From Peltaster fructicola (lineage: Eukaryota > Ascomycota > Dothideomycetes): a stretch of DNA of 64,000 nucleotides. The stretch's first letter is position 1. Each line of letters opens with the position of its first letter. Positions 1 to 64,000 of the stretch are shown here, one piece after another. The position numbers were made by a program, and so were the translations under genes. Below the pieces are notes generated by a model, which saw nothing but the letters and a program-made list of their open reading frames with translations, was not told the DNA's origin and did no database searches. The stretch lies in the NCBI GenBank assembly GCA_001592805.2, contig CP051141.1, forward strand, positions 2,852,001-2,916,000, written 5' to 3'.

Positions 1-1201
1 TAAGCTTCAGAGTCGGGAGACTCGTTAAGGCCTCAATCTCAAGGATGTGATCCACCAGCACGGCTCTGGACCCTTGAACCTCTTCCACTGCGCAACGGAC
101 TCAAGCTGAACGTATCATCGATCGACGATCATCTGCCGGCTCTTGGGAAGGGAACAACCTCCTGCTAAGTCTTATGCTGGCATGCTCGAAATGTGTGAGG
201 CATAGGTGTACAGGGCCGTGGTATGCCTCTCCCTGTGGCGCCGAACGATAAGTGGCTTCGATGGATGCAATGAGATCATGTAATCATTGTGATCAGTACT
301 TCGTAGCAATATCGAATCATCTCTCTTATCACTGAGTGTCCGGAAAATATCTACTGTGCCATAGTGGTATCATCATGGAGGCTGGCGTTACCAGCATCGT
401 TCTTCGTCTTGTCGTTCATCAGCCAGGCTGAGCTTGGCGAGCAGTCGTCGGTACTGATCTGAAAGGTTAAAGTAGTGCTGACATACGCTTGTCACTAGAC
501 AATCTCTGTGTCAGATGTGTGGCTGCACTGTTGCTCTTCTCGGGCAGAGTATACGCTACATCGATGTCGACGTCGTGCGCTGCCGCAACTAGCACTACCA
601 CTGAGGACACTGCTCTCCTAGAAGTGCAGTGTCATGAAGCTCTCGTGTGTGGTAGCACACCCTTGCGCCGGTACTGTCGTTCAATAGTCAGAATGTTTGC
701 TGAGCTTGAGGATTGCTTGGCGCTGAGTTGTGTACGAACGATAGGTTAGTACATGCTGATACCAGCGATGTATCAGGCGTGCTCCAAGCCTCGGATCTCT
801 GCATACATGACCCGGTGGTAGAGCCCTTCTGTCTCCATGCTGCGTTAGTGAGGATGATGAAATCCTTGGCCGCAGCTTGACACATGTCCGCTGTCATGAT
901 GAGAGAGTTCGAGGTCCAGTACGAGGGACTTGTATGTTGCAGGTCATTCAGGTGAGTTCTGTTCCTTCTAGATGTAGAGGGTCTGCGTCCACGAGATCAC
1001 TGCGACGGATAATCTTGCACTACGCCGACTCTTACAGGGTGAGAATCTGTGTATAATATGATATTTCATCTCGGTACGGACTGAAGTAAACGCACGCTCG
1101 CTGACAATCATCGAAGCATTACCAAAACACTGTCCACCATGACTGTGTCTCGGACTCTCACCCACGACATCTCGCTCAACAACTCTTTCAACGCTCAGGC
1201 T
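1..1201. other. Left-edge stretch with no gene resolved
   Basis: No family is recognisable on either strand. Short open frames near 489-749 and 688-897 lack any domain, intron context or convincing start. The right part is the downstream flank of the minus-strand gene that ends at 1202. Confidence 0.5.
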
Positions 1202-1864
1202 CTACTGCACCTTCGATCCACAGTTGTGACAGAAAGCACCAGTGGTCTGGTGCTCGCAATTGCTGCAGAAGTGAGTTGCTCCAGTGACAGGTGCCATCTC
1301 AATGTTGGTACCAGTCTTCTCAGCCTGAGGAGCAGTACCAGTAGCGACCTGCGTTGGCTGCGCCGTTGGGTTGCTCTGCTGGTAGTTGTACTGGCTTGGC
1401 TGCTGGGTAGCGTATGTGCTCTGGTATTGTTGACCTTGTCCAAGTGGGAGACGATACCTGGCATTTGATTAGTACTGCGCCGCATGGAATGTTCAAGTGG
1501 TGACATACCAGCTAGTGAACCGCAGAATGAGCAGAACGAGCCATGGAATGAAGAGCAAGCAGGCAATGATGACCAGAGCTACACCAGCCCAATACTGGCT
1601 GTTTGCACCGCAACCCGTATAGTAGCCGCTGTAGTAAGTGTTGCCAACAAAGTAACCGCTGACATATCTACAGTTTTGATTACTGAATGAAGAGCCAATG
1701 ACAGCGCCTCCAATGATGTACTGAACGAAATGTCAGCATGAATCGAAGTTATGAAGCGATAAACTTACGAGGACAATGCCAATGACCGTAACAGAGATAA
1801 AAGACCACCTCCACCTCTTCTGTCGCTGAAGTCTTGCGGTGGTACTGTCTTGAACGTCTGCCAT
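1202..1864 (-). CDS. Small two-helix membrane protein with C-terminal zinc ribbon
   Basis: Three exons (1769-1864, 1509-1720, 1202-1457) joined by GT-AG introns of 48 and 51 bp give an unbroken 187-residue protein; the phases (0 and 2) fit exactly. It starts MADVQDSTTARLQ, followed by a basic-aromatic stretch and a first hydrophobic helix (about residues 21-40), a Cys/Tyr/Gly-rich loop, and a second helix (about 72-95). A Gln/Asn/Ser/Thr-rich linker follows. The protein ends in a four-cysteine zinc ribbon, CSNC-x9-CHNCGSKVQ. The ribbon is probably cytosolic; topology is inferred. The architecture resembles uncharacterised small membrane zinc-ribbon proteins of filamentous fungi; I cannot name a function. 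The start is the only ATG leading into helix 1, and splicing is supported by consensus donors GTAAGT and GTATGT. Confidence 0.72.
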
Positions 1865-3569
1865 TGTGAGTGAGGTTATATTATGTGCAGAGAGCTTTGA
1901 TGAGAGACGAAAGTGAAGTGCTGATGCAGAAAGGCTGCTGCAGAGGCAGAGCTCACGCCTTTATTGCTGCTTTTCTGGCGCTTACCCAACAACAGCATGC
2001 CTCAGTGCATGTGCTGCGCCCTGGTCCACATCCATAGATGCTCTGTACATTGATTGATCGCTGCAGAATGCCTGAGTGCAATCGATGTTTGAAACAGGGT
2101 CTGGTCGCTACATTTAGACCACTTTACAAGCCATGGCTGCGCTAAGGTCACAGCACGAGCCAAGCCGAGACGAGCTGTCAGACGGAGCGACTGCTATACA
2201 GTGTTGGTGACTGCGAAGGAATGCTCCAGGTTTGTATCCTGGCCCGCAAAGGATGACCTCTTGTTTCGCAGCTCTTTTGATGTATCGCTCTACTCTTGCT
2301 CTTGCTGGGGTTATGGGAATATGCTCGCGATGTGGAACGTGGTGAGGCTGAGCTGGTACCAAGCTCGGAAGCTGCAGCGTACAGTCTTCGCTTGAAGAGG
2401 GATTGCCAAGACGCCCAGACACAGTAGATCGGCCAGGTTTCATGGAGGGAAAAGCTTGCTGCTGCTGCTGGAGGCGCTGTGAGCTCCGTGGCTCATCCTG
2501 CACGACAATGCAAAGTGATAGTGCGTGACCGGTGAGCTGTGAGTCGTGCCCAATCAAAGTATGACAGGTAGAGCCGGCGAGTTGATTTCGTCGCTAGCAG
2601 TAGAGCGAGGCGCAAGGCTGTAGAAGTCTAAATTGAGCACGCCTGTGCAGTGGGCGCAAGGAAGAGAGTTCATTTTAGCAGACGAAGTCTTCGCCTATTG
2701 GCGTCGCTTGGCTGTCTCGCACGGAAAGTTCGCTGGACCGTGCTGCGACGATCCCAGCCATCGACCTCACTTCGTCAGGCCATCGCAGCAGCAGCAACAC
2801 GCTTTGCACAGTCACTAGCCTTCGTTACCATCCGTTACGACACGACGATAGCTTGCGATGGGCTGTCTGTGTTATGATCAATGCATTCTTGCCGCGTTGC
2901 TGACGTGCGACAACGTGCCGAGAGCGATGGAGAGGTCAAGGACGACAGCAAACAGGAGATGGAGCCTCCGAAGGTGTGATCAACGATGTTTGTACTCCAT
3001 ACTTACTCAGCTATGGAGTCTCAACACACCTCAGGAGTTCTGCTGTTCTCGTCGACCTTCACCAGCACCAACCTTATGGCCGATGAAGGTCTCGGTAGAG
3101 GTGGTACCTCGACTTTTGTTGACTATGGCGCTCACTACCACTGACGTCCATCGGGCTGGTCTGACCTCCGACATAGATCTCAGAAGTATTGTCTTGTTCA
3201 GTCAGAGCACTGCAGTCAATGCTGTAAGGCATGACTGTGTGGTGACCGTACACTGGAAGCGCTGGGAGCATCTCATCATGATCTGTGTCGTTGAGTGCTA
3301 CCATTACCGACGCAAGAGCATCTTGTGGCTGCTGACAAAGGCCAGCTGCATAAGTTGGCTTTCGAAGTTCCTGTGGTTGGTTTAGCGAATGTCGGTACTC
3401 ACAGGCTGGTGACAGGGAGAGCAGACGCATCCTTGATCAAATGCACGGGTTGGTCATGATGTGCATCCACGGGTCAAACGCTGCAAAGCCGAAGCTCCAG
3501 CAGTAAGACCGGGTTGCTTGAGAGCTGAAAACTGATTCATCATGCAAGGAGAGAACCGCTATGGTCGTG
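1865..3569. other. Intergenic, possible outlying exons of the mini-exon locus
   Basis: No family is recognisable. Minus-strand splice-donor-like sites occur near 3002 and 3397, so the mini-exon array to the right may extend into this stretch, but I cannot join exons in a consistent frame. A glutamine-rich frame at 2114-2557 (minus) has no other support. Confidence 0.3.
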
Positions 3570-6110
3570 TTGGAGGATGTACTCACCGAGGTATGTGCTT
3601 CTTAGACACTCTTTGCTGAGTTCAAAGCTCGGTATCGAAGCTGGCAATGAGTGGCTCACTTGTCAGTGCGATGCTGCAGCTGGAGTCGATGAAATCGACA
3701 AGTCTTCTTGTGGTGTGCGATCAAGATGTCGACGAAACTGTGGTACAGTCAGCGAGCTCTTGTACAGAAAGCGCTATGATGGAGTGACGGAGGCATGATC
3801 AGACAAGTCGCAGGGCTATTTGCAGTTTGGTCTCGCCATGAAGCCGACCTGGTTTCTTCACGACGAGCCTCAGCAGAGCTGAGTTCCGAAGAAGACCCCA
3901 AGGATCGACTGTAGGTGTCCGTGTTGAAAACAAATCATCAGAAGATTCGCAGCTCTTGAAGATGCTGCTGACTGGCGATGGGACTGTTCACTCACCAAGG
4001 TATGTTCTTCCAGCTCTTTCTTGTCGTTGGCCATGTCTCTTGTGCTTGTTCTGCGTACCCGCCCTCTCCAATGCACAACAACCCTGTGATGCTTGTCAGC
4101 TCTGAACTGAGGTGCATGTGGCAAGATGTTTAGGAAGAAGTCTTCAGACAGCCGCGTGTGCGTCACAGTCATGCAGATGATCTTTTCTTGGTGTTTAACA
4201 TCATGTAACAGCGAAGGAGGGTGGATACGCTTACCTGGCTGTTCTGGTTGAGCTGTGTCATGTAAGTCCTGTGTGTAAGAGTCAGCAAGAGTCTTGCAAC
4301 GAGCTGACGATATGCGCAGTTGAAGGTGTCTCAGATGTTCACCAAATAGCATCATTGCCTCTAGTTCAGGATGCTCTTGTCATTGCAGTAGACAGGGTTG
4401 TAATCATGAATGGAAAGGAGGTTGTGCAGAGCAGGACTTACCTGGTGAACGATATTGTGGTCGAGGTATGTTACGAACCTCCCTATGTGTGGAAGTCAGC
4501 ATAATTCCTCGAAGCGAGCTAACAATATGTGCAGGTGGTTGGTATTTCAGACTGTTCTCGTTTGCATCATGGCCTCTAGCTCAGAATGCTCTCTTGTCAC
4601 ATTGCAGACAAAGGATATCATCGTTTGGTGGCAGGAACTTGTGCAGGCAGACTTACCATGAGTAATCCTGTTGGCTGACTTCCACAGTGACCACACCGAC
4701 AAGATGCCAGATCCAATGGACAATGACTGAGACCGCTTTCCACTGCCTGGAGATGAGGTTAGCATCTGGTCTCAACGAGTAATGAACGTCGTCGCTTTTA
4801 GACGCCCTCAGAGTTATCTTAGTGTGACTTTCGGCTTACGACAGAGTCGATCCGCAACTATCAGCTTGATTTTGTTCATCATTGGGCAACTGGAGGCAAC
4901 AGGAGTACTTACCTGTGTACAGGTTGTTGGCGGACTGCTTGCAAGACCTGTGAGAACGTCAGCATCAGTTCGACACCAGCAAGCATCGAAGCGAGGGAAG
5001 ATGGTGCGCTCAGATGAATGGATGACTTTTGTCAATCAATGATCATGGTATTGACCACCCTCGTTCAGCTAGGACAGCATGTGATCATCGATCTGGCTAT
5101 GCAAAGACAGCAGAAAAGCTTACCTCAAGCATAGTGGTCTTGCTTCCAGCCTTCTTGTGAAGGATCGCTGCTGCTGCACTGCTAACACGTCAGCATTTGT
5201 TCAAGATGAGCGAGCTCAGAACAGTGAGAGGAGATGGAATCAGTGGTAATATTCTGTTGTTTGAAGGCATCGACGTAGGTCTCATAAGGAATGCGTATGG
5301 TATTCATCATAGCTGAAAAGAACCAAGAGAGCTTACCTTGAGCAGTTCCGCGGACTTCTTTGCAGCCTTGTCGTCGGGCAGTGCTGCTGTATACCTGCAA
5401 GACCAGTCAGCATCCATTCGAAGCAAGCGGGACATTGCAGAAGAGTGAAGGAATGTCAGTTCAGTGAGGAGATTGTCATCCACGGTTGAGCAAGGTCATA
5501 CAACGACCAAGCTCTCAGATGATTAGCATATGGTCATCATCGATGCGTGCGGGATGGAAGACAACTCACCTCGAGCATTGTGGACTTCTTGCCAGCCTGT
5601 TCTTGTGCGTTGCAGGCTTGGGCACTCTCCTGGACACCGCCAGTCGTTGCTCCAAGATTGTTATGGTTCTTATCAGTCTCCTTGCTTCTTTCACGTCGCT
5701 GGACGCAGCCAACAACACTCTCAGGTCATGTACACCTGGCTAGGGCTTCCGCAGAGCTTGCGAACTCATATTTCTGCCTCACAGGCATACTTGGAGAACT
5801 TGAGGGAGCTCCTGAGCGGAACCCTTGCGTAGCTGGCCGCGAAAGGTCAGTATCGATGCCTATTCTGGTGGCAGAATACTTACAATCAAGTGGTAGGTCT
5901 TTCATACATCTCTCGACAGCCAAGCAGGCTTTCTCATTGCTGGTGATTCTTTGTGGTCAGTAGTAGTGCTTACTACGGTGGCATAGGTACTTACTGTCAA
6001 GCATGAGTCTTGTTACTCACGTTATGACAGCAAGACACGTCTTGCTATCGTGTTGGACGTTCATGGTCAGTCGTAATGCTTTCTGTTGATGCTCGATGTA
6101 CTTACCTTCC
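3570..6110 (-). repeat. Tandem array of about 210-255 bp exon-intron units
   Basis: Read on the minus strand, strong donors (GTAAGY or GTGAGT) recur at about 6103, 5563, 5333, 5120, 4909, 4656, 4437, 4229, 3993 and 3580, mostly 208-254 bp apart. Most are preceded by a short exon-like stretch and upstream by a branch-like TGCTGAC or GCTAAC. Several exon ends are clearly related in translation: AGKKSTMLE, AGSKTTMLE, AAKKSAELLK, KQSANNLYT, NDKKELEEHTL. Differences between the first two are largely at third codon positions, which suggests past protein-level selection. Two 143-bp segments (4300-4442 and 4515-4657) are diverged direct copies 215 bp apart. Two of the best-defined exons are 58 bp, so frame does not carry simply from unit to unit. 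It is either an intron-rich gene I cannot assemble, a non-coding spliced RNA or a decayed array. Confidence 0.5.
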
Positions 6111-9100
6111 TAGACTGGCTTTGACGTGCGTGCCAAGGCCGGCGACGAATGCGAGACCACAACGTCGAGCTCAAATAAATGCAAAGATCTGGCTACCCAT
6201 GCTCATCGTTAGTCAAGGCTGAAAGAGAGCTCGAGAGTGTCAACAAACCGATCTCGACAAAACAACATCAGCTTGCTCAAGGCTGCCTTGTCTCGCCCGA
6301 AGAGACACAGGGAACGACGAGGACGCCGGTCTGAGTGCTTACGAACACTCTCATCGTTACGAATAACGCTCAGAGCTCTTGTTGCTCAACTGGCAGAGCA
6401 AAGATAAAGCAGTGAGAAAAGTGAAGCGTGTTGGAGGGTGGAAGAACGCGTGTGTTGTGAGGCAGCTTTTGACCCTGTGATACGAAAGTCACCCCTCTTG
6501 GCACTGGGTCTGGGCGAGGTCACCATGCCAGCCAACAAGCAGCATCTCCCTCAGCAACACGGCAGGAACTCAATACAAGCACTATACAACATCCCAAAGA
6601 ACAACCACAAGCAAGCAACCCATTTAAGCAGGCCAACATGATCGACACAGACGTCTTCCTCGTGCTCTTGTCGTTAAGGGAGTCTGAGCCCCGTACAGTG
6701 GCAGCAAAGGAAGGATTTCAGCCTTCTCGCAAGCACAGCGTACGTGTCACGGCTTGAAAAGAGGAGCAATCAATTGACATTCATGTAGCTCTCCGAAAAG
6801 CTCATTGATGGGTTACATAGTGCTGCTGCCATGCAGCTCCAGCGTTTGCGTACCCAACACGCATACAACAACCTTCTCTTCAACCAGCCACGTACTTGGG
6901 CAACCTTGTCTGCCGCACGCGGAGGCTACAGCCAGTGATCAAGTTGCTGAAGCGTTGTGTTGACTGGGTGGTGGACTCATACAAATTGCACGATATCGCT
7001 CACGTTCACAAGGGCAGGGCACATAAAAGGTTAAAAGGAGTATAAAATGTCCAATCTCTATCTGCTATTCCAGTGCTTCAAGCTCTTGGCATATATTTGT
7101 CCTCGCTCATGCAATCCATCAGAGCGTCGGGCCTGTACAGGCTGAAGCTATGAATCGACAGTAAAGCTTGTCTGAGCATGCTGTCCATGATCACATACTC
7201 GCGAAGTATCTCTGAAAGCGCATTTACACGTAGTATAAGCAGTCTCGACTAACTTCGTGTGTCGATAGCATGCTATCGAGGCTGCTGTAGAAGCCTTGCG
7301 GTCCGTTATTCTTGCATTCCTCGACGCTGCCGGGATCTGCCAATGAGCCAACTCTTATAGCTCAATGTTCCACAGCGGTCCTCTGACCAAGAGAAACGCG
7401 AGTCGTTGCAGTGTGAGCATATGATACGGCCCATTCTAACGTTACCACCGTTGTCGATCAGAATCGCATGGAGAGCTTGGCAGCGGCGATGGTCCCTCTC
7501 ATATATGTGAGCACTGAACAGCCTCTTCTCGAAGCTGTATCGTGGGAGGAGGATCTGACGTAAGGATGTTCGTGTTGTGCTCCTACTCGTTCCGATGAGC
7601 AGGTCCAGTTGTCGGTGTTGTTGGCCCTGAGCCACGATCGCTGCGGTCGTGATGAGACGGCCTGCCTATCACCAAGATCCTGTTGCCGACAGTGAACCGA
7701 CAGAGCACAGCCGGTCTTCTAGCTCTGCTCTGTTGATTTATCCTGCGAGCTGCGAGCTGCACTCGACACGATGTCGGGGTTGAGCACTTCCTCTGTCTTC
7801 GCGAAGGCAAGTTGACGCCTAGGTCTTGTATACACGGTTGTCAGTCGTGGATATATTTGTGCATCTCCTCGTTGTTGTGCCAGTCGTCTTGTTGACAAAC
7901 TGCTCGCCATGTCTTACAACGATTGGTGGTATCGCCAATATCGCACCTATCGTGCTCGCCTTGCTAAGTGGCAACACCTGTCTTTCGTCAGTCAGCTGTG
8001 TCGACGTTGCCTTGCTATTGTTGCCAATCTAGTCTCAGTGTCGAATTGTTATACTGCTTACTTACCGTGCGATGTCTTCTTCTGCTGTTCACCACCGTGT
8101 AGTCTCGTGATCTTCTTGCAGAAATACGGTAGACGCTCTTGCGACCATGTTGACATGTCTGCTAGGAGATGTCGTTGTTGTCATCTGCTGCACTTGGTGT
8201 CTGTCCTGTAGACTTGTGTTTCCGCGACGCGGCGAGCTGCCTGTTCTGCGATATGTGTATCGTGTAGTGTAGAAGCTCTACGAACAGGAGCTAAGTGACC
8301 GTCAGTGTCGTGGTACTGTTCTGTTTGCTTGCCGCTGCTCTCGCTCGGCGCTGCCTTGTGACTCTGTAGTCCTGCGTCGGCGCGATGTTGCTGCTATCGT
8401 GCTGTGCAACAGCTCAGGTGGTACTGTCTGCCGTTGTCAGCATTGGTACCGTTGGAAGTGGTCAAGATTGCCTTGCTTCTCTCGCAGGCTACCGCTGTCA
8501 GTCTGAGATGTCCTTCACGCTCCGCAAGCTCAACGTCGTTCGTGCTTGCTGCCGTCTTGCTGTGTAGTGTTCTATCTGGCCTTACTACTGGTACTCACGA
8601 ATGATCGCCGCGGTCGGTGGCGTAAGATTTCCTGGCGATGGTGCTGAGCTCGCTGTCGCTCTCATGCCCAGTGAATTGAACAGTCTTGCTTCCAAAAGAC
8701 TCCTTAGTGCTAAGAAGATTCTGACTTCTGTCGACCTCCCTGTGTAACGTGCTCGTAGGACAGCAAGGTCGATACTTCACACCGTTGTCTATGTCATAGG
8801 CCTTGCCGACGCGGTGGTTCGAACCAAGGGGCAGCGGACACTTCTCGGCATACATACACGATGAATCGATGCCCTGCACGCAACACACCTCCTATCTGGA
8901 TGATTCGCGGCTGAGAATGTAGCCTCTGATCAGGAGATCATTTTGGTCTGTTCAGATCTTTTTTTGGGCGTGTTTCCATGGATGCACTGAAGTGCGAAGG
9001 AATTTGCCTTCGAAGCCAGCATGGCGCACCTGGAGAGGTTCTGGAGCTGTTCTCCATACTTCCTCTCCTACTTTCTCTATCCCCGACCAATGCAGCAAAA

Positions 9101-11810
9101 CGCAGCAGTGACAGGGAGATGGTGCTGTGGCCTTCGGGAGGTATGGTAGTAAAAGAACGTGCAACATACAAGGAAGTAGGTGCTGCAGGAGAAAAGACAA
9201 AAAATTGACGCCTTTATTTATCGCCCTGCGCGTCCGGGCCTTCTTTTATGTCAGTATCTGTTTTTGAAGATTTGTCTTCGCACCGCTAGTCCAATCCAGT
9301 CCAGAGGGAGTCCAGAGGCGCGGCAGCAGACAGCAGCAGCAGCAGACAGCAGTTAGTAGCTAAGCTTCTTGTCAGTGCAGTGTGAGGTAGGCCGTAGCGG
9401 TTGCAAACCATTCCGCCATCCCACCCCGATACTGAAACAGCATTCTCTTGGGTATATGAATCACCATCACGACTGCTGAACCCCTCCACAATGAGTGCAC
9501 ACCATCGTGTACACTCCAAATTATTTCTCTTACAACAGCTTGCGCCGAGGATGCATCAACCATCAAGACTGAACAGCTATCAGTAGGCCGGCTCTATGCT
9601 TGCATCGATGAGACTGACAGCGACGGGCTGTCCATGATGAGGTCCGCGACTTCCAGGCGTCAGAGCATTTGACCTGGCTCGACAGTACCTTCGCTCTGTC
9701 GCGATGATTCCAGTCGACAGCGATACTAACGATGTGCGAGCTGCGACATCTCGTGAGAACGCTCCTGATTATACATTCGACCAGAAGCAACTTGCTCTGG
9801 GACAACCGGTTGATGCAATGAGCAGCGCTGAGCCAGTTCACAAACATTAGAGTCGACCGCAAAGGCCTGCCAGCAATGTGCGTGCAGTACCCAACGCACT
9901 GCGAGCGTGTTGGACACCAGCAGACTAGGTCATATACTTCTGACAGGTCCACAGCCTTCGTGATCGACAGCCGATAGCCATTCAAAGGCTGCTTGACGAG
10001 TGCCGCGGAGCCAGCCAGCGTGAGTGGATAGCATGATCGACAGTACAGCATGCGGCTCTGGCCAGATGCGCGTGGCGACAAGCATGAGCAGCACCTAGTC
10101 GTAGTAACAACGACTTCGTGCGTACCGGCAGCACCAGTATAGCAAGCATAACTGCAGCAGCTACACAATCTGACTGGCTTGTTGGACGAGCCCGACAGCG
10201 GTGGCATCGAGCAATCCAGCAACACAGCAACGACATCTGACCAGAGCCTCGCCTACACATTATCATTGTGCTTGTCCTGTACGACTCTTCGACAAGGCCA
10301 GTGAGCTGAGAGAGTAGCCTTTGTTCCACCTACCACGATCCGGTACAACAACGCTAGGAGCGTAGAAGCTTGGCAGCCATGAATGCTGCGCGAAATGGAC
10401 TGCCGATGAGGCTGATCGCTGGGCGTATGTCGCAAGAGATGACACAAGAGGAGTTGGGAGAGTTGACGACGACAGTGAATGAGGCTGGCCAAGCTGTGCT
10501 CGCATCAGCATGACACTATACCGACCTAGACATCAGGTGCAGTAAGCTTCATGTCGAAGACAATGCAGCAGCAGCAGGTGCCATGTGTTCAACCTCGCAT
10601 GAGCATGGAACTGAGCTGGGTAGCCCTCATTCGTCCACAGGTGCACAAGGTTGACGAGCACAGCTGACCAGGCTTGCTGGTGATGGATGGCAGGTATGTT
10701 GCATCAGTCCCAGCGTCTTCTTGATTGCGTGGTCGTAGCTCTCTGGCCTGGCACAGATGAGCTTGATCATGGAGCTCGTCAGACTAAGCGTCTTCGTCTA
10801 TGCACCAAAGCAGCCGGGCCTGCCATCGACGTCCAAAAAGCGGATCTCAAGTGGATAGCAGCAGGCATGCTAGCACTACGGGGGTGCCGCAGTTCAGATT
10901 GAGTGAAGCCCGAATAGATGTGTCTAGAGGACATCCGTCATCCTGAGACCATGAGGAATCGATTCGACTGCTGACCACCAACAGCAAGCGTGTCGTGGAT
11001 CTCATTGCCGTTGAGGCTTGGGCGTATCGACGGCCAGGATAGAGGGTAATCCGTTGAAGCAAACCACCAATGCGAGCGCAAGAACGATTCTTTGGGAGGT
11101 CAAGACTGTGCGACTATTGAAGATCTCAGTGGTGTTGACCAGGTCTTCGTTGTCGCAGCGATGTGCATCAGTCGTATCAGCGTCCAACACTGACAGACCG
11201 TGGCGATCTCCGGCGACCTTGATCTGCAGCACCACAAGCCGGTCTGACCAATTGTCGAAGAGCCGTCAGCATGGCTGGAGGACGGATCTATCGATCATGA
11301 AAGACGAATCCGATGCCATGAGACCAAGCTTGCTGCGCACAAGACTATGCAAGCAGCGCAATCCCAGCAGCAGCCAATTCATCGCTAGACTACTCTATCG
11401 CATCGACTGCTGACATTGCGATGGTTGCTTGGATGGTTTTCGATGGGTGCGAGCTGTTTTGACGTTTGCTATCAAGCAAGTCCAGAAGCAAAAGATCGGA
11501 TGAAGTGAAGTCGAGACAAGGCTGTAGACTAGCAAACTCAACCAGCCAATCTTCTTTCAGCTGGACCGACACCAGTACAGTAGTGCGGCGTATGCTGTGG
11601 AGCATTCACTGCACTGCCAGCATCACGACATAAGACGGCGGCCCATGATGGCGCATGATCAGCGTTGACTCACGAAATCTCTGCATGGCGGCCATGTGAA
11701 TCATCAGCCATGCTCCGTCTGTATCATCACTCGGCCTCACTTCTGAGACAGACTTACACGGACTTTCAACCAGCTGGCTAGAAACCCTCAAACCTCATTG
11801 CGCGACAAGG
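6111..11810. other. Gene-poor stretch
   Basis: No protein family is recognisable on either strand over 5.7 kb. Open frames here, including one of 220 codons at 9563-10225 (minus), lack domains and have irregular Cys/Ser/Arg-rich composition. About 7,800-8,600 the plus strand is strikingly G+T-rich, with recurring GTCGTTGTTGTC-like words and minus-strand donor-like sites near 8065 and 8590. A short CAG-type tract lies at about 9321-9352. A GGTTCGAACC string near 8815 does not sit in a tRNA fold. Confidence 0.4.
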
Positions 11811-13511
11811 ATGAGAAGCAGCAATGCGTTGCCAGCAGGCGAGCGGAAGCTCCCTGTGCAGCAGTTGACCATACTAGGTTCGTGAGAGACGTGGTCGACT
11901 GAAACCAAATGGACCTATACTGACTTCCCAGCGATTTGTCGTCTCGCCGAGCCTCTTGCCAGCACATCACTTTATCCATACCTCCCAGAGATGATCCGAT
12001 CGTTCGAAGTCCCAGATGAAGAGGTTGGCAAGTGGGCAGGCATATGCGCTGCGGTCTTCAGCATATTCCAGGCTATCATGGGCGTGCCATGGGGACGAGC
12101 ATCGGATAGGTTTGGCAGGAAGCCGGCGATCTTGCTTGGTCTGATGGTGACTCTGATCACTACCTTGATCTGGGGATTCAGTACAAGTCTGCCAATGGCC
12201 ATCGCAGCTCGGGCGATTGCTGGAGCTGGCAACGGCAATGTTGGCATCATCAGGACAACAGTGGCTGAGATGGTGCCATACAAAGAACTCCAGCCTCGAG
12301 CATTCACCATCATGCCTCTGGTGTGGAACATCGGAAGCATCTTCGGCCCTACGTTTGGTGGCGCACTGGCGAATCCTCTGGATGTCAAGCCTGGCGAGCG
12401 TACTGCTGACGGCACTTTGCTACAGCACTTCCCATATCTTCTGCCCAATCTGGTATCTGCCGCCTTCTTCACCATCAGCATTATCACGGGCTTCTTGTTC
12501 CTGCGTGAGACTCTGGAGACTAAGCGCAATCATCGAGACATTGGTCTTGTGCTTGGCGGGTATATCAGCGCAGGTTTCGGTAGAGTGTTTGGTGCTGGCG
12601 GGAGATTTCTAGGACGAAGAGAGGATTCGGACAGTCCAGAGCGAGAGCCCTTGATAAAGCCTGTCGACCAAGAGCATGGAGTGGTTACTGCAAAGAAGTC
12701 AGTCGCTCCACCGCCATGGAAGGAAGTGCTGACGCCACAAACGCTTCTGAACTTGGCTCTGTACGGCGGTCTGGCGATGCACAACACAGCTTTCGATCAG
12801 CTGGTTCCTGTGTACATGCAAGGCGAGCGCCCAGATCCTGCTGCACCGAGAGACAACTTCCTCAACTTCGCTGGAGGCTTTGGATTGAGCCATCTGACCA
12901 TCGGCTTGCTCAACGGTGGCTACGCAGTGTATGGGTTTGTGCTTCAGATCCTCCTCTTTCCGCCTGTCGCTCGCCGCTATGGAGTGCTGCGCTGCATGAA
13001 GTGGTGCTCAGCGGTGTACCCGATCGCATACTTCCTGATGCCATTCACGTTGCTGCTGCCAACGCAGACGACTCAGGTGGCTGCTTGCTTTGCACTGCAG
13101 CTGCTCAAGGAGACATGCGCAATGTTTGCGTTCCCTTGCCAAGGAATACTGCTTACCAACTCAGCGTCAAGTTTGCGCATCCTTGGTACTGTGAACGGCA
13201 TCGCAACTTCCGTATCGGCAATCGGCCGAGCGGTCGGTCCCGCACTCACAGGTCTGCTGTATTCCCAAGGATTGAAGCATCGTTATCTGATACTGTCGTG
13301 GTGGTTCCTAGCAGCAGTCGCAGCACTCTCAGCTGTCCCAGTACATTTCATCATCGATGGGAAGGGTTTCGGGGATGCTGCGGACGGAACACATGTCAAC
13401 GAGAATGAAAGCGAGCCACAACAAGATGAATTCCTCGTTGCTGAGGGCATTGAAGGACAAGCTGAATCGGCAGGACAGCCTGGACCTGAGTTGTTGCCTA
13501 CAGCAAAGTGA
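11811..13511 (+). CDS. MFS transporter, DHA1-like, Ycr023c type
   Basis: Two exons (11811-11877 and 11932-13511) with a 54-bp GT-AG intron give 548 residues. The first exon supplies the start and the family-typical LPVQQLTILAICRLAEP region; without it the protein would lack its first helix. Twelve hydrophobic segments are visible as two groups of six. MFS motif A is clear in the loop after helix 2 (GRASDRFGRKPAILLG). A long hydrophilic central loop (about residues 240-290) is rich in charged residues, and the C-terminal tail is acidic. The family comprises plasma- or vacuolar-membrane proton antiporters of drugs or small solutes; the substrate cannot be read from sequence. No partner gene lies beside it, so a biosynthetic-cluster role is not supported. 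Confidence 0.88.
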
Positions 13512-15240
13512 ACAAGCGATCAGGTCGTCTTAAAAGCTCTAGCTGGATAACCGTCTCACCCGTCAGTCTGCAGTCAACAGAGCCTGTAGATATCAGCAAA
13601 TGCTTGAGCAGACCAGGCACTACCAAGCACATGCAGCATATTTGGAGAGCGACCAACAAGGCTACATAGCTTACGTAGCTCACAAGGTATACATATCCAT
13701 GCCCATCATGCGCAGCTATACAATCCTGTCTGCAACGTCTACCACAGTGCTAGATCGTGCTCCTTTGCCCATGATCGCATCCGTAGGATGCCGGCTTAAC
13801 AAAGTGGCATCACTTTGTTCGAACGAGCTTGATGTGATCGTGTCTGCTGCGATAGCAGCATATCGGCGTAATGGGCGCAGTCACGGAAGCACTTAACATC
13901 ACCTGTGCTCTCAAAGGCATACTCATAGACTCGTCCTCTTTCCAGACACGGAATTGCGAACAGTGAAGACAGCCAGGATCGGATACTTCATTCACGGTTT
14001 GTGGTGAAAGTCCGGAAGACAATCAGCACAGTCGATAGTAAAGATGGTGGTGAACAAGTTGAATACAGCGACTATCTAGACAAGTGATTAATGACAAGCT
14101 TCCCCGAAATCAAAGAGCTGCCCAGCAGACTTGCTCAGTCTGTCCATTGCTCGTGAGTATCGATGTGCCAAGACAGCATGCCCAATAAGGTCCATGTGTG
14201 TTGCGGATTGTCGGAAGCTCTGTCCCAGGAACCATCTAGAGATGTAGTTCAGGCGATCGTCTTGCTTGAGCGAGCCGAGCATGCTGTGCATGGTGGAGTC
14301 TGGTGGTATAGATCGAAGAGCTGTGTGCTGCAGTTGACGATGTGGAGGTCGCATGATGCCATGAGCACTCTCGTTGTGACCAGAAGTGATGGCCCAGGTT
14401 GTCGGTAGAAGGCGATGAGGTCGACGACGAACGAGTCGCTCTGTGTTGTTGATGCTACTTACGCTTGAGCAAGATATGATAAGTGCTCAGCGAGTTATGG
14501 ATGTGTAGCAGATGTCCAGATAGTCTTTGTGGGTGCCCTGACGTTATGGTAGAAGTTGAAGAAGAGTACTAGCTGCAAAGTATGCCTTATATGACTTATA
14601 TGCCGAATGTTGTGGTGCTAACATGGATACCTCCGAATATCTAGAGCCATATGCTCAGGATCTCCTCCCAGATGACGGCTGATAGTGTTGGATTTAGGTA
14701 TGGTAGTCTTGCGCAGCTTCCTCTATGTTGTGTAGTGAGTCCAGGTATGTAAGAACCAAATGTCTGAGTTGAATTGAGTTGATGTCCATGTATATCGCTC
14801 TGTGCTGCTACTCCTTGATCTGTATGTGCACTTGACAATTGGCTTTCCACTTGAGTTGACGTATAACACAATCTGCACGAAGCTTGTGAGATATGATGGA
14901 AGATAATGAGTCGATGAGTTGTGTCACAAGATGTGATTTGAGGTGGTGGCAACATGTCTAGACGAGAGCTGCATCTGAGTGTAGTGCTCACATAGATGAA
15001 CATCCTTGGAAGCTGTCCAGTACCAGGTATGAGCTCATGAGCATCACAATGAAGATGCAAGATGTCGCTCGTCCAATAGCCGATGAGATGGATGTGGCGT
15101 AGATCTTTGTTCGAAGATTGGGAAGATGGATGTCTTGCACTAGATGTCAGACCAACCACAATATCCAAGGAGACTATTGTAGGTCTGTAGTCTGTAGGGT
15201 TGTAAGTACGAATTAGATCGAGAAGGCAAATGCAACTTAC
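13512..15240. other. Intergenic, no gene resolved
   Basis: No recognisable family on either strand. Scattered minus-strand donor-like sites (for example near 14460) may belong to the unidentified spliced fragment that follows, but no continuous model could be built. Confidence 0.4.
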
Positions 15241-15558
15241 TTTCTGGCTTGCTATGGTCGACCTATGCCTGTGGACGACGTCGATTGAGCTAGAACCTGC
15301 GAGAAGTCAGTATCAGCCACATAAGATGTTGAACGTACCCGGTTTAGCTGCTGATGTTTCTATTGATACCTGCAGGAATGAAGTTAGATCTGTTGAAAAC
15401 GTTGTCGATGTCGTTGTGCTCGTTGACGTTGAGGTCGAGGGACTCGAGAGGTCGATGATCCATCCAAGCATGCAAGCCCGAGGTTTTGTTGCTCCCACCA
15501 TGACCAGCCCGAGGGTTGAAAGCTCGAACTGCACAGTGACAGAGTGTAGGGACCTCAC
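15241..15558 (-). CDS. Unidentified Ser/Thr-rich coding fragment
   Basis: A minus-strand frame (15339-15558) is joined by a 42-bp intron with donor GTACGT and acceptor CGCAG to a second exon (15241-15296), which ends at a good GTAAGT donor. The translation has a low-complexity SPSTSTSTSTTTSTTF stretch. Neither the true start nor the final exon could be found. No family is recognised. It may be a remnant or part of a longer gene. Confidence 0.2.
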
Positions 15559-16319
15559 AGAGCCTTCTCTCTATGGTGTATGTCTTGTCGAAGACCTTCC
15601 CTAGAGACCAAAGCTAGCCTACCATCGAAGCTAGATGACATCAAGTCGAGTCCAGTATCGATGGCACAGACCAGGGCCTGATGTTTTGCCTCCACAGTTT
15701 TGTTGCCTTTTGACCTTTTTTTGGTGCTCACTTGGGTCCTTGTGTTCCGCCAAGACACCACCAGGGAGCTTTTGTGTTGTATATGACTGTCCAATAAGAG
15801 TCGATGACAGTGTAGTTGCCTTTGATCGAAGACCAGGATCCTCCAGGCTCACGGTAGCCTTCCTGTTGTCAACGATAGGCCGTGTCGTAGCCGTGTGAGG
15901 TGAAGAGAGTTAAGGTGAAGAAGAAAAGGGCCGCCAAGCCAGAAAAGAGAAGAGTCGCCCAGAGTGATGTCGATGTGCCAAACCGCGGAAAGGAAGAAGA
16001 GAGGCCGCAAGACCATGTTGTACAAGGAAGTCGCAAAAGGATAGAGAGAAGCCGAGAGCCACGAGTGACAAGGAACCAGAAGACCAGACCAGACGATGAA
16101 CCATGAGACCTGGAAGACCGGAAGAAGCCATAGGACCATGAGTATCAAAGAAGATTGCAACATGAGAGTTGAAGAAGAGCCGTGTAGAAGGAGTCGGATG
16201 ATGGACAAGGTGACCATTAGACCAGAGAGATCAGATAGTCGAGATATCGAGAAAGTCGAAAGAAAACGTAAAGAGAAGCCAGCGAAGCCAAAAAGAAAAA
16301 AGCAAAGTGATCAAAGCAA
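15559..16319. other. Purine-biased intergenic DNA
   Basis: From about 15,900 the plus strand becomes strongly A+G-rich and leads into the minisatellite. Open frames here translate as highly basic or, on the other strand, highly hydrophobic sequence, as expected from base skew alone. Confidence 0.4.
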
Positions 16320-16580
16320 AGCAGAGAACCAGTAGGAGCAGAGAACCAGTAGGAGCAGAGAGTTGGAGGAGACAGGGAGCCAAGAGGGACGAAGAGCCAG
16401 TGGATGCAGAGAGGTAGTGAAGACAGATAGCCAGTGGAGACAGAAAGCCACTCAAGATAGAGCCAGTAGAGAGGATTTGAAGTACCAGTGGAGACGAGAA
16501 GCCAGCGGAGAGAATAACAAGTGCCAGTCGAAGAGTAAGAGCCATACCAGAGGAATAGAAGAGACCAATACAAGATAGCC
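16320..16580. repeat. Degenerate purine-rich minisatellite
   Basis: About thirteen imperfect copies of a 15-20 bp unit with core AGCCAGTGGAGACAGA run head to tail. The first two copies (GAGAACCAGTAGGAGCA) are nearly identical; later ones diverge in sequence and length. The array sits just downstream of the disrupted RFTDSRP-repeat gene. Frames across it on both strands translate as low-complexity sequence and are probably not genes. Confidence 0.65.
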
Positions 16581-16836
16581 GTCAGAGGAAGTCAGATGCC
16601 AAGTCGATAAGCAGTAGTGTGAAAGCAGATACTGTTGTCGACCACAAGTGCGGTAGATAGGCCGTGAAAGCAGTCTAGTCTGTCGCTATGTTGGAGCATT
16701 TCCATCGAGACCAGTAAGAGGGGCGATACCATTGCCAAGAAGTCGGTGAGAACTCGAAGACGAGTGTAGGACTGTGAAAGCAGAACCTGTAGTCGTCGCT
16801 TGTGTACAATCGCTGAGAGCTGTGAAAGCAACTCTC

Positions 16837-19401
16837 TTAATCGTATCCAAGAAAGTCGAGCAGAGTATTCACGGCGAAGGAGCGAGCTTTGGCAGACCAG
16901 CTGTCAACGAATCCCATAACACCACCACGCTTTGGAGTCTCAGGCTCGACCTCTTCTGGAGGGCATACGAGCTTGCGGGCAACAGCAGTAACAGGGACTG
17001 CCTTTGGACCGATCGGCTTGGCCTCGAGCTCGAGGAGGGCGTTGGCTGTGTCAAGTTCGAAGACCGCTGGGATGGCCTCGAGCTCGTGAAGGGCATTGGC
17101 AGGGTCGAGCTCGAACACCGCTGGGATTGTTTCAAGCTCGAAGGCATTGGGTGGCACTGAGAAGCCTTCGAAGCCAGCGTCGATCTCGAAGTTTGGCAGT
17201 CGTTCGTTTGCCTTGAGCGGTTTTGGAGCGTTCTCGCAAATCCTTTTGAAGTACTTGGCAAGGTCGACAGAAGTCTCCTTTGGCCAGTCCGGAAGGATCT
17301 CCTCTTGTCTCCTAGGCCATTGCTTGTGAGTTGACCTCACGTTGATGGCAAGTGGGACGATACTGCAAGGGAATGAGAGATCAGCCTTTGGGAGGCCCTT
17401 GGAGTCGATGTCAAACAGGCGCTGGTACCATGCCACCTGTGGAGTCTGGATCGGCTCGTTCAATTGCCATCGTTCGAGCTTCTCGAGCAAGTCGAGATGG
17501 TAGTCCCCAAGTTGGTTCAGTCTGGCGCAGGCCGCAACAGTGAATAATCCCTAGTATTCAGGGGCGAGGTCTGCGTGCATGATCATGCCGAAAACATGAG
17601 CATACTGGAACCGACTGAGACGATCCAGGCACTTCTCTCCTTCGATATGGAAGAGGAACCAGTATCCTCTGGACATTCCGCATGGTCCACGGGACTTGTG
17701 GCCCCAGCGAGGATTCTTGCGAACTCCTCTGAAGAAGTTGAGGGTCCACTTGTCGATGAAGTTGATCTCCACCCAGATCTTGATAAGTGCCTGTTATTGT
17801 CAACGTCAAGTACACTTTCTAGGGAAGAGCTACTTACCTCCACTGTGAAACCTTCTCCAAAGGCATAGATGAGGAACTCTCTGACGTGGTCAATCGTCAT
17901 ATTGTCGTATGGGCACTCCCTCTGCTGGAGTAGCTGTCTGGCGGCACTGTCTGTCAGGCCCATGAAGGTGGCTGTAGGCACCCGGTTCATGGCGAGGGCT
18001 GGATTCTCGCAGTCTGACAGCTTCAAGACACTCTCCTCGATGCAGTGGATGACACTCTCGGCAGTGTGAGGCTCATAGGTATGCCAAGGAGCGTGTACTG
18101 GGCAGGGTGCTTCCCTTGACTCGATGTGCTCCTCCTCGAAGCTGGTTGACTGGGTCGCCTCGTGCAAGGCATCGAAGTTAGTGAGCTGCAGATGAGTCAA
18201 TTTGCGTGCCTTCAGACTTATCGGTGGGAGGCTCACCGTGCCAGTCTGTTCGATAGCCTCTGCTAGGCTGCTGTATTGAGAGGTGAACTATGGATGAGTC
18301 AGTGTCGCTCTCCAATGGCTAGGAGGAACTTACAATGACGGTGGGCTCAGGAATCGTTGGCTCGACGACTACTGGCGTTTCGACCTTTGCGGGCTCAGCC
18401 TTAGCGACTCGAGCGGCACGAGCGGCTGCCAGTGCTGCTTGTCGCTTCGGAAAGCGGAGCGTGGTGTTGTCCCTCTCGATGGGAGCGTAAGGATCAGCCC
18501 AGTCCATCAAAGAGTACTCCGAGTTGGTGAGCTCCTCTGGGTGTGGCAGTCCAGCAGAGCTATTGGACTGTATTGTCATGTTGTTCGGACGAATGTGAAT
18601 TGAGACGTCGTCCATCTCGAGGGAGCGCTGGGTTGTCGAGTCTCGCATGTGAAGCGGGCGAGAATCCGTGAAGCGCGTTGGTCTGTAAGGCGTTTCCGAG
18701 GTGTCTCGCGACCAGGGACCCGATGGATAGTTCATCTGGAGGGAGCGCAGAGTTGTCGACTCTCTCATATGTAGAGGGCGAGAGTCAGTGAAGCGCGATC
18801 TTGAGGCCCTCGCTGACACTCGTGACACAGGGGATCGAGAGTTTACCAGTACGCACCTCTTCAGTGCCGAGGGACGACACTGTCGAGTTGCGACTGGAAG
18901 CTGGTCTCGAATCTGTGAATCGGCTTGGTCTCTGTTCAGTTGCGACTGGTCTTGCGGGAGTGAAGGGTGGTTTCCCAGATCTCTGCTGAGACAGCAGCGA
19001 TCTGAGCTTGAAGGGCGGCGATCTGGGCGAGTGCATCACCTGCATCACCCTCGAAATCGAGAGAGGCGGTGGCGGAGGTGGAGGTAGGGGCTGGAGGGAC
19101 GGCGGGCGTGAAGGAGGCGGGAGCGGTGGTCGCTGGAGGAGCGAAGGAGGTGGTAGAGGAGGAGGTGGTGGCGGCGAGCGAGGAGACAGTGCTCGAGGCG
19201 CGGGAGGATGCTGGTCTCGAGTCTGTGAAGCGGGAGGGTGCTTTTCCTAGCTGGAAGACTGTAGTCCGAGGTTGGCGCTAGCGGTACACCAGAACGGACA
19301 AGTCTCTCAGCTCGGGAGAGGGGATGAGTGGCGGTGGTGTCGACAGTAGCTCTTGAAAGCAATGCTGCTCCTGCCTGTCGACGGACAGGAGCCCTAGCCA
19401 T
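16837..19401 (-). pseudogene. Unidentified multi-exon gene with RFTDSRP repeats, probably disrupted
   Basis: A model starting at 19401 (MARAPVRRQAG) shares splice sites in good phase: introns at 19247-19289, 18288-18333, 18186-18236 and 17791-17837 (43-51 bp). The N-terminal half is Ser/Ala/Pro-rich with a short coiled-coil-like stretch (LAQIAALQAQIAA) and four copies of RFTDSRP followed by a Ser/Thr-Arg stretch. The middle part (EFLIYAFGEGFTVE, then ALIKIWVEINFIDKW) looks globular. The C-terminus has FELE-type repeats and ends LLDFLGYD. Three problems break a simple reading: a one-base frame change near 18990, a further frame change near 18850, and an in-frame TAG at 17551-17553. The last could be skipped by an 84-bp intron with donor GTATGC. 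I recognise no family. It is either a recent pseudogene or a live gene with unmodelled introns or sequence errors. Confidence 0.45.
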
Positions 19402-21280
19402 GTCGCGACTGATGCTCGGACGCATCGAAGCCACGACTGGTTGTGCTGTTCCATGTCAGCGGGAGGCTCATTTCAGGAAATGACGACGGTGAGAGAGCAT
19501 TGAAGCAGTCGGGACTCTCGCCTTGATGGTGTTTCAAGGACGAGTCGATGAACAATGATGGAAAGGGACGAGTACGAATGGCTATGATGGAGAGTAGTGA
19601 CGATGAGGTGCTGAGATCAGATGATACAAGGTCAAGCGACCGGGTAAGCACTGCCAGATGGCAAGCAAGGGTTGTACGATGATGCATAAGGGATAGTTGT
19701 TGATGGTTGATGTTGGATGGGACTTACTTTGATGATGTGTTATGATGGAGAGGATGGATGGCGAGGAGAGGTGGTTGTGGAAAGTAGAATTGAGGAATTG
19801 AGCAGAAGGAAAGAATTACTTATGCTCTGTGAAGCACCTACCATGAAAACAGACTGCCAGAACTTCACTGGGCTCGTCACAGACTGCCCATATGTGCACT
19901 GGCGTCACAGCTTTGACGCTTTCCAAGCTCGCTGAGAGGCTCAAGGAGCTCGGCTGGTTGGCAGGGTGGCCGGTAGCGATACCCAAGAGAGTAAACAGAG
20001 AGTAATTGACGTCGCCAGAGGTGTGTAGTAGAGTGTAAGGCCTGACGGCGGGTGCGTATCTGTCGCTGATCCATCAAAATATCGCTCCTGTCATAGTAGG
20101 CCATCGATCTGCAATCGCAGAGAACAGGCGGCAAAGCGATTACTGCGGTAGTTGTGTTTGATCGCCCATACGTGCCTGCACAACCATTGTGTTTTTGAGT
20201 GTGCCTGCGCCTGCTTGAAGTGCCTTTCATCTCAGTATCGCAAACATTGACGGACAATGCAGCAGTCTTGTGTCTTCAGTGCACGATCCAGGCCATACGC
20301 CCAACCGATGATCTCTCCCTCGCGCCATAGGTGCATCGTCTGCATCCGCCGAGACAGTACGCTTCGGCAAGTGCACCTAGCATTGGACGTTTGCAGTCTG
20401 CCACAAACGATGTCGATGGAGATGTTGCTGGAGTCAGGAAGTATCGGTTCCCACCACCCTGAGCCTATAAGACAATGTCAGTTGCATCGCCATCCTCCTA
20501 CGAGGGCGACGGGTCATGCGTTGCTCATCTTCAATGCGTCTTTGCACAGTATGCCCGAGATGGCTATACATAGTTGAGTGGAGAATCTGAGAGAAATTTA
20601 GAGAGGTCTAGAGCGACGAGAAGTCCCATGGCCACTGGAAGCCCAGACTCCACCGTTCGAACGACGCGGCCGAGGAGTGCAGCTGGCTACGCGAAGAGAG
20701 AGTGACAAGACGATAAGCAAGTGAGGTTAAGAGTAGCGTCGGCAGACCAAGGCTTGGCAGGCGTGCGGCATTGATCTCCTTCAAGCAGCCGTGGGCAGGC
20801 TTCCGATGCTCACGGACAGCAAGAGCTCCAGGACACTGCTGCTCAGGCGAGTCCAGGACCGGGATCATGATATGGGCGATGAGTAGGGATGAGTACAGTC
20901 GTGTGTGGACGCCGAGAAGTCTTCCGCGGTCTGATCCTATTTTGACGCAGCGCTAATGCAACAACGCGTAACTCTTATGATCCAGCGAATACGAACTACA
21001 AACCTGCCACTCACAAGCACCAGCTCACCCTTTCGGCCACACCATCTCTTTCTCATCGCTCGGCAATGTACTAGCTCTAGAGTTTCAGCACACCAGAGCA
21101 AGATATCATCCCAGAAGCCGGAGCAGCATTCTCACTACCATTTTCGAGAATCACGACATTGGCTTGCATGCTTGCTAAGCGTTCGACTGCGGCGTAACAA
21201 TCCCAACTACCATTCGACCGGGCTCAATCTTAAAAACTACTGGCTTCAACGGCAGCCCTGGGATCTTGTGTAGGCTGGCT
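19402..21280. other. Intergenic, no gene resolved
   Basis: No domain, spliced model or RNA gene found. Frames such as 20257-20577 (plus) and 19877-20257 (minus) have no supporting features. The right part should hold the promoter and leader of the TRP-like gene. Confidence 0.45.
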
Positions 21281-24200
21281 ATGGTACGAGGGTACGTTGA
21301 AGCAGATAATCTTAGGATTCCACATCTATTCGTCCATCAGCACAGCCACTGCCACCTCGCATCCTTCGCCGATCACGAACAATCGAGCACAGAGCACAGA
21401 ACTGATTTCATCAAGCATTAGGACAAGACAACACTTTTGATGGCCGCACCACCACGATGAGCGCTCCTCCTGCGCAGCGCCTTGCAAGCGCCTCTCGTGT
21501 CGCTACTCGCACTCCCGTTCTTCGTCCAGCCCGCACACGCCGTGTTCATCGAGTTCGACAATTGCCTCAGCTCGAGCATACAGCAATCCTCACCACAGCT
21601 TCTCCAGTTCGTGCCGCTGTTCGTTGATGCGCGGTTTGCCGACTCTGGGAGTACGCGACCATTGCAACTCACCATTTATGGCAACGTGACTGGCAAGCAA
21701 TTTAATGCTCCCTACCCACCTCCAGACTCTCCGGACTGGACAAACCCGAACAAGACGCTGGGCAAGATAACGAGGACAAATTCGTCGGGGACAGGTTTGA
21801 CGGCACAAGACACAAAGTTCACCTTTCTCGACTATACCGCATACACTGCACCAAGGGTTGCGTTCTGCAAAGATGATGGCAGCAATGGCACCGGCGTCGA
21901 TTGTCCTTGGGGACCGCTATTCTACAAGAATGCCTCAGATCCTTCGCAATTGCATGCGCTGAGCATTGAGCAGGATTTCAACAGTTCTTATGCTTTCACA
22001 ACGCTCACACCCACTGTCACTATCCTCTCGGGAGACTCGCCTCCATCCACCTACGGCTGCATCAGTGCAAACATTACTCCGGACATCGGTTCAGGGATAA
22101 GAGCATTGCTTACATGGCTGCCGGCGGTCATCTTGATCTTGAAGGCTGTTGCAACCTTGGCTGCCGCCATATACTCACCATGGGGTAGCGCGGATATCTT
22201 CAGATGGAGTAGCAATTATGGAAGAGACGAGGATCTGCTGCGGCTGGTGACACCTGGATTCGGAGACTGCTTGCAGTACATTCAATTCGTTTTCCTGACC
22301 GGAAGTCTGACATTGCAATATCCTGGCTATTACCAGCCTGCGGTGCGCCAATCCGCCTGGAGTAGCTTGCTATTCAACGAAAGCTTCGTCAGTCATGGAC
22401 CTGGCACACAAAGTCTGGTGGATGGCATATACGCTACTTGGGGATCATACGGACTGGAAACCATGAGCCAGCTCATTGGCATGACGGATGTCGAGGATAT
22501 TTGGGCCTGTATGGCTATATGGCTGGCCGTCATTGCTGGAATTGTCATACTGCTGTGCCAGCTCGGATTCTTCAGTCGTTGGATCTACAGACGATTCACA
22601 GACACCACCGAGGAGGATCTTCGACGCAAGAACTTGCCTTTCACGCTCGGCAACCTGATACGGCTCATGTTCAACTTCTTCATCTTACCCATTGTGGCAT
22701 TGAGCTTCTTCCAACTTGTCATGGCCAGCAGTTCGCCCATATCGGTCGTCGTCATGGCGTGTGTACTGCTGGTGATTATGATCCTGTGTGCGATCTGGAT
22801 CCTGAGATTCATCGCTAGCACTAAGCCTCGCAGACACCTCTTCGACGAGATGCCAACCATCCTCCTCTATGGGCCACTCTACAACACCTACAGCGACAAG
22901 GCTGCACTTTTTGCATTGGTTCCAGTCTTCATCACGTTCATGCGTGGTGTGGCCATTGGAGCTGTGCAGCCAAGTGGCATCGCACAGATTGTCATCTTGG
23001 CAATTTGTGAGGTTATTCTTATCCTGACACTGAACGCATTCCAGCCATTCCAAGGTCAAACCAGCATGAACCTCTACCACACAGTCTTTTCAGCAGTTCG
23101 ACTGGCCACAGTACTGCTTCAAATCGCTTTTGTGCCTCGTTTGGGCGTCACCGAGGGACCGAAAGGCTGGGTGGGCTATGTCATACTCATCCTACATGCA
23201 TGTGTACTGGTCTTCGGCTTCTTCCTGAACGCTGCCCAGACACTGCTCGAAGTCATTGCTCGTGGCTTCGGCGTTGGCGGCAACTCTTCAGGCGCTGTCA
23301 GAGGCAGTATACTGACGGTGCGTATGCTGAAGAAGAGGAGGAATCGACCTCCTACGGGTGACCGACAGTCATTGATGAGCAATGCCGCCATGCTCAGACA
23401 GGACGAATCGGACGCTGCTCGCTCACGTAGCATGTCTGCCAGCAGTCAGCAACTACTGAACCAAGCAGGCCACCGCACGCCGTCTATCTCCCGGCTCAGC
23501 GGATTCGAGAACTTCTCCAGTGCGGGAGATTTGATGAGCCCAACCGCCGACACTGAATCGACAGCATACTTTGGTGCGGCAGCACCGCGGAAGAAGTCGA
23601 CGGATATCACAGGAGCTACTGACAACTTCTACCGGCCGCCTCGACAGCGCAGAGGTACTGGTGATCTCTTCACACCCGGTGCCAAGAGCAGGCAAAGTAC
23701 AGTGAGCAATGACTTCCCGTATTCGGACGCACCAGGTCAGGGCGTCAAACGTGGTATGAGCTATGGTGGCTCTGTCTACGGCAATCGAGACTCTCCCGCA
23801 GCTGCATACCTGCGAGACAGACCTGACTTCGATGCCGAGCACGGACCGCGGACAGATTACGCTGTACGCGAGGTAGACCAATACTATCGAGGAGAGCCAC
23901 TTGCTGGCAGTGGTGGGCCTGCTCGCAAGCTAAAGACAGGCCCAGCAGATCCGCAAAGTCCTGCTGCGAACGCACAGAGCTGGCTACAACGGATGTTTTT
24001 CGGAGTAGGTAAGAGCAAACAGGACAAAGAGAAGAGCAAAGGCTTTGAGGTCGTGAGATCACGTCGACTTCCCGAATCGCAGCAAGAAGGCGGCCAACAT
24101 GAAGACTTCGAGATGGTGAACTCACCACCGCTTCAATCAGAGCCGTATACAGACGCACCGCTACTGAACGATTCAGAACCACAGGCGATTGGTGGCGCAC

Positions 24201-24901
24201 AACGAGATTCTGGTCACAAGACATCCACGAGTATATCGGCCATGTCTGACAACACCTTTCAATTTGGCTTCGATGAGCCTGCGGATGGCCAGCGTGGTCT
24301 CGGTCAAATCGAAACACACGGCGCACGGCCGTCACGAAGTCCCAGTATAGATAGCTTGCGCCATCAGCATCCAGGTCTGCGTGCTGAGATGGCACCTGTG
24401 TCATCAACTGCTCCAACAACACAACATCTTGCACCAGGACCAGCTCGTGCGACCCAGCATGTTGCACAAGCACCCACACTGAGTCCAATCGAGAGCGTTG
24501 GTGGCATAGATCTTCCATCTCGATTCAACTCTCGAGCTTCCACAGTCGACCCTGGTGGAGACTGGCTCAATGCCGTCGACAGGCTTAGCTGGGGTGACCA
24601 CAGTCGGGAAGCAGGCTTGCAAATGGGCACTTCCACGTATGCAGCTCCGGCTGTGCCCGAGCGATCGACACGACGGCCGCCCTCAGTCTCCTTCTCACCT
24701 TCACAACTTCCAGCCATAAACTTCGCAAGCTTCCACGATGAAGCTCCATCACCTCGAGACCTCCACCCATTTGACGAGCTCGACAGACCCACAAGCTTCT
24801 CCGTCACTCACCGCCGAGCTGCGGACAGCATAACGCGGAACAGTTTCGGTGCAGGACAGATCGCCAGTGCAGCTGAAGTGCTCAGCGATGATGAGAAATA
24901 G
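21281..24901 (+). CDS. TRP/FLC-like membrane protein with long cytosolic tail
   Basis: The main exon (21478-24901) has no ATG of its own before the conserved region. An 11-nt first exon at 21281-21291, a GTACGT donor, and an acceptor after the pyrimidine-rich tract ending 21477 restore frame and give MVRGALQAPLVSLLALPFF, a classic signal peptide ending PAHA; total about 1,144 residues. Residues about 26-210 form a Cys- and Asn-rich lumenal ML-like domain with several N-glycosylation sites. Residues about 215-625 hold roughly nine membrane helices of the fungal TRP-like family (Flc, Pkd2, Neurospora Spray relatives), linked to calcium, flavin transport or cell-wall integrity. The last 500 residues are Ser/Pro/Gln-rich and probably disordered and phosphorylated. 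The family call is firm; the micro-exon start is inferred. Confidence 0.8.
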
Positions 24902-25084
24902 CAAGGAATCACATAATGGACACATGGGTTTAGCGACGGCGCATATGGTTGATGAGAGCATTGAGAAGACGCATATTGGACGCTCGCTAGCGATTGTACA
25001 TAGATGTCCGTCAAAGCTATGCCGTCCACATGACGATTACACTTCTCTATGTGTGTAGGGGTATCTCAGGAACTTGCTCGCGCT

Positions 25085-26624
25085 CTAGTCTGACTTGATC
25101 TCTGTGGCGTCGGACTTCGCATGGGAATATCCCTTGGTCTGGCCAGTGATTGCCAGCTCTGGGTCTTCACCATCAAGCACAGCATGGTGCTCCCTGGCAT
25201 CGATGTCCCGCAGCATGCTGATAGCTCGTGCCTCCTGTGTCCTTGTTGGCACCAATCCAACAGCGTCGTCCGAGAAACAGTATGCCTCCTCTCCATGGAT
25301 CGCAGCATCGCCCAGCAACAGCTCCTCTTCACTCATGCGCAATGGCACGCGACACACGTACTTGATGAACATCATGATCAGTGAGGTCCAGACCAGATTC
25401 CAGCCGATGATGAAGAGAGCGCCGACAATCTGAAGCCAGACTTGACGACCGTTGCGCTCAATAGCACCACCTGGACTGTTGGCCGCGAAAGCAGCGCAAC
25501 CTTCGGCAGTGGCGAAGATACCAGTCAGAAATCCACCAACGGCTCCAGCCACCATGTGAGTGTGTGTGATGCCGAGGGTGTCGTCAACCCATTTGGTGAA
25601 CAAGATAGAGCGCTTGCCGGCAACGTTCATGGAGATCCATGGGATGGTGCCTGAACAGATGCCAATGATGATAGCTCCCCAGCCTGCGACGACACCTGCA
25701 GCAGGGGTGATGGCCACAAGACCTGTGATCATGCCGTTGATAGCGCCAATGAGCGAGGGCTTCTTGTAGAAGATAACATCGAGGATAGTCCAGCAGAGGA
25801 GTGACATGGCTGTGGCAATGTTTGTGTTCAAGACAGCGGCGCCTGCATCAGGCGAGGCAGTGTATGGATCCTGCAACGGTCAGCATTTATCCTGGATCGA
25901 GCCCGACACCACTTACACCACCATTGAAACCGTTCCAACCAACCCAGAGGATACCAGCACCAACCATAGCAAGACCGATGTTGTTTGGCTGGAAGTTCTG
26001 ACGATCGTACTGCAGACGTGGACCAATCCACCAGGCGCCGACGAAAGCAGCAGTGCCGGAGGACAGGTGAATGACATATCCGCCTGAGTAGTCGATGACA
26101 CCCATCTGCCACAAGAATCCACCACCCCAAATGCTGTAAGCACCGACTGTATAGCTGAATGTGATCCACAGTGGCACGAAAATCATCCAGGCGAGGAAGT
26201 TCATGCGGCCTAGGTAACCTCCAGCGATCAGGCCGACGGTGATTGCTGCAAAGACGAACTGGAAGTAGATCATAGTCGACATTGGGAAGGCTGCGACCAG
26301 GTTGTTCGCGCTGTAGAGGTCGGCTTGCATGAGCTCGTAATCAATGCCGACAATTGGACCTGGAATACCAGCGAACGGCAGCATGTATTCACCGAAGCCG
26401 ACTTTGTATGCCCAGATGACCCAGCAGATGAGAGTGGCTGCGAAGCCGTAGAAGACCATGAACATACTGTTGATAGCCCACTTCTTCTTGACCAGTCCGG
26501 CGTACAGGACACAGAGACCCGGGACTGTCTGCAATGCGACAAGCGATGCAGCTGTCAATTGCCAAGCATTGTCGCCGTTGTTGAGCCATGATGGCGCAAG
26601 CAACGATGTGCTGTTGTTACTCAT
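25085..26624 (-). CDS. Ammonium transporter, Mep/Amt family
   Basis: Two exons (25917-26624 and 25085-25870) with a 46-bp GT-AG intron encode 497 residues. Eleven hydrophobic segments are visible. Signature features include the early helix [20 protein letters not shown]-like stretch, [14 protein letters not shown], and the GWNGFNGG motif; the intron falls just after this last motif, in phase 0. Twin pore-histidine motifs are present (VIHLSSG and [10 protein letters not shown]). The cytosolic tail of about 80 residues begins after [15 protein letters not shown], the conserved C-terminal region that gates trimers in this family. The protein imports ammonium across the plasma membrane and would be expected to respond to nitrogen limitation. 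It converges on the TRP-like gene with 183 bp between stops. Whether it is a Mep1- or Mep2-type (sensor) protein cannot be decided here. Confidence 0.95.
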
Positions 26625-28056
26625 TGTGCCGACAGTGTGACAAGACCGGCGTGTGGTAAAGGTCCTCGCGGACTTGCAAAAGATGTAATGAGCTCCGAGC
26701 TGGCACAAGCACAGACGACCTTGCAGGAGAGGAACGGATAGACAAGAATGAGGTGGAATGGAAGGGTATTTGAAGGAGATGGTGTTCTCAACAAGCACGT
26801 ACCGAGTCCTGTTTCATCCGCACCTATCCTCTGTACTATCGAAGCTCTTCCAATCAAACCAAGCTGTAGCCGCAAGCATATCACCACGCCGCGAGGCATA
26901 ACGTGGATCTAGTACGAGTGAAGCTCGAGCTTCATGTGGCCTCGCTGCAGGTCGTAAGCCACCAGGGCAATGTTTACCGTATCCTAGGTGCAGTCACTCG
27001 CTTAAAGCGAATCCTTGCGAAAGCCACGAGGTCAGATAGACAAATGATCGTCGAGATGCTTATCAGTCGAGACCAGATGTCGTGTGGATTGGAGCGCATA
27101 AACTGGAAATGAAAGCTATACATTGCGGCGTACATTGCGCCTCGCACGGCCTCCGGCACGATCGCGTTTGGCGTATTTGACTTGCGTCTTTACGTCAAAG
27201 AATGCTGTGGCAGTCAGCATCGTTGAGCGTTATCTTCCAGCTTATCGTGAGATGGTCTGAGAGGGAGTCATTAGCCTCAGCGTCGTGTCTTGTAAGGTCA
27301 GGTCGGCAGCGTAGTTCGCTAGAATGCTTATCCACGTTCATACACGTGCAAGTGGTGGGTATTGATCGTCTCCACTCTCCAGTGCTTGTCTCGAACAAGA
27401 TTCCAGGAGGAAAAGCTTCTTGTCGTCCTTATCAGTGATGTCCGCAATCGGAAGTGGCCTAAGCGCAGCCATTTAGCGTAATTTCTCGACAACACTTCTC
27501 TGTCAACACATATTGTACTTGATGAACAGTTCACGCCGCTGCGACTGAGAAGACATGCACAGGAAAGTACTGGAAATTATGTTCAGTCTCCACGCGCTCA
27601 ATGTATCACCCATGAAGGTGCATGGAGGCTTCAAGGCGCTGTCGTGCGCTGAGCTTATGACAAAAGAGTCAGACACGTGAAACTACTCAAATACTCGACT
27701 CACAGGTAAGCATACTCGACGAGTATCACAAGCACCTGTCACTTCCTCTCCAGCGACTCTCATACCGTTCCTCAAGCATCGTTCATTCACATCGCTAGAT
27801 CTCTACGTCCACCTACAAAGCGCTCTCTGTCGGCTCTGCTTACGCACGTGTTCCCTCAACGAAGTGAGCTTTCAGAGCCACAAAGGCCGCGCTACCAGCC
27901 ATGACCATGCATCTATATCCTCATTAAAGCGAGACAATGCGTAGTCGCTGTCGTTGCCAATGACAAGCTTCGACAATTGCTCAAATTCCCTCTGCTTTCA
28001 ATCACAGCCTCTCCCCTTCGTTGCAAGAACAACTTGGTGATCTACTTGACAACATC
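26625..28056. other. Intergenic between ammonium transporter and CVNH pair
   Basis: The left part is the promoter of the ammonium transporter. The remainder carries no recognisable gene; small frames at 26903-27534 lack support. Confidence 0.5.
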
Positions 28057-28608
28057 ATGCTTCTCAAGATCCTAGCATGCTTTGCTCTAGCGACAGCGGC
28101 TGCAAATGGCTCTCGTAAGTCAATGGGCTGTTCATATCGCAACTAGCTCATCGGATCCTTCTAGCGACCTCGTCTAACTTTACGAACACCTGCGACGGTT
28201 GTTCAGTCACTGAAGTCGACAGTACGACATCTCAGCTTGTTTGCGCCTGCCGAAATGACACAGGACTACCACCGATCTATCTTACCGCCATCAACTTGAA
28301 CAACTGCTATGCCAACTCGAAGGGCTACATCTTTCTTTGCTCCTCAAGTATGTGACATCCGACCAATGGTTTGGGAGAAAAGATCTGACACCTGCGATAG
28401 TGGCCACTTCATGTCTACCTGTGGTAGTATCAAATTCAACGCTCCCGCAGAGCTTACTACGACTTGCGACAACATGAATGGAGGATCTATGGTCAACAAT
28501 GTTGACATGAGTGAGTTCCAGCTCACATCACTGCTGCTGCATACTGACCATTACTGTCAAGATCTCCACATCGGCAACGTCAACGGACTGCTTGCCTGCT
28601 GGCAGTAG
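28057..28608 (+). CDS. Secreted CVNH-domain protein, copy 1
   Basis: Four exons (28057-28114, 28165-28351, 28401-28510, 28562-28608) with introns of 50, 49 and 51 bp give 133 residues. The protein begins with a signal peptide (MLLKILACFALATAAANG) and continues as one cyanovirin-N homology domain: CDGCSV, LVCACRN, the diagnostic INLNNC, CGSIKF, then LHIGNVNGLLACWQ at the C-terminus. CVNH proteins are small lectin-like beta folds binding high-mannose glycans; in fungi their role is mostly unknown. The second donor needs GTGACA rather than the overlapping GTATGT to keep frame, judged by the domain sequence. Exons 1, 3 and 4 have exactly the same lengths as in the neighbouring copy, so the two arose by tandem duplication. 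Confidence 0.85.
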
Positions 28609-28963
28609 CTTGATGATTAAAACGTGCACTGGATGCTGGAGACATCTAAGCATAAGTATGTGTACATTCTCATTGTCCATAGCATGGTATAGCTTTCCGG
28701 GCTCTCCTAACATGCAATTCATCACTCAGAATCATTCACAATTGCACATGTGACTCGAGCTTCTCTTACGCTTCTGATATTGCTGAACACCGGTTGTATC
28801 AGCTCAGACTCATCATTGACTGGAGCCGGCTCGTGTATCGAGGCGTTTGCCTCAAAAGTCCATTCCTTCTGCTACACTCTCTCTTACACCTCGATACTTT
28901 CCTCCGGCTCTACTGCATCGAACAGTACAATAGACAACTATCACCACGAGTCTAAGAGTCGCC
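28609..28963. other. Spacer between the two CVNH genes
   Basis: About 355 bp holding the terminator of copy 1 and promoter of copy 2. No further CVNH remnant is visible. Confidence 0.5.
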
Positions 28964-29505
28964 ATGTTGGCTAAAGCTCTTGTCTCAATCATCGTCGCAG
29001 CGACTGCCTTCAGTGGCACTGGTGAGTAGATCGAGTCTCGTCACGATCTGAGCAGTAGCTGATTGGGACCTCACAGCAGCAGCATCAGACTTCTCCAAGA
29101 CCTGCTGGGATTGCTACCTCACTTCTTCTGGCCAGTCAGCTTGGCTCAACTGCGTCTGTGGAGCAATCGACGGCCGTCAGGTTTCAACATTCCTCGACCT
29201 CAATGACTGCTATGTGAACAACGGTGGACACCTTGCGGTTCAGCTTAAGTACGTTACATCATGTACTGAGGCTAGGCCGAGTTACTGACACACATGGCAG
29301 CGGTAACTTCCTCGCATCTTGCTACGGTCCAAGCCTCGACCCTCCTCGAGAACTCACTGTCGCTTGCGGCGATGGCGTTGGCGACATCACGATCAATCAC
29401 CTCAATCTGGGTAAGCTGATCGGCTCTAACATCAACGCACTTGCTGACATCTTCACAGATAACACCGTCGAAAACTATGATGGCCTACTTGCGTGCTCGC
29501 CTTAA
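28964..29505 (+). CDS. Secreted CVNH-domain protein, copy 2
   Basis: Four exons (28964-29021, 29077-29248, 29301-29410, 29459-29505) with introns of 55, 52 and 48 bp encode 128 residues. A signal peptide (MLAKALVSIIVAATAFSG) is followed by a single CVNH domain: FSKTCWDCYL, LNCVCGAIDG, LDLNDCYVN, GNFLASCYG, LTVACGDG, and a C-terminal ENYDGLLACSP. Exon sizes 58, 110 and 47 match those of the upstream paralogue and intron phases are the same, but sequence identity is modest, so the duplication is not recent. All Cys positions around the two half-domains are kept. The likely product is a secreted glycan-binding protein; target and function are not known. Confidence 0.87.
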
Positions 29506-30079
29506 GTGATTGTAGCACCATCAGGACGCCTCTCTAAGCTCTCAAATGGTTCGACGGCTGCAATAGCTGCACATACTCTGGTTGATAGATGTGCTGCCAT
29601 CACTCTTCCAGCGGCTGAGTCATGGTTATGCTTGCGTACGATAGTCATGGGCTAACAGACTCTACGGGATCCTGTCAAGCTGTACACCCTTGTCGTGTCA
29701 GCGCTCTATCCAACTAACACTTCTACTAGAGGCCAGTTACGTCGACAACTGCAGAAGCATCCTGTGCTCCATTGTGCTGCTTCGAATCGTGCGAATCACC
29801 CGTGATCAAGCGCTAAGCATGACTGATTTCTGTGATGTGCTGATGCATGTTATCCTCCCTCTCCCATCGCTATGCTTGCACCGTGTCATTCTATTTCATA
29901 GCGTCTTGCGACTTTTACAAATCGTCGGGGCTCCTGGAGGAAGATCTTATGTGAAAGTGTCCTGCGCGTGTGAATCCTGGCATCAATGACGACCTCGGCT
30001 CAAGAACGATGGCTCTCGGCTACACCGTGAACAACAGCTGCACAACAAGCATCTACATAGATTCAAGCTACCATAGAGC
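29506..30079. other. Intergenic, no gene resolved
   Basis: Spacer between CVNH copy 2 and the Nudix gene. I looked for a third decayed CVNH copy and saw none. Confidence 0.5.
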
Positions 30080-31339
30080 ATGCACACAGGTTCTTTACTG
30101 CTCAACAGACGATTCTTCGAAGCAGCATTGCGAACCCGACGACATATAATACGATCTTCCGCAAGATCGTCATCGTCCCAGGACAACAAGCACAAAGCAG
30201 CGCTCAACGCTCAAACATTCTCTAACGGCTTCACGCCCATGTCTTCCAAGACCTCAAAGGGCGATGGGCCATCGATACCACGACCGAGTTCGTCTGTCTT
30301 GTTGATTGCGCCAAACAACCATGTACTGCTGTTACAACGAGTAAAGCAATCGACTTCTTTCGCCTCAGCACACGTCTTTCCTGGCGGTAATGTTGACACG
30401 TTCCACGACGGCGAGATACCAGGTCCTGTATCACCTGACAGGCATGTCGACTCGGACACGTACAGAATGGCTGCCATCCGAGAGACGTTCGAAGAGAGCG
30501 GCATTGTCTTGGCCCGAAATAACGGGTTTGGACGACTGATCGAAGTCCCTGAAGCAGAGCGTGAGGAAGGACGCAAGCTTGTGCATGGCCGCAAAGTTCC
30601 TTTCACGAAATGGCTATCACAGAAGGGAGGTCGAGCTGACATCAGTATGTCTTCTGGTCAAGAACACGCATGACGCTGGCGCTGACTTCACACAGAGGGC
30701 CTGGTGCCGTTCACTCGATGGGTCACACCTACAAACGTTCCGAAACGCTTCACCACACAGATGTACCTCTACTTCATGCCGACCTTTGCTACAAGTCCAC
30801 TGCAGGGACATCAAGCAGGTTCTGATGAGCTCCCACCAGAGGTCAGTATACCTGTGCCGACCACGGATGGTGGTATTGAGCACACCAATGCACGCTTCTT
30901 GCCTGCGTCTGTGTGGTTACGCCTGGCACAAGAGGGCAGAATCATCCTGTTCCCACCTCAATTCTTCTTATTACACCAAGTAGCGCAGTTCCTCGACAAT
31001 TTGCGTTCACCTACAGCATACAGCAGCGTCTCTCGAGATACAGTTCCGCGAGAAGAGCTAGAGAGCCGCAGGAAACGCCTGCTGCAGTTCGTACGCGGTG
31101 GCGATCCACCTTGGACAGAGAAGTGTATCTCACCCAATGTCACACCAACACGAGACGGCAGCTTCAGAGATGACGGACGAGTAGCACTCGGTCTCAACTG
31201 GCCTGGTCTTGAGCTTAAGGATAGCAGTCGGAAGGGAGTGTCTGATCAGTGTGTGCTTGTCGAATTCAAGCGCGAAGGTCCGCGAAGACTGGAAGTAGTC
31301 AGCAGAGACGAGGCTCTGAAGCCAAGTTCTAAGATATAG
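30080..31339 (+). CDS. Nudix hydrolase, NUDT19-like
   Basis: Two exons (30080-30644 and 30696-31339) with a 51-bp GT-AG intron give 402 residues. The N-terminus (MHTGSLLLNRRFFEAALRT) is rich in Arg and Ser and lacks acids, as in mitochondrial presequences. The Nudix fold begins near residue 70 (SSVLLIAPNNHVLLLQRV). The Nudix box is split: VFPGGNVD, an insertion of about 18 residues, then AAIRETFEESGIVL, as in NUDT19/RP2p-type proteins. A conserved downstream block follows (TRWVTPTNVPKRFTTQMYL) and the helical C-terminal part (FFLLHQVAQFLDNL). Members of this subfamily hydrolyse acyl-CoAs or related nucleotide diphosphates in peroxisomes or mitochondria; the substrate here is inferred. A second in-frame Met at residue 54 offers a possible cytosolic form. 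Confidence 0.87.
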
Positions 31340-32298
31340 ATGTAGTACGCAAGGAGTCATGCCCGCCATTGGAATGGTTCGAAGACGCGGACAACGCATG
31401 AACTATGAAGGTCCTTGATTGATATTGCAATTGCGTAGCCTGCTCACAAGGAGCAGCTTGACACGACCAGCCCACAGTGTTCTCAGATCACAAGACGTGA
31501 AACTAAGGCACCGCTCCCAAGATTGAGACCTCGTGGAAAGTGAAAGAGTAGCTGGAGTACCTGATTGCGTCACACACACAGCGCCAGACAGTCCATGTCG
31601 GATAGTGTAGCTTCCAGGTGCATTGAAGTGCACTATGGTCGAGGATGGCTCTGAACCATGGACGGCGCAGATAAAAGCTTGAGATGAAGGGAAAAATCTC
31701 TGCGGTGAGATCCAGCCGCTACACATCTGCATACATGGCGCCAGCACTGCAGTGGTATCGAGGGAGAGCAACACGACAATTGAGATGACGCATCGCTCTG
31801 TAGATATCGTCCAGATGTACCATCAAGTGGTAATGCATGTGTGCAAGACGAGCTGTGTCGGTTGATTTGCATCAAGAAATGGGGCGTATCTGCTTACGGA
31901 ATTGGCTCCACTCGAAGGTGGCCAATGCTCAGAATTTGCATGACTTTCCCATGCTCAAACGTCTTGCTTCCTCTTTCTGATCGCCTGCTGCGCTTGACCA
32001 TTCGTCAGGTCTCCCTCTCGCTCTGATTCGGCGTACTAGGTGGAATCCCTGTCATCGCGGTAGGCGCACATCTCGCATGTGCACTGGCCAATGCCAGGCA
32101 GCGGATCATCGATCAAGCGGCAAAGATGCGAATGCCTGTATCGACCCCCTCAGAGGCACAGCTGCATGTATCTCCTCAAGATATACATTGGCCGGCAGCC
32201 TGACCATGTCATGTCTCCCGCGCAGAAGGCATCAGCGTATCGTGCTGTCCTTCAGACATTACAACAAGTCCTTGAGTGACAATTCGGTGTGAGCCTGA
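31340..32298. other. Intergenic, possible coding scraps
   Basis: No full gene is resolved. A plus-strand frame near 32042-32200 (starting GIPVIAVGAHLACALANARQ) and another ending IGRQPDHVMSPAQKA at about 32275 look protein-like but lie in different frames and match no family I know. Confidence 0.3.
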
Positions 32299-35200
32299 AT
32301 GGCTTACTCTTATGCTTCTGGGCAAGCTGACAGCTTTGGTCCACTTACAGAATTATGCAGTGAAGGCGGCGACTGTACCTGGAACTTCACACTTCTCTTC
32401 CAAGATGCTATACTGCAAGTAGGACCATTGCTGCTGGGATGCTGTTTGATCATCATCGAATTGTTGTACAAGCTACACCAAACGCCACGACCTACAGCTA
32501 CTCTTGTCCATCATCCTCTGGGATGGATGAAAGTTGTATGCGTGAAGAGGCGATCTCAATAACGACGCTGACTTTCTTCTCACAGATACTATACACGGCT
32601 TTACTGATACTAGGAACTTACCTATCCTCTCGATATTACATCTTACATGCTCACAACAGTGCCCAGGTCTCATCTTTCACACCAGGAGTCGCCACGCTTA
32701 CCATCATCGCAGCCATCTTGATCGGCATTGACAACCTCTTCCATCATGTCTAATATCCCAAACCGTCCTCTCCTGCACAATTGCTCCTGGGCTGGTGGAC
32801 GCTCTGTGACATCGCTGTGATCAGGACACGATGGCTGCTAGCTGGTGGAGGTAGCACACTGGCAATCGTCGTTATTGCACTATCCATCGTCAAGTTCTCT
32901 ATCATCGTGGTCGAGGAATACAGCAAACGAGGCGCTCTTGTCCCTCAGCTGCAGCAGCTGTCTCCTGAAATTGTTGCTGGCATCTACAATCGCATCTTTA
33001 TGGCGTGGATCAATCCGCTGATGTACAAAAGCCTCTTCGCTACCACTTCGTCCCAGGCGCTATGGCCGTTGGAACAATAATTCTCCAGCGGTGAGATCCT
33101 GAAAGGCATCAAGAAAGAGGGAAGTCCTGACTGTATTCCGCAGCAGCATCTTCTATTGCTCCTCATGCAACAGTACAAATGGATGTGGTTGAAACCATTT
33201 CCCACCAGACTGGCACAAGCAGCATTCTCCTTCGCACAACCGTACCTGATATACCAATTGTTATATTGGCTCTTCATTCCAACAGCAGACAGTCGAAGCA
33301 TAGGCTATGGTCTTCTGGCTGGCTTCGCTTGTAGCTACATCGGTGTCAGCTTGACTACCTCGTTCGGTCAATACCAAGTTGTTCGCCTTTGTGCAAAGCT
33401 CAGAGGCGACCTCATTTTGCGCATATACACGAAATCTCTCGAGATCAAGACCTGTGAGATCCAGAGCATGGCGGCTTTGACTTTGATGAGCACGAACGTC
33501 GATAAATTCGTTGCAGGCATGATTGTCCTACAGGAGTTTATCGTCAGTATCCCTGTAGTCGGTATAGGATTGTGGCTACTGGAACGACAAGTTGGTCTTG
33601 GAGCCATTGGGCCTGTCGTCACCGTTGCTGCTGCTGCAGTGGTCATTGGAGCTTGCGTTCCAGGCATTGACAAAGCACAAAAAGCGTGGCTGGATGCTGT
33701 GAAGCGAAGAGTACAATTCGCAACTCAAGTCCTTGCTGGCTATCAGACAGCAAAGATGTCTGGCCTCATGCGGCATCTGTCGTCAGAGTTACAGAGACTG
33801 CGAGCCGTGGAACTCGATATATCCCTGGGTCTTCGGCGCTATATGGTCATGACAGTGGCGACATCACTTGGTATGCCGAATGTGTCACCGCTGATGGCTC
33901 TGGCCGTCTATGCGGTGGTCCTTCGAAACAACGGTGAGACTCTGAACATCGTCAACGCTTTCACAGCATTAGCTTTCCTCACTTTGATCACCTTTCCATT
34001 GATGGTGATCTTGCAAACTGCGCCTATCATCATACAAGGGTACTCAAGCTTGACTCAAGTCGGTGAGTACCTCAGGACCGGAGCACCATCCAAGCAGCAG
34101 CAGCTACCTCTCGTCTCGGCTACTGGCGATGTCGAACTTGGGGACACTGTCGACCTTACGAAATTGGCTGTCGTGTTGCGTGGTTGCACATTCACTCGAT
34201 CAATTGAGCTCGAGCCAGTGCACAAGAATTTCAGTTTCGATATCCCACTGAGAAGCTTCACTCTGATCTTGGGTCCCTCAGCAAGTGGCAAGTCAACCTT
34301 GCTCGAAGCGATGCTGGGAGAGATCATCCGTACATCTGGCACTGTCTACTTCAATCCTGACTGCCAGACAAAAGCATACGTGGCTCAACGTCCGTGGATT
34401 CGGGATGTCTCCATCAGGGACAACATCATCCTCACATCGCCGTATGATGACGCATGGTACCGTGAAGTGCTCCACGCCTGTGCGCTAGACGAGGATGTTG
34501 CACGTATCAATCGCGCAGACGCAGGCGCAGGAGGTGCGGCTTTGAGTGGTGGGCAGAAGCAGAAAGTGGTGAGTGATCACATTACAACATCAGCCGCTTG
34601 GATTGCTCATGCTTGCAATACAGTCTTTGGCACGAGCAATCTACTCACGACGTCCTCTGATTGTCATCGATGAACCATTCACTGGTGTCGATGGCACATC
34701 TTGCGATCAGATTACCAAACGACTTTTTGGCTCAACAGGTTTGATACGTCGACTTGGCTCGACTCTTGTACTTGCCTCTCATTCTGGTAACAGCCCCATC
34801 TCATCATGGAGTTTGCCCTACTCTTGCTGACTTCGATGCCTCTAGGACGGCTACTGAGCCAAGCTGATCATGTCCTCGTGCTTGATACTGAACGGCGCAT
34901 TGCGCAGCAGGGCAATCCGAGAGATCTGGATCTGCGCGAGTATCGACACAAGCGTCACGATACGCCGAAGGACGCTCGAGAGACTGTGGATGCAGAGGTC
35001 ATCAATCCGACGGCCTACGTCCTCTTGACGAAGAGAGAAATTGAAGAGCACAAGACGAAAGATCGCCGTGGTGGTGAGCTTGCTGCTTACTACTACTACT
35101 TCATCACTCTTGGCCCATCTAAGCTTGTTGTTGTTGGCCTTTTTGTGGCCATATTCACCTTCTTCCAGCTTTTCACACAGCCCTGGGTAACTTGGTGGAC

Positions 35201-36954
35201 CACATCGAATCAGGAAGCTCCGAACAGCATCTTTGGCTATTGGTTAGGCTTATATGGACTCTACGCAGTCCTTGCCATCCTGGCACTTGCTGCTGCATGC
35301 TGGCTGATGCTGGTTCAAATGATCAAAGCTTCAGGAAACTCATTGCATACTACTCTTTGCAAGACCTTGGAGAGAGCACCGATCACGCTATTCTCGATGT
35401 TGAGTCCGGGTCTTACCATCGATAGGTTCAGTCAAGACATGTCATTGGTCGATATGGAGCTGCCGCTGTCGTTATCGAGTCTAGCTATCACTGGTATGGT
35501 TACACTCGGACAATTCGGACTGGTACTCAGTGCTTCGAAGTATATCGCTGCTGCCCTCCCGCTCACGGTGGCAGCATGCGTTGTCATCCAGCGATTGTAC
35601 ATCAAGACATCACGCCAGTTGAGGTTCCACGAGATCGAGACCAAGGCTCCTTTGTACACACAATTCATCGAGACACTGGACGGACTGGCAACAATTCGAG
35701 CCTATGATCTCCAAACAACCATGCAAGACGAGATGAACATATTTGTGGACAAGTGTCAGAAAGCGTGGTATCTGCTGTTCTGTGCACAACGATACCTTGG
35801 AGTGACACTTAACCTCACAGTGTCTGGACTTGTCATAGTACTGGTTGGTGTTGCCATCGCCGCACGAGGACACACTGACACAAGTTTCTATGGCTCTTCT
35901 CTTGTCAATACAATGGTCTTTGGAATGTATATCGCAATGACGATAGACTATTGGTGCAACTTCGAGAATGGCCTGGCTGCTATCGAAAGGACTAAGGAGT
36001 TCTCAGAGAACACTCCCTGGAAACCACTGAGGTCGTCGACCACGATGCTGAGATGCCGTTCGAGTTTGGATCTATCAGGATCGACAAGCTTTCCACTGGC
36101 TACCAGTAAGTACAGTTACAGTGGCAAAGGTCGTTTGCCGTTGAGCTTATGTTGACACTTCTACCAGGCACGGCAGCAACGTGATCCATCAGATCTCTTG
36201 CGACATACCTCCTGGTCAGAAAGTTGCCATATGTGGTCGGAGTGGAAGGTAAGTGAGCTGGCATCGACCATGCGGCATAAGGTTGACCAGGAGAACAGTG
36301 GTAAGACAACCTTATTGTTCTCACTACTACGACTTCTTGAAGCGAAAGAAGGCCGAATAGAGATAGATGCTCGAGACGTCTCGCACATACCTCACGAAGA
36401 CCTCCGCAAGAATATCAGCTGTGTTCCTCAGCACCCCTTAATCTTGGACGCCACTATCAGAAGCAACGTGGATGTCCTTGATGAACACTCAGACGAGGAG
36501 GTCTTAGCAGCCCTCAAGAAAGCAGGACTCGAAGATGCATTCGCCGAGCAAGGGTTAGACACCGTAGTGACTGCAAAGACACTATCATATTCTCAGAACC
36601 AGCTTGTCTGCTTGGCAAGAGCACTGGTCAAGCAGCGGAAAGTACTTGTGCTCGATGAAGCAACAAGCAGGTAAGACTATGCCTGGAAAATCTGACACTA
36701 CATGCGCAGGAGCTGACTTCTATGATAGTTTGGATGCGAAGGTCGACGCCAAGTTACAGCAGGTGGTCTGCGAGACCTTGCCAGGCGTAACTGTGATCTC
36801 AGTCATGCACAGGTTTGATTACATCCTGAGGTATGATCGCATAGTCCTAATGTCGAATGGGAAGATCATCGAAGACGATACGCCTGAACGACTGTTGGCG
36901 GATCCTACCTCAGCCTTTGCACAGTTGTATAAGGCTGAGCAGAGGGAGAGCTAG
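32299..36954 (+). pseudogene. ABC-C (MRP-type) multidrug transporter, inactivated
   Basis: Seven exons are recognisable: 32299-32535, 32586-34568, 34624-34786, 34846-36105, 36168-36248, 36299-36670, 36729-36954. All introns are 50-62 bp with consensus ends and matching phase. Together they span the full fungal ABC-C layout of about 1,440 codons: N-terminal helices, TMD1, NBD1 (Walker A GPSASGKSTLL, signature LSGGQKQ, Walker B LIVIDEPFTGVD), TMD2, NBD2 (Walker A GRSGSGKTT, Walker B VLVLDEATSSLD, H-loop VMHRFD). In-frame TAA codons lie at 32751-32753 and 33078-33080 and cannot be removed by plausible introns. A one-base loss near 36013-36022 shifts frame in the TMD2-NBD2 linker. The NBD2 signature reads LSYSQNQ, losing the usual glycine. 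I infer a young pseudogene of a drug-efflux pump; sequence error is a weaker alternative because two lesions are substitutions. Confidence 0.8.
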
Positions 36955-37353
36955 ATGTACCTGAAAACCGTATAGTCGAAGGGCCCATGAACCATTGGGA
37001 AACTGTAACGGCAGTCTTGTGTTGGAGGCACTACGCCAGGAATCGTGATCGCATGTGCCGTATGATAGTAGTAGCATGTGAACACGCCTCGACCAGGATC
37101 TCTGGTCCATGACCAGGATACAGGAACTGGTACGTACCTACAGCCAATTCTGATGCAGCACAATCGACTGTTGTCTGTATCCACTGCATACTGTCCGACA
37201 TGTATCTCCTGCAAATAAAGTCCTGCTTGCAAAATGACAAAATGTGTGTGAGCACAGGCCATTTCGCGACCTACAACCACCTTCTCTCAAGCTCTTTAGC
37301 AGAGCAAACAACATATTGCGCAACCAGTCTTTGCGCTTACGCACTCTGCATTT
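36955..37353. other. Intergenic, promoter of Y14 gene
   Basis: About 400 bp with no supported coding capacity, holding the end of the ABC locus and the upstream region of the RBM8A/Y14 gene. Confidence 0.5.
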
Positions 37354-37871
37354 ATGGCAGACACAGAGATGGAGGTCGACGCTCCTGCGTCACCTCAAGC
37401 ACAGAACAACGGCACTGACTCCGACACAAAGACTGCCGACAACGCAGTCGCAGTACGTTCGATCGAAGGCTGGATTGTCGTTGTCACCAACATCCACGAA
37501 GAGGCGACTGAAGAAGACGTCACGGACATGTTCTCAGAGTTCGGCGACATCAAGAATATCCACCTCAATCTCGACCGAAGGTCAGGTTATGCCAAGGTAC
37601 AGAGTCGACTACCTCTAGGGAAGCTAGCTGGCTAACACAAGTGCGACAGGGCTATGCTTTGATCGAATACACGACCCTCGCGGACGCAAAGACTGCGGTG
37701 GAAGGTGCGAATGGTCAGCAACTCATGGAACAAACTGTCAATGTGGACTTCGCATTCGTTCGACCACCTGCTAAGAGCGGCGCTCCGAAAGGATCTAGGA
37801 AATCGGAAAGAAGACGAAGTGTCAGCCCTGGCGAAGATCGCGCGAGACGTCGAGAAGACGCCGATGAGTGA
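37354..37871 (+). CDS. RBM8A: Exon junction complex protein Y14
   Basis: Two exons (37354-37596 and 37650-37871) with a 53-bp intron encode 154 residues. An acidic N-terminus ([11 protein letters not shown]) precedes the hallmark [20 protein letters not shown]. One RRM spans about residues 38-117, with RNP2-like IVVVTN and RNP1-like KGYALIEY split exactly by the intron. [13 protein letters not shown] is nearly identical across Y14 orthologues. The C-terminus is an Arg/Ser-rich tail ([16 protein letters not shown]). Y14 pairs with Mago, and the RRM is used for that protein contact more than for RNA. The dimer is deposited on spliced mRNAs and acts in nonsense-mediated decay, splicing and mRNA localisation. 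Its retention fits an intron-rich genome. Confidence 0.95.
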
Positions 37872-38654
37872 ATACGACTGCGCAGAAGATAAGAGCTGTA
37901 ACATCAGACGTGCAATGAAGCACCTGGGATAGCATTGCTTTGCAGTGTGCGCATTGCAGAGGAGCCGACTCGCTCGGCAGATATAAGCATTGTATGACTG
38001 GTGAGTCTTGCTAGCACGGTATCTGGCAGTCTACTGACCTGGCTTGCAGACAACATCGAAGCTTGATCTGTACCATACACTTGCTTCTTAGTGGTCGCGA
38101 GGTTGAGAGACCACATAGCCATGGACTTGGAGCCTCGACAGCAGTGGCAGCAATGACTGGGTCACTGTGATCAGCACCGAGGGCTAGGACCTTCAGCCAT
38201 GTACCCTGGCTCTCTGCCACCAAGGTAATCAGAGACTGTCCTGACAGGCCTACGTAACGATCTTAAGATCAGGGCATCGCGGGTTGACTGATGGTATATG
38301 CGCTCAGATTGAAGCACAATGTCACAAACATCCGACCCAGCGCAAGAGCAGCGCATTCAGATTTGAGGGGAGATGCTTGGTGTACACGAAAACCTCACAT
38401 TGCATAATGCGCCAGTATCGGCGCCCAAAGAGCTTGACAATGGAGGTAGGTTGATCCAAATTCCCCTGCTCTCGGTCTCACTACTCCATACTCGACCAAA
38501 GCGTTGTTCAATCATATCGTCAAATACGACTGATGTGCAGGTTTCGTGTCACGATGAACGCCTGCAATGCCAGTGCACAGTCTGGACGCATCACCACTCA
38601 CAACGCCAGAATATGCCATCCGCTCGCTCAAACACAACAATCATCGAATCTCCA
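37872..38654. other. Intergenic, no gene resolved
   Basis: Downstream flanks of two convergent genes. No coding or RNA feature is supported here. Confidence 0.5.
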
Positions 38655-39281
38655 TCATGGCATCTGTGCCGGACGACGCATCTCAGTGAGCGAGATCGGC
38701 TCGTCATCATCACTGCGCGGCTCGTAGGCTGGTGGTGGTGTGCGTGTCCTCGTAACGCTATTGTACGCTGGAGGTGCTTCGAAGTCGGTCACAGCCCTCC
38801 TGGCATGTAGCGGCCGTCGCGCGGTGGGTGCATCGCTCACAGGAACGCTGTCGAACTGCCGTACCCATGCGCTGACTGCGGGTGTCTGTCCAGATAGTAC
38901 AGGTGGCTGTACAGATGACCCAACATCCTCAGCTCTCCTCGCCTCCTCCGCGTCCAATCGTGCCTCTTCTGCTTTCGCATGCTGTACCTCCCGGTCTCCA
39001 GCAGAACTCGAGCTCTCGGCGCTGAGCCTGCGTTGTCGCACGAACTGACCCATCCATCGATCACGCTCCCTCTCTTCCATGACCAGGAATTGGAGCCATT
39101 CGCTCGAGCTCAGCTCGTCTGGCTCGATGTCGCGCATGCGAAGTTGACTGGCTGCATAGTGTCGTCGTGCGATTGATTGTGGTCGATTCGTGATGGCCTC
39201 AACTTGTAATGCGCCGAAACCGCCTGTCCTGATGATGGGCGTGTTGTACATAGCCGAGCGAGGTGTTGAGCGCGACGGCAT
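38655..39281 (-). CDS. Uncharacterised protein with two PPxY motifs
   Basis: A single unspliced frame of 208 codons starts MPSRSTPRSAMYNTPIIRTG. The N-terminal third contains MRDIEPDELSSSEWLQFLVM. A highly charged helix rich in Glu, Arg and Ala (about residues 75-120) follows and probably forms a coiled coil. Near the C-terminus are two WW-domain-binding motifs, APPAYNS and PPPAYEP, about 12 residues apart. Paired PPxY motifs are typical of adaptors or substrates of Rsp5/Nedd4 ubiquitin ligases, so a trafficking-related role is possible, but this is inference. No transmembrane segment or known domain is visible. Coding is supported by length, a clean start and the motif-bearing tail, not by homology I can name. 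Confidence 0.6.
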   Translation of the reverse strand: MPSRSTPRSAMYNTPIIRTGGFGALQVEAITNRPQSIARRHYAASQLRMRDIEPDELSSSEWLQFLVMEERERDRWMGQFVRQRRLSAESSSSAGDREVQHAKAEEARLDAEEARRAEDVGSSVQPPVLSGQTPAVSAWVRQFDSVPVSDAPTARRPLHARRAVTDFEAPPAYNSVTRTRTPPPAYEPRSDDDEPISLTEMRRPAQMP

Positions 39282-41168
39282 CTTGAAAGTAAGTGTACTC
39301 TGATATCGATTGATCCTTGCTGCACGTGTGATCGATTGCCTTGTTCGACGTTGAACTGGACGATAAGGCTCGCTCTCGATCGTAGATGTAGTGGAGTTTC
39401 ACTTAGCACTCCCACACGAGATGAGGTCGGGTATAAATGGGGGATACGTGAGATGGACTCAAAATGTCGCAAACACGAGAGAAGGATGAGTTTGAGGCTA
39501 CCTTGGCAGCAGTGCCTATTATCCGTGGATTCTTGGCCAGATGAATGTACATTGTGATCACGAGTTGATGTGTGCGCGGATTGGTGGAAGTGGGGTGGAT
39601 CCGCAGCAGGGCAACATGATCGACAAGCACAAGAGCTCTCTTAAGCTATTCGTGGCGAGCACATAGGATGTAGACCTAGGCCTCAGCCTCGATGTATGCA
39701 TCCTACGCAGCTTGGCTGCTTTTACTTGGTGTAGGCACTGTCCTGGCCTCCTGTGTTGACCACAGTATTGCTAGTCGTATGGGTCAAGGTGACGTTGTTG
39801 AAGTGGGTAGCTTCGGACTGGAGACGCGCTGACTCCGTCAAGTATTCTTGACAGCATGATTGTTGACATGAAATCGCTCATTGTGACATATCGTTCTCTC
39901 CTACGCTATATGTGCACGCAGGATCGCGTTGTTCCAGCAGTGTGGTCTGCAGCTCGTTGAGAGTAAGACTATGATTGCTTGTACGACCGGTTGACGACCA
40001 GGATAGCAAGGTGAAACATCGCGTCAGGCACCGCGAAGTCAGCGATACGGCAGAGCCTGATTGTACGTTGCGAGGATCATGATTCGTGGTGCCGCAATCG
40101 ACAATGCATTTCGCGGAGGCTAGACTTCACTCCGATCATGCCCAGCAGACCGGGCGAGATTCTGAGCCCAGGTCAGAGTTGTGGTTAATGTTCATTATCA
40201 GCCCGCCGGCTAAGCATTGGCTGAAGCAGACCATTGGACTTTGCAGCATGAGCCACGATCGCTGTCGAAGGGAGCAGGTTGCAGTGCGTTGCATGGCTGT
40301 CTCGGTTATGGAGACGTGCAGCGTCAACCTCGTTGAGATGCAACAACTAGTGTGCTGCAGTGTGTATCGCTGTATGACCTAGGCTCCGACATGATAGCAG
40401 GGTTTCAAACGCTGTGCGGCCATCAATTTGTTGCAGATTCAAGGAAGCATTCGGGTAAAGAATACACGGAACAGTGCAGAGACGCTTGTCAAGTCCGACC
40501 GGAAGATGATGCCTGGTGCCAACCTTGCAGCGGTTCGTCTTATGCTGAGTGATCACATGGGATACCATCACTCAGTCCAAGAGACTCTGGTATCATGACT
40601 CGCATGGTATTGTAGTTGCGGTCGCTGCTGCTCTAAGACATCGCCGCGGTTTGTGAGGAGCGTGATGAACATTTGCTGAACATGCAGATGATATCGAAAC
40701 GCTTCTCTTGGCCCTCCAGTGACCAAGTAGTAAGCAAGGGACCGGGGACGACTGACAAGCAGCACGAGTAGTCCGTGACCCAGTATCGTAGACCAGCATG
40801 GCAGCTGCCAAGAAGTATAACACTTATCATATTGCCAGGCCTTGATGCATGACGACTGCAAGTACCGTTACAGCTGTATCTAGTCGCATGCTGTGCCTGG
40901 AGGCAACCTCATCAATCAAGGAGTCACATCGCAGCTCCGATATAGCGACGGCAATATTGTGTGTAAGGTGATGAGTACAGACGGGAAATGTGGTAGGAAG
41001 GTAGTCGTTCGACCAAGGGAAGCAGGTGGTTGGTGCTTGCTCATCTCCGCTTGCTTCACTTCTGAGCTGCATCATCACAACAATAACAGACACATCGCGC
41101 AAAGGAACAGCGCGCTACACACGCTCACCTGGCCTTCCTGACACATTGTCACACCACCAGGGAAGACG
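39282..41168. other. Intergenic, no gene resolved
   Basis: About 1.9 kb between divergently transcribed neighbours. No recognisable gene; short frames such as 40086-40382 have no support. It should contain promoters of both flanking genes. Confidence 0.5.
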
Positions 41169-42002
41169 ATGGAGACATTCAACAAACTAGCAGGCGTGCG
41201 CGACGTCACCAAACCACTCCCTCCACCACCACCTCCTATCCCACATGATGAACCCTCCGAGCAAACAGTCTCTCGTCGCGCCTCCCGTGCTTCGTTGCCA
41301 CGAGATCTCCATCGCTCGCCATCGCGAAGGTCGCTACGATCAAGCAAGCATGCGCCATCGCGCAGATCACAAGAGCAGATACCTCCATTACCACAAACAC
41401 CACATACGCCCGGCTTCGTGACTGCAAGAGAAGCGTCAGCAGAATCAGAGCCTCAGCAGACTGGCCGACCCTCTATCACCAGCGCAGGCAGCGATGAAGA
41501 GTTCGAATGGGGTCCTTCACATCCATGCTTTCCACACGTCAACCCTCACTGTCTACCAGACTCAGAGGAGTATCGGAACACCCGTGTGATACGGGTGAAG
41601 CGAGATTGGCTCGTGTCGGGCGACCTCTATCCACAATATCAGAACTTGTATCCTGACATCCTCGATCCGCTGGTCTCAGACACAGACTTCAGGTTCTTGA
41701 TCACGAATCTCAATACACGATTAGAGACAATTTTCAACCCCTGGGCGGTGTCGGCATGGGTTGATGCGATACTGGGAGTGCTTACAGGCTTCCTATGGGA
41801 CGACTTTGGCCTGACGAGCACTAAGAGAGGAATCAAAGATCTGGAAAGCTTTATCGAGAGGTGGAATCGTCAGAAGGCAGGAGAATCACAAGACGTGAGG
41901 TTGATCCAGCTCCGGCGGACCGGGTTTATGTCTCTGGACTTCATTGTTCCAGATCCTGGCTTGGACAGTGTCGACGCTGACGACCCACACATTAAAGAGT
42001 AA
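41169..42002 (+). CDS. ERF4: Erf4/Golgin-A7 family, palmitoyltransferase accessory subunit
   Basis: An unspliced 277-residue protein. The first 110 residues are disordered, with a proline run (KPLPPPPPPIPHDEP) and Arg/Ser-rich stretches. The Golgin-A7/Erf4 domain occupies about residues 130-235: TRVIRVKRDWLVSGDLYPQY, FRFLITNLNTRLETIFNPW, then LTGFLWDDFGLTSTKRGIK, with the conserved hydrophobic hairpin that dips into the membrane. A C-terminal extension of about 40 residues follows. Erf4 forms a complex with the DHHC enzyme Erf2 at the ER and is needed for Ras palmitoylation and plasma-membrane delivery. The start fits the domain's usual spacing. It converges on the laccase gene with 176 bp between stops. 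Confidence 0.88.
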   Translation: METFNKLAGVRDVTKPLPPPPPPIPHDEPSEQTVSRRASRASLPRDLHRSPSRRSLRSSKHAPSRRSQEQIPPLPQTPHTPGFVTAREASAESEPQQTGRPSITSAGSDEEFEWGPSHPCFPHVNPHCLPDSEEYRNTRVIRVKRDWLVSGDLYPQYQNLYPDILDPLVSDTDFRFLITNLNTRLETIFNPWAVSAWVDAILGVLTGFLWDDFGLTSTKRGIKDLESFIERWNRQKAGESQDVRLIQLRRTGFMSLDFIVPDPGLDSVDADDPHIKE

Positions 42003-42178
42003 TCAATCTATATTGCTAATAACACATTATTATGGCGAAGAAAGCCGTATAGACAACCTATTACTCTGTGCGGCAGAAACGCACATGCTTATGCTCTCGT
42101 CGTGAAGAGTCCCTGAAGCTCGCCACCCATGCTATGCACCCAATCGCTGAATCGCCTATCAAAGTGAAGCAAAAGAGA

Positions 42179-44170
42179 TCACAGACCTGAGTCGATTTGC
42201 TCAACGACATGGCTGCCTGAGAATGATGCCCAGTCTCGACAAGTCTGTGCCACGGTCGATGGGATGTTCACCTTCTTTATGTCATCTGGTCTCTCCAACA
42301 CGGTGATGTAGAGACCAGCACTGACGTGCCAGGCGATATGGCAGTGCAGTGGCCAGCTTCCAGGATTATCCGCGTCGATCTGCAGAACCATATACGCTGG
42401 TGTGTTCGCGTCCTGGGCGTTCTGAAGGATGTGAACATCCCTTCGTTGTGGGTTCTGTGGACGAGTGATATCGCCATTCCAAGTGCCGAAGCCTTCTGCG
42501 AGAATGTCGTAGTTATGACCGTGCAAGTGCATTGGGTGTGCACCTGTCAGGGCGTGATTGTAGAGAACAATACGAATCGACGAGTTGCTGCCATAGTTAT
42601 AGACGTTCCATTCGGGTGCGAACTTGTCGTTGCCGAGTTTGGCCTCAAGGTAGATAGGGTCGTTGAAGTCTGTTCGGAAGCTGCTGTTGCTCATGAAGAA
42701 CAGATCGTGTGTGCCATTGGATTGGTAAGTGATGTCGACCTTCGTCGTAACTGCTGGATTGGCAGCTGGTGTGATCGCGTAGTAAGGAACAGTGTCTTCA
42801 AGAGGATCGTTTTTGCAGCTGTTGATCTGCTCAGCTGTCACACTAGAGGTTGTATTTGGCTCGGCGTTCTTATCAGCATCTTGGTAGTAGATAGCAGCAA
42901 CAGCAAGAGGCGAGATGCCGTCGGTCAGAGTGCAGCCGCCCACAAAGGCACTCTTGCCCAGATCAGATCGCATCCAGACAGCATCTCGAGAACTGCCATT
43001 TGCCTTGACGATGATGTCTGTTCGCTGACCCACACCAAGAGTGACAACATCAACATTGTATGGCTGGACTGGAACGAAGTCGTTGGCGATGACCGTCATT
43101 TGATGGTTGTCGATGCTGAACTTCTGAATACCTTCTGCTCCAGCATTGATGAGGCGCAGCCTGTAGGTCTTACCGCTGATGAAGTTGAACTTCGAAATGC
43201 CAGCATTCGGAGTGCAGGCCTGCCCATTCTTGATTGACTTGCAAGGGTAGTTCATCTTTCCATTGATCAAGTTGTTGTTCGACACTGGTGGAGGTAGCTT
43301 CTGCTTAGCCGGGGCCATTACCTGCTCAATAAGAGTGAAGTAGTCGTCGTGGTACCAGTCGGTGAGCAAGACAGGCCCGAGGTCGATATCGTAGTCTGCG
43401 TTGTCATGTGGTCCATAGATGATCATTGGACCAAGAATGCCACCTGCGTATTGTGCTGAGTAATGGGCGTGCCACCAGCTAGTGCCATAGAGGTCCGCTT
43501 TGAAGCGATAGGTAAAGCTCTTGCCAGGTGCGATTGGGCATTGCGACACACCTGGCACACCATCCATGTAGGGTGTGTCCTTTTGAAGTAATCCGTGCCA
43601 ATGCAACGATGTGCCCTCATCAAGCTGATTGTGCACTGCAACCTCGATCCAGTCACCCCAGTTGGCTTCGATAGTAGGACCTGGGAAAGCATTGTTGACA
43701 ACGATACCGTTCTTTGCCACACCATCAGGATAGATGGTCTTCCTAGTGACGGTGAAGTCGTAATGTCTTGTCACACCAGTCTCTGGAGGGTCTGTGTATG
43801 GATCTGTGTTGGCGGATGTACGACCGCCCCATGGAAAGCCTTGTGGTAGTGGCGAGCCGTTCAGCCAGTCTGGCAAATGAGGCGCCCACAGCGTACCTAA
43901 GAATGTGGCGCCGTTTGTCACGGCTTGTGGCAACTGTGGAACAAGATCTGAGAAAACATCCGTAGGCAGGAAGGCAGGACCTGTGTAGTCTGATGCTGCA
44001 TCACCACCTGTGCTCTGGGTCACTGCTGTTTCCACCGTCGCTTGCACGGAGCTGACAGGCGTGACCTTCAATGTTGGGAGATCTAGATCGACTGTGATGC
44101 CAAGGTCGAGTTGAGGAAGGGCAGCCACAAGTGAGGCCAAGCCTGCGCTGATGAGGAGAGAGTTCTTCAT
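42179..44170 (-). CDS. Secreted ascomycete laccase (multicopper oxidase)
   Basis: An intronless gene of 663 residues from the start MKNSLLISAGLASLVAALPQ, a clear signal peptide; an upstream in-frame start would bury that peptide. All four copper-binding blocks are intact: HWHG (about residues 190-193), WWHAHYSAQYAGG, HPMHLHGHNYD and HCHIAWHVSAGLYIT. In the last block the axial position ten residues after Cys is Leu, as in many ascomycete laccases. The mature C-terminus ends in DSGL, the conserved tail that plugs the solvent channel in ascomycete laccases. Several N-glycosylation sites are present. The enzyme oxidises phenols while reducing oxygen to water, outside the cell or in the wall, with roles in melanin or lignin chemistry. 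The region before the first cupredoxin motif is rather long (over 115 residues). Confidence 0.95.
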   Translation of the reverse strand: MKNSLLISAGLASLVAALPQLDLGITVDLDLPTLKVTPVSSVQATVETAVTQSTGGDAASDYTGPAFLPTDVFSDLVPQLPQAVTNGATFLGTLWAPHLPDWLNGSPLPQGFPWGGRTSANTDPYTDPPETGVTRHYDFTVTRKTIYPDGVAKNGIVVNNAFPGPTIEANWGDWIEVAVHNQLDEGTSLHWHGLLQKDTPYMDGVPGVSQCPIAPGKSFTYRFKADLYGTSWWHAHYSAQYAGGILGPMIIYGPHDNADYDIDLGPVLLTDWYHDDYFTLIEQVMAPAKQKLPPPVSNNNLINGKMNYPCKSIKNGQACTPNAGISKFNFISGKTYRLRLINAGAEGIQKFSIDNHQMTVIANDFVPVQPYNVDVVTLGVGQRTDIIVKANGSSRDAVWMRSDLGKSAFVGGCTLTDGISPLAVAAIYYQDADKNAEPNTTSSVTAEQINSCKNDPLEDTVPYYAITPAANPAVTTKVDITYQSNGTHDLFFMSNSSFRTDFNDPIYLEAKLGNDKFAPEWNVYNYGSNSSIRIVLYNHALTGAHPMHLHGHNYDILAEGFGTWNGDITRPQNPQRRDVHILQNAQDANTPAYMVLQIDADNPGSWPLHCHIAWHVSAGLYITVLERPDDIKKVNIPSTVAQTCRDWASFSGSHVVEQIDSGL

Positions 44171-45663
44171 GAAGGCGAAAGTATGGAAGAGTGGGAGTGT
44201 GACAAAGTAAAGGACATATATGAGTTCGAACAAACCTTGACACCCATGCACACGAGCTACGCTCTCCACGAACTCGCCGCACAGTCAGCCATTACGATGA
44301 GAATAGAAGATCCTTTGGCGAACCATATTCGATTGTCTAGTCATGACCAGTTTGGCAATTGATCACATCGCAGCGCCCATGGTAGTGTCGTCAGGTCCCT
44401 GTTTGGCGTCGCTAGACGAAAGTCAATAGTCGCAAGGTTCGCCCCGAATACGCTCAGACGAGCTGTGGTGCGCTAAGTACGAGCGAGCTATCGGTCTTTC
44501 GTGGCGTTGACGGGCGGAGGAATTGGAATAATCAGTAGAGTGAATACGAGCCGAATAGTGCTGATCTCTGCTGCCTTGTGCTGTCCTTGGCTCGTGCTGA
44601 CGCTGCTCTCGTGGCTGTGAATCGATCCCATGAACAATGGCTGTCGCGAGCCTGTCGCTTTGGTTGTATCATGATGCTTGCTGTATGAGGTCAGATGTTG
44701 TCATTCACAAGGACGATGCTTGGCAGTGCAGCCCGATCCTAGTAGATGCCGCCATTCGAGCGGTTAATATTGGCGTGCGAAACACCCCGTTGCAGATCTA
44801 TGGGTAGTCGCTTTGTATTGTCCGATGTCACTGCGTGCTACCTGTCAGTGTCGAATCGCGCGGTACGGGAAATCGCAACTTGACAATGTCCTTATGGATG
44901 TCCAATCTAACTGTCCCATACAAAAGATCGCGCGGTCCACTTGGTCGAGGGTACAGCAAGTACCGTGGTTCGGACCCCGAGTATTGCATCGAGCGGCGCT
45001 TGTACCTGTCTTGGAGACGTGTGTGCTGATCTGCTCAGCCTTCATAATGCGCAAACTGGTCGTTATGAGGCGGCCAGCGCTGCGTCGACAGACCTGTCAT
45101 GGGGCCTTCAAGTCTTCCTGAAGTCACTGCCACCGCATGATGCACCCATGTTGTGGACTTACACAGCAGAGCCAGCCGTTGTCGCTGGAGCTTAAACCCT
45201 CGGCTCCAACTTGTCGGATACAACGGCGAACTTTGTCCACGCCGTATTATTATTGGAGATCGAGCTGTGGAAAGAAGCTGCTCGCTCTCGCGCGTATTGG
45301 GCAGCGAACAGTAGCGCTCGATTGGTGATGATTTGCCATCGCTCAACCTTTTTTAAGATCTTTCCTAGGTTCCAACGTCATAATCCTTTGTCATGCGCAC
45401 AGGGGCCATTCATTCATGCAGGCCGTCCCTGCACTCTCATCTCTCAGCCCAGCCAGATCCCGCAGCTTTTACGAGCAAGATGTCAGACCTTAGTCAGGTT
45501 TTGCGCTGTAAATGGTACCAAGGATGATCCTTGCCCCAGCTGTGGTGTCGAGATCTAGATCTACAGCCAAGGAAGTTTGTCTTCAGTCGCTCAAGTAGGT
45601 ACAAGTCATGCGCGGTCGCCTCAATACCCTTCAGGCGATATCTCGTCGTCGTTCCGCGATGGC
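44171..45663. other. Intergenic, no gene resolved
   Basis: About 1.5 kb from the laccase promoter to the end of RFC3. Frames such as 44813-45121 (plus) and 45035-45346 (minus) have no domain or splice support. Confidence 0.5.
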
Positions 45664-46854
45664 TTACACTACGCGCTGCGCCATCAGCCCGACCCCATTG
45701 CGAAGAACGCCGACCAGTCCTCCAGTCTGTACAGTCTCGTTGCCGCCATTGCTCAGCCTGTACTCGATTTCAGCCAGGCCCTCGAGCCATGCAACTCGGG
45801 TCTGCGCTGGCGCTTCAATTTCTGCCAACTCATCAGCCAAGGCTGTGAGAACGTCAGCGAGAGCCAGTCCTTTTGTCTTTTTCAAGGTGTTGATGGTGCT
45901 GAGGCATGAGCCAACGTTGGAGGTTGTGATGAGGGTCTGCGCAATCGTGGCGATGTCTGCAGGGTGTGGTGCGGCTATACACTCAAAGATCGCATCCTGT
46001 GTGATCAGATCTCGCTCAATGTCCTTACCCTCCGTGACTGGCTGTCCAGGAATGTGAAGGGGTGTACTGCTGGCATGGCAGGCTTGCAGGACGTTCAGTG
46101 CACGGCGCATATCACCTTTTGACAGCTCAACCAGGCTTTCCACTGCATTTGGCGCAATGTTCACACCCTCTTCTTCGATGACTTTATCCACCAATCGGCG
46201 GATATCTGCATGCTTTAGAGGTGAGAATCGGAACCTTGTGCATCGCGACAGCAAGGCAGGTGAGAGCTTGTGGGTATAGTTGGCAATGATGCAGAACCTC
46301 GTGTTGGCTGTGTACTTCTCCATGATTCGACGTAAAGCCATCTGTGCCGTCGAGGTCATTGCGTCTGCTTCGTCAAGGATGATGAGCTTGAAGTTGGCGA
46401 TACTTTCTTGATTGCTCTTGCTGAAGCTCCCAGCAAAGATCTGTTTCGTACTGCTGAATGTCTTGATTTGCTCCCTAACGACATCGATGCCTCGATCGTC
46501 AGAGGCGTTGAGCTCCAGGACCATCTGTCGCATATTTCGATTGCCGTAGATGCGCCTGGCTAGTGCCAGGACTGTGGAAGTCTTTCCTGTGCCTGGTGGT
46601 CCGTACAGCAGGAGATGGGGCAGACGATTCGAGTCCACAAACTTGTTGATGGTGGCTAGGATATCTTGATGGCCACTGACATCCTCGAGAGTGTTTGGAC
46701 GATACTTCTCAACCCATGGTAGGTTGTCTTCTGCTTCTACTGGCAAGTTGGCAGCACTTCTTTTGCCTTTGTCTGCGTTGCCAGAAGAGAAGAGTATGTC
46801 TGCTGATGGCTTTGGTGCATCGACATCCATGTCGTCCTCGCCATACTCCGACAT
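45664..46854 (-). CDS. RFC3: Replication factor C subunit 3
   Basis: An unspliced 396-residue AAA+ clamp-loader subunit starting MSEYGEDDMDVDAP; an ATG 15 codons upstream is possible but leads through non-conserved sequence. RFC boxes appear in order: NLPWVEKYRPNTLEDVSG (box II), LLYGPPGTGKTSTVLALAR (Walker A, box III), VLELNASDDRGIDVVR (box IV), IILDEADAMTSTAQMALRR (Walker B, box V), then LLSRCTRFRF with the SRC arginine finger (box VII). The ELNASDDRGIDVVR form and the NLPWVEKYRP start match yeast Rfc3 (human RFC5) better than Rfc2 or Rfc4. The protein is about 55 residues longer than yeast Rfc3, mainly in the acidic N-terminus. It loads PCNA in replication and checkpoint complexes. It is divergent from ARPC3. 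Confidence 0.93.
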   Translation of the reverse strand: MSEYGEDDMDVDAPKPSADILFSSGNADKGKRSAANLPVEAEDNLPWVEKYRPNTLEDVSGHQDILATINKFVDSNRLPHLLLYGPPGTGKTSTVLALARRIYGNRNMRQMVLELNASDDRGIDVVREQIKTFSSTKQIFAGSFSKSNQESIANFKLIILDEADAMTSTAQMALRRIMEKYTANTRFCIIANYTHKLSPALLSRCTRFRFSPLKHADIRRLVDKVIEEEGVNIAPNAVESLVELSKGDMRRALNVLQACHASSTPLHIPGQPVTEGKDIERDLITQDAIFECIAAPHPADIATIAQTLITTSNVGSCLSTINTLKKTKGLALADVLTALADELAEIEAPAQTRVAWLEGLAEIEYRLSNGGNETVQTGGLVGVLRNGVGLMAQRVV

Positions 46855-47213
46855 GATGGCGAGCGTCGTATTGTATCTGGTCGATGACGAGCCTCTCAAG
46901 AGCAGTCAAAACTCTGTGCAGCACTGTAGTTTGTCGTGATGATGGTATGGGTGCAGTCTGAGTGTTGCGGGAGACGACGCTGGTGGTATAACTGTCTTGC
47001 ACACGAACAGCAAGCGTTGTGAGCTTCTTGACATTTCAATTCAACCGCGTGCTACGCGTTTCAATTATCCACGCGACTTCCCTCCGAATGTCTCCGAGTT
47101 ATCACCACCAGCACTGACTTCATCGAGTGGGGCTGATACAGACCGTGCGTGTACATGCATCTCTTCCCAAGACACGATCTCACGAGCCAGCAAGACGCTC
47201 GAGAAGCTTCACA
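46855..47213. promoter_or_regulatory. Shared divergent promoter of RFC3 and ARPC3
   Basis: The 359 bp between the two start codons must contain both promoters. No specific factor site was identified with confidence. Confidence 0.45.
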
Positions 47214-47835
47214 ATGCCTGCCTACCACTCAGTCTTCCTTGATGAGCCAAATCAGCAGATAATTGGCAATTTTGCACTGCTCCCTCTGCGCACAAGAACA
47301 CGAGGACCAGCACAACAACTGGCACCACTACCTGCAGGCACTTCAGAGCTTGACGTTGAACCCTCTTCAGAGTCATACGATCCTTTAGATGAGGTGCTCT
47401 CGCTATTCAGAGCGAACACGTTCTTCCGCAACTTTGAGATCAAGGGCCCGGCAGACAGAGTACTGATCTATGGCATACTCTTCGTCAGCGAAGCGCTGAG
47501 CAAGATCAGACCGGGTACAAGCAGAAGAGATGCAGAGAAGGCAGTGATGAATGTCGCGTTAGACACCAACTTTGCCATACCAGGAGATGCTGGCTTCCCA
47601 CTAAACCAGGCATTTGAGGCGCCACGAGATAGGAATGAGGCAGAGGTCTTGAGGCAGTACATCATGCAGATGCGTCAAGAGCTGGCGGCCAGGCTCCTGA
47701 ACAGAGTGTATCAGGATGGCACAGGACAGCCGAGTAAGGTAGGTCGATTCTTGGGGGCTGGAACATGATCAATACTGATAAATTTAGTGGTGGCTCAGCT
47801 TTCAGAAGCGAAAGTTCATGGGCAAGCAATTATGA
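47214..47835 (+). CDS. ARPC3: Arp2/3 complex subunit 3 (p21)
   Basis: Two exons (47214-47738 and 47788-47835) with a 49-bp intron encode 190 residues. The start MPAYHSVFLDEPNQQIIGNF is the universal ARPC3 beginning, so upstream in-frame codons are leader. Further signatures are LLPLRTRTRGPA, FFRNFEIKGPADRVLIYGIL, GFPLNQAFEAPRDRNEAEVL and, in exon 2, WWLSFQKRKFMGKQL, the conserved C-terminus that would be missed without the intron. A short Ser/Glu-rich insertion (about residues 45-60) is longer than in animals. The protein is a core subunit of the Arp2/3 actin-nucleating complex, used in endocytic patches and hyphal tip growth. The yeast name is Arc18. Confidence 0.96.
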
Positions 47836-48485
47836 AGCATGGTTTCGCCCGCCCTGAAAGAATCGAGCAAATACTGTCATGGCTGCCGGAAGTGTCAATG
47901 GCTTAACGATGATGGCCCTCCCATACCGTCTGGACTTGAACAGGCTGCACTAAGACAAACACCTGTCTAAGGAAGTGTAGCGACCACAATCTCACCATTG
48001 AGTGTGGATGGGCAATCCCGTACAAGTACTCCGTGAAGATAAGGAGGGTGGTGCAAGCAGCATTCCAGGCAGACAAAGACATAGGCATGTCATGTAGACA
48101 CAATATCTTGACAAGCCATCAATGACACTGTTTGAGACAGCTAAGCAATCGTGCAACGCTTGATCGAAGCTGCGGATCGTCGAACATTAGCGTCCTTCTA
48201 GAAGGTCTATTGGTGTCTCAGGGTCGAGGTCATGCGTACTCAGCCTACCTTGCGGTGCTCACATTGGTGCTATTGTAGACGGGCGCTTTCCTCTGACTGG
48301 TCGCTCTGGTCGATCGCCCACGGCTGAAGTGCAAGCCAACAGTCATAGGATTGTGACTGCGGCGAGGAGGATTCCGTAATTTGCTTCATAAACAGGACCT
48401 GGCTACCATGCTGCATTCCTCATTTACAGCTCAGTCATTTCGCGGAACCAGCGATAGTCTTGGCTGAAGCAAACACTCTGTCACC
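47836..48485. other. Intergenic, no gene resolved
   Basis: About 650 bp between ARPC3 and the glycine-rich protein gene. It should contain the promoter of the latter; no other feature is seen. Confidence 0.5.
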
Positions 48486-50846
48486 ATGCCGGGCCGTTTG
48501 TCGAAGTTGTTCTCACGTGGCGACAAGGAGAAGGAAGCTTTGGCTGATGCCGAAGCTAATCGCAACAGCACAACCACAGCAGTACCCCCTCCTTACGGAT
48601 CAGCACCTGTCGACTTCGACGCTGAGGAGGCTTCGTCTGCTCCTGATATCACTGCAGGCTTCAGCAACTTGCGGATACGTCTCGACAAATTGGAAGGAAT
48701 TCCAGAACTACCTGAGTGTGTCGCCCATCTCAAACTGCTAGAGTGCTTCTACCGGCTACAACAGAAGATTGGATCGACCGATGGCCTCTATGGCATTCAC
48801 GATAGTGCTGTCCTCTCGATTGGCTTGCCAGATGACTCGATCGCAGAGCTACTCAGCAAGCTCGCTGAGAAGCGATGGGCGGTCTACGTCGCTCGTGCTG
48901 TAGATCGATTTGAGAGCTGGTCACAAGCACGCTTCCCTTGCGGAGGGCAACCCACAATATCAATGATCCATTACTTGGGCCGCATAGGCTATCTGACACT
49001 CCAGACGAACGTTTCTTCCGGTCTCAACGGTCCACCACTACAAGCAGAAGCGCTATCTGAGAATGATCTACCACCCCTTGATGTTCTACTTGTGTGGCAT
49101 GCTTTCATGCTCAATCCACGCGCATACTTTGAAGACTGTCTGAGGAAAGGCAAGATGCATATGTGGCAGCACAACTTCCCGTGGGAGCTCGTCGCAAGGG
49201 CAATCGACTCAGAGACCTTCATCTACACTCCTAACGAAACATCTATCGTCGCCTTCGTTGCGTCCACGGGGCGGGTATGGGATAACAACGACGAATCGTC
49301 GGGTAAGCGTATCATCTGTCCCAAATGCAGACGGATCAACGAAGCAAGCTGGACTGTCATCGACAATGTCCCAATTTCGGCAAGCAGTCTCGAGCAGGCA
49401 AAGCAACTGGTCGAAGTGATGCTTTCGTCAGGTACCGGCTATTGCGACCAGAACCTTCTCGTACAGTGTGTCGACCAGACTTGCCGAAGCTCAATCAGTC
49501 ACGAGTATCTCAAGGTAGGAAAGTTCTGTCGAGACATATACGACCTGCAGTCAAAGCAAACTCCAATGCCAGGCACGCTCTTCGGCAGGACAGGAATACC
49601 TCAGAGGATTGGCGCTCGAAAGGATGCCCACGCAGCAAGAGTCCTCGAAAATACGAACCATTTCTTTTCAGCTGGACTTGTCCGTACTTTTCTGACGTCT
49701 AACTTCAACGGCAGAAGCACAACGACCATGGCGGATGTTCGAGCAGAGATTGATCTTGTGTTAAAGGACTGGAGGTACATGCGGAAGGCGTCTACATTCA
49801 AATACTCAGGTTTCCGCTCCGACGAACGGGCAGCATTGCGAAGGGTGATGAGCAGATACTGGAACAACAGCTCAGACTTCTCCATCGATCTTGTCGGTGC
49901 AGTGGTACGGCAGAGCAGTTTTACCGAGAAGATGCACAACATCGACTGGCTGCACTCTCCTGCTCTCTATTCGACTATACCACGGCTCATCGTCAAATAC
50001 CAGAGATTCGTTGCCATGGCAAAGACGGTTTCACATATGGTTGTGCCAACCCTCGATGTCGATCTTGCATGGCACACGCATCAGTTGAGCCCACGCAGCT
50101 ATTGTCACTACACGGTCAACCAGACCTCCACATTCATGGATCACGACGACAAGGTTGCTGAGGTGAGATTGAACGATGCTTTTGCCTTGACTTCGAAGCA
50201 CTATGAGAGAAAATATGGGGAGCCGTACTCCGAATGCACGTGTTGGTATTGTGAAGCTGTGCGTGAATCACACACTTCTGCCATCAGTCGTCTGTTTTAC
50301 GGCAACGATGAACCTCCTCACGTGGCCGACACTGATCCACGTAAGAGTGTGCACATCAGCTCACACAATGCTGTACGACCACAGGGCGATGCCTCATACG
50401 ACTTGGACCTGAAGCGGCAAGTTCAGAAGCTCGAAGAGACATACGAGGCAGCTTGCAGGAGAGCGAGGAAGAAAGGCCGAGAACCACCAAAGCGGAACGA
50501 CTACTACTACTCTGATGCGTATGGCTATCCAGTCTACATGCCGATGTACATACCAGTCGTGGCACCTATGCCTTGTACATCCGCCTACTATCCTGTAGGT
50601 GGCTGCATGGCGGTTGCATCGGGGCGTACGGCAATTGCTGCACCGGTACTTGCGGCGCTGGAGCTGCGGTTGGTAGCTGTGGTAATGGCAGCAATTGTGG
50701 CAATGGTGCTAGCTGCGGCGGTGGTTCTTCGGGCTGCGGTGGTGGCTCTTCAGGTTGTGGTGGTGGCTCTTCAGGAGGAGGTGGTGGGTGCGGTGGCGGA
50801 GGATCATCATGCTAAGCTACGCGGGAGTCCTTCGTTCAGGTGGTGA
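48486..50846 (+). CDS. Glycine-rich domain protein (DUF1399/GRDP family), frame change at tail
   Basis: A frame of 786 codons begins MPGRLSKLFSRGDKEKE. The family signature appears twice: PPLDVLLVWHAFMLNPRAYF (about residues 197-216) and VPTLDVDLAWHTHQLSPRSY (about 519-538), followed by the Cys-bearing block YGEPYSECTCWYCEAVRES. Between them is a CxxC pair (IICPKCRRI). The last 80 codons of this frame are an odd Ala/Val-rich run, whereas another frame over the same DNA reads as GNCCTGTCGAG and SGCGGGS-type repeats, stopping at 50815. A Gly/Cys-rich tail is what this family normally has, so a one-base change near 50600-50640, or a sequence error, probably separates the frames. DUF1399 proteins are poorly understood; plant members affect development and stress response. 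Confidence 0.82.
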   Translation: MPGRLSKLFSRGDKEKEALADAEANRNSTTTAVPPPYGSAPVDFDAEEASSAPDITAGFSNLRIRLDKLEGIPELPECVAHLKLLECFYRLQQKIGSTDGLYGIHDSAVLSIGLPDDSIAELLSKLAEKRWAVYVARAVDRFESWSQARFPCGGQPTISMIHYLGRIGYLTLQTNVSSGLNGPPLQAEALSENDLPPLDVLLVWHAFMLNPRAYFEDCLRKGKMHMWQHNFPWELVARAIDSETFIYTPNETSIVAFVASTGRVWDNNDESSGKRIICPKCRRINEASWTVIDNVPISASSLEQAKQLVEVMLSSGTGYCDQNLLVQCVDQTCRSSISHEYLKVGKFCRDIYDLQSKQTPMPGTLFGRTGIPQRIGARKDAHAARVLENTNHFFSAGLVRTFLTSNFNGRSTTTMADVRAEIDLVLKDWRYMRKASTFKYSGFRSDERAALRRVMSRYWNNSSDFSIDLVGAVVRQSSFTEKMHNIDWLHSPALYSTIPRLIVKYQRFVAMAKTVSHMVVPTLDVDLAWHTHQLSPRSYCHYTVNQTSTFMDHDDKVAEVRLNDAFALTSKHYERKYGEPYSECTCWYCEAVRESHTSAISRLFYGNDEPPHVADTDPRKSVHISSHNAVRPQGDASYDLDLKRQVQKLEETYEAACRRARKKGREPPKRNDYYYSDAYGYPVYMPMYIPVVAPMPCTSAYYPVGGCMAVASGRTAIAAPVLAALELRLVAVVMAAIVAMVLAAAVVLRAAVVALQVVVVALQEEVVGAVAEDHHAKLRGSPSFRW
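50700..50812. repeat. G-rich short tandem repeat encoding the Gly/Cys tail
   Basis: Imperfect 21-bp units (GGTGGTGGCTCTTCAGGTTG core) repeat about three times, followed by GGAGGAGGTGGTGGGTGCGG. In one frame each unit encodes SGCGGGS. Repeats of this kind are prone to length change and polymerase slippage. Confidence 0.6.
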
Positions 50847-50910
50847 CGAATGACGAACTTGTGTCTACTATAGTCGAGATGTATAAACAGTGCCAACTGA
50901 TACTACCGTG

Positions 50911-53115
50911 CTAGTCGTCCTCGTCTTCCGTATCTTGTTCCATAGTGAGTGGTGGCATCTCAAAGTCACTCTCATCCTCATCGCCTCCTGCGACTTCAAG
51001 ACCTTCAGTAGCGCTGTCCGACAAAGCCGGCACACTCGTTGCGACGGTGGTTTGGTGCTCGACATGCGCATGATCAGCTTTCGACAGTGCAGTGTCCCAT
51101 TCACTCTGGATCTGACTGCTGGCTGTGATATGGCGTGGCCGCTTAGCAGATTCAGCATGACTGTCATCTTCGCTGAGCATTCGCTTCGCCAGTGCTTGCA
51201 CAATCTGAGATGGTGGCTCGACCTTTGCAGCAGATTCATGGTCTAAGGCGAGGACATCTGCATCCTCTTGAGGCAGCTCGGGCTCAGCTTCGTCTTCTTC
51301 CTGTTCACTCTCCGATACATCGTCATCCTCGCTAGCAGCCTCTGCCTTCTTTGAGACAACCAAAGGCATTCGTGGTCTGATGAGTGCTTCGACCTCTGGC
51401 TCAGTCGGATATAGTCGTGCTAGCAGAGGCAGTAGACTGCTTTGTAGCCCATACCCTGACGGGCCTGGGGGTGGATTGAGCACACTGGCCAGCAGACCCT
51501 CTTTATGCTTGGTCAGTATGGCAGTCCTGTCCATCTGGATGCGGATTTTGCGAGGCACCTTGGCCGTGTCGAGCTTCGAGAGTAACACAGGTAGCAACTG
51601 TGAGGCTGGTAGGTGTACTTCCAATTTGACGGCTGGGTTGCTGGGCCCAGTTTTGCTGGTCTGAAGGACGAGATCGGCTCCTTGTGGCTTGCTCTTGGGC
51701 TCGTGCGCTGCAGACTGTGTGGGTAGCAGGTCGTTGCAACAAGTGATCATGATCTGTGCCAAGTCTGCGATGTTGTCCTTACTGAGACTGTGGCCAGCTT
51801 GTTGAAGGATAACCTGCACGAGCGAGTATACAGCATTACGGAAGTCCATGTCGAACGAGCTTGAAGCAAAGACTGCAGCGATGACTTCCAACACAGTAGG
51901 TACTGTTGAGACCATGGCACCTTCCAAGCGACAGAACATTGCCGCTAGCATACTGAGCACATGCTCGTGGATAGCTGGAAGGGTGGCATACAGCGTCTCT
52001 CGTGTCGCTGCTGACATTTGCGGGTTTGTCTGCAAGGACTTCTGCTTGCTGCCAGGCACTGTCACTGAGAGTAGCCGGAAAGCTAGGTCCCAGATCATGC
52101 CGATCCTGAGTTGAACAGGACCAGGTGATGCAGTCTGAACGTGGGCTGTGATCAGATCCACAAGAGTCTTCAACCGTTCTGCACCAGCAAAGCCTCCACT
52201 CCATGCGTTTAGTCCGGCATGATCAGTCTGGTCTTGTTCGACCTGGGTTGTCGTGGACCTGGCAGAAGCATGATCTCGATACGTCTCGATGTTCGATCTC
52301 CAAACCTCAAGCACAGGCGAGAGGACTATATCACAAGCCTGATGTGCAGCCTTGATAGTGTTCTGCAGACTCTCGTCCCATTTCTCAGCTCCTGCTTGCT
52401 TAGGCGCACAGAACGATAAGAGCACAAGCACACGCTGAGCAGTCACGACGTGCTGAGGAGTGAAGCAATGGCTATCCACGCTAGCAGAGGAGCTGATGAC
52501 ACGAACGAGAAATGTGCGAAGAGCAGACTCATGCGACCTGAATATGGTCGGATGGTGAGGAATCAGAGTCTCGAAAGCCTCAAGGATACATTGCAGCTCT
52601 TGGTTCGAAGAGCGAGGATTCTCGGCATTGTTGAGACATGCGGAGACGAAAGTAGGCAGTGTAGGAGTAGTGATCTCACGGACGAGGTTTGAGTAATCCC
52701 ATGTCAGCATGAAGACTCGCGTCAAGGTGAGCACTGCCAAGCACTTGGTAGTAGATGGGTCGGGCTTCTTGAGTATGCCGAGTATGTTGCGAATCCATGC
52801 TTGCGATTTGCTCAAGATCTCCACTCCACCTGCCTCAATCGCTGCTTTGACGAGGACCAGGGCCGCCCATCTTCCCTCGATAGTGCGGTCCTGGAGCAGT
52901 GCTGAAAGCTGAGTCTTGAAGCGATGAACGACGACCGAGAGTTCAGCATCCTGCTTCAAGGTGTCAGCCGGTGTCGAAAGGATATCCCGAGATATCCAGA
53001 TTGCAGAAGCTAGCTGAGCAGCGCAACGAGGAAGTTGTGCTGTTGGTGTCGACGCAATGCGATATGTAAGCGCCTTCAATGCCGAGACGGCATATAGTTT
53101 GGCCTTCTGCGCCAT
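50911..53115 (-). CDS. RIX1: Pre-rRNA processing protein Rix1 (Ipi2)
   Basis: An unspliced 734-residue protein taken from MAQKAKLYAVSALKALTYRI; an in-frame ATG 33 codons upstream precedes non-conserved sequence. The N-terminal half is an all-helical array typical of Rix1/PELP1: TYRIASTPTAQLPRCAAQL, RWAALVLVKAAIEAGG, then VQLRIGMIWDLAFRLLSV. The C-terminal 150 residues are disordered and acidic (ASEDDDVSESEQEEDEAE), contain a basic KRPRH patch suggestive of nuclear import, and end TMEQDTEDEDD. In yeast, Rix1 works with Ipi1 and Ipi3 and the AAA ATPase Rea1 in late pre-60S maturation and ITS2 processing. The stop is only about 65 bp from that of the convergent glycine-rich protein gene, and transcripts may overlap. 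Confidence 0.8.
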   Translation of the reverse strand: MAQKAKLYAVSALKALTYRIASTPTAQLPRCAAQLASAIWISRDILSTPADTLKQDAELSVVVHRFKTQLSALLQDRTIEGRWAALVLVKAAIEAGGVEILSKSQAWIRNILGILKKPDPSTTKCLAVLTLTRVFMLTWDYSNLVREITTPTLPTFVSACLNNAENPRSSNQELQCILEAFETLIPHHPTIFRSHESALRTFLVRVISSSASVDSHCFTPQHVVTAQRVLVLLSFCAPKQAGAEKWDESLQNTIKAAHQACDIVLSPVLEVWRSNIETYRDHASARSTTTQVEQDQTDHAGLNAWSGGFAGAERLKTLVDLITAHVQTASPGPVQLRIGMIWDLAFRLLSVTVPGSKQKSLQTNPQMSAATRETLYATLPAIHEHVLSMLAAMFCRLEGAMVSTVPTVLEVIAAVFASSSFDMDFRNAVYSLVQVILQQAGHSLSKDNIADLAQIMITCCNDLLPTQSAAHEPKSKPQGADLVLQTSKTGPSNPAVKLEVHLPASQLLPVLLSKLDTAKVPRKIRIQMDRTAILTKHKEGLLASVLNPPPGPSGYGLQSSLLPLLARLYPTEPEVEALIRPRMPLVVSKKAEAASEDDDVSESEQEEDEAEPELPQEDADVLALDHESAAKVEPPSQIVQALAKRMLSEDDSHAESAKRPRHITASSQIQSEWDTALSKADHAHVEHQTTVATSVPALSDSATEGLEVAGGDEDESDFEMPPLTMEQDTEDEDD

Positions 53116-53552
53116 CCGGCGACTGCGCAGCTGAGGTGGTAAGAAGGGAAAGAAGTGTTTCACTATCGTGAGGAGGTCCAAGAAATTGCAAGAAGATTTT
53201 TCGGGCCAAATCATGAGGCCAATGCCTCGGACGTCTGTGAATAGTCGTCGACCAATGGCGCGTGGCTATATTGACAGCTGGTCTGCGCACAGATAATCAT
53301 CAAGCCCTCGCAAAGAATGCCGAGCTTCAATCAATTACCTTCAGCTAAGTTAAGGGCGAACGTTTTGCGCGGAGTCGCCAGAACGATGCGTGGCAGTCGA
53401 GCGCGTTGCTAAGGAATAACTCCTGCACATCCGCCGCTGCCTCGAAAGTGAGCTCTGCTTCTCACTACCGCCTCATTTCTCGACCTTGTGCGACCTGGAC
53501 CATGAGCTGTGTCTAGTTGACTAGCTTGCGGAACCGAATCAGCTCCATCGTC
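53116..53552. promoter_or_regulatory. Shared divergent promoter of RIX1 and YPP1
   Basis: 437 bp between the two start codons, holding both promoters and leaders. No specific motif was assigned. Confidence 0.4.
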
Positions 53553-56500
53553 ATGAGTGTCACTGGGTCCATCAGGATCAGCAACGCCGAGAAGGGTGTT
53601 CGCTATATCAGTCTTCTGGACAACGCACTCTGCAACGCGAACTGGGACGATGTGCCAGAGCTTACTCGCAAGATCGAGAAACACGCGCCAGGTAGAGAAT
53701 GTAAGTGCAAAGACTACACCGCCATACTCCTTAAGCTGACAAGTAAACAGGTCTCGCCATAGCTGCACGAGCCGAAGCCAAGATAGCAACCGCTGGCTCC
53801 GGCCCTGCCTCCGGCACAGCACTCAAAGAAGTCGTCGACCTTGTGCCTCAACTCGACCGAGCGATCAACAGCGCCGATGCCAGTGAAGAGGATACATACA
53901 TTGCGGCCGTGGCTCTGGCTAAGATCTACTGGGTTGGAAAGAATCACGAGGCGGCGTTGAGAGTGTTGCCAGATCGAGAGCCAACACCTACTGCGGACAG
54001 CAGCACGCCTTCGTGCTTGGGATGGCTTGAGATCTGCAATGTCAAGATCACGTACATCAGGATATCCTTGCTCACGGCGCTGGGCCGTGACCACAACATC
54101 CAGGATTGCTTCAAGCAAGCAATCAGCATATCCTCCAAAACCAGGTCACCAGAGCTGCGGAAATGGACAGAGCGGTTGCTTGCCGGTGTCTGCTTCTACT
54201 ACTCCGAGAAAGCGCTGAACTCGCCATCAACATACTCCATGGGCGAGTCCTTACGAGTCTTCTGGGCTTGGAACGAGTTCTGGAGTAGGTCGCCGACAAC
54301 TCCACCTGCTGCACAAAGAGGACAACTGCTCCGTATTGATGTTCCCCGACTAGAGGTCTGGAGACGATACTACGAGTTGTTGTCCTCGATTCTACGCTAC
54401 GGACTGATCTACAATCTCAAGGCCAAGGTCGCCGAAGAGGTGCTTACATTCCCAGACGAGCACTTCACACCAGCTCAAATCACCGAGGCGAGGCTCAACC
54501 AGAGTAGAGAACTCAAGAGGATCGAGTCGACTTACGAGACACTTCTGCTCAGCGAAACCAAGTTTCCCACCGCAACGCATAACAACACTGGAATTGAAGA
54601 GTGGGTATCACATGTCATTCGTAATTGGAAACTCATGTGTGGTCCGATGTGGTCAGATGCTGAGCTTGGAGAGGGCGGAAAAACAGCGATGGGACACACA
54701 GTTCTTGACGTTCTCTATCGAGCAGCTACCAAGACCTTCCACTCTACTACTATCCTGCGAGAGCTCTTCAACGTGCACACGATACTTGGGGAGTTTGATC
54801 TGGCCATGAACGCATTCGACAGCTATGTCGAGATCATCGGCAAGGCCAAGCTACGAGCAGCAAAGACCGGCAAGCATGAGCTGGGTTTCGATGATGACGA
54901 TCTGGCACTGCAGACTGCAGCCGATGCTGTGAAGATACTGTGTCGATATGGAGACTCCCGCCAAGCCGAGAAGGCACTCAAGATTGGCGAGGACATCCAG
55001 AAATGGCTCGATGCACAATCGCCTACACAACAGAGCGAGGTCGACAAGCACGCTGACGATAACTATGCATCATCATCCAAACCACTACCACGACCGACAG
55101 AACAAGGTGTCACGGCGAAGACGCTTGCCGCGGCGTACAGAGCCATTGGTCAGAGCAAAGCACAATGGGCGAGATACACTCCTGCCACCGAGCAGCGCGC
55201 TAGCCTACAATATCAGGCAATCGAAGAGCTGAAGCGAGCTGAGGTTCAAGACCCGGAGAGCATCGAGACAGCTTACGCTCTTGCTTTGGCTCTGGCTGAC
55301 ACCAGAGACGTTTCCGGTGCTATTGCAACTCTACGAACCATACTGGCCCTTCACCCAACAGATACACAGGAAGCAGAGGAGACTGGCGACTGGACGAAAC
55401 AGCGACAACTTGTTCCGCTGTGGCACTTGCTTGCGCTTTGTCTGACTGCAAAGGACCAGAACGATGCTGCCATGAGGATGTGCCAGGCTTCATTCGACCA
55501 ATTTGGCGACGCGACTGTCCTATTCGGTCGACCACGATCGAGTCGTGAGCCGGAGCTGCAGAACGGCCACCGAGTGCCTCATGGTCTCGTTGACCAGATG
55601 GAGTCGTTAGAAAAGGAAAGCATCATTCAGATCAAGATGACACAACTTAGCTTCGTTGAGCTCACGGACGGGCCCAACATCGCTGTCGATATGAGCGATG
55701 AGCTGCTTGGTCTCTTCACAAGACTTTTTGGCAGTCCTGAGCAGGGTCGTACGTTCGAAAAGAAAGCCTCCGTTGAGGTAGAGCCACCACCAACACAACC
55801 AAAGTCGACTCTGAGAAGCATTACCGGTAGCATCCGCATAGGCAACCGACACGGTGACAAGCTTGGACGAGGTTTAGCAGCACACACAGATGGCCGCCAG
55901 TCTGCAATGAGTCAAAGATCGACGATTACTGGAGCTCCTGGCTCTGTGATGAACGACGACGGCTTCTCAACACATAAACGTAAGCCGATATCCAGCCTCA
56001 AGAACAGATTCATCTCTCGACACAATAGGAAGGAGTCCACCGTGGACAGTGACCAAGGGCGTAACGACTTTGCATTGGAGAAGTCTTACACCAACGGCGA
56101 CTTCTCTGGCAGCAACGGCAACAGCAACAATTACAGCTACAATGAGAAGGCCGTAGCTCCAGCAATCGCCAACGCAGACCTTGGCTACAAAACAGAGCAG
56201 CCGATCGAGTTCAATCAGAACGAATCGCATGATCACTGGCCTCCACCGGCTGGGCACGAGGAGGAGCCACCACGTCAGGATGTTCGAATGCCAACGGCAC
56301 ATCCTGCAGCTGCTGGCGCACCTGAGCTCCGCTTGCCCTCTCTGCATGAAAGGCGGCACAAGATTGGTCTTTTGGTGCAGATCTGGTTGTTCATCGCGCA
56401 TCTTTACTTACGTGCTGATCAACTGGAAGAGGCATCAGGCGCCATCGTTGAGGCGTCCAAGCAGGCTGAGTCTCTTGAGGTTGAGATCGCTGCTCACGAC

Positions 56501-57161
56501 TCGTCTGCGAAGGAGTTTGCGGCTCGTGGTTGGAGCAGTGCTAAGAGCATCGATGAGCTGATGGCTGACATCTGGGCAGCTGTGAGTACACAATGGTTTG
56601 GTTACGATACATACTAACATGATATAGAATGGCGACCTGGCCGCAGCTCGCGCCTTGCCTCACAAGGCGATGGAGAACTACGAGCGTGCACTTGCCCTTT
56701 ACCCGAACCACGCCAGCAGTATCATCGATCTCGCGGACCTTCTGATGGACATCTACGAGGAGAAGATTCCTGCAGAGGATTCAAAACCACTCATACCACC
56801 ACTCACAGCCACCGCAGGCTCACTTATCAACATTGACGGACAAATAGCACCTCCTGAGACGAACGCAGCATTCAATCCTTCGGCTGCGATTCCACAACCA
56901 AGGGCATTCGACAAGGACCCAAGCCCAGCAGCGCTGAACCGTCTCGCAGCTCGAGACAGGGCATACATGCTCCTGTCGGCTCTCACGCGCCAAGGTACCG
57001 GCTGGGACAACCCTGAGGCTTGGTACACTCTAGCTCGCGCTCATGAGCTCAGCAAGCAGGTCTCCAAAGCCAAGCAGGCGTTATGGTGGGTTGTTGAGCT
57101 TGAGGACAACAAGCCCATGCGTAGCTGGCGCAGCATCAATGCTGCTGGCTTCACGCTTTGA
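53553..57161 (+). CDS. YPP1: Ypp1/TTC7-like TPR protein of the PI4-kinase complex
   Basis: Three exons (53553-53700, 53751-56581, 56628-57161) with introns of 50 and 46 bp give 1,170 residues; phases 1 and 0 fit, and the second intron has an ideal ACTAAC branch. The protein begins MSVTGSIRISNAEKGVRYIS and is built of helical TPR-type repeats: KIYWVGKNHEAALRVLP, a long middle array, YALALALADTRDVSGAIATL, and a terminal cluster including KAMENYERALALYPNHAS. A Ser/Asn/Gly-rich disordered stretch of about 200 residues lies between the arrays. Ypp1 anchors the PI4-kinase Stt4 at the plasma membrane together with Efr3; TTC7 is the animal counterpart. Annotation databases often call the fungal protein 'cargo-transport protein Ypp1'. 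It is head-to-head with RIX1. Confidence 0.87.
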
Positions 57162-57276
57162 TTCATGAGCGGCACTGCATATTGTACATAGACTCGGTTT
57201 GTAACAATGGTGATACCCACACATTGATGTATAACACTTTTGCATTGACATATCATATCGTGCGTGCAACATTATC

Positions 57277-59397
57277 TCAGTCCCAGCCTTGCGTTTGTCG
57301 CAAGACAACTTCCTGGTCGCCTTTGCTGATGAGCTTTCCAATGCTATAGACCTTCTCACCTGCTGCCTCTAGCACCTTGATTGCTTCTTGTGCTTTGCCC
57401 TGCTGCACGGCGATCACCATGCCCAGTCCAGTGTTCCAGGTTCGTGCGAACTCTCGATGCGTGACGCCGCCGGCTTGCTTGAGCCACTTCATGGATGCTG
57501 GGACTGGCCAGACACTAACGTCGAGCTCGGCACCCAAGTGCTTTGGGAGCATGCGTGGGATGTTGTCTTCAAGGCCACCTCCTGTGATGTGCGCCATGCC
57601 AAGCAGAAGGTCTTTCTCGACCGCCGCAAGCAATGGCTTGACATAGATTCGCGTAGGAGTGAGCAGGCTCTGTCCTACGGTCGTTGACGCATCCCATGGT
57701 GCTTTGTCCTCGAACGACAGCCCCTTGCGCTCGATAATCTTGCGGACGAGTGAGAAACCGTTCGAGTGCACACCGCTGCTACCAAGACCGAGGAGCACAT
57801 CGCCCTCCGTCATGCTAGCCTTGTCAGGCAGGACCTTGCGACCTTTCTTGATAGCACCAGTAGCAGCGCCTGCAGCGTCGAACTCCTTGTCCTGGTACAT
57901 GCCTGGCATCTCTGCTGTCTCACCACCGACTAGAGCACATCCCGACTCTATACAACCCCTGGCGACACCTTCTACGAATCGTGCAGCGTCCGCAACATCT
58001 AATTTCGAGCAGGCGTAGTAGTCCATGAATGTAAGTGGTTCGGCGCCTTGCACCACAAGGTCGTTGACGTTCATGGCGACGAGATCTATACCTACTGTGC
58101 TGAAGTCGTTCATTGCGAATGCGATCTTGAGTTTTGTGCCAACACCGTCAATGGCTTGAACCATTATAGGTGGTTCCGTGTAGCCAGCTGCTCCAAAGTC
58201 GAATGCGCCTCCGAAGCCACCAATTTCGGCATCAGCTCCCGGTCGTCTTGTCGAGCGAACAGCTGCCTTGATGGCATCGACAAAGTGGTTGCCAGAGTCG
58301 ATTGATACACCTGCGTCAGCGTATGTCATGCCAGCGGGCTGTGCTGCAGAAGTCTCTGTCACTGTGAGGCCGTCGTAAGCCGGCTCGAGCAGCTTGTACT
58401 CGCAAGTGACGTTCTCCTTCTTGAATTGCTCGATGAGGTATTGTGCGATCTTGTCAAAGTTCTGTGTCGCTAGAGCGAGAATTGTTGGGCCAGCTCCCGA
58501 GAGGCATACTCCAAGAAGTCCTGGGTGTGATGAAGGAGTGACCGAGTGCAGGATCTCAGTAAGACCTGGAATCAAGGTCTTTCTGTAAGGCTGGTGAACC
58601 TTGTCTTGCATGCCATCATAGATCAGTTCAGCATTTGGCGGACTCTGTCCGAGTGCAGTCGTGAGGAGCGCCACTCTTTGCAGATTGTAGATGACATCGT
58701 GCTTGTCAAATGTGGTTGGCAGAACACTTCGTGCTTTGGCAGTGCTGACCTCGAAGTTCGGCACTATCGCAATACACTTGATCTCTTTTGCCCAAGGGAA
58801 TCGGATGTGCTTGCCAATGTCGTAAGGCGGAATCGGAGGCGTCAGACCAGTGTCGACACCGCCTTGTGGTGCAGGAAGGACTTCTGCAAGAGGGATCTCC
58901 TTACGCTTCATGTCCTCAGGGTTGAGCTCCTTAAGATAGCTGCCAACGAAGCCACCGTATAGTGCGGCAGCCACATTGTCAGGATGTCGCTCAATCATCA
59001 AGCAGAAGTCAAGCATGCGGTCCTTTGAAAGACCAAGCTTTCCAGCAACATTGCCGAGAGCTACTCCACCAACGACTGCAGCACCAGATGATCCAAGACC
59101 TCGGCCAAGAGGAATTGGGTTCTTTATGTGCACATGTGTGCCCTCCGGGAACGCTCGTTGCTGATGACAGCGCAGTACGTAGAGTGCAGTCTGGGTGATC
59201 AGGTTTCGGTCTGGTTCGAGAGGGACGTCGTCTTTCCCTTGACCCTCGTATGTAATGCGGCAGTTGTAAGGAGCTTTGACATCAGGACCATCGTCGTAGT
59301 CGATCTGGATTTCGAGATATTCTGACAAGGCCAGTCCTATCACATCAAATCCAGGTCCGATGTTGGCCGAAGAGCAGGGCACCTTGATAGTCGTCAT
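57277..59397 (-). CDS. Homoserine kinase-AIR synthase fusion protein
   Basis: One unspliced 706-codon frame encodes two complete enzymes. Residues 1-347 are a GHMP-family homoserine kinase: KVPCSSANIGPGFDVIGLAL, PIPLGRGLGSSGAAVVGG (ATP loop), MIERHPDNVAAALYGGFVGS, and SGAGPTILALA, ending LLEPAYDGLTV as in yeast Thr1. After a linker of about ten residues, 357-706 are phosphoribosylformylglycinamidine cyclo-ligase (AIR synthase, PurM): MTYADAGVSID, EIGGFGGAFDF, DGVGTKLKIA, VGGETAEMPGMY, GLGSSGVHSNGFSLVRKI, AHITGGGLEDNIPRMLP. The first makes O-phosphohomoserine for threonine; the second makes AIR in purine synthesis. In fungi AIR synthase is usually the C-terminal half of Ade5,7. No active-site loss is visible. 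The AIR synthase part starts with its own Met codon (58327-58329). It is divergent from TRM6. Confidence 0.95.
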   Translation of the reverse strand: MTTIKVPCSSANIGPGFDVIGLALSEYLEIQIDYDDGPDVKAPYNCRITYEGQGKDDVPLEPDRNLITQTALYVLRCHQQRAFPEGTHVHIKNPIPLGRGLGSSGAAVVGGVALGNVAGKLGLSKDRMLDFCLMIERHPDNVAAALYGGFVGSYLKELNPEDMKRKEIPLAEVLPAPQGGVDTGLTPPIPPYDIGKHIRFPWAKEIKCIAIVPNFEVSTAKARSVLPTTFDKHDVIYNLQRVALLTTALGQSPPNAELIYDGMQDKVHQPYRKTLIPGLTEILHSVTPSSHPGLLGVCLSGAGPTILALATQNFDKIAQYLIEQFKKENVTCEYKLLEPAYDGLTVTETSAAQPAGMTYADAGVSIDSGNHFVDAIKAAVRSTRRPGADAEIGGFGGAFDFGAAGYTEPPIMVQAIDGVGTKLKIAFAMNDFSTVGIDLVAMNVNDLVVQGAEPLTFMDYYACSKLDVADAARFVEGVARGCIESGCALVGGETAEMPGMYQDKEFDAAGAATGAIKKGRKVLPDKASMTEGDVLLGLGSSGVHSNGFSLVRKIIERKGLSFEDKAPWDASTTVGQSLLTPTRIYVKPLLAAVEKDLLLGMAHITGGGLEDNIPRMLPKHLGAELDVSVWPVPASMKWLKQAGGVTHREFARTWNTGLGMVIAVQQGKAQEAIKVLEAAGEKVYSIGKLISKGDQEVVLRQTQGWD

Positions 59398-59667
59398 ATT
59401 GCGTATACCGTCGTAAGACCGGGCACAATCACTGCATCAAGGCAGGCAGATCGTTGCACTGTTGTGTCACCTCTCGCAGGTGTGCTCTATCTTCATCTGA
59501 TCACGTCAAAGCTCTCACTAATTTTCTGAAGAAGTCCTGCAGGGCAAAGTGGTGCAAATAAGGTTTGGCGCCATTGGCAGAGCCGCATAGCGCAACTAGC
59601 GTGCACGAAAGTGAAGTCTCGAATATGTTCGAAGACTTGCAACAATCGCTAGAATGCCAGTGGCATC
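59398..59667. promoter_or_regulatory. Shared divergent promoter of the kinase-AIR synthase fusion and TRM6
   Basis: 270 bp between start codons. A short perfect inverted repeat (CACCT-CTCGC-AGGTG) lies near 59467-59481, and an ACGTCA half-site near 59506. No Gcn4/Cpc1 TGASTCA site is present. Functional use of any of these is inference. Confidence 0.45.
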
Positions 59668-61384
59668 ATGACAGGCCACAGATGTGTTCTCCCAGACGAG
59701 CACCTGTTCCTGCGATTGCCGAACGGCTCGCTCAAAGCAGTAGAGGCAAAGCCGAATACGTAGGTACACCACTGACAGGTCACATCTCACCAGTGCTCTG
59801 TGTCATTCTCTGACTCCTGCATGGCCAAGCTGAATATGGCACAGGATCATAGAAATAAACAGGCTCGGCAATATTCCTACCTCCTACATTCTCGGCCGAC
59901 CTTATCATCACACTTTCGAGCTCCTCGAGAAGAAAGAGGGAGAACAACATTCTCGGTTGCGCCTGGTGACGCCTGTCGAGCTTGAGGCCGAGCGAGCAGC
60001 AGGCGACGCAGGCCTAGAGGAGAGCAGGAATGCCCCGACGGACTCACCTGCAGACGCCAACGGTGAAGAAATTGATCTGGTTACAGAGGAAGGCAAGGTT
60101 GTCGTGAAGAACAACCGACTGATCATCGATGATGGAAATCGACAAACGTTGACCCACGAGGAGATCGAGGCGCTGAAGAAGAGTTCAGGCGGCAGGGAAG
60201 TCGTCGAGAAGATCTTGGCGAATCACACGGCCCTGGATGAGAAGACTGCTTTTTCGAGGGCGAAATACACCTTGCGCAAGACCAGAAAGTACCTCAAACG
60301 CTTCACCTTACTGCCTATGGAGCTAGGCTTATTGATTGAATATGTCTTGGAGAAAGAGCCGCCGAGAATCATGGAACTGCGCGAAGAGTCGCTCGCGCTG
60401 GTCACGTCTTGGAGTAATGCACATTGGAACAGTCCCGATGATTTGTACGATATCGGCGGCGGTGAGCTAAGAGGTGACGGCAGATTGCTTGTCGTCGATG
60501 ATGCTGGCGGTCTCATCGTGGCTGGATTGGCTGAGCGAAAGGGCATCTTACGAGCAACGCACAACACACCAGCGATGAGCGACGCACAACCGATGGAGGT
60601 CGACGGCGAAAAGTCCACTGATACCACCGTACACAAGGACTTTCCTTTGCCAGCCAAAACGAATTCCCTTACGCTGCTGCACTCAGCGATCCAGCCCAAC
60701 GTCAGCCTGCTCAAATACTTCGGCTACGACACCAACCACCCTGACCAGAACCATCCCCTACACACTCACTTGAGATCGCTGTCATGGTTGCAGCTGCTCC
60801 ACCCGGAGGAGGATCCGTTGTATCAAGAACCAGAGACGATGACTGAGGAAGTAGTCCAGTCCTGGAAACCTGGCAAGAGAGGGACATATTACAAGAAGCG
60901 TCGACGATGGGAACGATGCAAGGCGATCAGCGATGAAGCACGCGCAGGTGGCTTTGATGGCCTGATCATTGCCACGCACATGGACCTGACAGGTCTCCTG
61001 TCTCGCACTTTGCCGTTGCTGAGAGGAGGCGCTCAGGTCGTCATCTACTCGCCAAATGTCGAGCCTCTGGCCAAGGTTGTGGACTTGTACTCGAAAGACC
61101 GACGAGCCGCATACAATGCTTTGCGCGCACAAGACCCTGATAGCGACCCGCCAGTCGAGGACTTCCCTCTCGACCCGAGACTGCTGCTGGCGCCGACGCT
61201 GCAGACCAGCAGGGTACGGGAGTATCAGGTGCTGCCAGGTCGCACGCATCCTCTGATGACCAGCAGAGGAGGCAGCGAAGGCTATGTCTTGACAGCAAGA
61301 CGGGTACTACCTCTAGCAGGCAACGTCGAGGCGCGAGGCCACTTTGGCAGGAAACGTAAAGCCGGTGCAGCTGTATCAGCATGA
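59668..61384 (+). CDS. TRM6: tRNA m1A58 methyltransferase non-catalytic subunit Trm6
   Basis: Two exons (59668-59759 and 59845-61384) with an 85-bp intron encode 543 residues. Exon 1 (MTGHRCVLPDEHLFLRLPNG) is needed to complete the N-terminal beta domain; across the junction the reading KPNTIIEINRLGNIPTSYIL matches the family. Further signatures are LGRPYHHTFELLEK, RQTLTHEEIEALKKSSGG, TAFSRAKYTLRKTRKYLKRF and, in the C-terminal Rossmann-like half, GFDGLIIATHMD and GGAQVVIYSPNVEPL. No SAM-binding motif is present, as expected for the non-catalytic partner. Trm6 (Gcd10 in yeast) binds tRNA and pairs with Trm61 to form m1A58 in the nucleus. The tail GRKRKAGAAVSA is basic. A charged insertion of about 60 residues sits mid-protein. 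Confidence 0.92.
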
Positions 61385-62207
61385 GCATGCGTTTGTAACC
61401 ACTCTGGCTACATTGCGGCTCTTTGGCGGCTCCATCATTCACTAAACTTCGAATGCGGTATACCTGGCATTCCGAGACCAGAAGTAGCGTCATAAGAACA
61501 GTCAGTATCATAAAGGGCATAGCTCGAATTGTATATCTCCGGTATCTTTGCCTATCGCAAGTATTGTGGCTTTACATCGAATATGGCTATATCTTATCTC
61601 TCGACCTCACCTGCTCATGTACAAGAACCTACTCGCGCATACGACTCGTGAGATGTCTACTGCAATGCAAATCTGAGCATCTCGTGGTATGCTGCACATA
61701 TCCGATGACTTCCTCACTCCGCGACACCGAAGATTGGCGCTGGCTGCGAGGGACGGATTACGTACAAGTTTCAGCTCTAGCTTGGACTGAAGTCGTCATG
61801 GCAGTCTTCGGACAGCGACTGTGCCTACACGATGGCAAGCCTGGCTCATTAAGGAAGCTTTGAGAACGAGACTCTGCGTAGTTCATCAGGGTAGGACAAG
61901 ACACGGTAATTGCCCATCTGCTTGTACAGACGATGGCAATGATTGCCACGGAAGTTCTGGACATCAGACGAGCCGAAGAGTGCCACGCGCTCGCCTTCCT
62001 GTCCGCGGTTCCGGAGAGGAGCCAGCGACGGTCATATGGATGACGGGTAAGATCTGTAAAGACTGATGACATGGTCGAGCTATGGTAATGGCGCAACGAT
62101 GCGAATCTCTTTGTCAGTCATTACACAACCTCTCCTCCTCTCACTGTTAGAGCGCTCCGTCTTCGTTCCTATCACACTGGTTCTTTGTTGTCCTTACCCT
62201 AGTCAAA
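61385..62207. other. Intergenic, no gene resolved
   Basis: TRM6 downstream flank and promoter of the HPP-family gene. The 146-codon frame at 61423-61863 shows no domain and is not supported. Confidence 0.5.
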
Positions 62208-63193
62208 ATGTCTTGGATCAAGCAGCACATCATTAATTTCAACATCGACACGTACCTGAACCCGATCGTGCCGACAAATCAGGTCGAACGTCTGCCAAAG
62301 CCGATTGCACACTTTCTCGGTTACCGCAGTAAGAAGCATGAGGAGCCTCCCATCATTGTATCACAGGCTCTAGCTTTCCTCGGCGGCTTCATCGGTCTGC
62401 TTGTCATCGGCGCTATCTACAAATATGCGCCTGGTATCAGCAAGTTCAATCCTCCGGTAATCATTGCAAGTCTGGGCGCCAGTGCGATACTAGAGTATAA
62501 TGCCATCCAGACGCCGTTGTCACAGCCTCGCAATGCTATCTTCGGACACATGATCTGCGCCGTCATCGGTGTGGCCATCTCGAAAGCATTCCAGGAGAGT
62601 GACAACTTCAACAACCTGAGATGGATTGCTGGTGCTCTTGCATGTGCACTCGGCTCGCTGGCGACTGGCCTGACGAACACTGTTCACCCTCCAGGAGGTG
62701 CTACTGCTGTGCTTGCTGCTGTTGATCCTACCATCATTGCCATGGGTTGGTGGTTCGTGCCTGTCATACTTGTTGGCATCTGCGTCATGATGGGCGTGGC
62801 GTTCATCACGAACAACATTGCTCGTCAGTATCCCATGTATTGGTGGTCTCCCGAGGAGACTGGTCAGGCATACAAGAAGACCAAGCAGAGCGATGAGGAG
62901 CAGCAGCAGATACAAAAGCAGGACGAGCAAGACGACAACGACAAGCAGGACGAGGAGAATGAAGAAGATGGTTATGCACACAGGTATGTTAAGCTGATAT
63001 CATTCGTGTTCAATAGTAACACTCTCGTAGCGAGTCGACACTGCAGCACGTCGACAGCAACAAGTCTACTCATGGGATCTTTGTGTCTGCAGACCAGATG
63101 CTGTTGCCATCTGAGCTGGAACTCAGTCCCGAGGAGCTTCGCGTACTCAGGTTGCTACAGGCGAAGGTGCAGTCTATCGGTTGGGCCAAGTGA
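62208..63193 (+). CDS. HPP-family integral membrane protein
   Basis: Two exons (62208-62983 and 63031-63193) with a 47-bp intron encode 312 residues. After a short amphipathic N-terminus come about four to five membrane helices of the HPP family: SQALAFLGGFIGLLVIGAIY, FNPPVIIASLGASAILEYN, the GHMICAVIGVAI helix, the eponymous NTVHPPGGATAVLAA, and GWWFVPVILVGICVMMGVAF. The cytosolic tail has a Gln/Asp/Glu/Lys-rich low-complexity stretch (about residues 222-255), then a more ordered end in exon 2 containing FVSADQMLLPSELELSPEEL. HPP proteins occur in bacteria, plants and fungi; plant members have been linked to chloroplast nitrite transport, but the fungal role is unknown. The exon 2 reading (ending SIGWAK) replaces an unspliced read-through and fits the phase. 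Confidence 0.88.
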
Positions 63194-63415
63194 TGATTGC
63201 ATATGTGATTGAAGTGTGCATTACTAGCAAGCATAGCATAGGCGCAGGCGAGGGTATTTTATTTTTCGTTTTGAGCGTTGAAGCTCAGAGTCTTTGCACA
63301 CACAGTTCAGTGGTTGCTAGTGATGACTTGCTTGTGCTATTCCCTTGGATGTCTCCGAGTGCAGACGCTATACAGAGACACTAAATGCGAGTGTCGTCCC
63401 AGCGTTGTGGTCTGC

Positions 63416-63951
63416 TCAGTGGTTGCCAGCGAGATAGTTCTTGCGATACTCGTTCGCATCGGTCTCGGCTCCACGGTTGAGAGGCGTCCACTTTGGATCC
63501 TCTTTGAAGAGTCGCATGGCCTTGGTGTACTGTCCTTATGTTAGCCAGGGCGCTGCAATGTCTTGCTTACGCGACTCACGTTATTCGAATCAGTGGTGAA
63601 TCGATGATAGATTCCGGCAGGCATGATCATAAGATCGCCCTTCTCCAGCCTGATACGGACCCAGTCATCGTCTTTACTGCGCACATCAAAGTATCCACCA
63701 CCTCCTAGGATATACCTGATCTCTTCGTCCTCGTGAAGATGCTCATGGAAGAAGTTCTTCACCTTCTCTTCGTAGCCAGGCAGCGTGGCTGGACTGATCT
63801 CAATCTCGTCTCGGTTCTTGTATTCTCGCTCCTTGGCGATACGGTTCACTGAGTCGAGATCGTCTGGAAACTCGTAGTGCTTGATTCCGAGCTTTGAGAG
63901 GTATTCTGGGTCGACCAAACGACCGGAGTCGTGAGGCTCTCGCTGGTCGCC
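63416..63951 (-). CDS. ADI1: Acireductone dioxygenase, 5' end beyond window
   Basis: Two exons are inside the window (63580-63951 and 63416-63529), joined by a 50-bp intron; a further first exon with the start lies past position 64000, since 63951 follows a splice acceptor. The visible part reads [20 protein letters not shown], then the cupin core with metal ligands [20 protein letters not shown] and [12 protein letters not shown], and ends [25 protein letters not shown]. The H-x-H-x4-E plus distant H set that binds iron or nickel is complete. The enzyme oxidises acireductone in the methionine salvage pathway, returning methylthioadenosine carbon to methionine. Only the N-terminal 8-10 residues should be missing. 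It converges on the HPP gene with 222 bp between stops. Confidence 0.93.
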
Positions 63952-64000
63952 CTGAAGTTGAAATGTCAGCGATGATCAATACAGTCTCGCGAACACACTG

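Follow-up and report, generated by a model that had tools for sequence, protein, structure and literature searches.

The locus analysed here raises the question of why an enzyme of threonine synthesis and an enzyme of purine synthesis are encoded in a single reading frame, and of where the second enzyme was taken from. Homoserine kinase (HSK) turns homoserine and ATP into O-phosphohomoserine in the threonine branch, and AIR synthase (AIRS) turns FGAM and ATP into AIR in purine synthesis. In the raw sequence of the window (the whole stretch of 64,000 nucleotides of the Peltaster fructicola genome that was analysed), the minus strand has an ATG-started frame of 706 codons between 59397 and 57277, uninterrupted by stops and with no need of an intron. 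The gene (57277..59397, minus strand) is accordingly a single exon of 706 amino acids plus stop. The HSK part, of the GHMP kinase family, occupies residues 1-348 (58354..59397, minus strand) and is matched at residues 3-348 by the NCBIfam model TIGR00191 (thrB) with 339 bits against a cut-off of 168.25, over positions 2-303 of a profile of 304, i.e., at full length. The AIRS part occupies residues 357-706 (57280..58329, minus strand) and is likewise matched at full length by TIGR00878 (purM) at residues 357-690 (405 bits, cut-off 236.35, profile positions 1-330 of 332). Pfam placed GHMP_kinases_N at 65-149, GHMP_kinases_C at 257-326, AIRS at 412-515, and AIRS_C at 531-698, and no further Pfam domain was found in the protein at an E-value of 0.001. 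The claim of the initial annotation that a complete HSK is followed in the same frame by a complete AIRS is thus borne out by both sets of models and by the single ORF. The linker, which had been put at about ten residues, is indeed short, and the gap between the thrB and purM models gives it eight residues (349-356; 58330..58353, minus strand). An in-frame methionine is the first residue of the AIRS part (residue 357; 58327-58329, minus strand).

The structure matches to the two halves carry the names homoserine kinase and AIR synthase (or phosphoribosylformylglycinamidine cyclo-ligase), with the exception of one weak match, a hydrogenase maturation factor. The upstream neighbour of the fusion gene is a gene of the Gcd10p family (59957-61384, plus strand), divergent from it, and the other neighbour is a TPR-repeat protein (53843-57161, plus strand), the second exon of which perhaps begins at about 56630.

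Distribution of the fusion and of its separate counterparts

We searched for relatives of the fusion protein and examined the best 120 of 5144 matches, one row of which is the protein of the window itself. The remaining 119 are 675-836 aa long, share 75-82% identity with it, and all carry PF00288, PF00586, and PF02769, so the single proteins with GHMP kinase plus AIRS that the initial annotation proposed to look for in other proteomes do exist. These 119 relatives of the same architecture rule out an assembly error or chance at the junction and, with a frame that is continuous in the raw sequence as well as in all of them, the prospect that the junction is an assembly or gene-model artefact is next to nil. 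The listed fusions come from genomes and metagenomes of several origins, many rows being from the same few genera, and those with names span 23 genera by our own count (e.g., Zymoseptoria, Hortaea, Baudoinia, Friedmanniomyces, Pseudocercospora, Dothistroma, Polychaeton, Aureobasidium, Delphinella, and Myriangium), several of which are known as pathogens of plants or as extremophiles. Four genera were looked up and belong to four orders of the subclass Dothideomycetidae: Myriangium to the Myriangiales, Aureobasidium to the Dothideales, Polychaeton to the Capnodiales, and Zymoseptoria to the Mycosphaerellales; the remaining named genera presumably belong to this subclass too. Judging from these proteins, the fusion is not peculiar to the P. 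fructicola genome and is widely shared in the Dothideomycetidae.

To see the separate counterparts in other fungi, we compiled two further lists. In the first, which covers the bifunctional Ade5,7 protein of GAR synthetase (GARS) and AIRS, the bait was our own fusion plus our own GARS, matches were scored on GARS, and the best 120 of 5833 proteins of at least about 625 aa were taken; 116 of these 120 have a full AIRS behind GARS. Going by the names in this list, the sources are Leotiomycetes, Sordariomycetes, and Eurotiomycetes, along with members of a few further classes, and the sole Dothideomycete recognised among the best 120 of 5833 is Microthyrium microscopicum (P0129). The second list, obtained with HSK alone as query and a length of about 194-614 aa (best 120 of 3911 matches), holds 117 stand-alone HSKs that are 66-73% identical to the HSK of the window, plus three pieces of fusions; no Dothideomycetes were recognised among the names of the 117. 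By length, the Ade5,7 list is blind to stand-alone GARS in other fungi and the HSK list to fusions; since both are limited by length and to the best 120 rows, they tell us what those fungi have, and not what they lack. Within that scope, the earlier statement that AIRS elsewhere sits in Ade5,7 and HSK stands alone holds for the fungi of other classes in the lists. We recognised no Pleosporales by name in the fusion, Ade5,7, or HSK list (the best 120 of each, with many nameless rows); that none turned up among the Ade5,7 rows or the stand-alone HSKs is a hint that this order has neither ancestral form.

The fusion thus shares features with two familiar proteins and differs from both. Like fungal Ade5,7 (called ADE1 in several Pezizomycotina records), it is a two-enzyme protein with a homologous AIRS of the fungal type as its C-terminal half (66% identity to Phlyctema). 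In Ade5,7, however, the N-terminal partner is GARS, whereas the fusion has homoserine kinase in that place, carries no GARS domain, and leaves GARS to a separate gene of 430 aa. Like fungal Thr1, it has a full-length HSK with the conserved columns kept, but Thr1 stands alone, mostly at about 350 aa, and the fused HSK bears a second enzyme at its C-terminus.

Conservation of the two halves

The initial annotation had reported the motifs as intact on both sides, and column counts agree with this. For HSK we used 117 of the 120 listed rows, leaving out P0241-P0243 as pieces of the fusion, and the HSK half of the window's protein keeps 117 of the 118 columns that are conserved in at least 98% of these stand-alone HSKs, the exception being Y230F. 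For AIRS we used 116 Ade5,7-list rows, four of the 120 (P0122, P0129, P0161, and P0204) lacking an AIRS match of more than 300 residues; the listing shows AIRS domains in P0204, whose match was only fragmented or too short. The AIRS half of the window's protein retains 113 of the 118 columns conserved in these rows and 75 of the 77 conserved in them and in 80 bacterial PurM, with the changes L458M and F654W. The phenylalanine at position 654 is retained in none of the 120 fusions. Among the fusions, 11 of the 118 HSK columns lie below 95%, and the N-terminal columns 12-19 are at 77-88%; we took the short listed fusions (675-691 aa) for gene models that are truncated or contain introns. Averaged over the columns of each part in the 120 fusions, that of the window included, the majority residue has a frequency of 0.861 in HSK, 0.832 in AIRS, and 0.451 in the linker columns 346-357, and the length of the linker varies as well in this set. 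As far as residues can tell, neither half has the look of a dead domain, and both are predicted to be active.

The rest of the genome

The initial annotation had suggested two readings, that AIRS was split from Ade5,7 and recaptured next to HSK, or that the fusion is a second copy. We therefore ran profile searches over the genome of P. fructicola itself (18.99 Mb in 5 contigs, six frames without introns, best candidates scored). Both purM and PF00586 matched the fusion only, and so did thrB; with the whole protein, purM, PF00586, and thrB as queries in six frames, no second AIRS or HSK copy was found. The idea of a second AIRS copy accordingly does not fit these six-frame searches, which leave the fusion protein as the sole AIRS and the sole HSK that we could identify in this genome. 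The purD profile matched a separate GARS gene on the same contig as the fusion, 2.1 Mb off (C3:831553-830211), which by our own reading has two exons and a product of 430 aa that ends in ...RRDIAHRALK; a seryl-tRNA synthetase gene lies convergent beyond the stop. As this GARS stops where Ade5,7 would continue into AIRS, an intact Ade5,7 in this genome was rejected, and the question of Ade5,7 versus a stand-alone GAR synthetase, which had been left for checking, is settled in favour of the latter. A weak purD match on contig C2 (profile positions 53-191, 42 bits) was taken for another ATP-grasp enzyme. SAICAR synthetase occupies its own frame of 318 aa. Threonine synthase appeared as two adjoining matches on C3 (profile positions 6-138 and 134-335), each below the whole-protein cut-off, and with this enzyme present the threonine branch looks ordinary.

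Ancestry of AIRS, HSK, and GARS

For the AIRS phylogeny we picked 22 of the 120 fusions, 29 of the 120 Ade5,7-list rows, and 15 of the 80 bacterial loci for a quick tree of 67 rows, of which six (L053, P0168, P0128, P0077, P0061, and P0106) were dropped for a careful tree of 61 rows. The only yeast or basidiomycete Ade5,7 in these trees is 7lvp, which we take to be a yeast enzyme. The fusions formed one clade in both trees, with a support of 99 in the quick tree and of 100/99 for 19 fusions in the careful one. In the careful tree, they join at 98/92 an Ade5,7 clade of 21 rows from Leotiomycetes, Sordariomycetes, and nameless sources, and Eurotiomycetes, Xylona, and Watsoniomyces (Lichinomycetes by look-up) lie outside this group. 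In an AU test on the 67 rows, a tree that unites the 28 Pezizomycotina Ade5,7 in a single clade and leaves the fusions outside it was not rejected (p 0.675); it scored 8.8 log units above the quick tree. Since Ade5,7 monophyly to the exclusion of the fusions is not rejected, we claim kinship and withhold the branching point: by these trees the fused AIRS is kin to the fungal Ade5,7 type, whether nested in it or sister to it.

A horizontal acquisition of the AIRS part from a bacterium is suggested at first sight by the closeness of the best bacterial PurM, from Rhizobiaceae, which is 59% identical and falls within the range of about 52-67% seen for the 29 Ade5,7-list rows used (the comparison covered the best 80 bacterial loci). 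In the careful tree, however, the fused AIRS and the Pezizomycotina Ade5,7 form one clade at 100/100, apart from the 14 alphaproteobacterial PurM, 7lvp, and P0121. A tree that sets fusions and bacteria against all else was rejected (p 0.007), in a test that was not clean since its constraint placed 7lvp and P0121 with the Ade5,7 rows as well. Bacterial origin is therefore disfavoured by the trees, and we regard it as very improbable.

The other two enzymes were placed in trees of their own. In the HSK tree (a quick tree of 57 rows, with 20 of the 120 fusions and 37 of the 117 stand-alone HSKs), the 20 fusions are one clade (99) among the Pezizomycotina HSKs. In the GARS tree (25 rows), the GARS of P. 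fructicola pairs with that of Microthyrium (P0129) with a support of 96. Taken together, the single purM match and the single thrB match (both of them the fusion), the GARS that stands alone, and the tree kinship speak for the first of the two earlier readings, i.e., that AIRS was split from Ade5,7 and recaptured.

Origin of the fusion

The account that we favour, and in which as a whole we have good confidence, is that the AIRS of an Ade5,7 split off and joined HSK, and that the product is now the sole, bifunctional copy of two independent enzymes that are locked in together. In an ancestor of the Dothideomycetidae, the AIRS half of the GARS-AIRS protein would have parted from GARS and come to follow the C-terminus of homoserine kinase in the same frame, with GARS persisting as a separate gene. 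HSK and Ade5,7 were probably chromosomal neighbours before the fusion, as they apparently are in Leotiomycetes; the region may have been duplicated, and the GARS between HSK and AIRS may then have been lost in one copy and AIRS in the other. If the two genes were neighbours in the ancestor, duplication and such complementary losses would suffice.

To look at the neighbourhood, we compared the eight organisms whose names occur in the Ade5,7 list as well as in the HSK list (of the same strain where one is given), leaving out Glarea (two different strains) along with Pseudogymnoascus and Hyaloscypha, for which names or strains disagreed. In six of the eight (Phlyctema, Venustampulla, Bisporella, Tricladium, Xylogone, and Diplocarpon), HSK and Ade5,7 lie on contigs of equal size, which in all likelihood are the same contig, and in Diplocarpon coronariae the two genes have consecutive locus tags (PZA11_002542 for HSK and PZA11_002543 for Ade5,7). 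The other two, Xylona heveae and Aspergillus uvarum, have them on different contigs. Diplocarpon and Phlyctema are Leotiomycetes by look-up, and we take Venustampulla, Bisporella, Tricladium, and Xylogone to be so as well. The equal contigs and the one pair of tags hint at an adjacency of HSK and Ade5,7 in six Leotiomycetes, which could have been the starting point of the fusion.

The residue that opens AIRS was then compared between the two kinds of protein. It is methionine in 112 of the 120 fusions (window included) and leucine in the other eight, whereas the 120 Ade5,7-list rows have leucine in 109, methionine in four, and an unrecognised residue in seven. Methionine in this place is thus found in Ade5,7 rows too, Xylona and Apiospora among them, and the letter changes six times on the tree; as a relic of a stage at which AIRS stood alone, it is weakly suggestive at most. 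The same methionine might be read as a start codon, such that two separate proteins arise by internal initiation at AIRS, or by proteolysis in the linker. We consider this improbable: besides the leucine in eight fusions, the methionine in some Ade5,7, and the six changes, further upstream AUGs would make leaky scanning unlikely, and the frame is kept across the junction in all 120 fusions.

Independent enzymes or a functional coupling

Is the fusion then of use to the cell as a fusion? To our knowledge, neither enzyme makes a product that serves the other as substrate, and for this reason no channelling is expected: the two domains would act as independent enzymes held by a short, flexible tether. 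The fusion would persist since no separate copy of HSK or AIRS remains. Two independent enzymes on one chain, kept through the loss of the separate genes, is most likely what this protein represents.

A selected coupling of threonine and purine synthesis, whether through a fixed ratio of the enzymes, the recruiting of AIRS to assemblies of the threonine pathway, or the supply of glycine, would also account for a fusion that has been retained across several orders of Dothideomycetidae. Threonine can supply glycine to purine synthesis through threonine aldolase, glycine being used there by GAR synthetase; AIRS, however, uses neither glycine nor a threonine intermediate, as far as we know. In yeast, Thr1, the threonine aldolase Gly1, and Ade5,7 each figure among the enzymes said to assemble into stationary-phase foci (matched passages of PMC6874960). 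Against such a coupling speak the linker, which is short and variable with little conservation, the lack of an extra domain, and the loss of separate copies, which explains the retention equally well. Nor does the region upstream of the gene (59301-60000) contain a complete CPC1/GCN4-type TGACTCA site, a single TGACTC lying at 59811. A coupling under selection is on this balance rather unlikely. Quite doubtful, too, is the bolder form in which the fusion is a regulatory joint, with homoserine, threonine, or the assembly state of HSK controlling AIRS so that purine output follows the supply of threonine and glycine; if it held, the splitting of Ade5,7 and the capture of its AIRS by HSK would amount to an adaptive rewiring that defines the Dothideomycetidae.

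On the favoured account of its origin, this lineage broke GARS-AIRS and put AIRS on an enzyme of an unrelated pathway; we found no other copy of either function in the P. fructicola genome, and loss of the fusion gene should yield a double auxotroph. The fusion offers a worked case of fission and recapture, perhaps among former neighbours, and allows one to ask directly whether cross-pathway fusions are functional or merely locked in. It is also a candidate lineage marker.

Relation to known proteins and related rearrangements

Fusions of metabolic enzymes are a familiar kind of event; a pairing across pathways, at the expense of GARS-AIRS and over several orders, is unusual. The initial annotation had allowed that the fusion might prove common and already described: it is common, occurring widely in Dothideomycetidae, and in open-access full text, to which our search extended (subscription papers lying outside it), we found no paper that describes the pairing of HSK with AIRS. 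The matched passages of PMC6816169, PMC10912719, PMC6874960, PMC8241756, and PMC11442984 do not contain it, and PMC2557144 had no matched passage. The protein has been deposited in public databases, where it has apparently gone unremarked. Its relatives bear there the name of one enzyme only, e.g., "homoserine kinase" or "phosphoribosylformylglycinamidine cyclo-ligase-like protein", and with such naming after one half, automatic pathway calls may miss the other enzyme.

Among multifunctional purine proteins, the trifunctional GART also contains an AIRS domain, as the matched passages of two papers state (PMC10912719, PMC6816169). It combines GARS, AIRS, and GART in one chain, all of a single pathway and without homoserine kinase; of these three, the fusion has AIRS alone. 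Closer in one respect is the Microthyrium microscopicum protein P0129, which like the P. fructicola genome shows a Dothideomycete GARS without an AIRS following it, in this case with a new partner, SAICAR synthetase. Both of its partners are purine enzymes, whereas the fusion mixes pathways. In its 732 aa, SAICAR synthetase (19-277) is followed by GARS (309-730) with little or no linker by eye, and it is either a second rearrangement of a freed GARS or a merged gene model.

Several other rows of the Ade5,7 list have unusual structures. P0121 (1464 aa, ena) has two tandem GARS, AIRS, and GART, the GARS units being near-identical by eye over most of their length, and P0122 (880 aa, jgi) has two tandem GARS, the first shortened, and then GART. 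In P0161 (Fusarium oxysporum f. sp. cubense, 1085 aa), which is 49% identical to the GARS of P. fructicola, two GARS-like units come after a PLP-dependent (PALP) domain. P0168, filed under the tree Carpinus fangiana, is an Ade5,7 that falls among the Pezizomycotina in the AIRS tree and is probably a fungal contaminant in a plant assembly.
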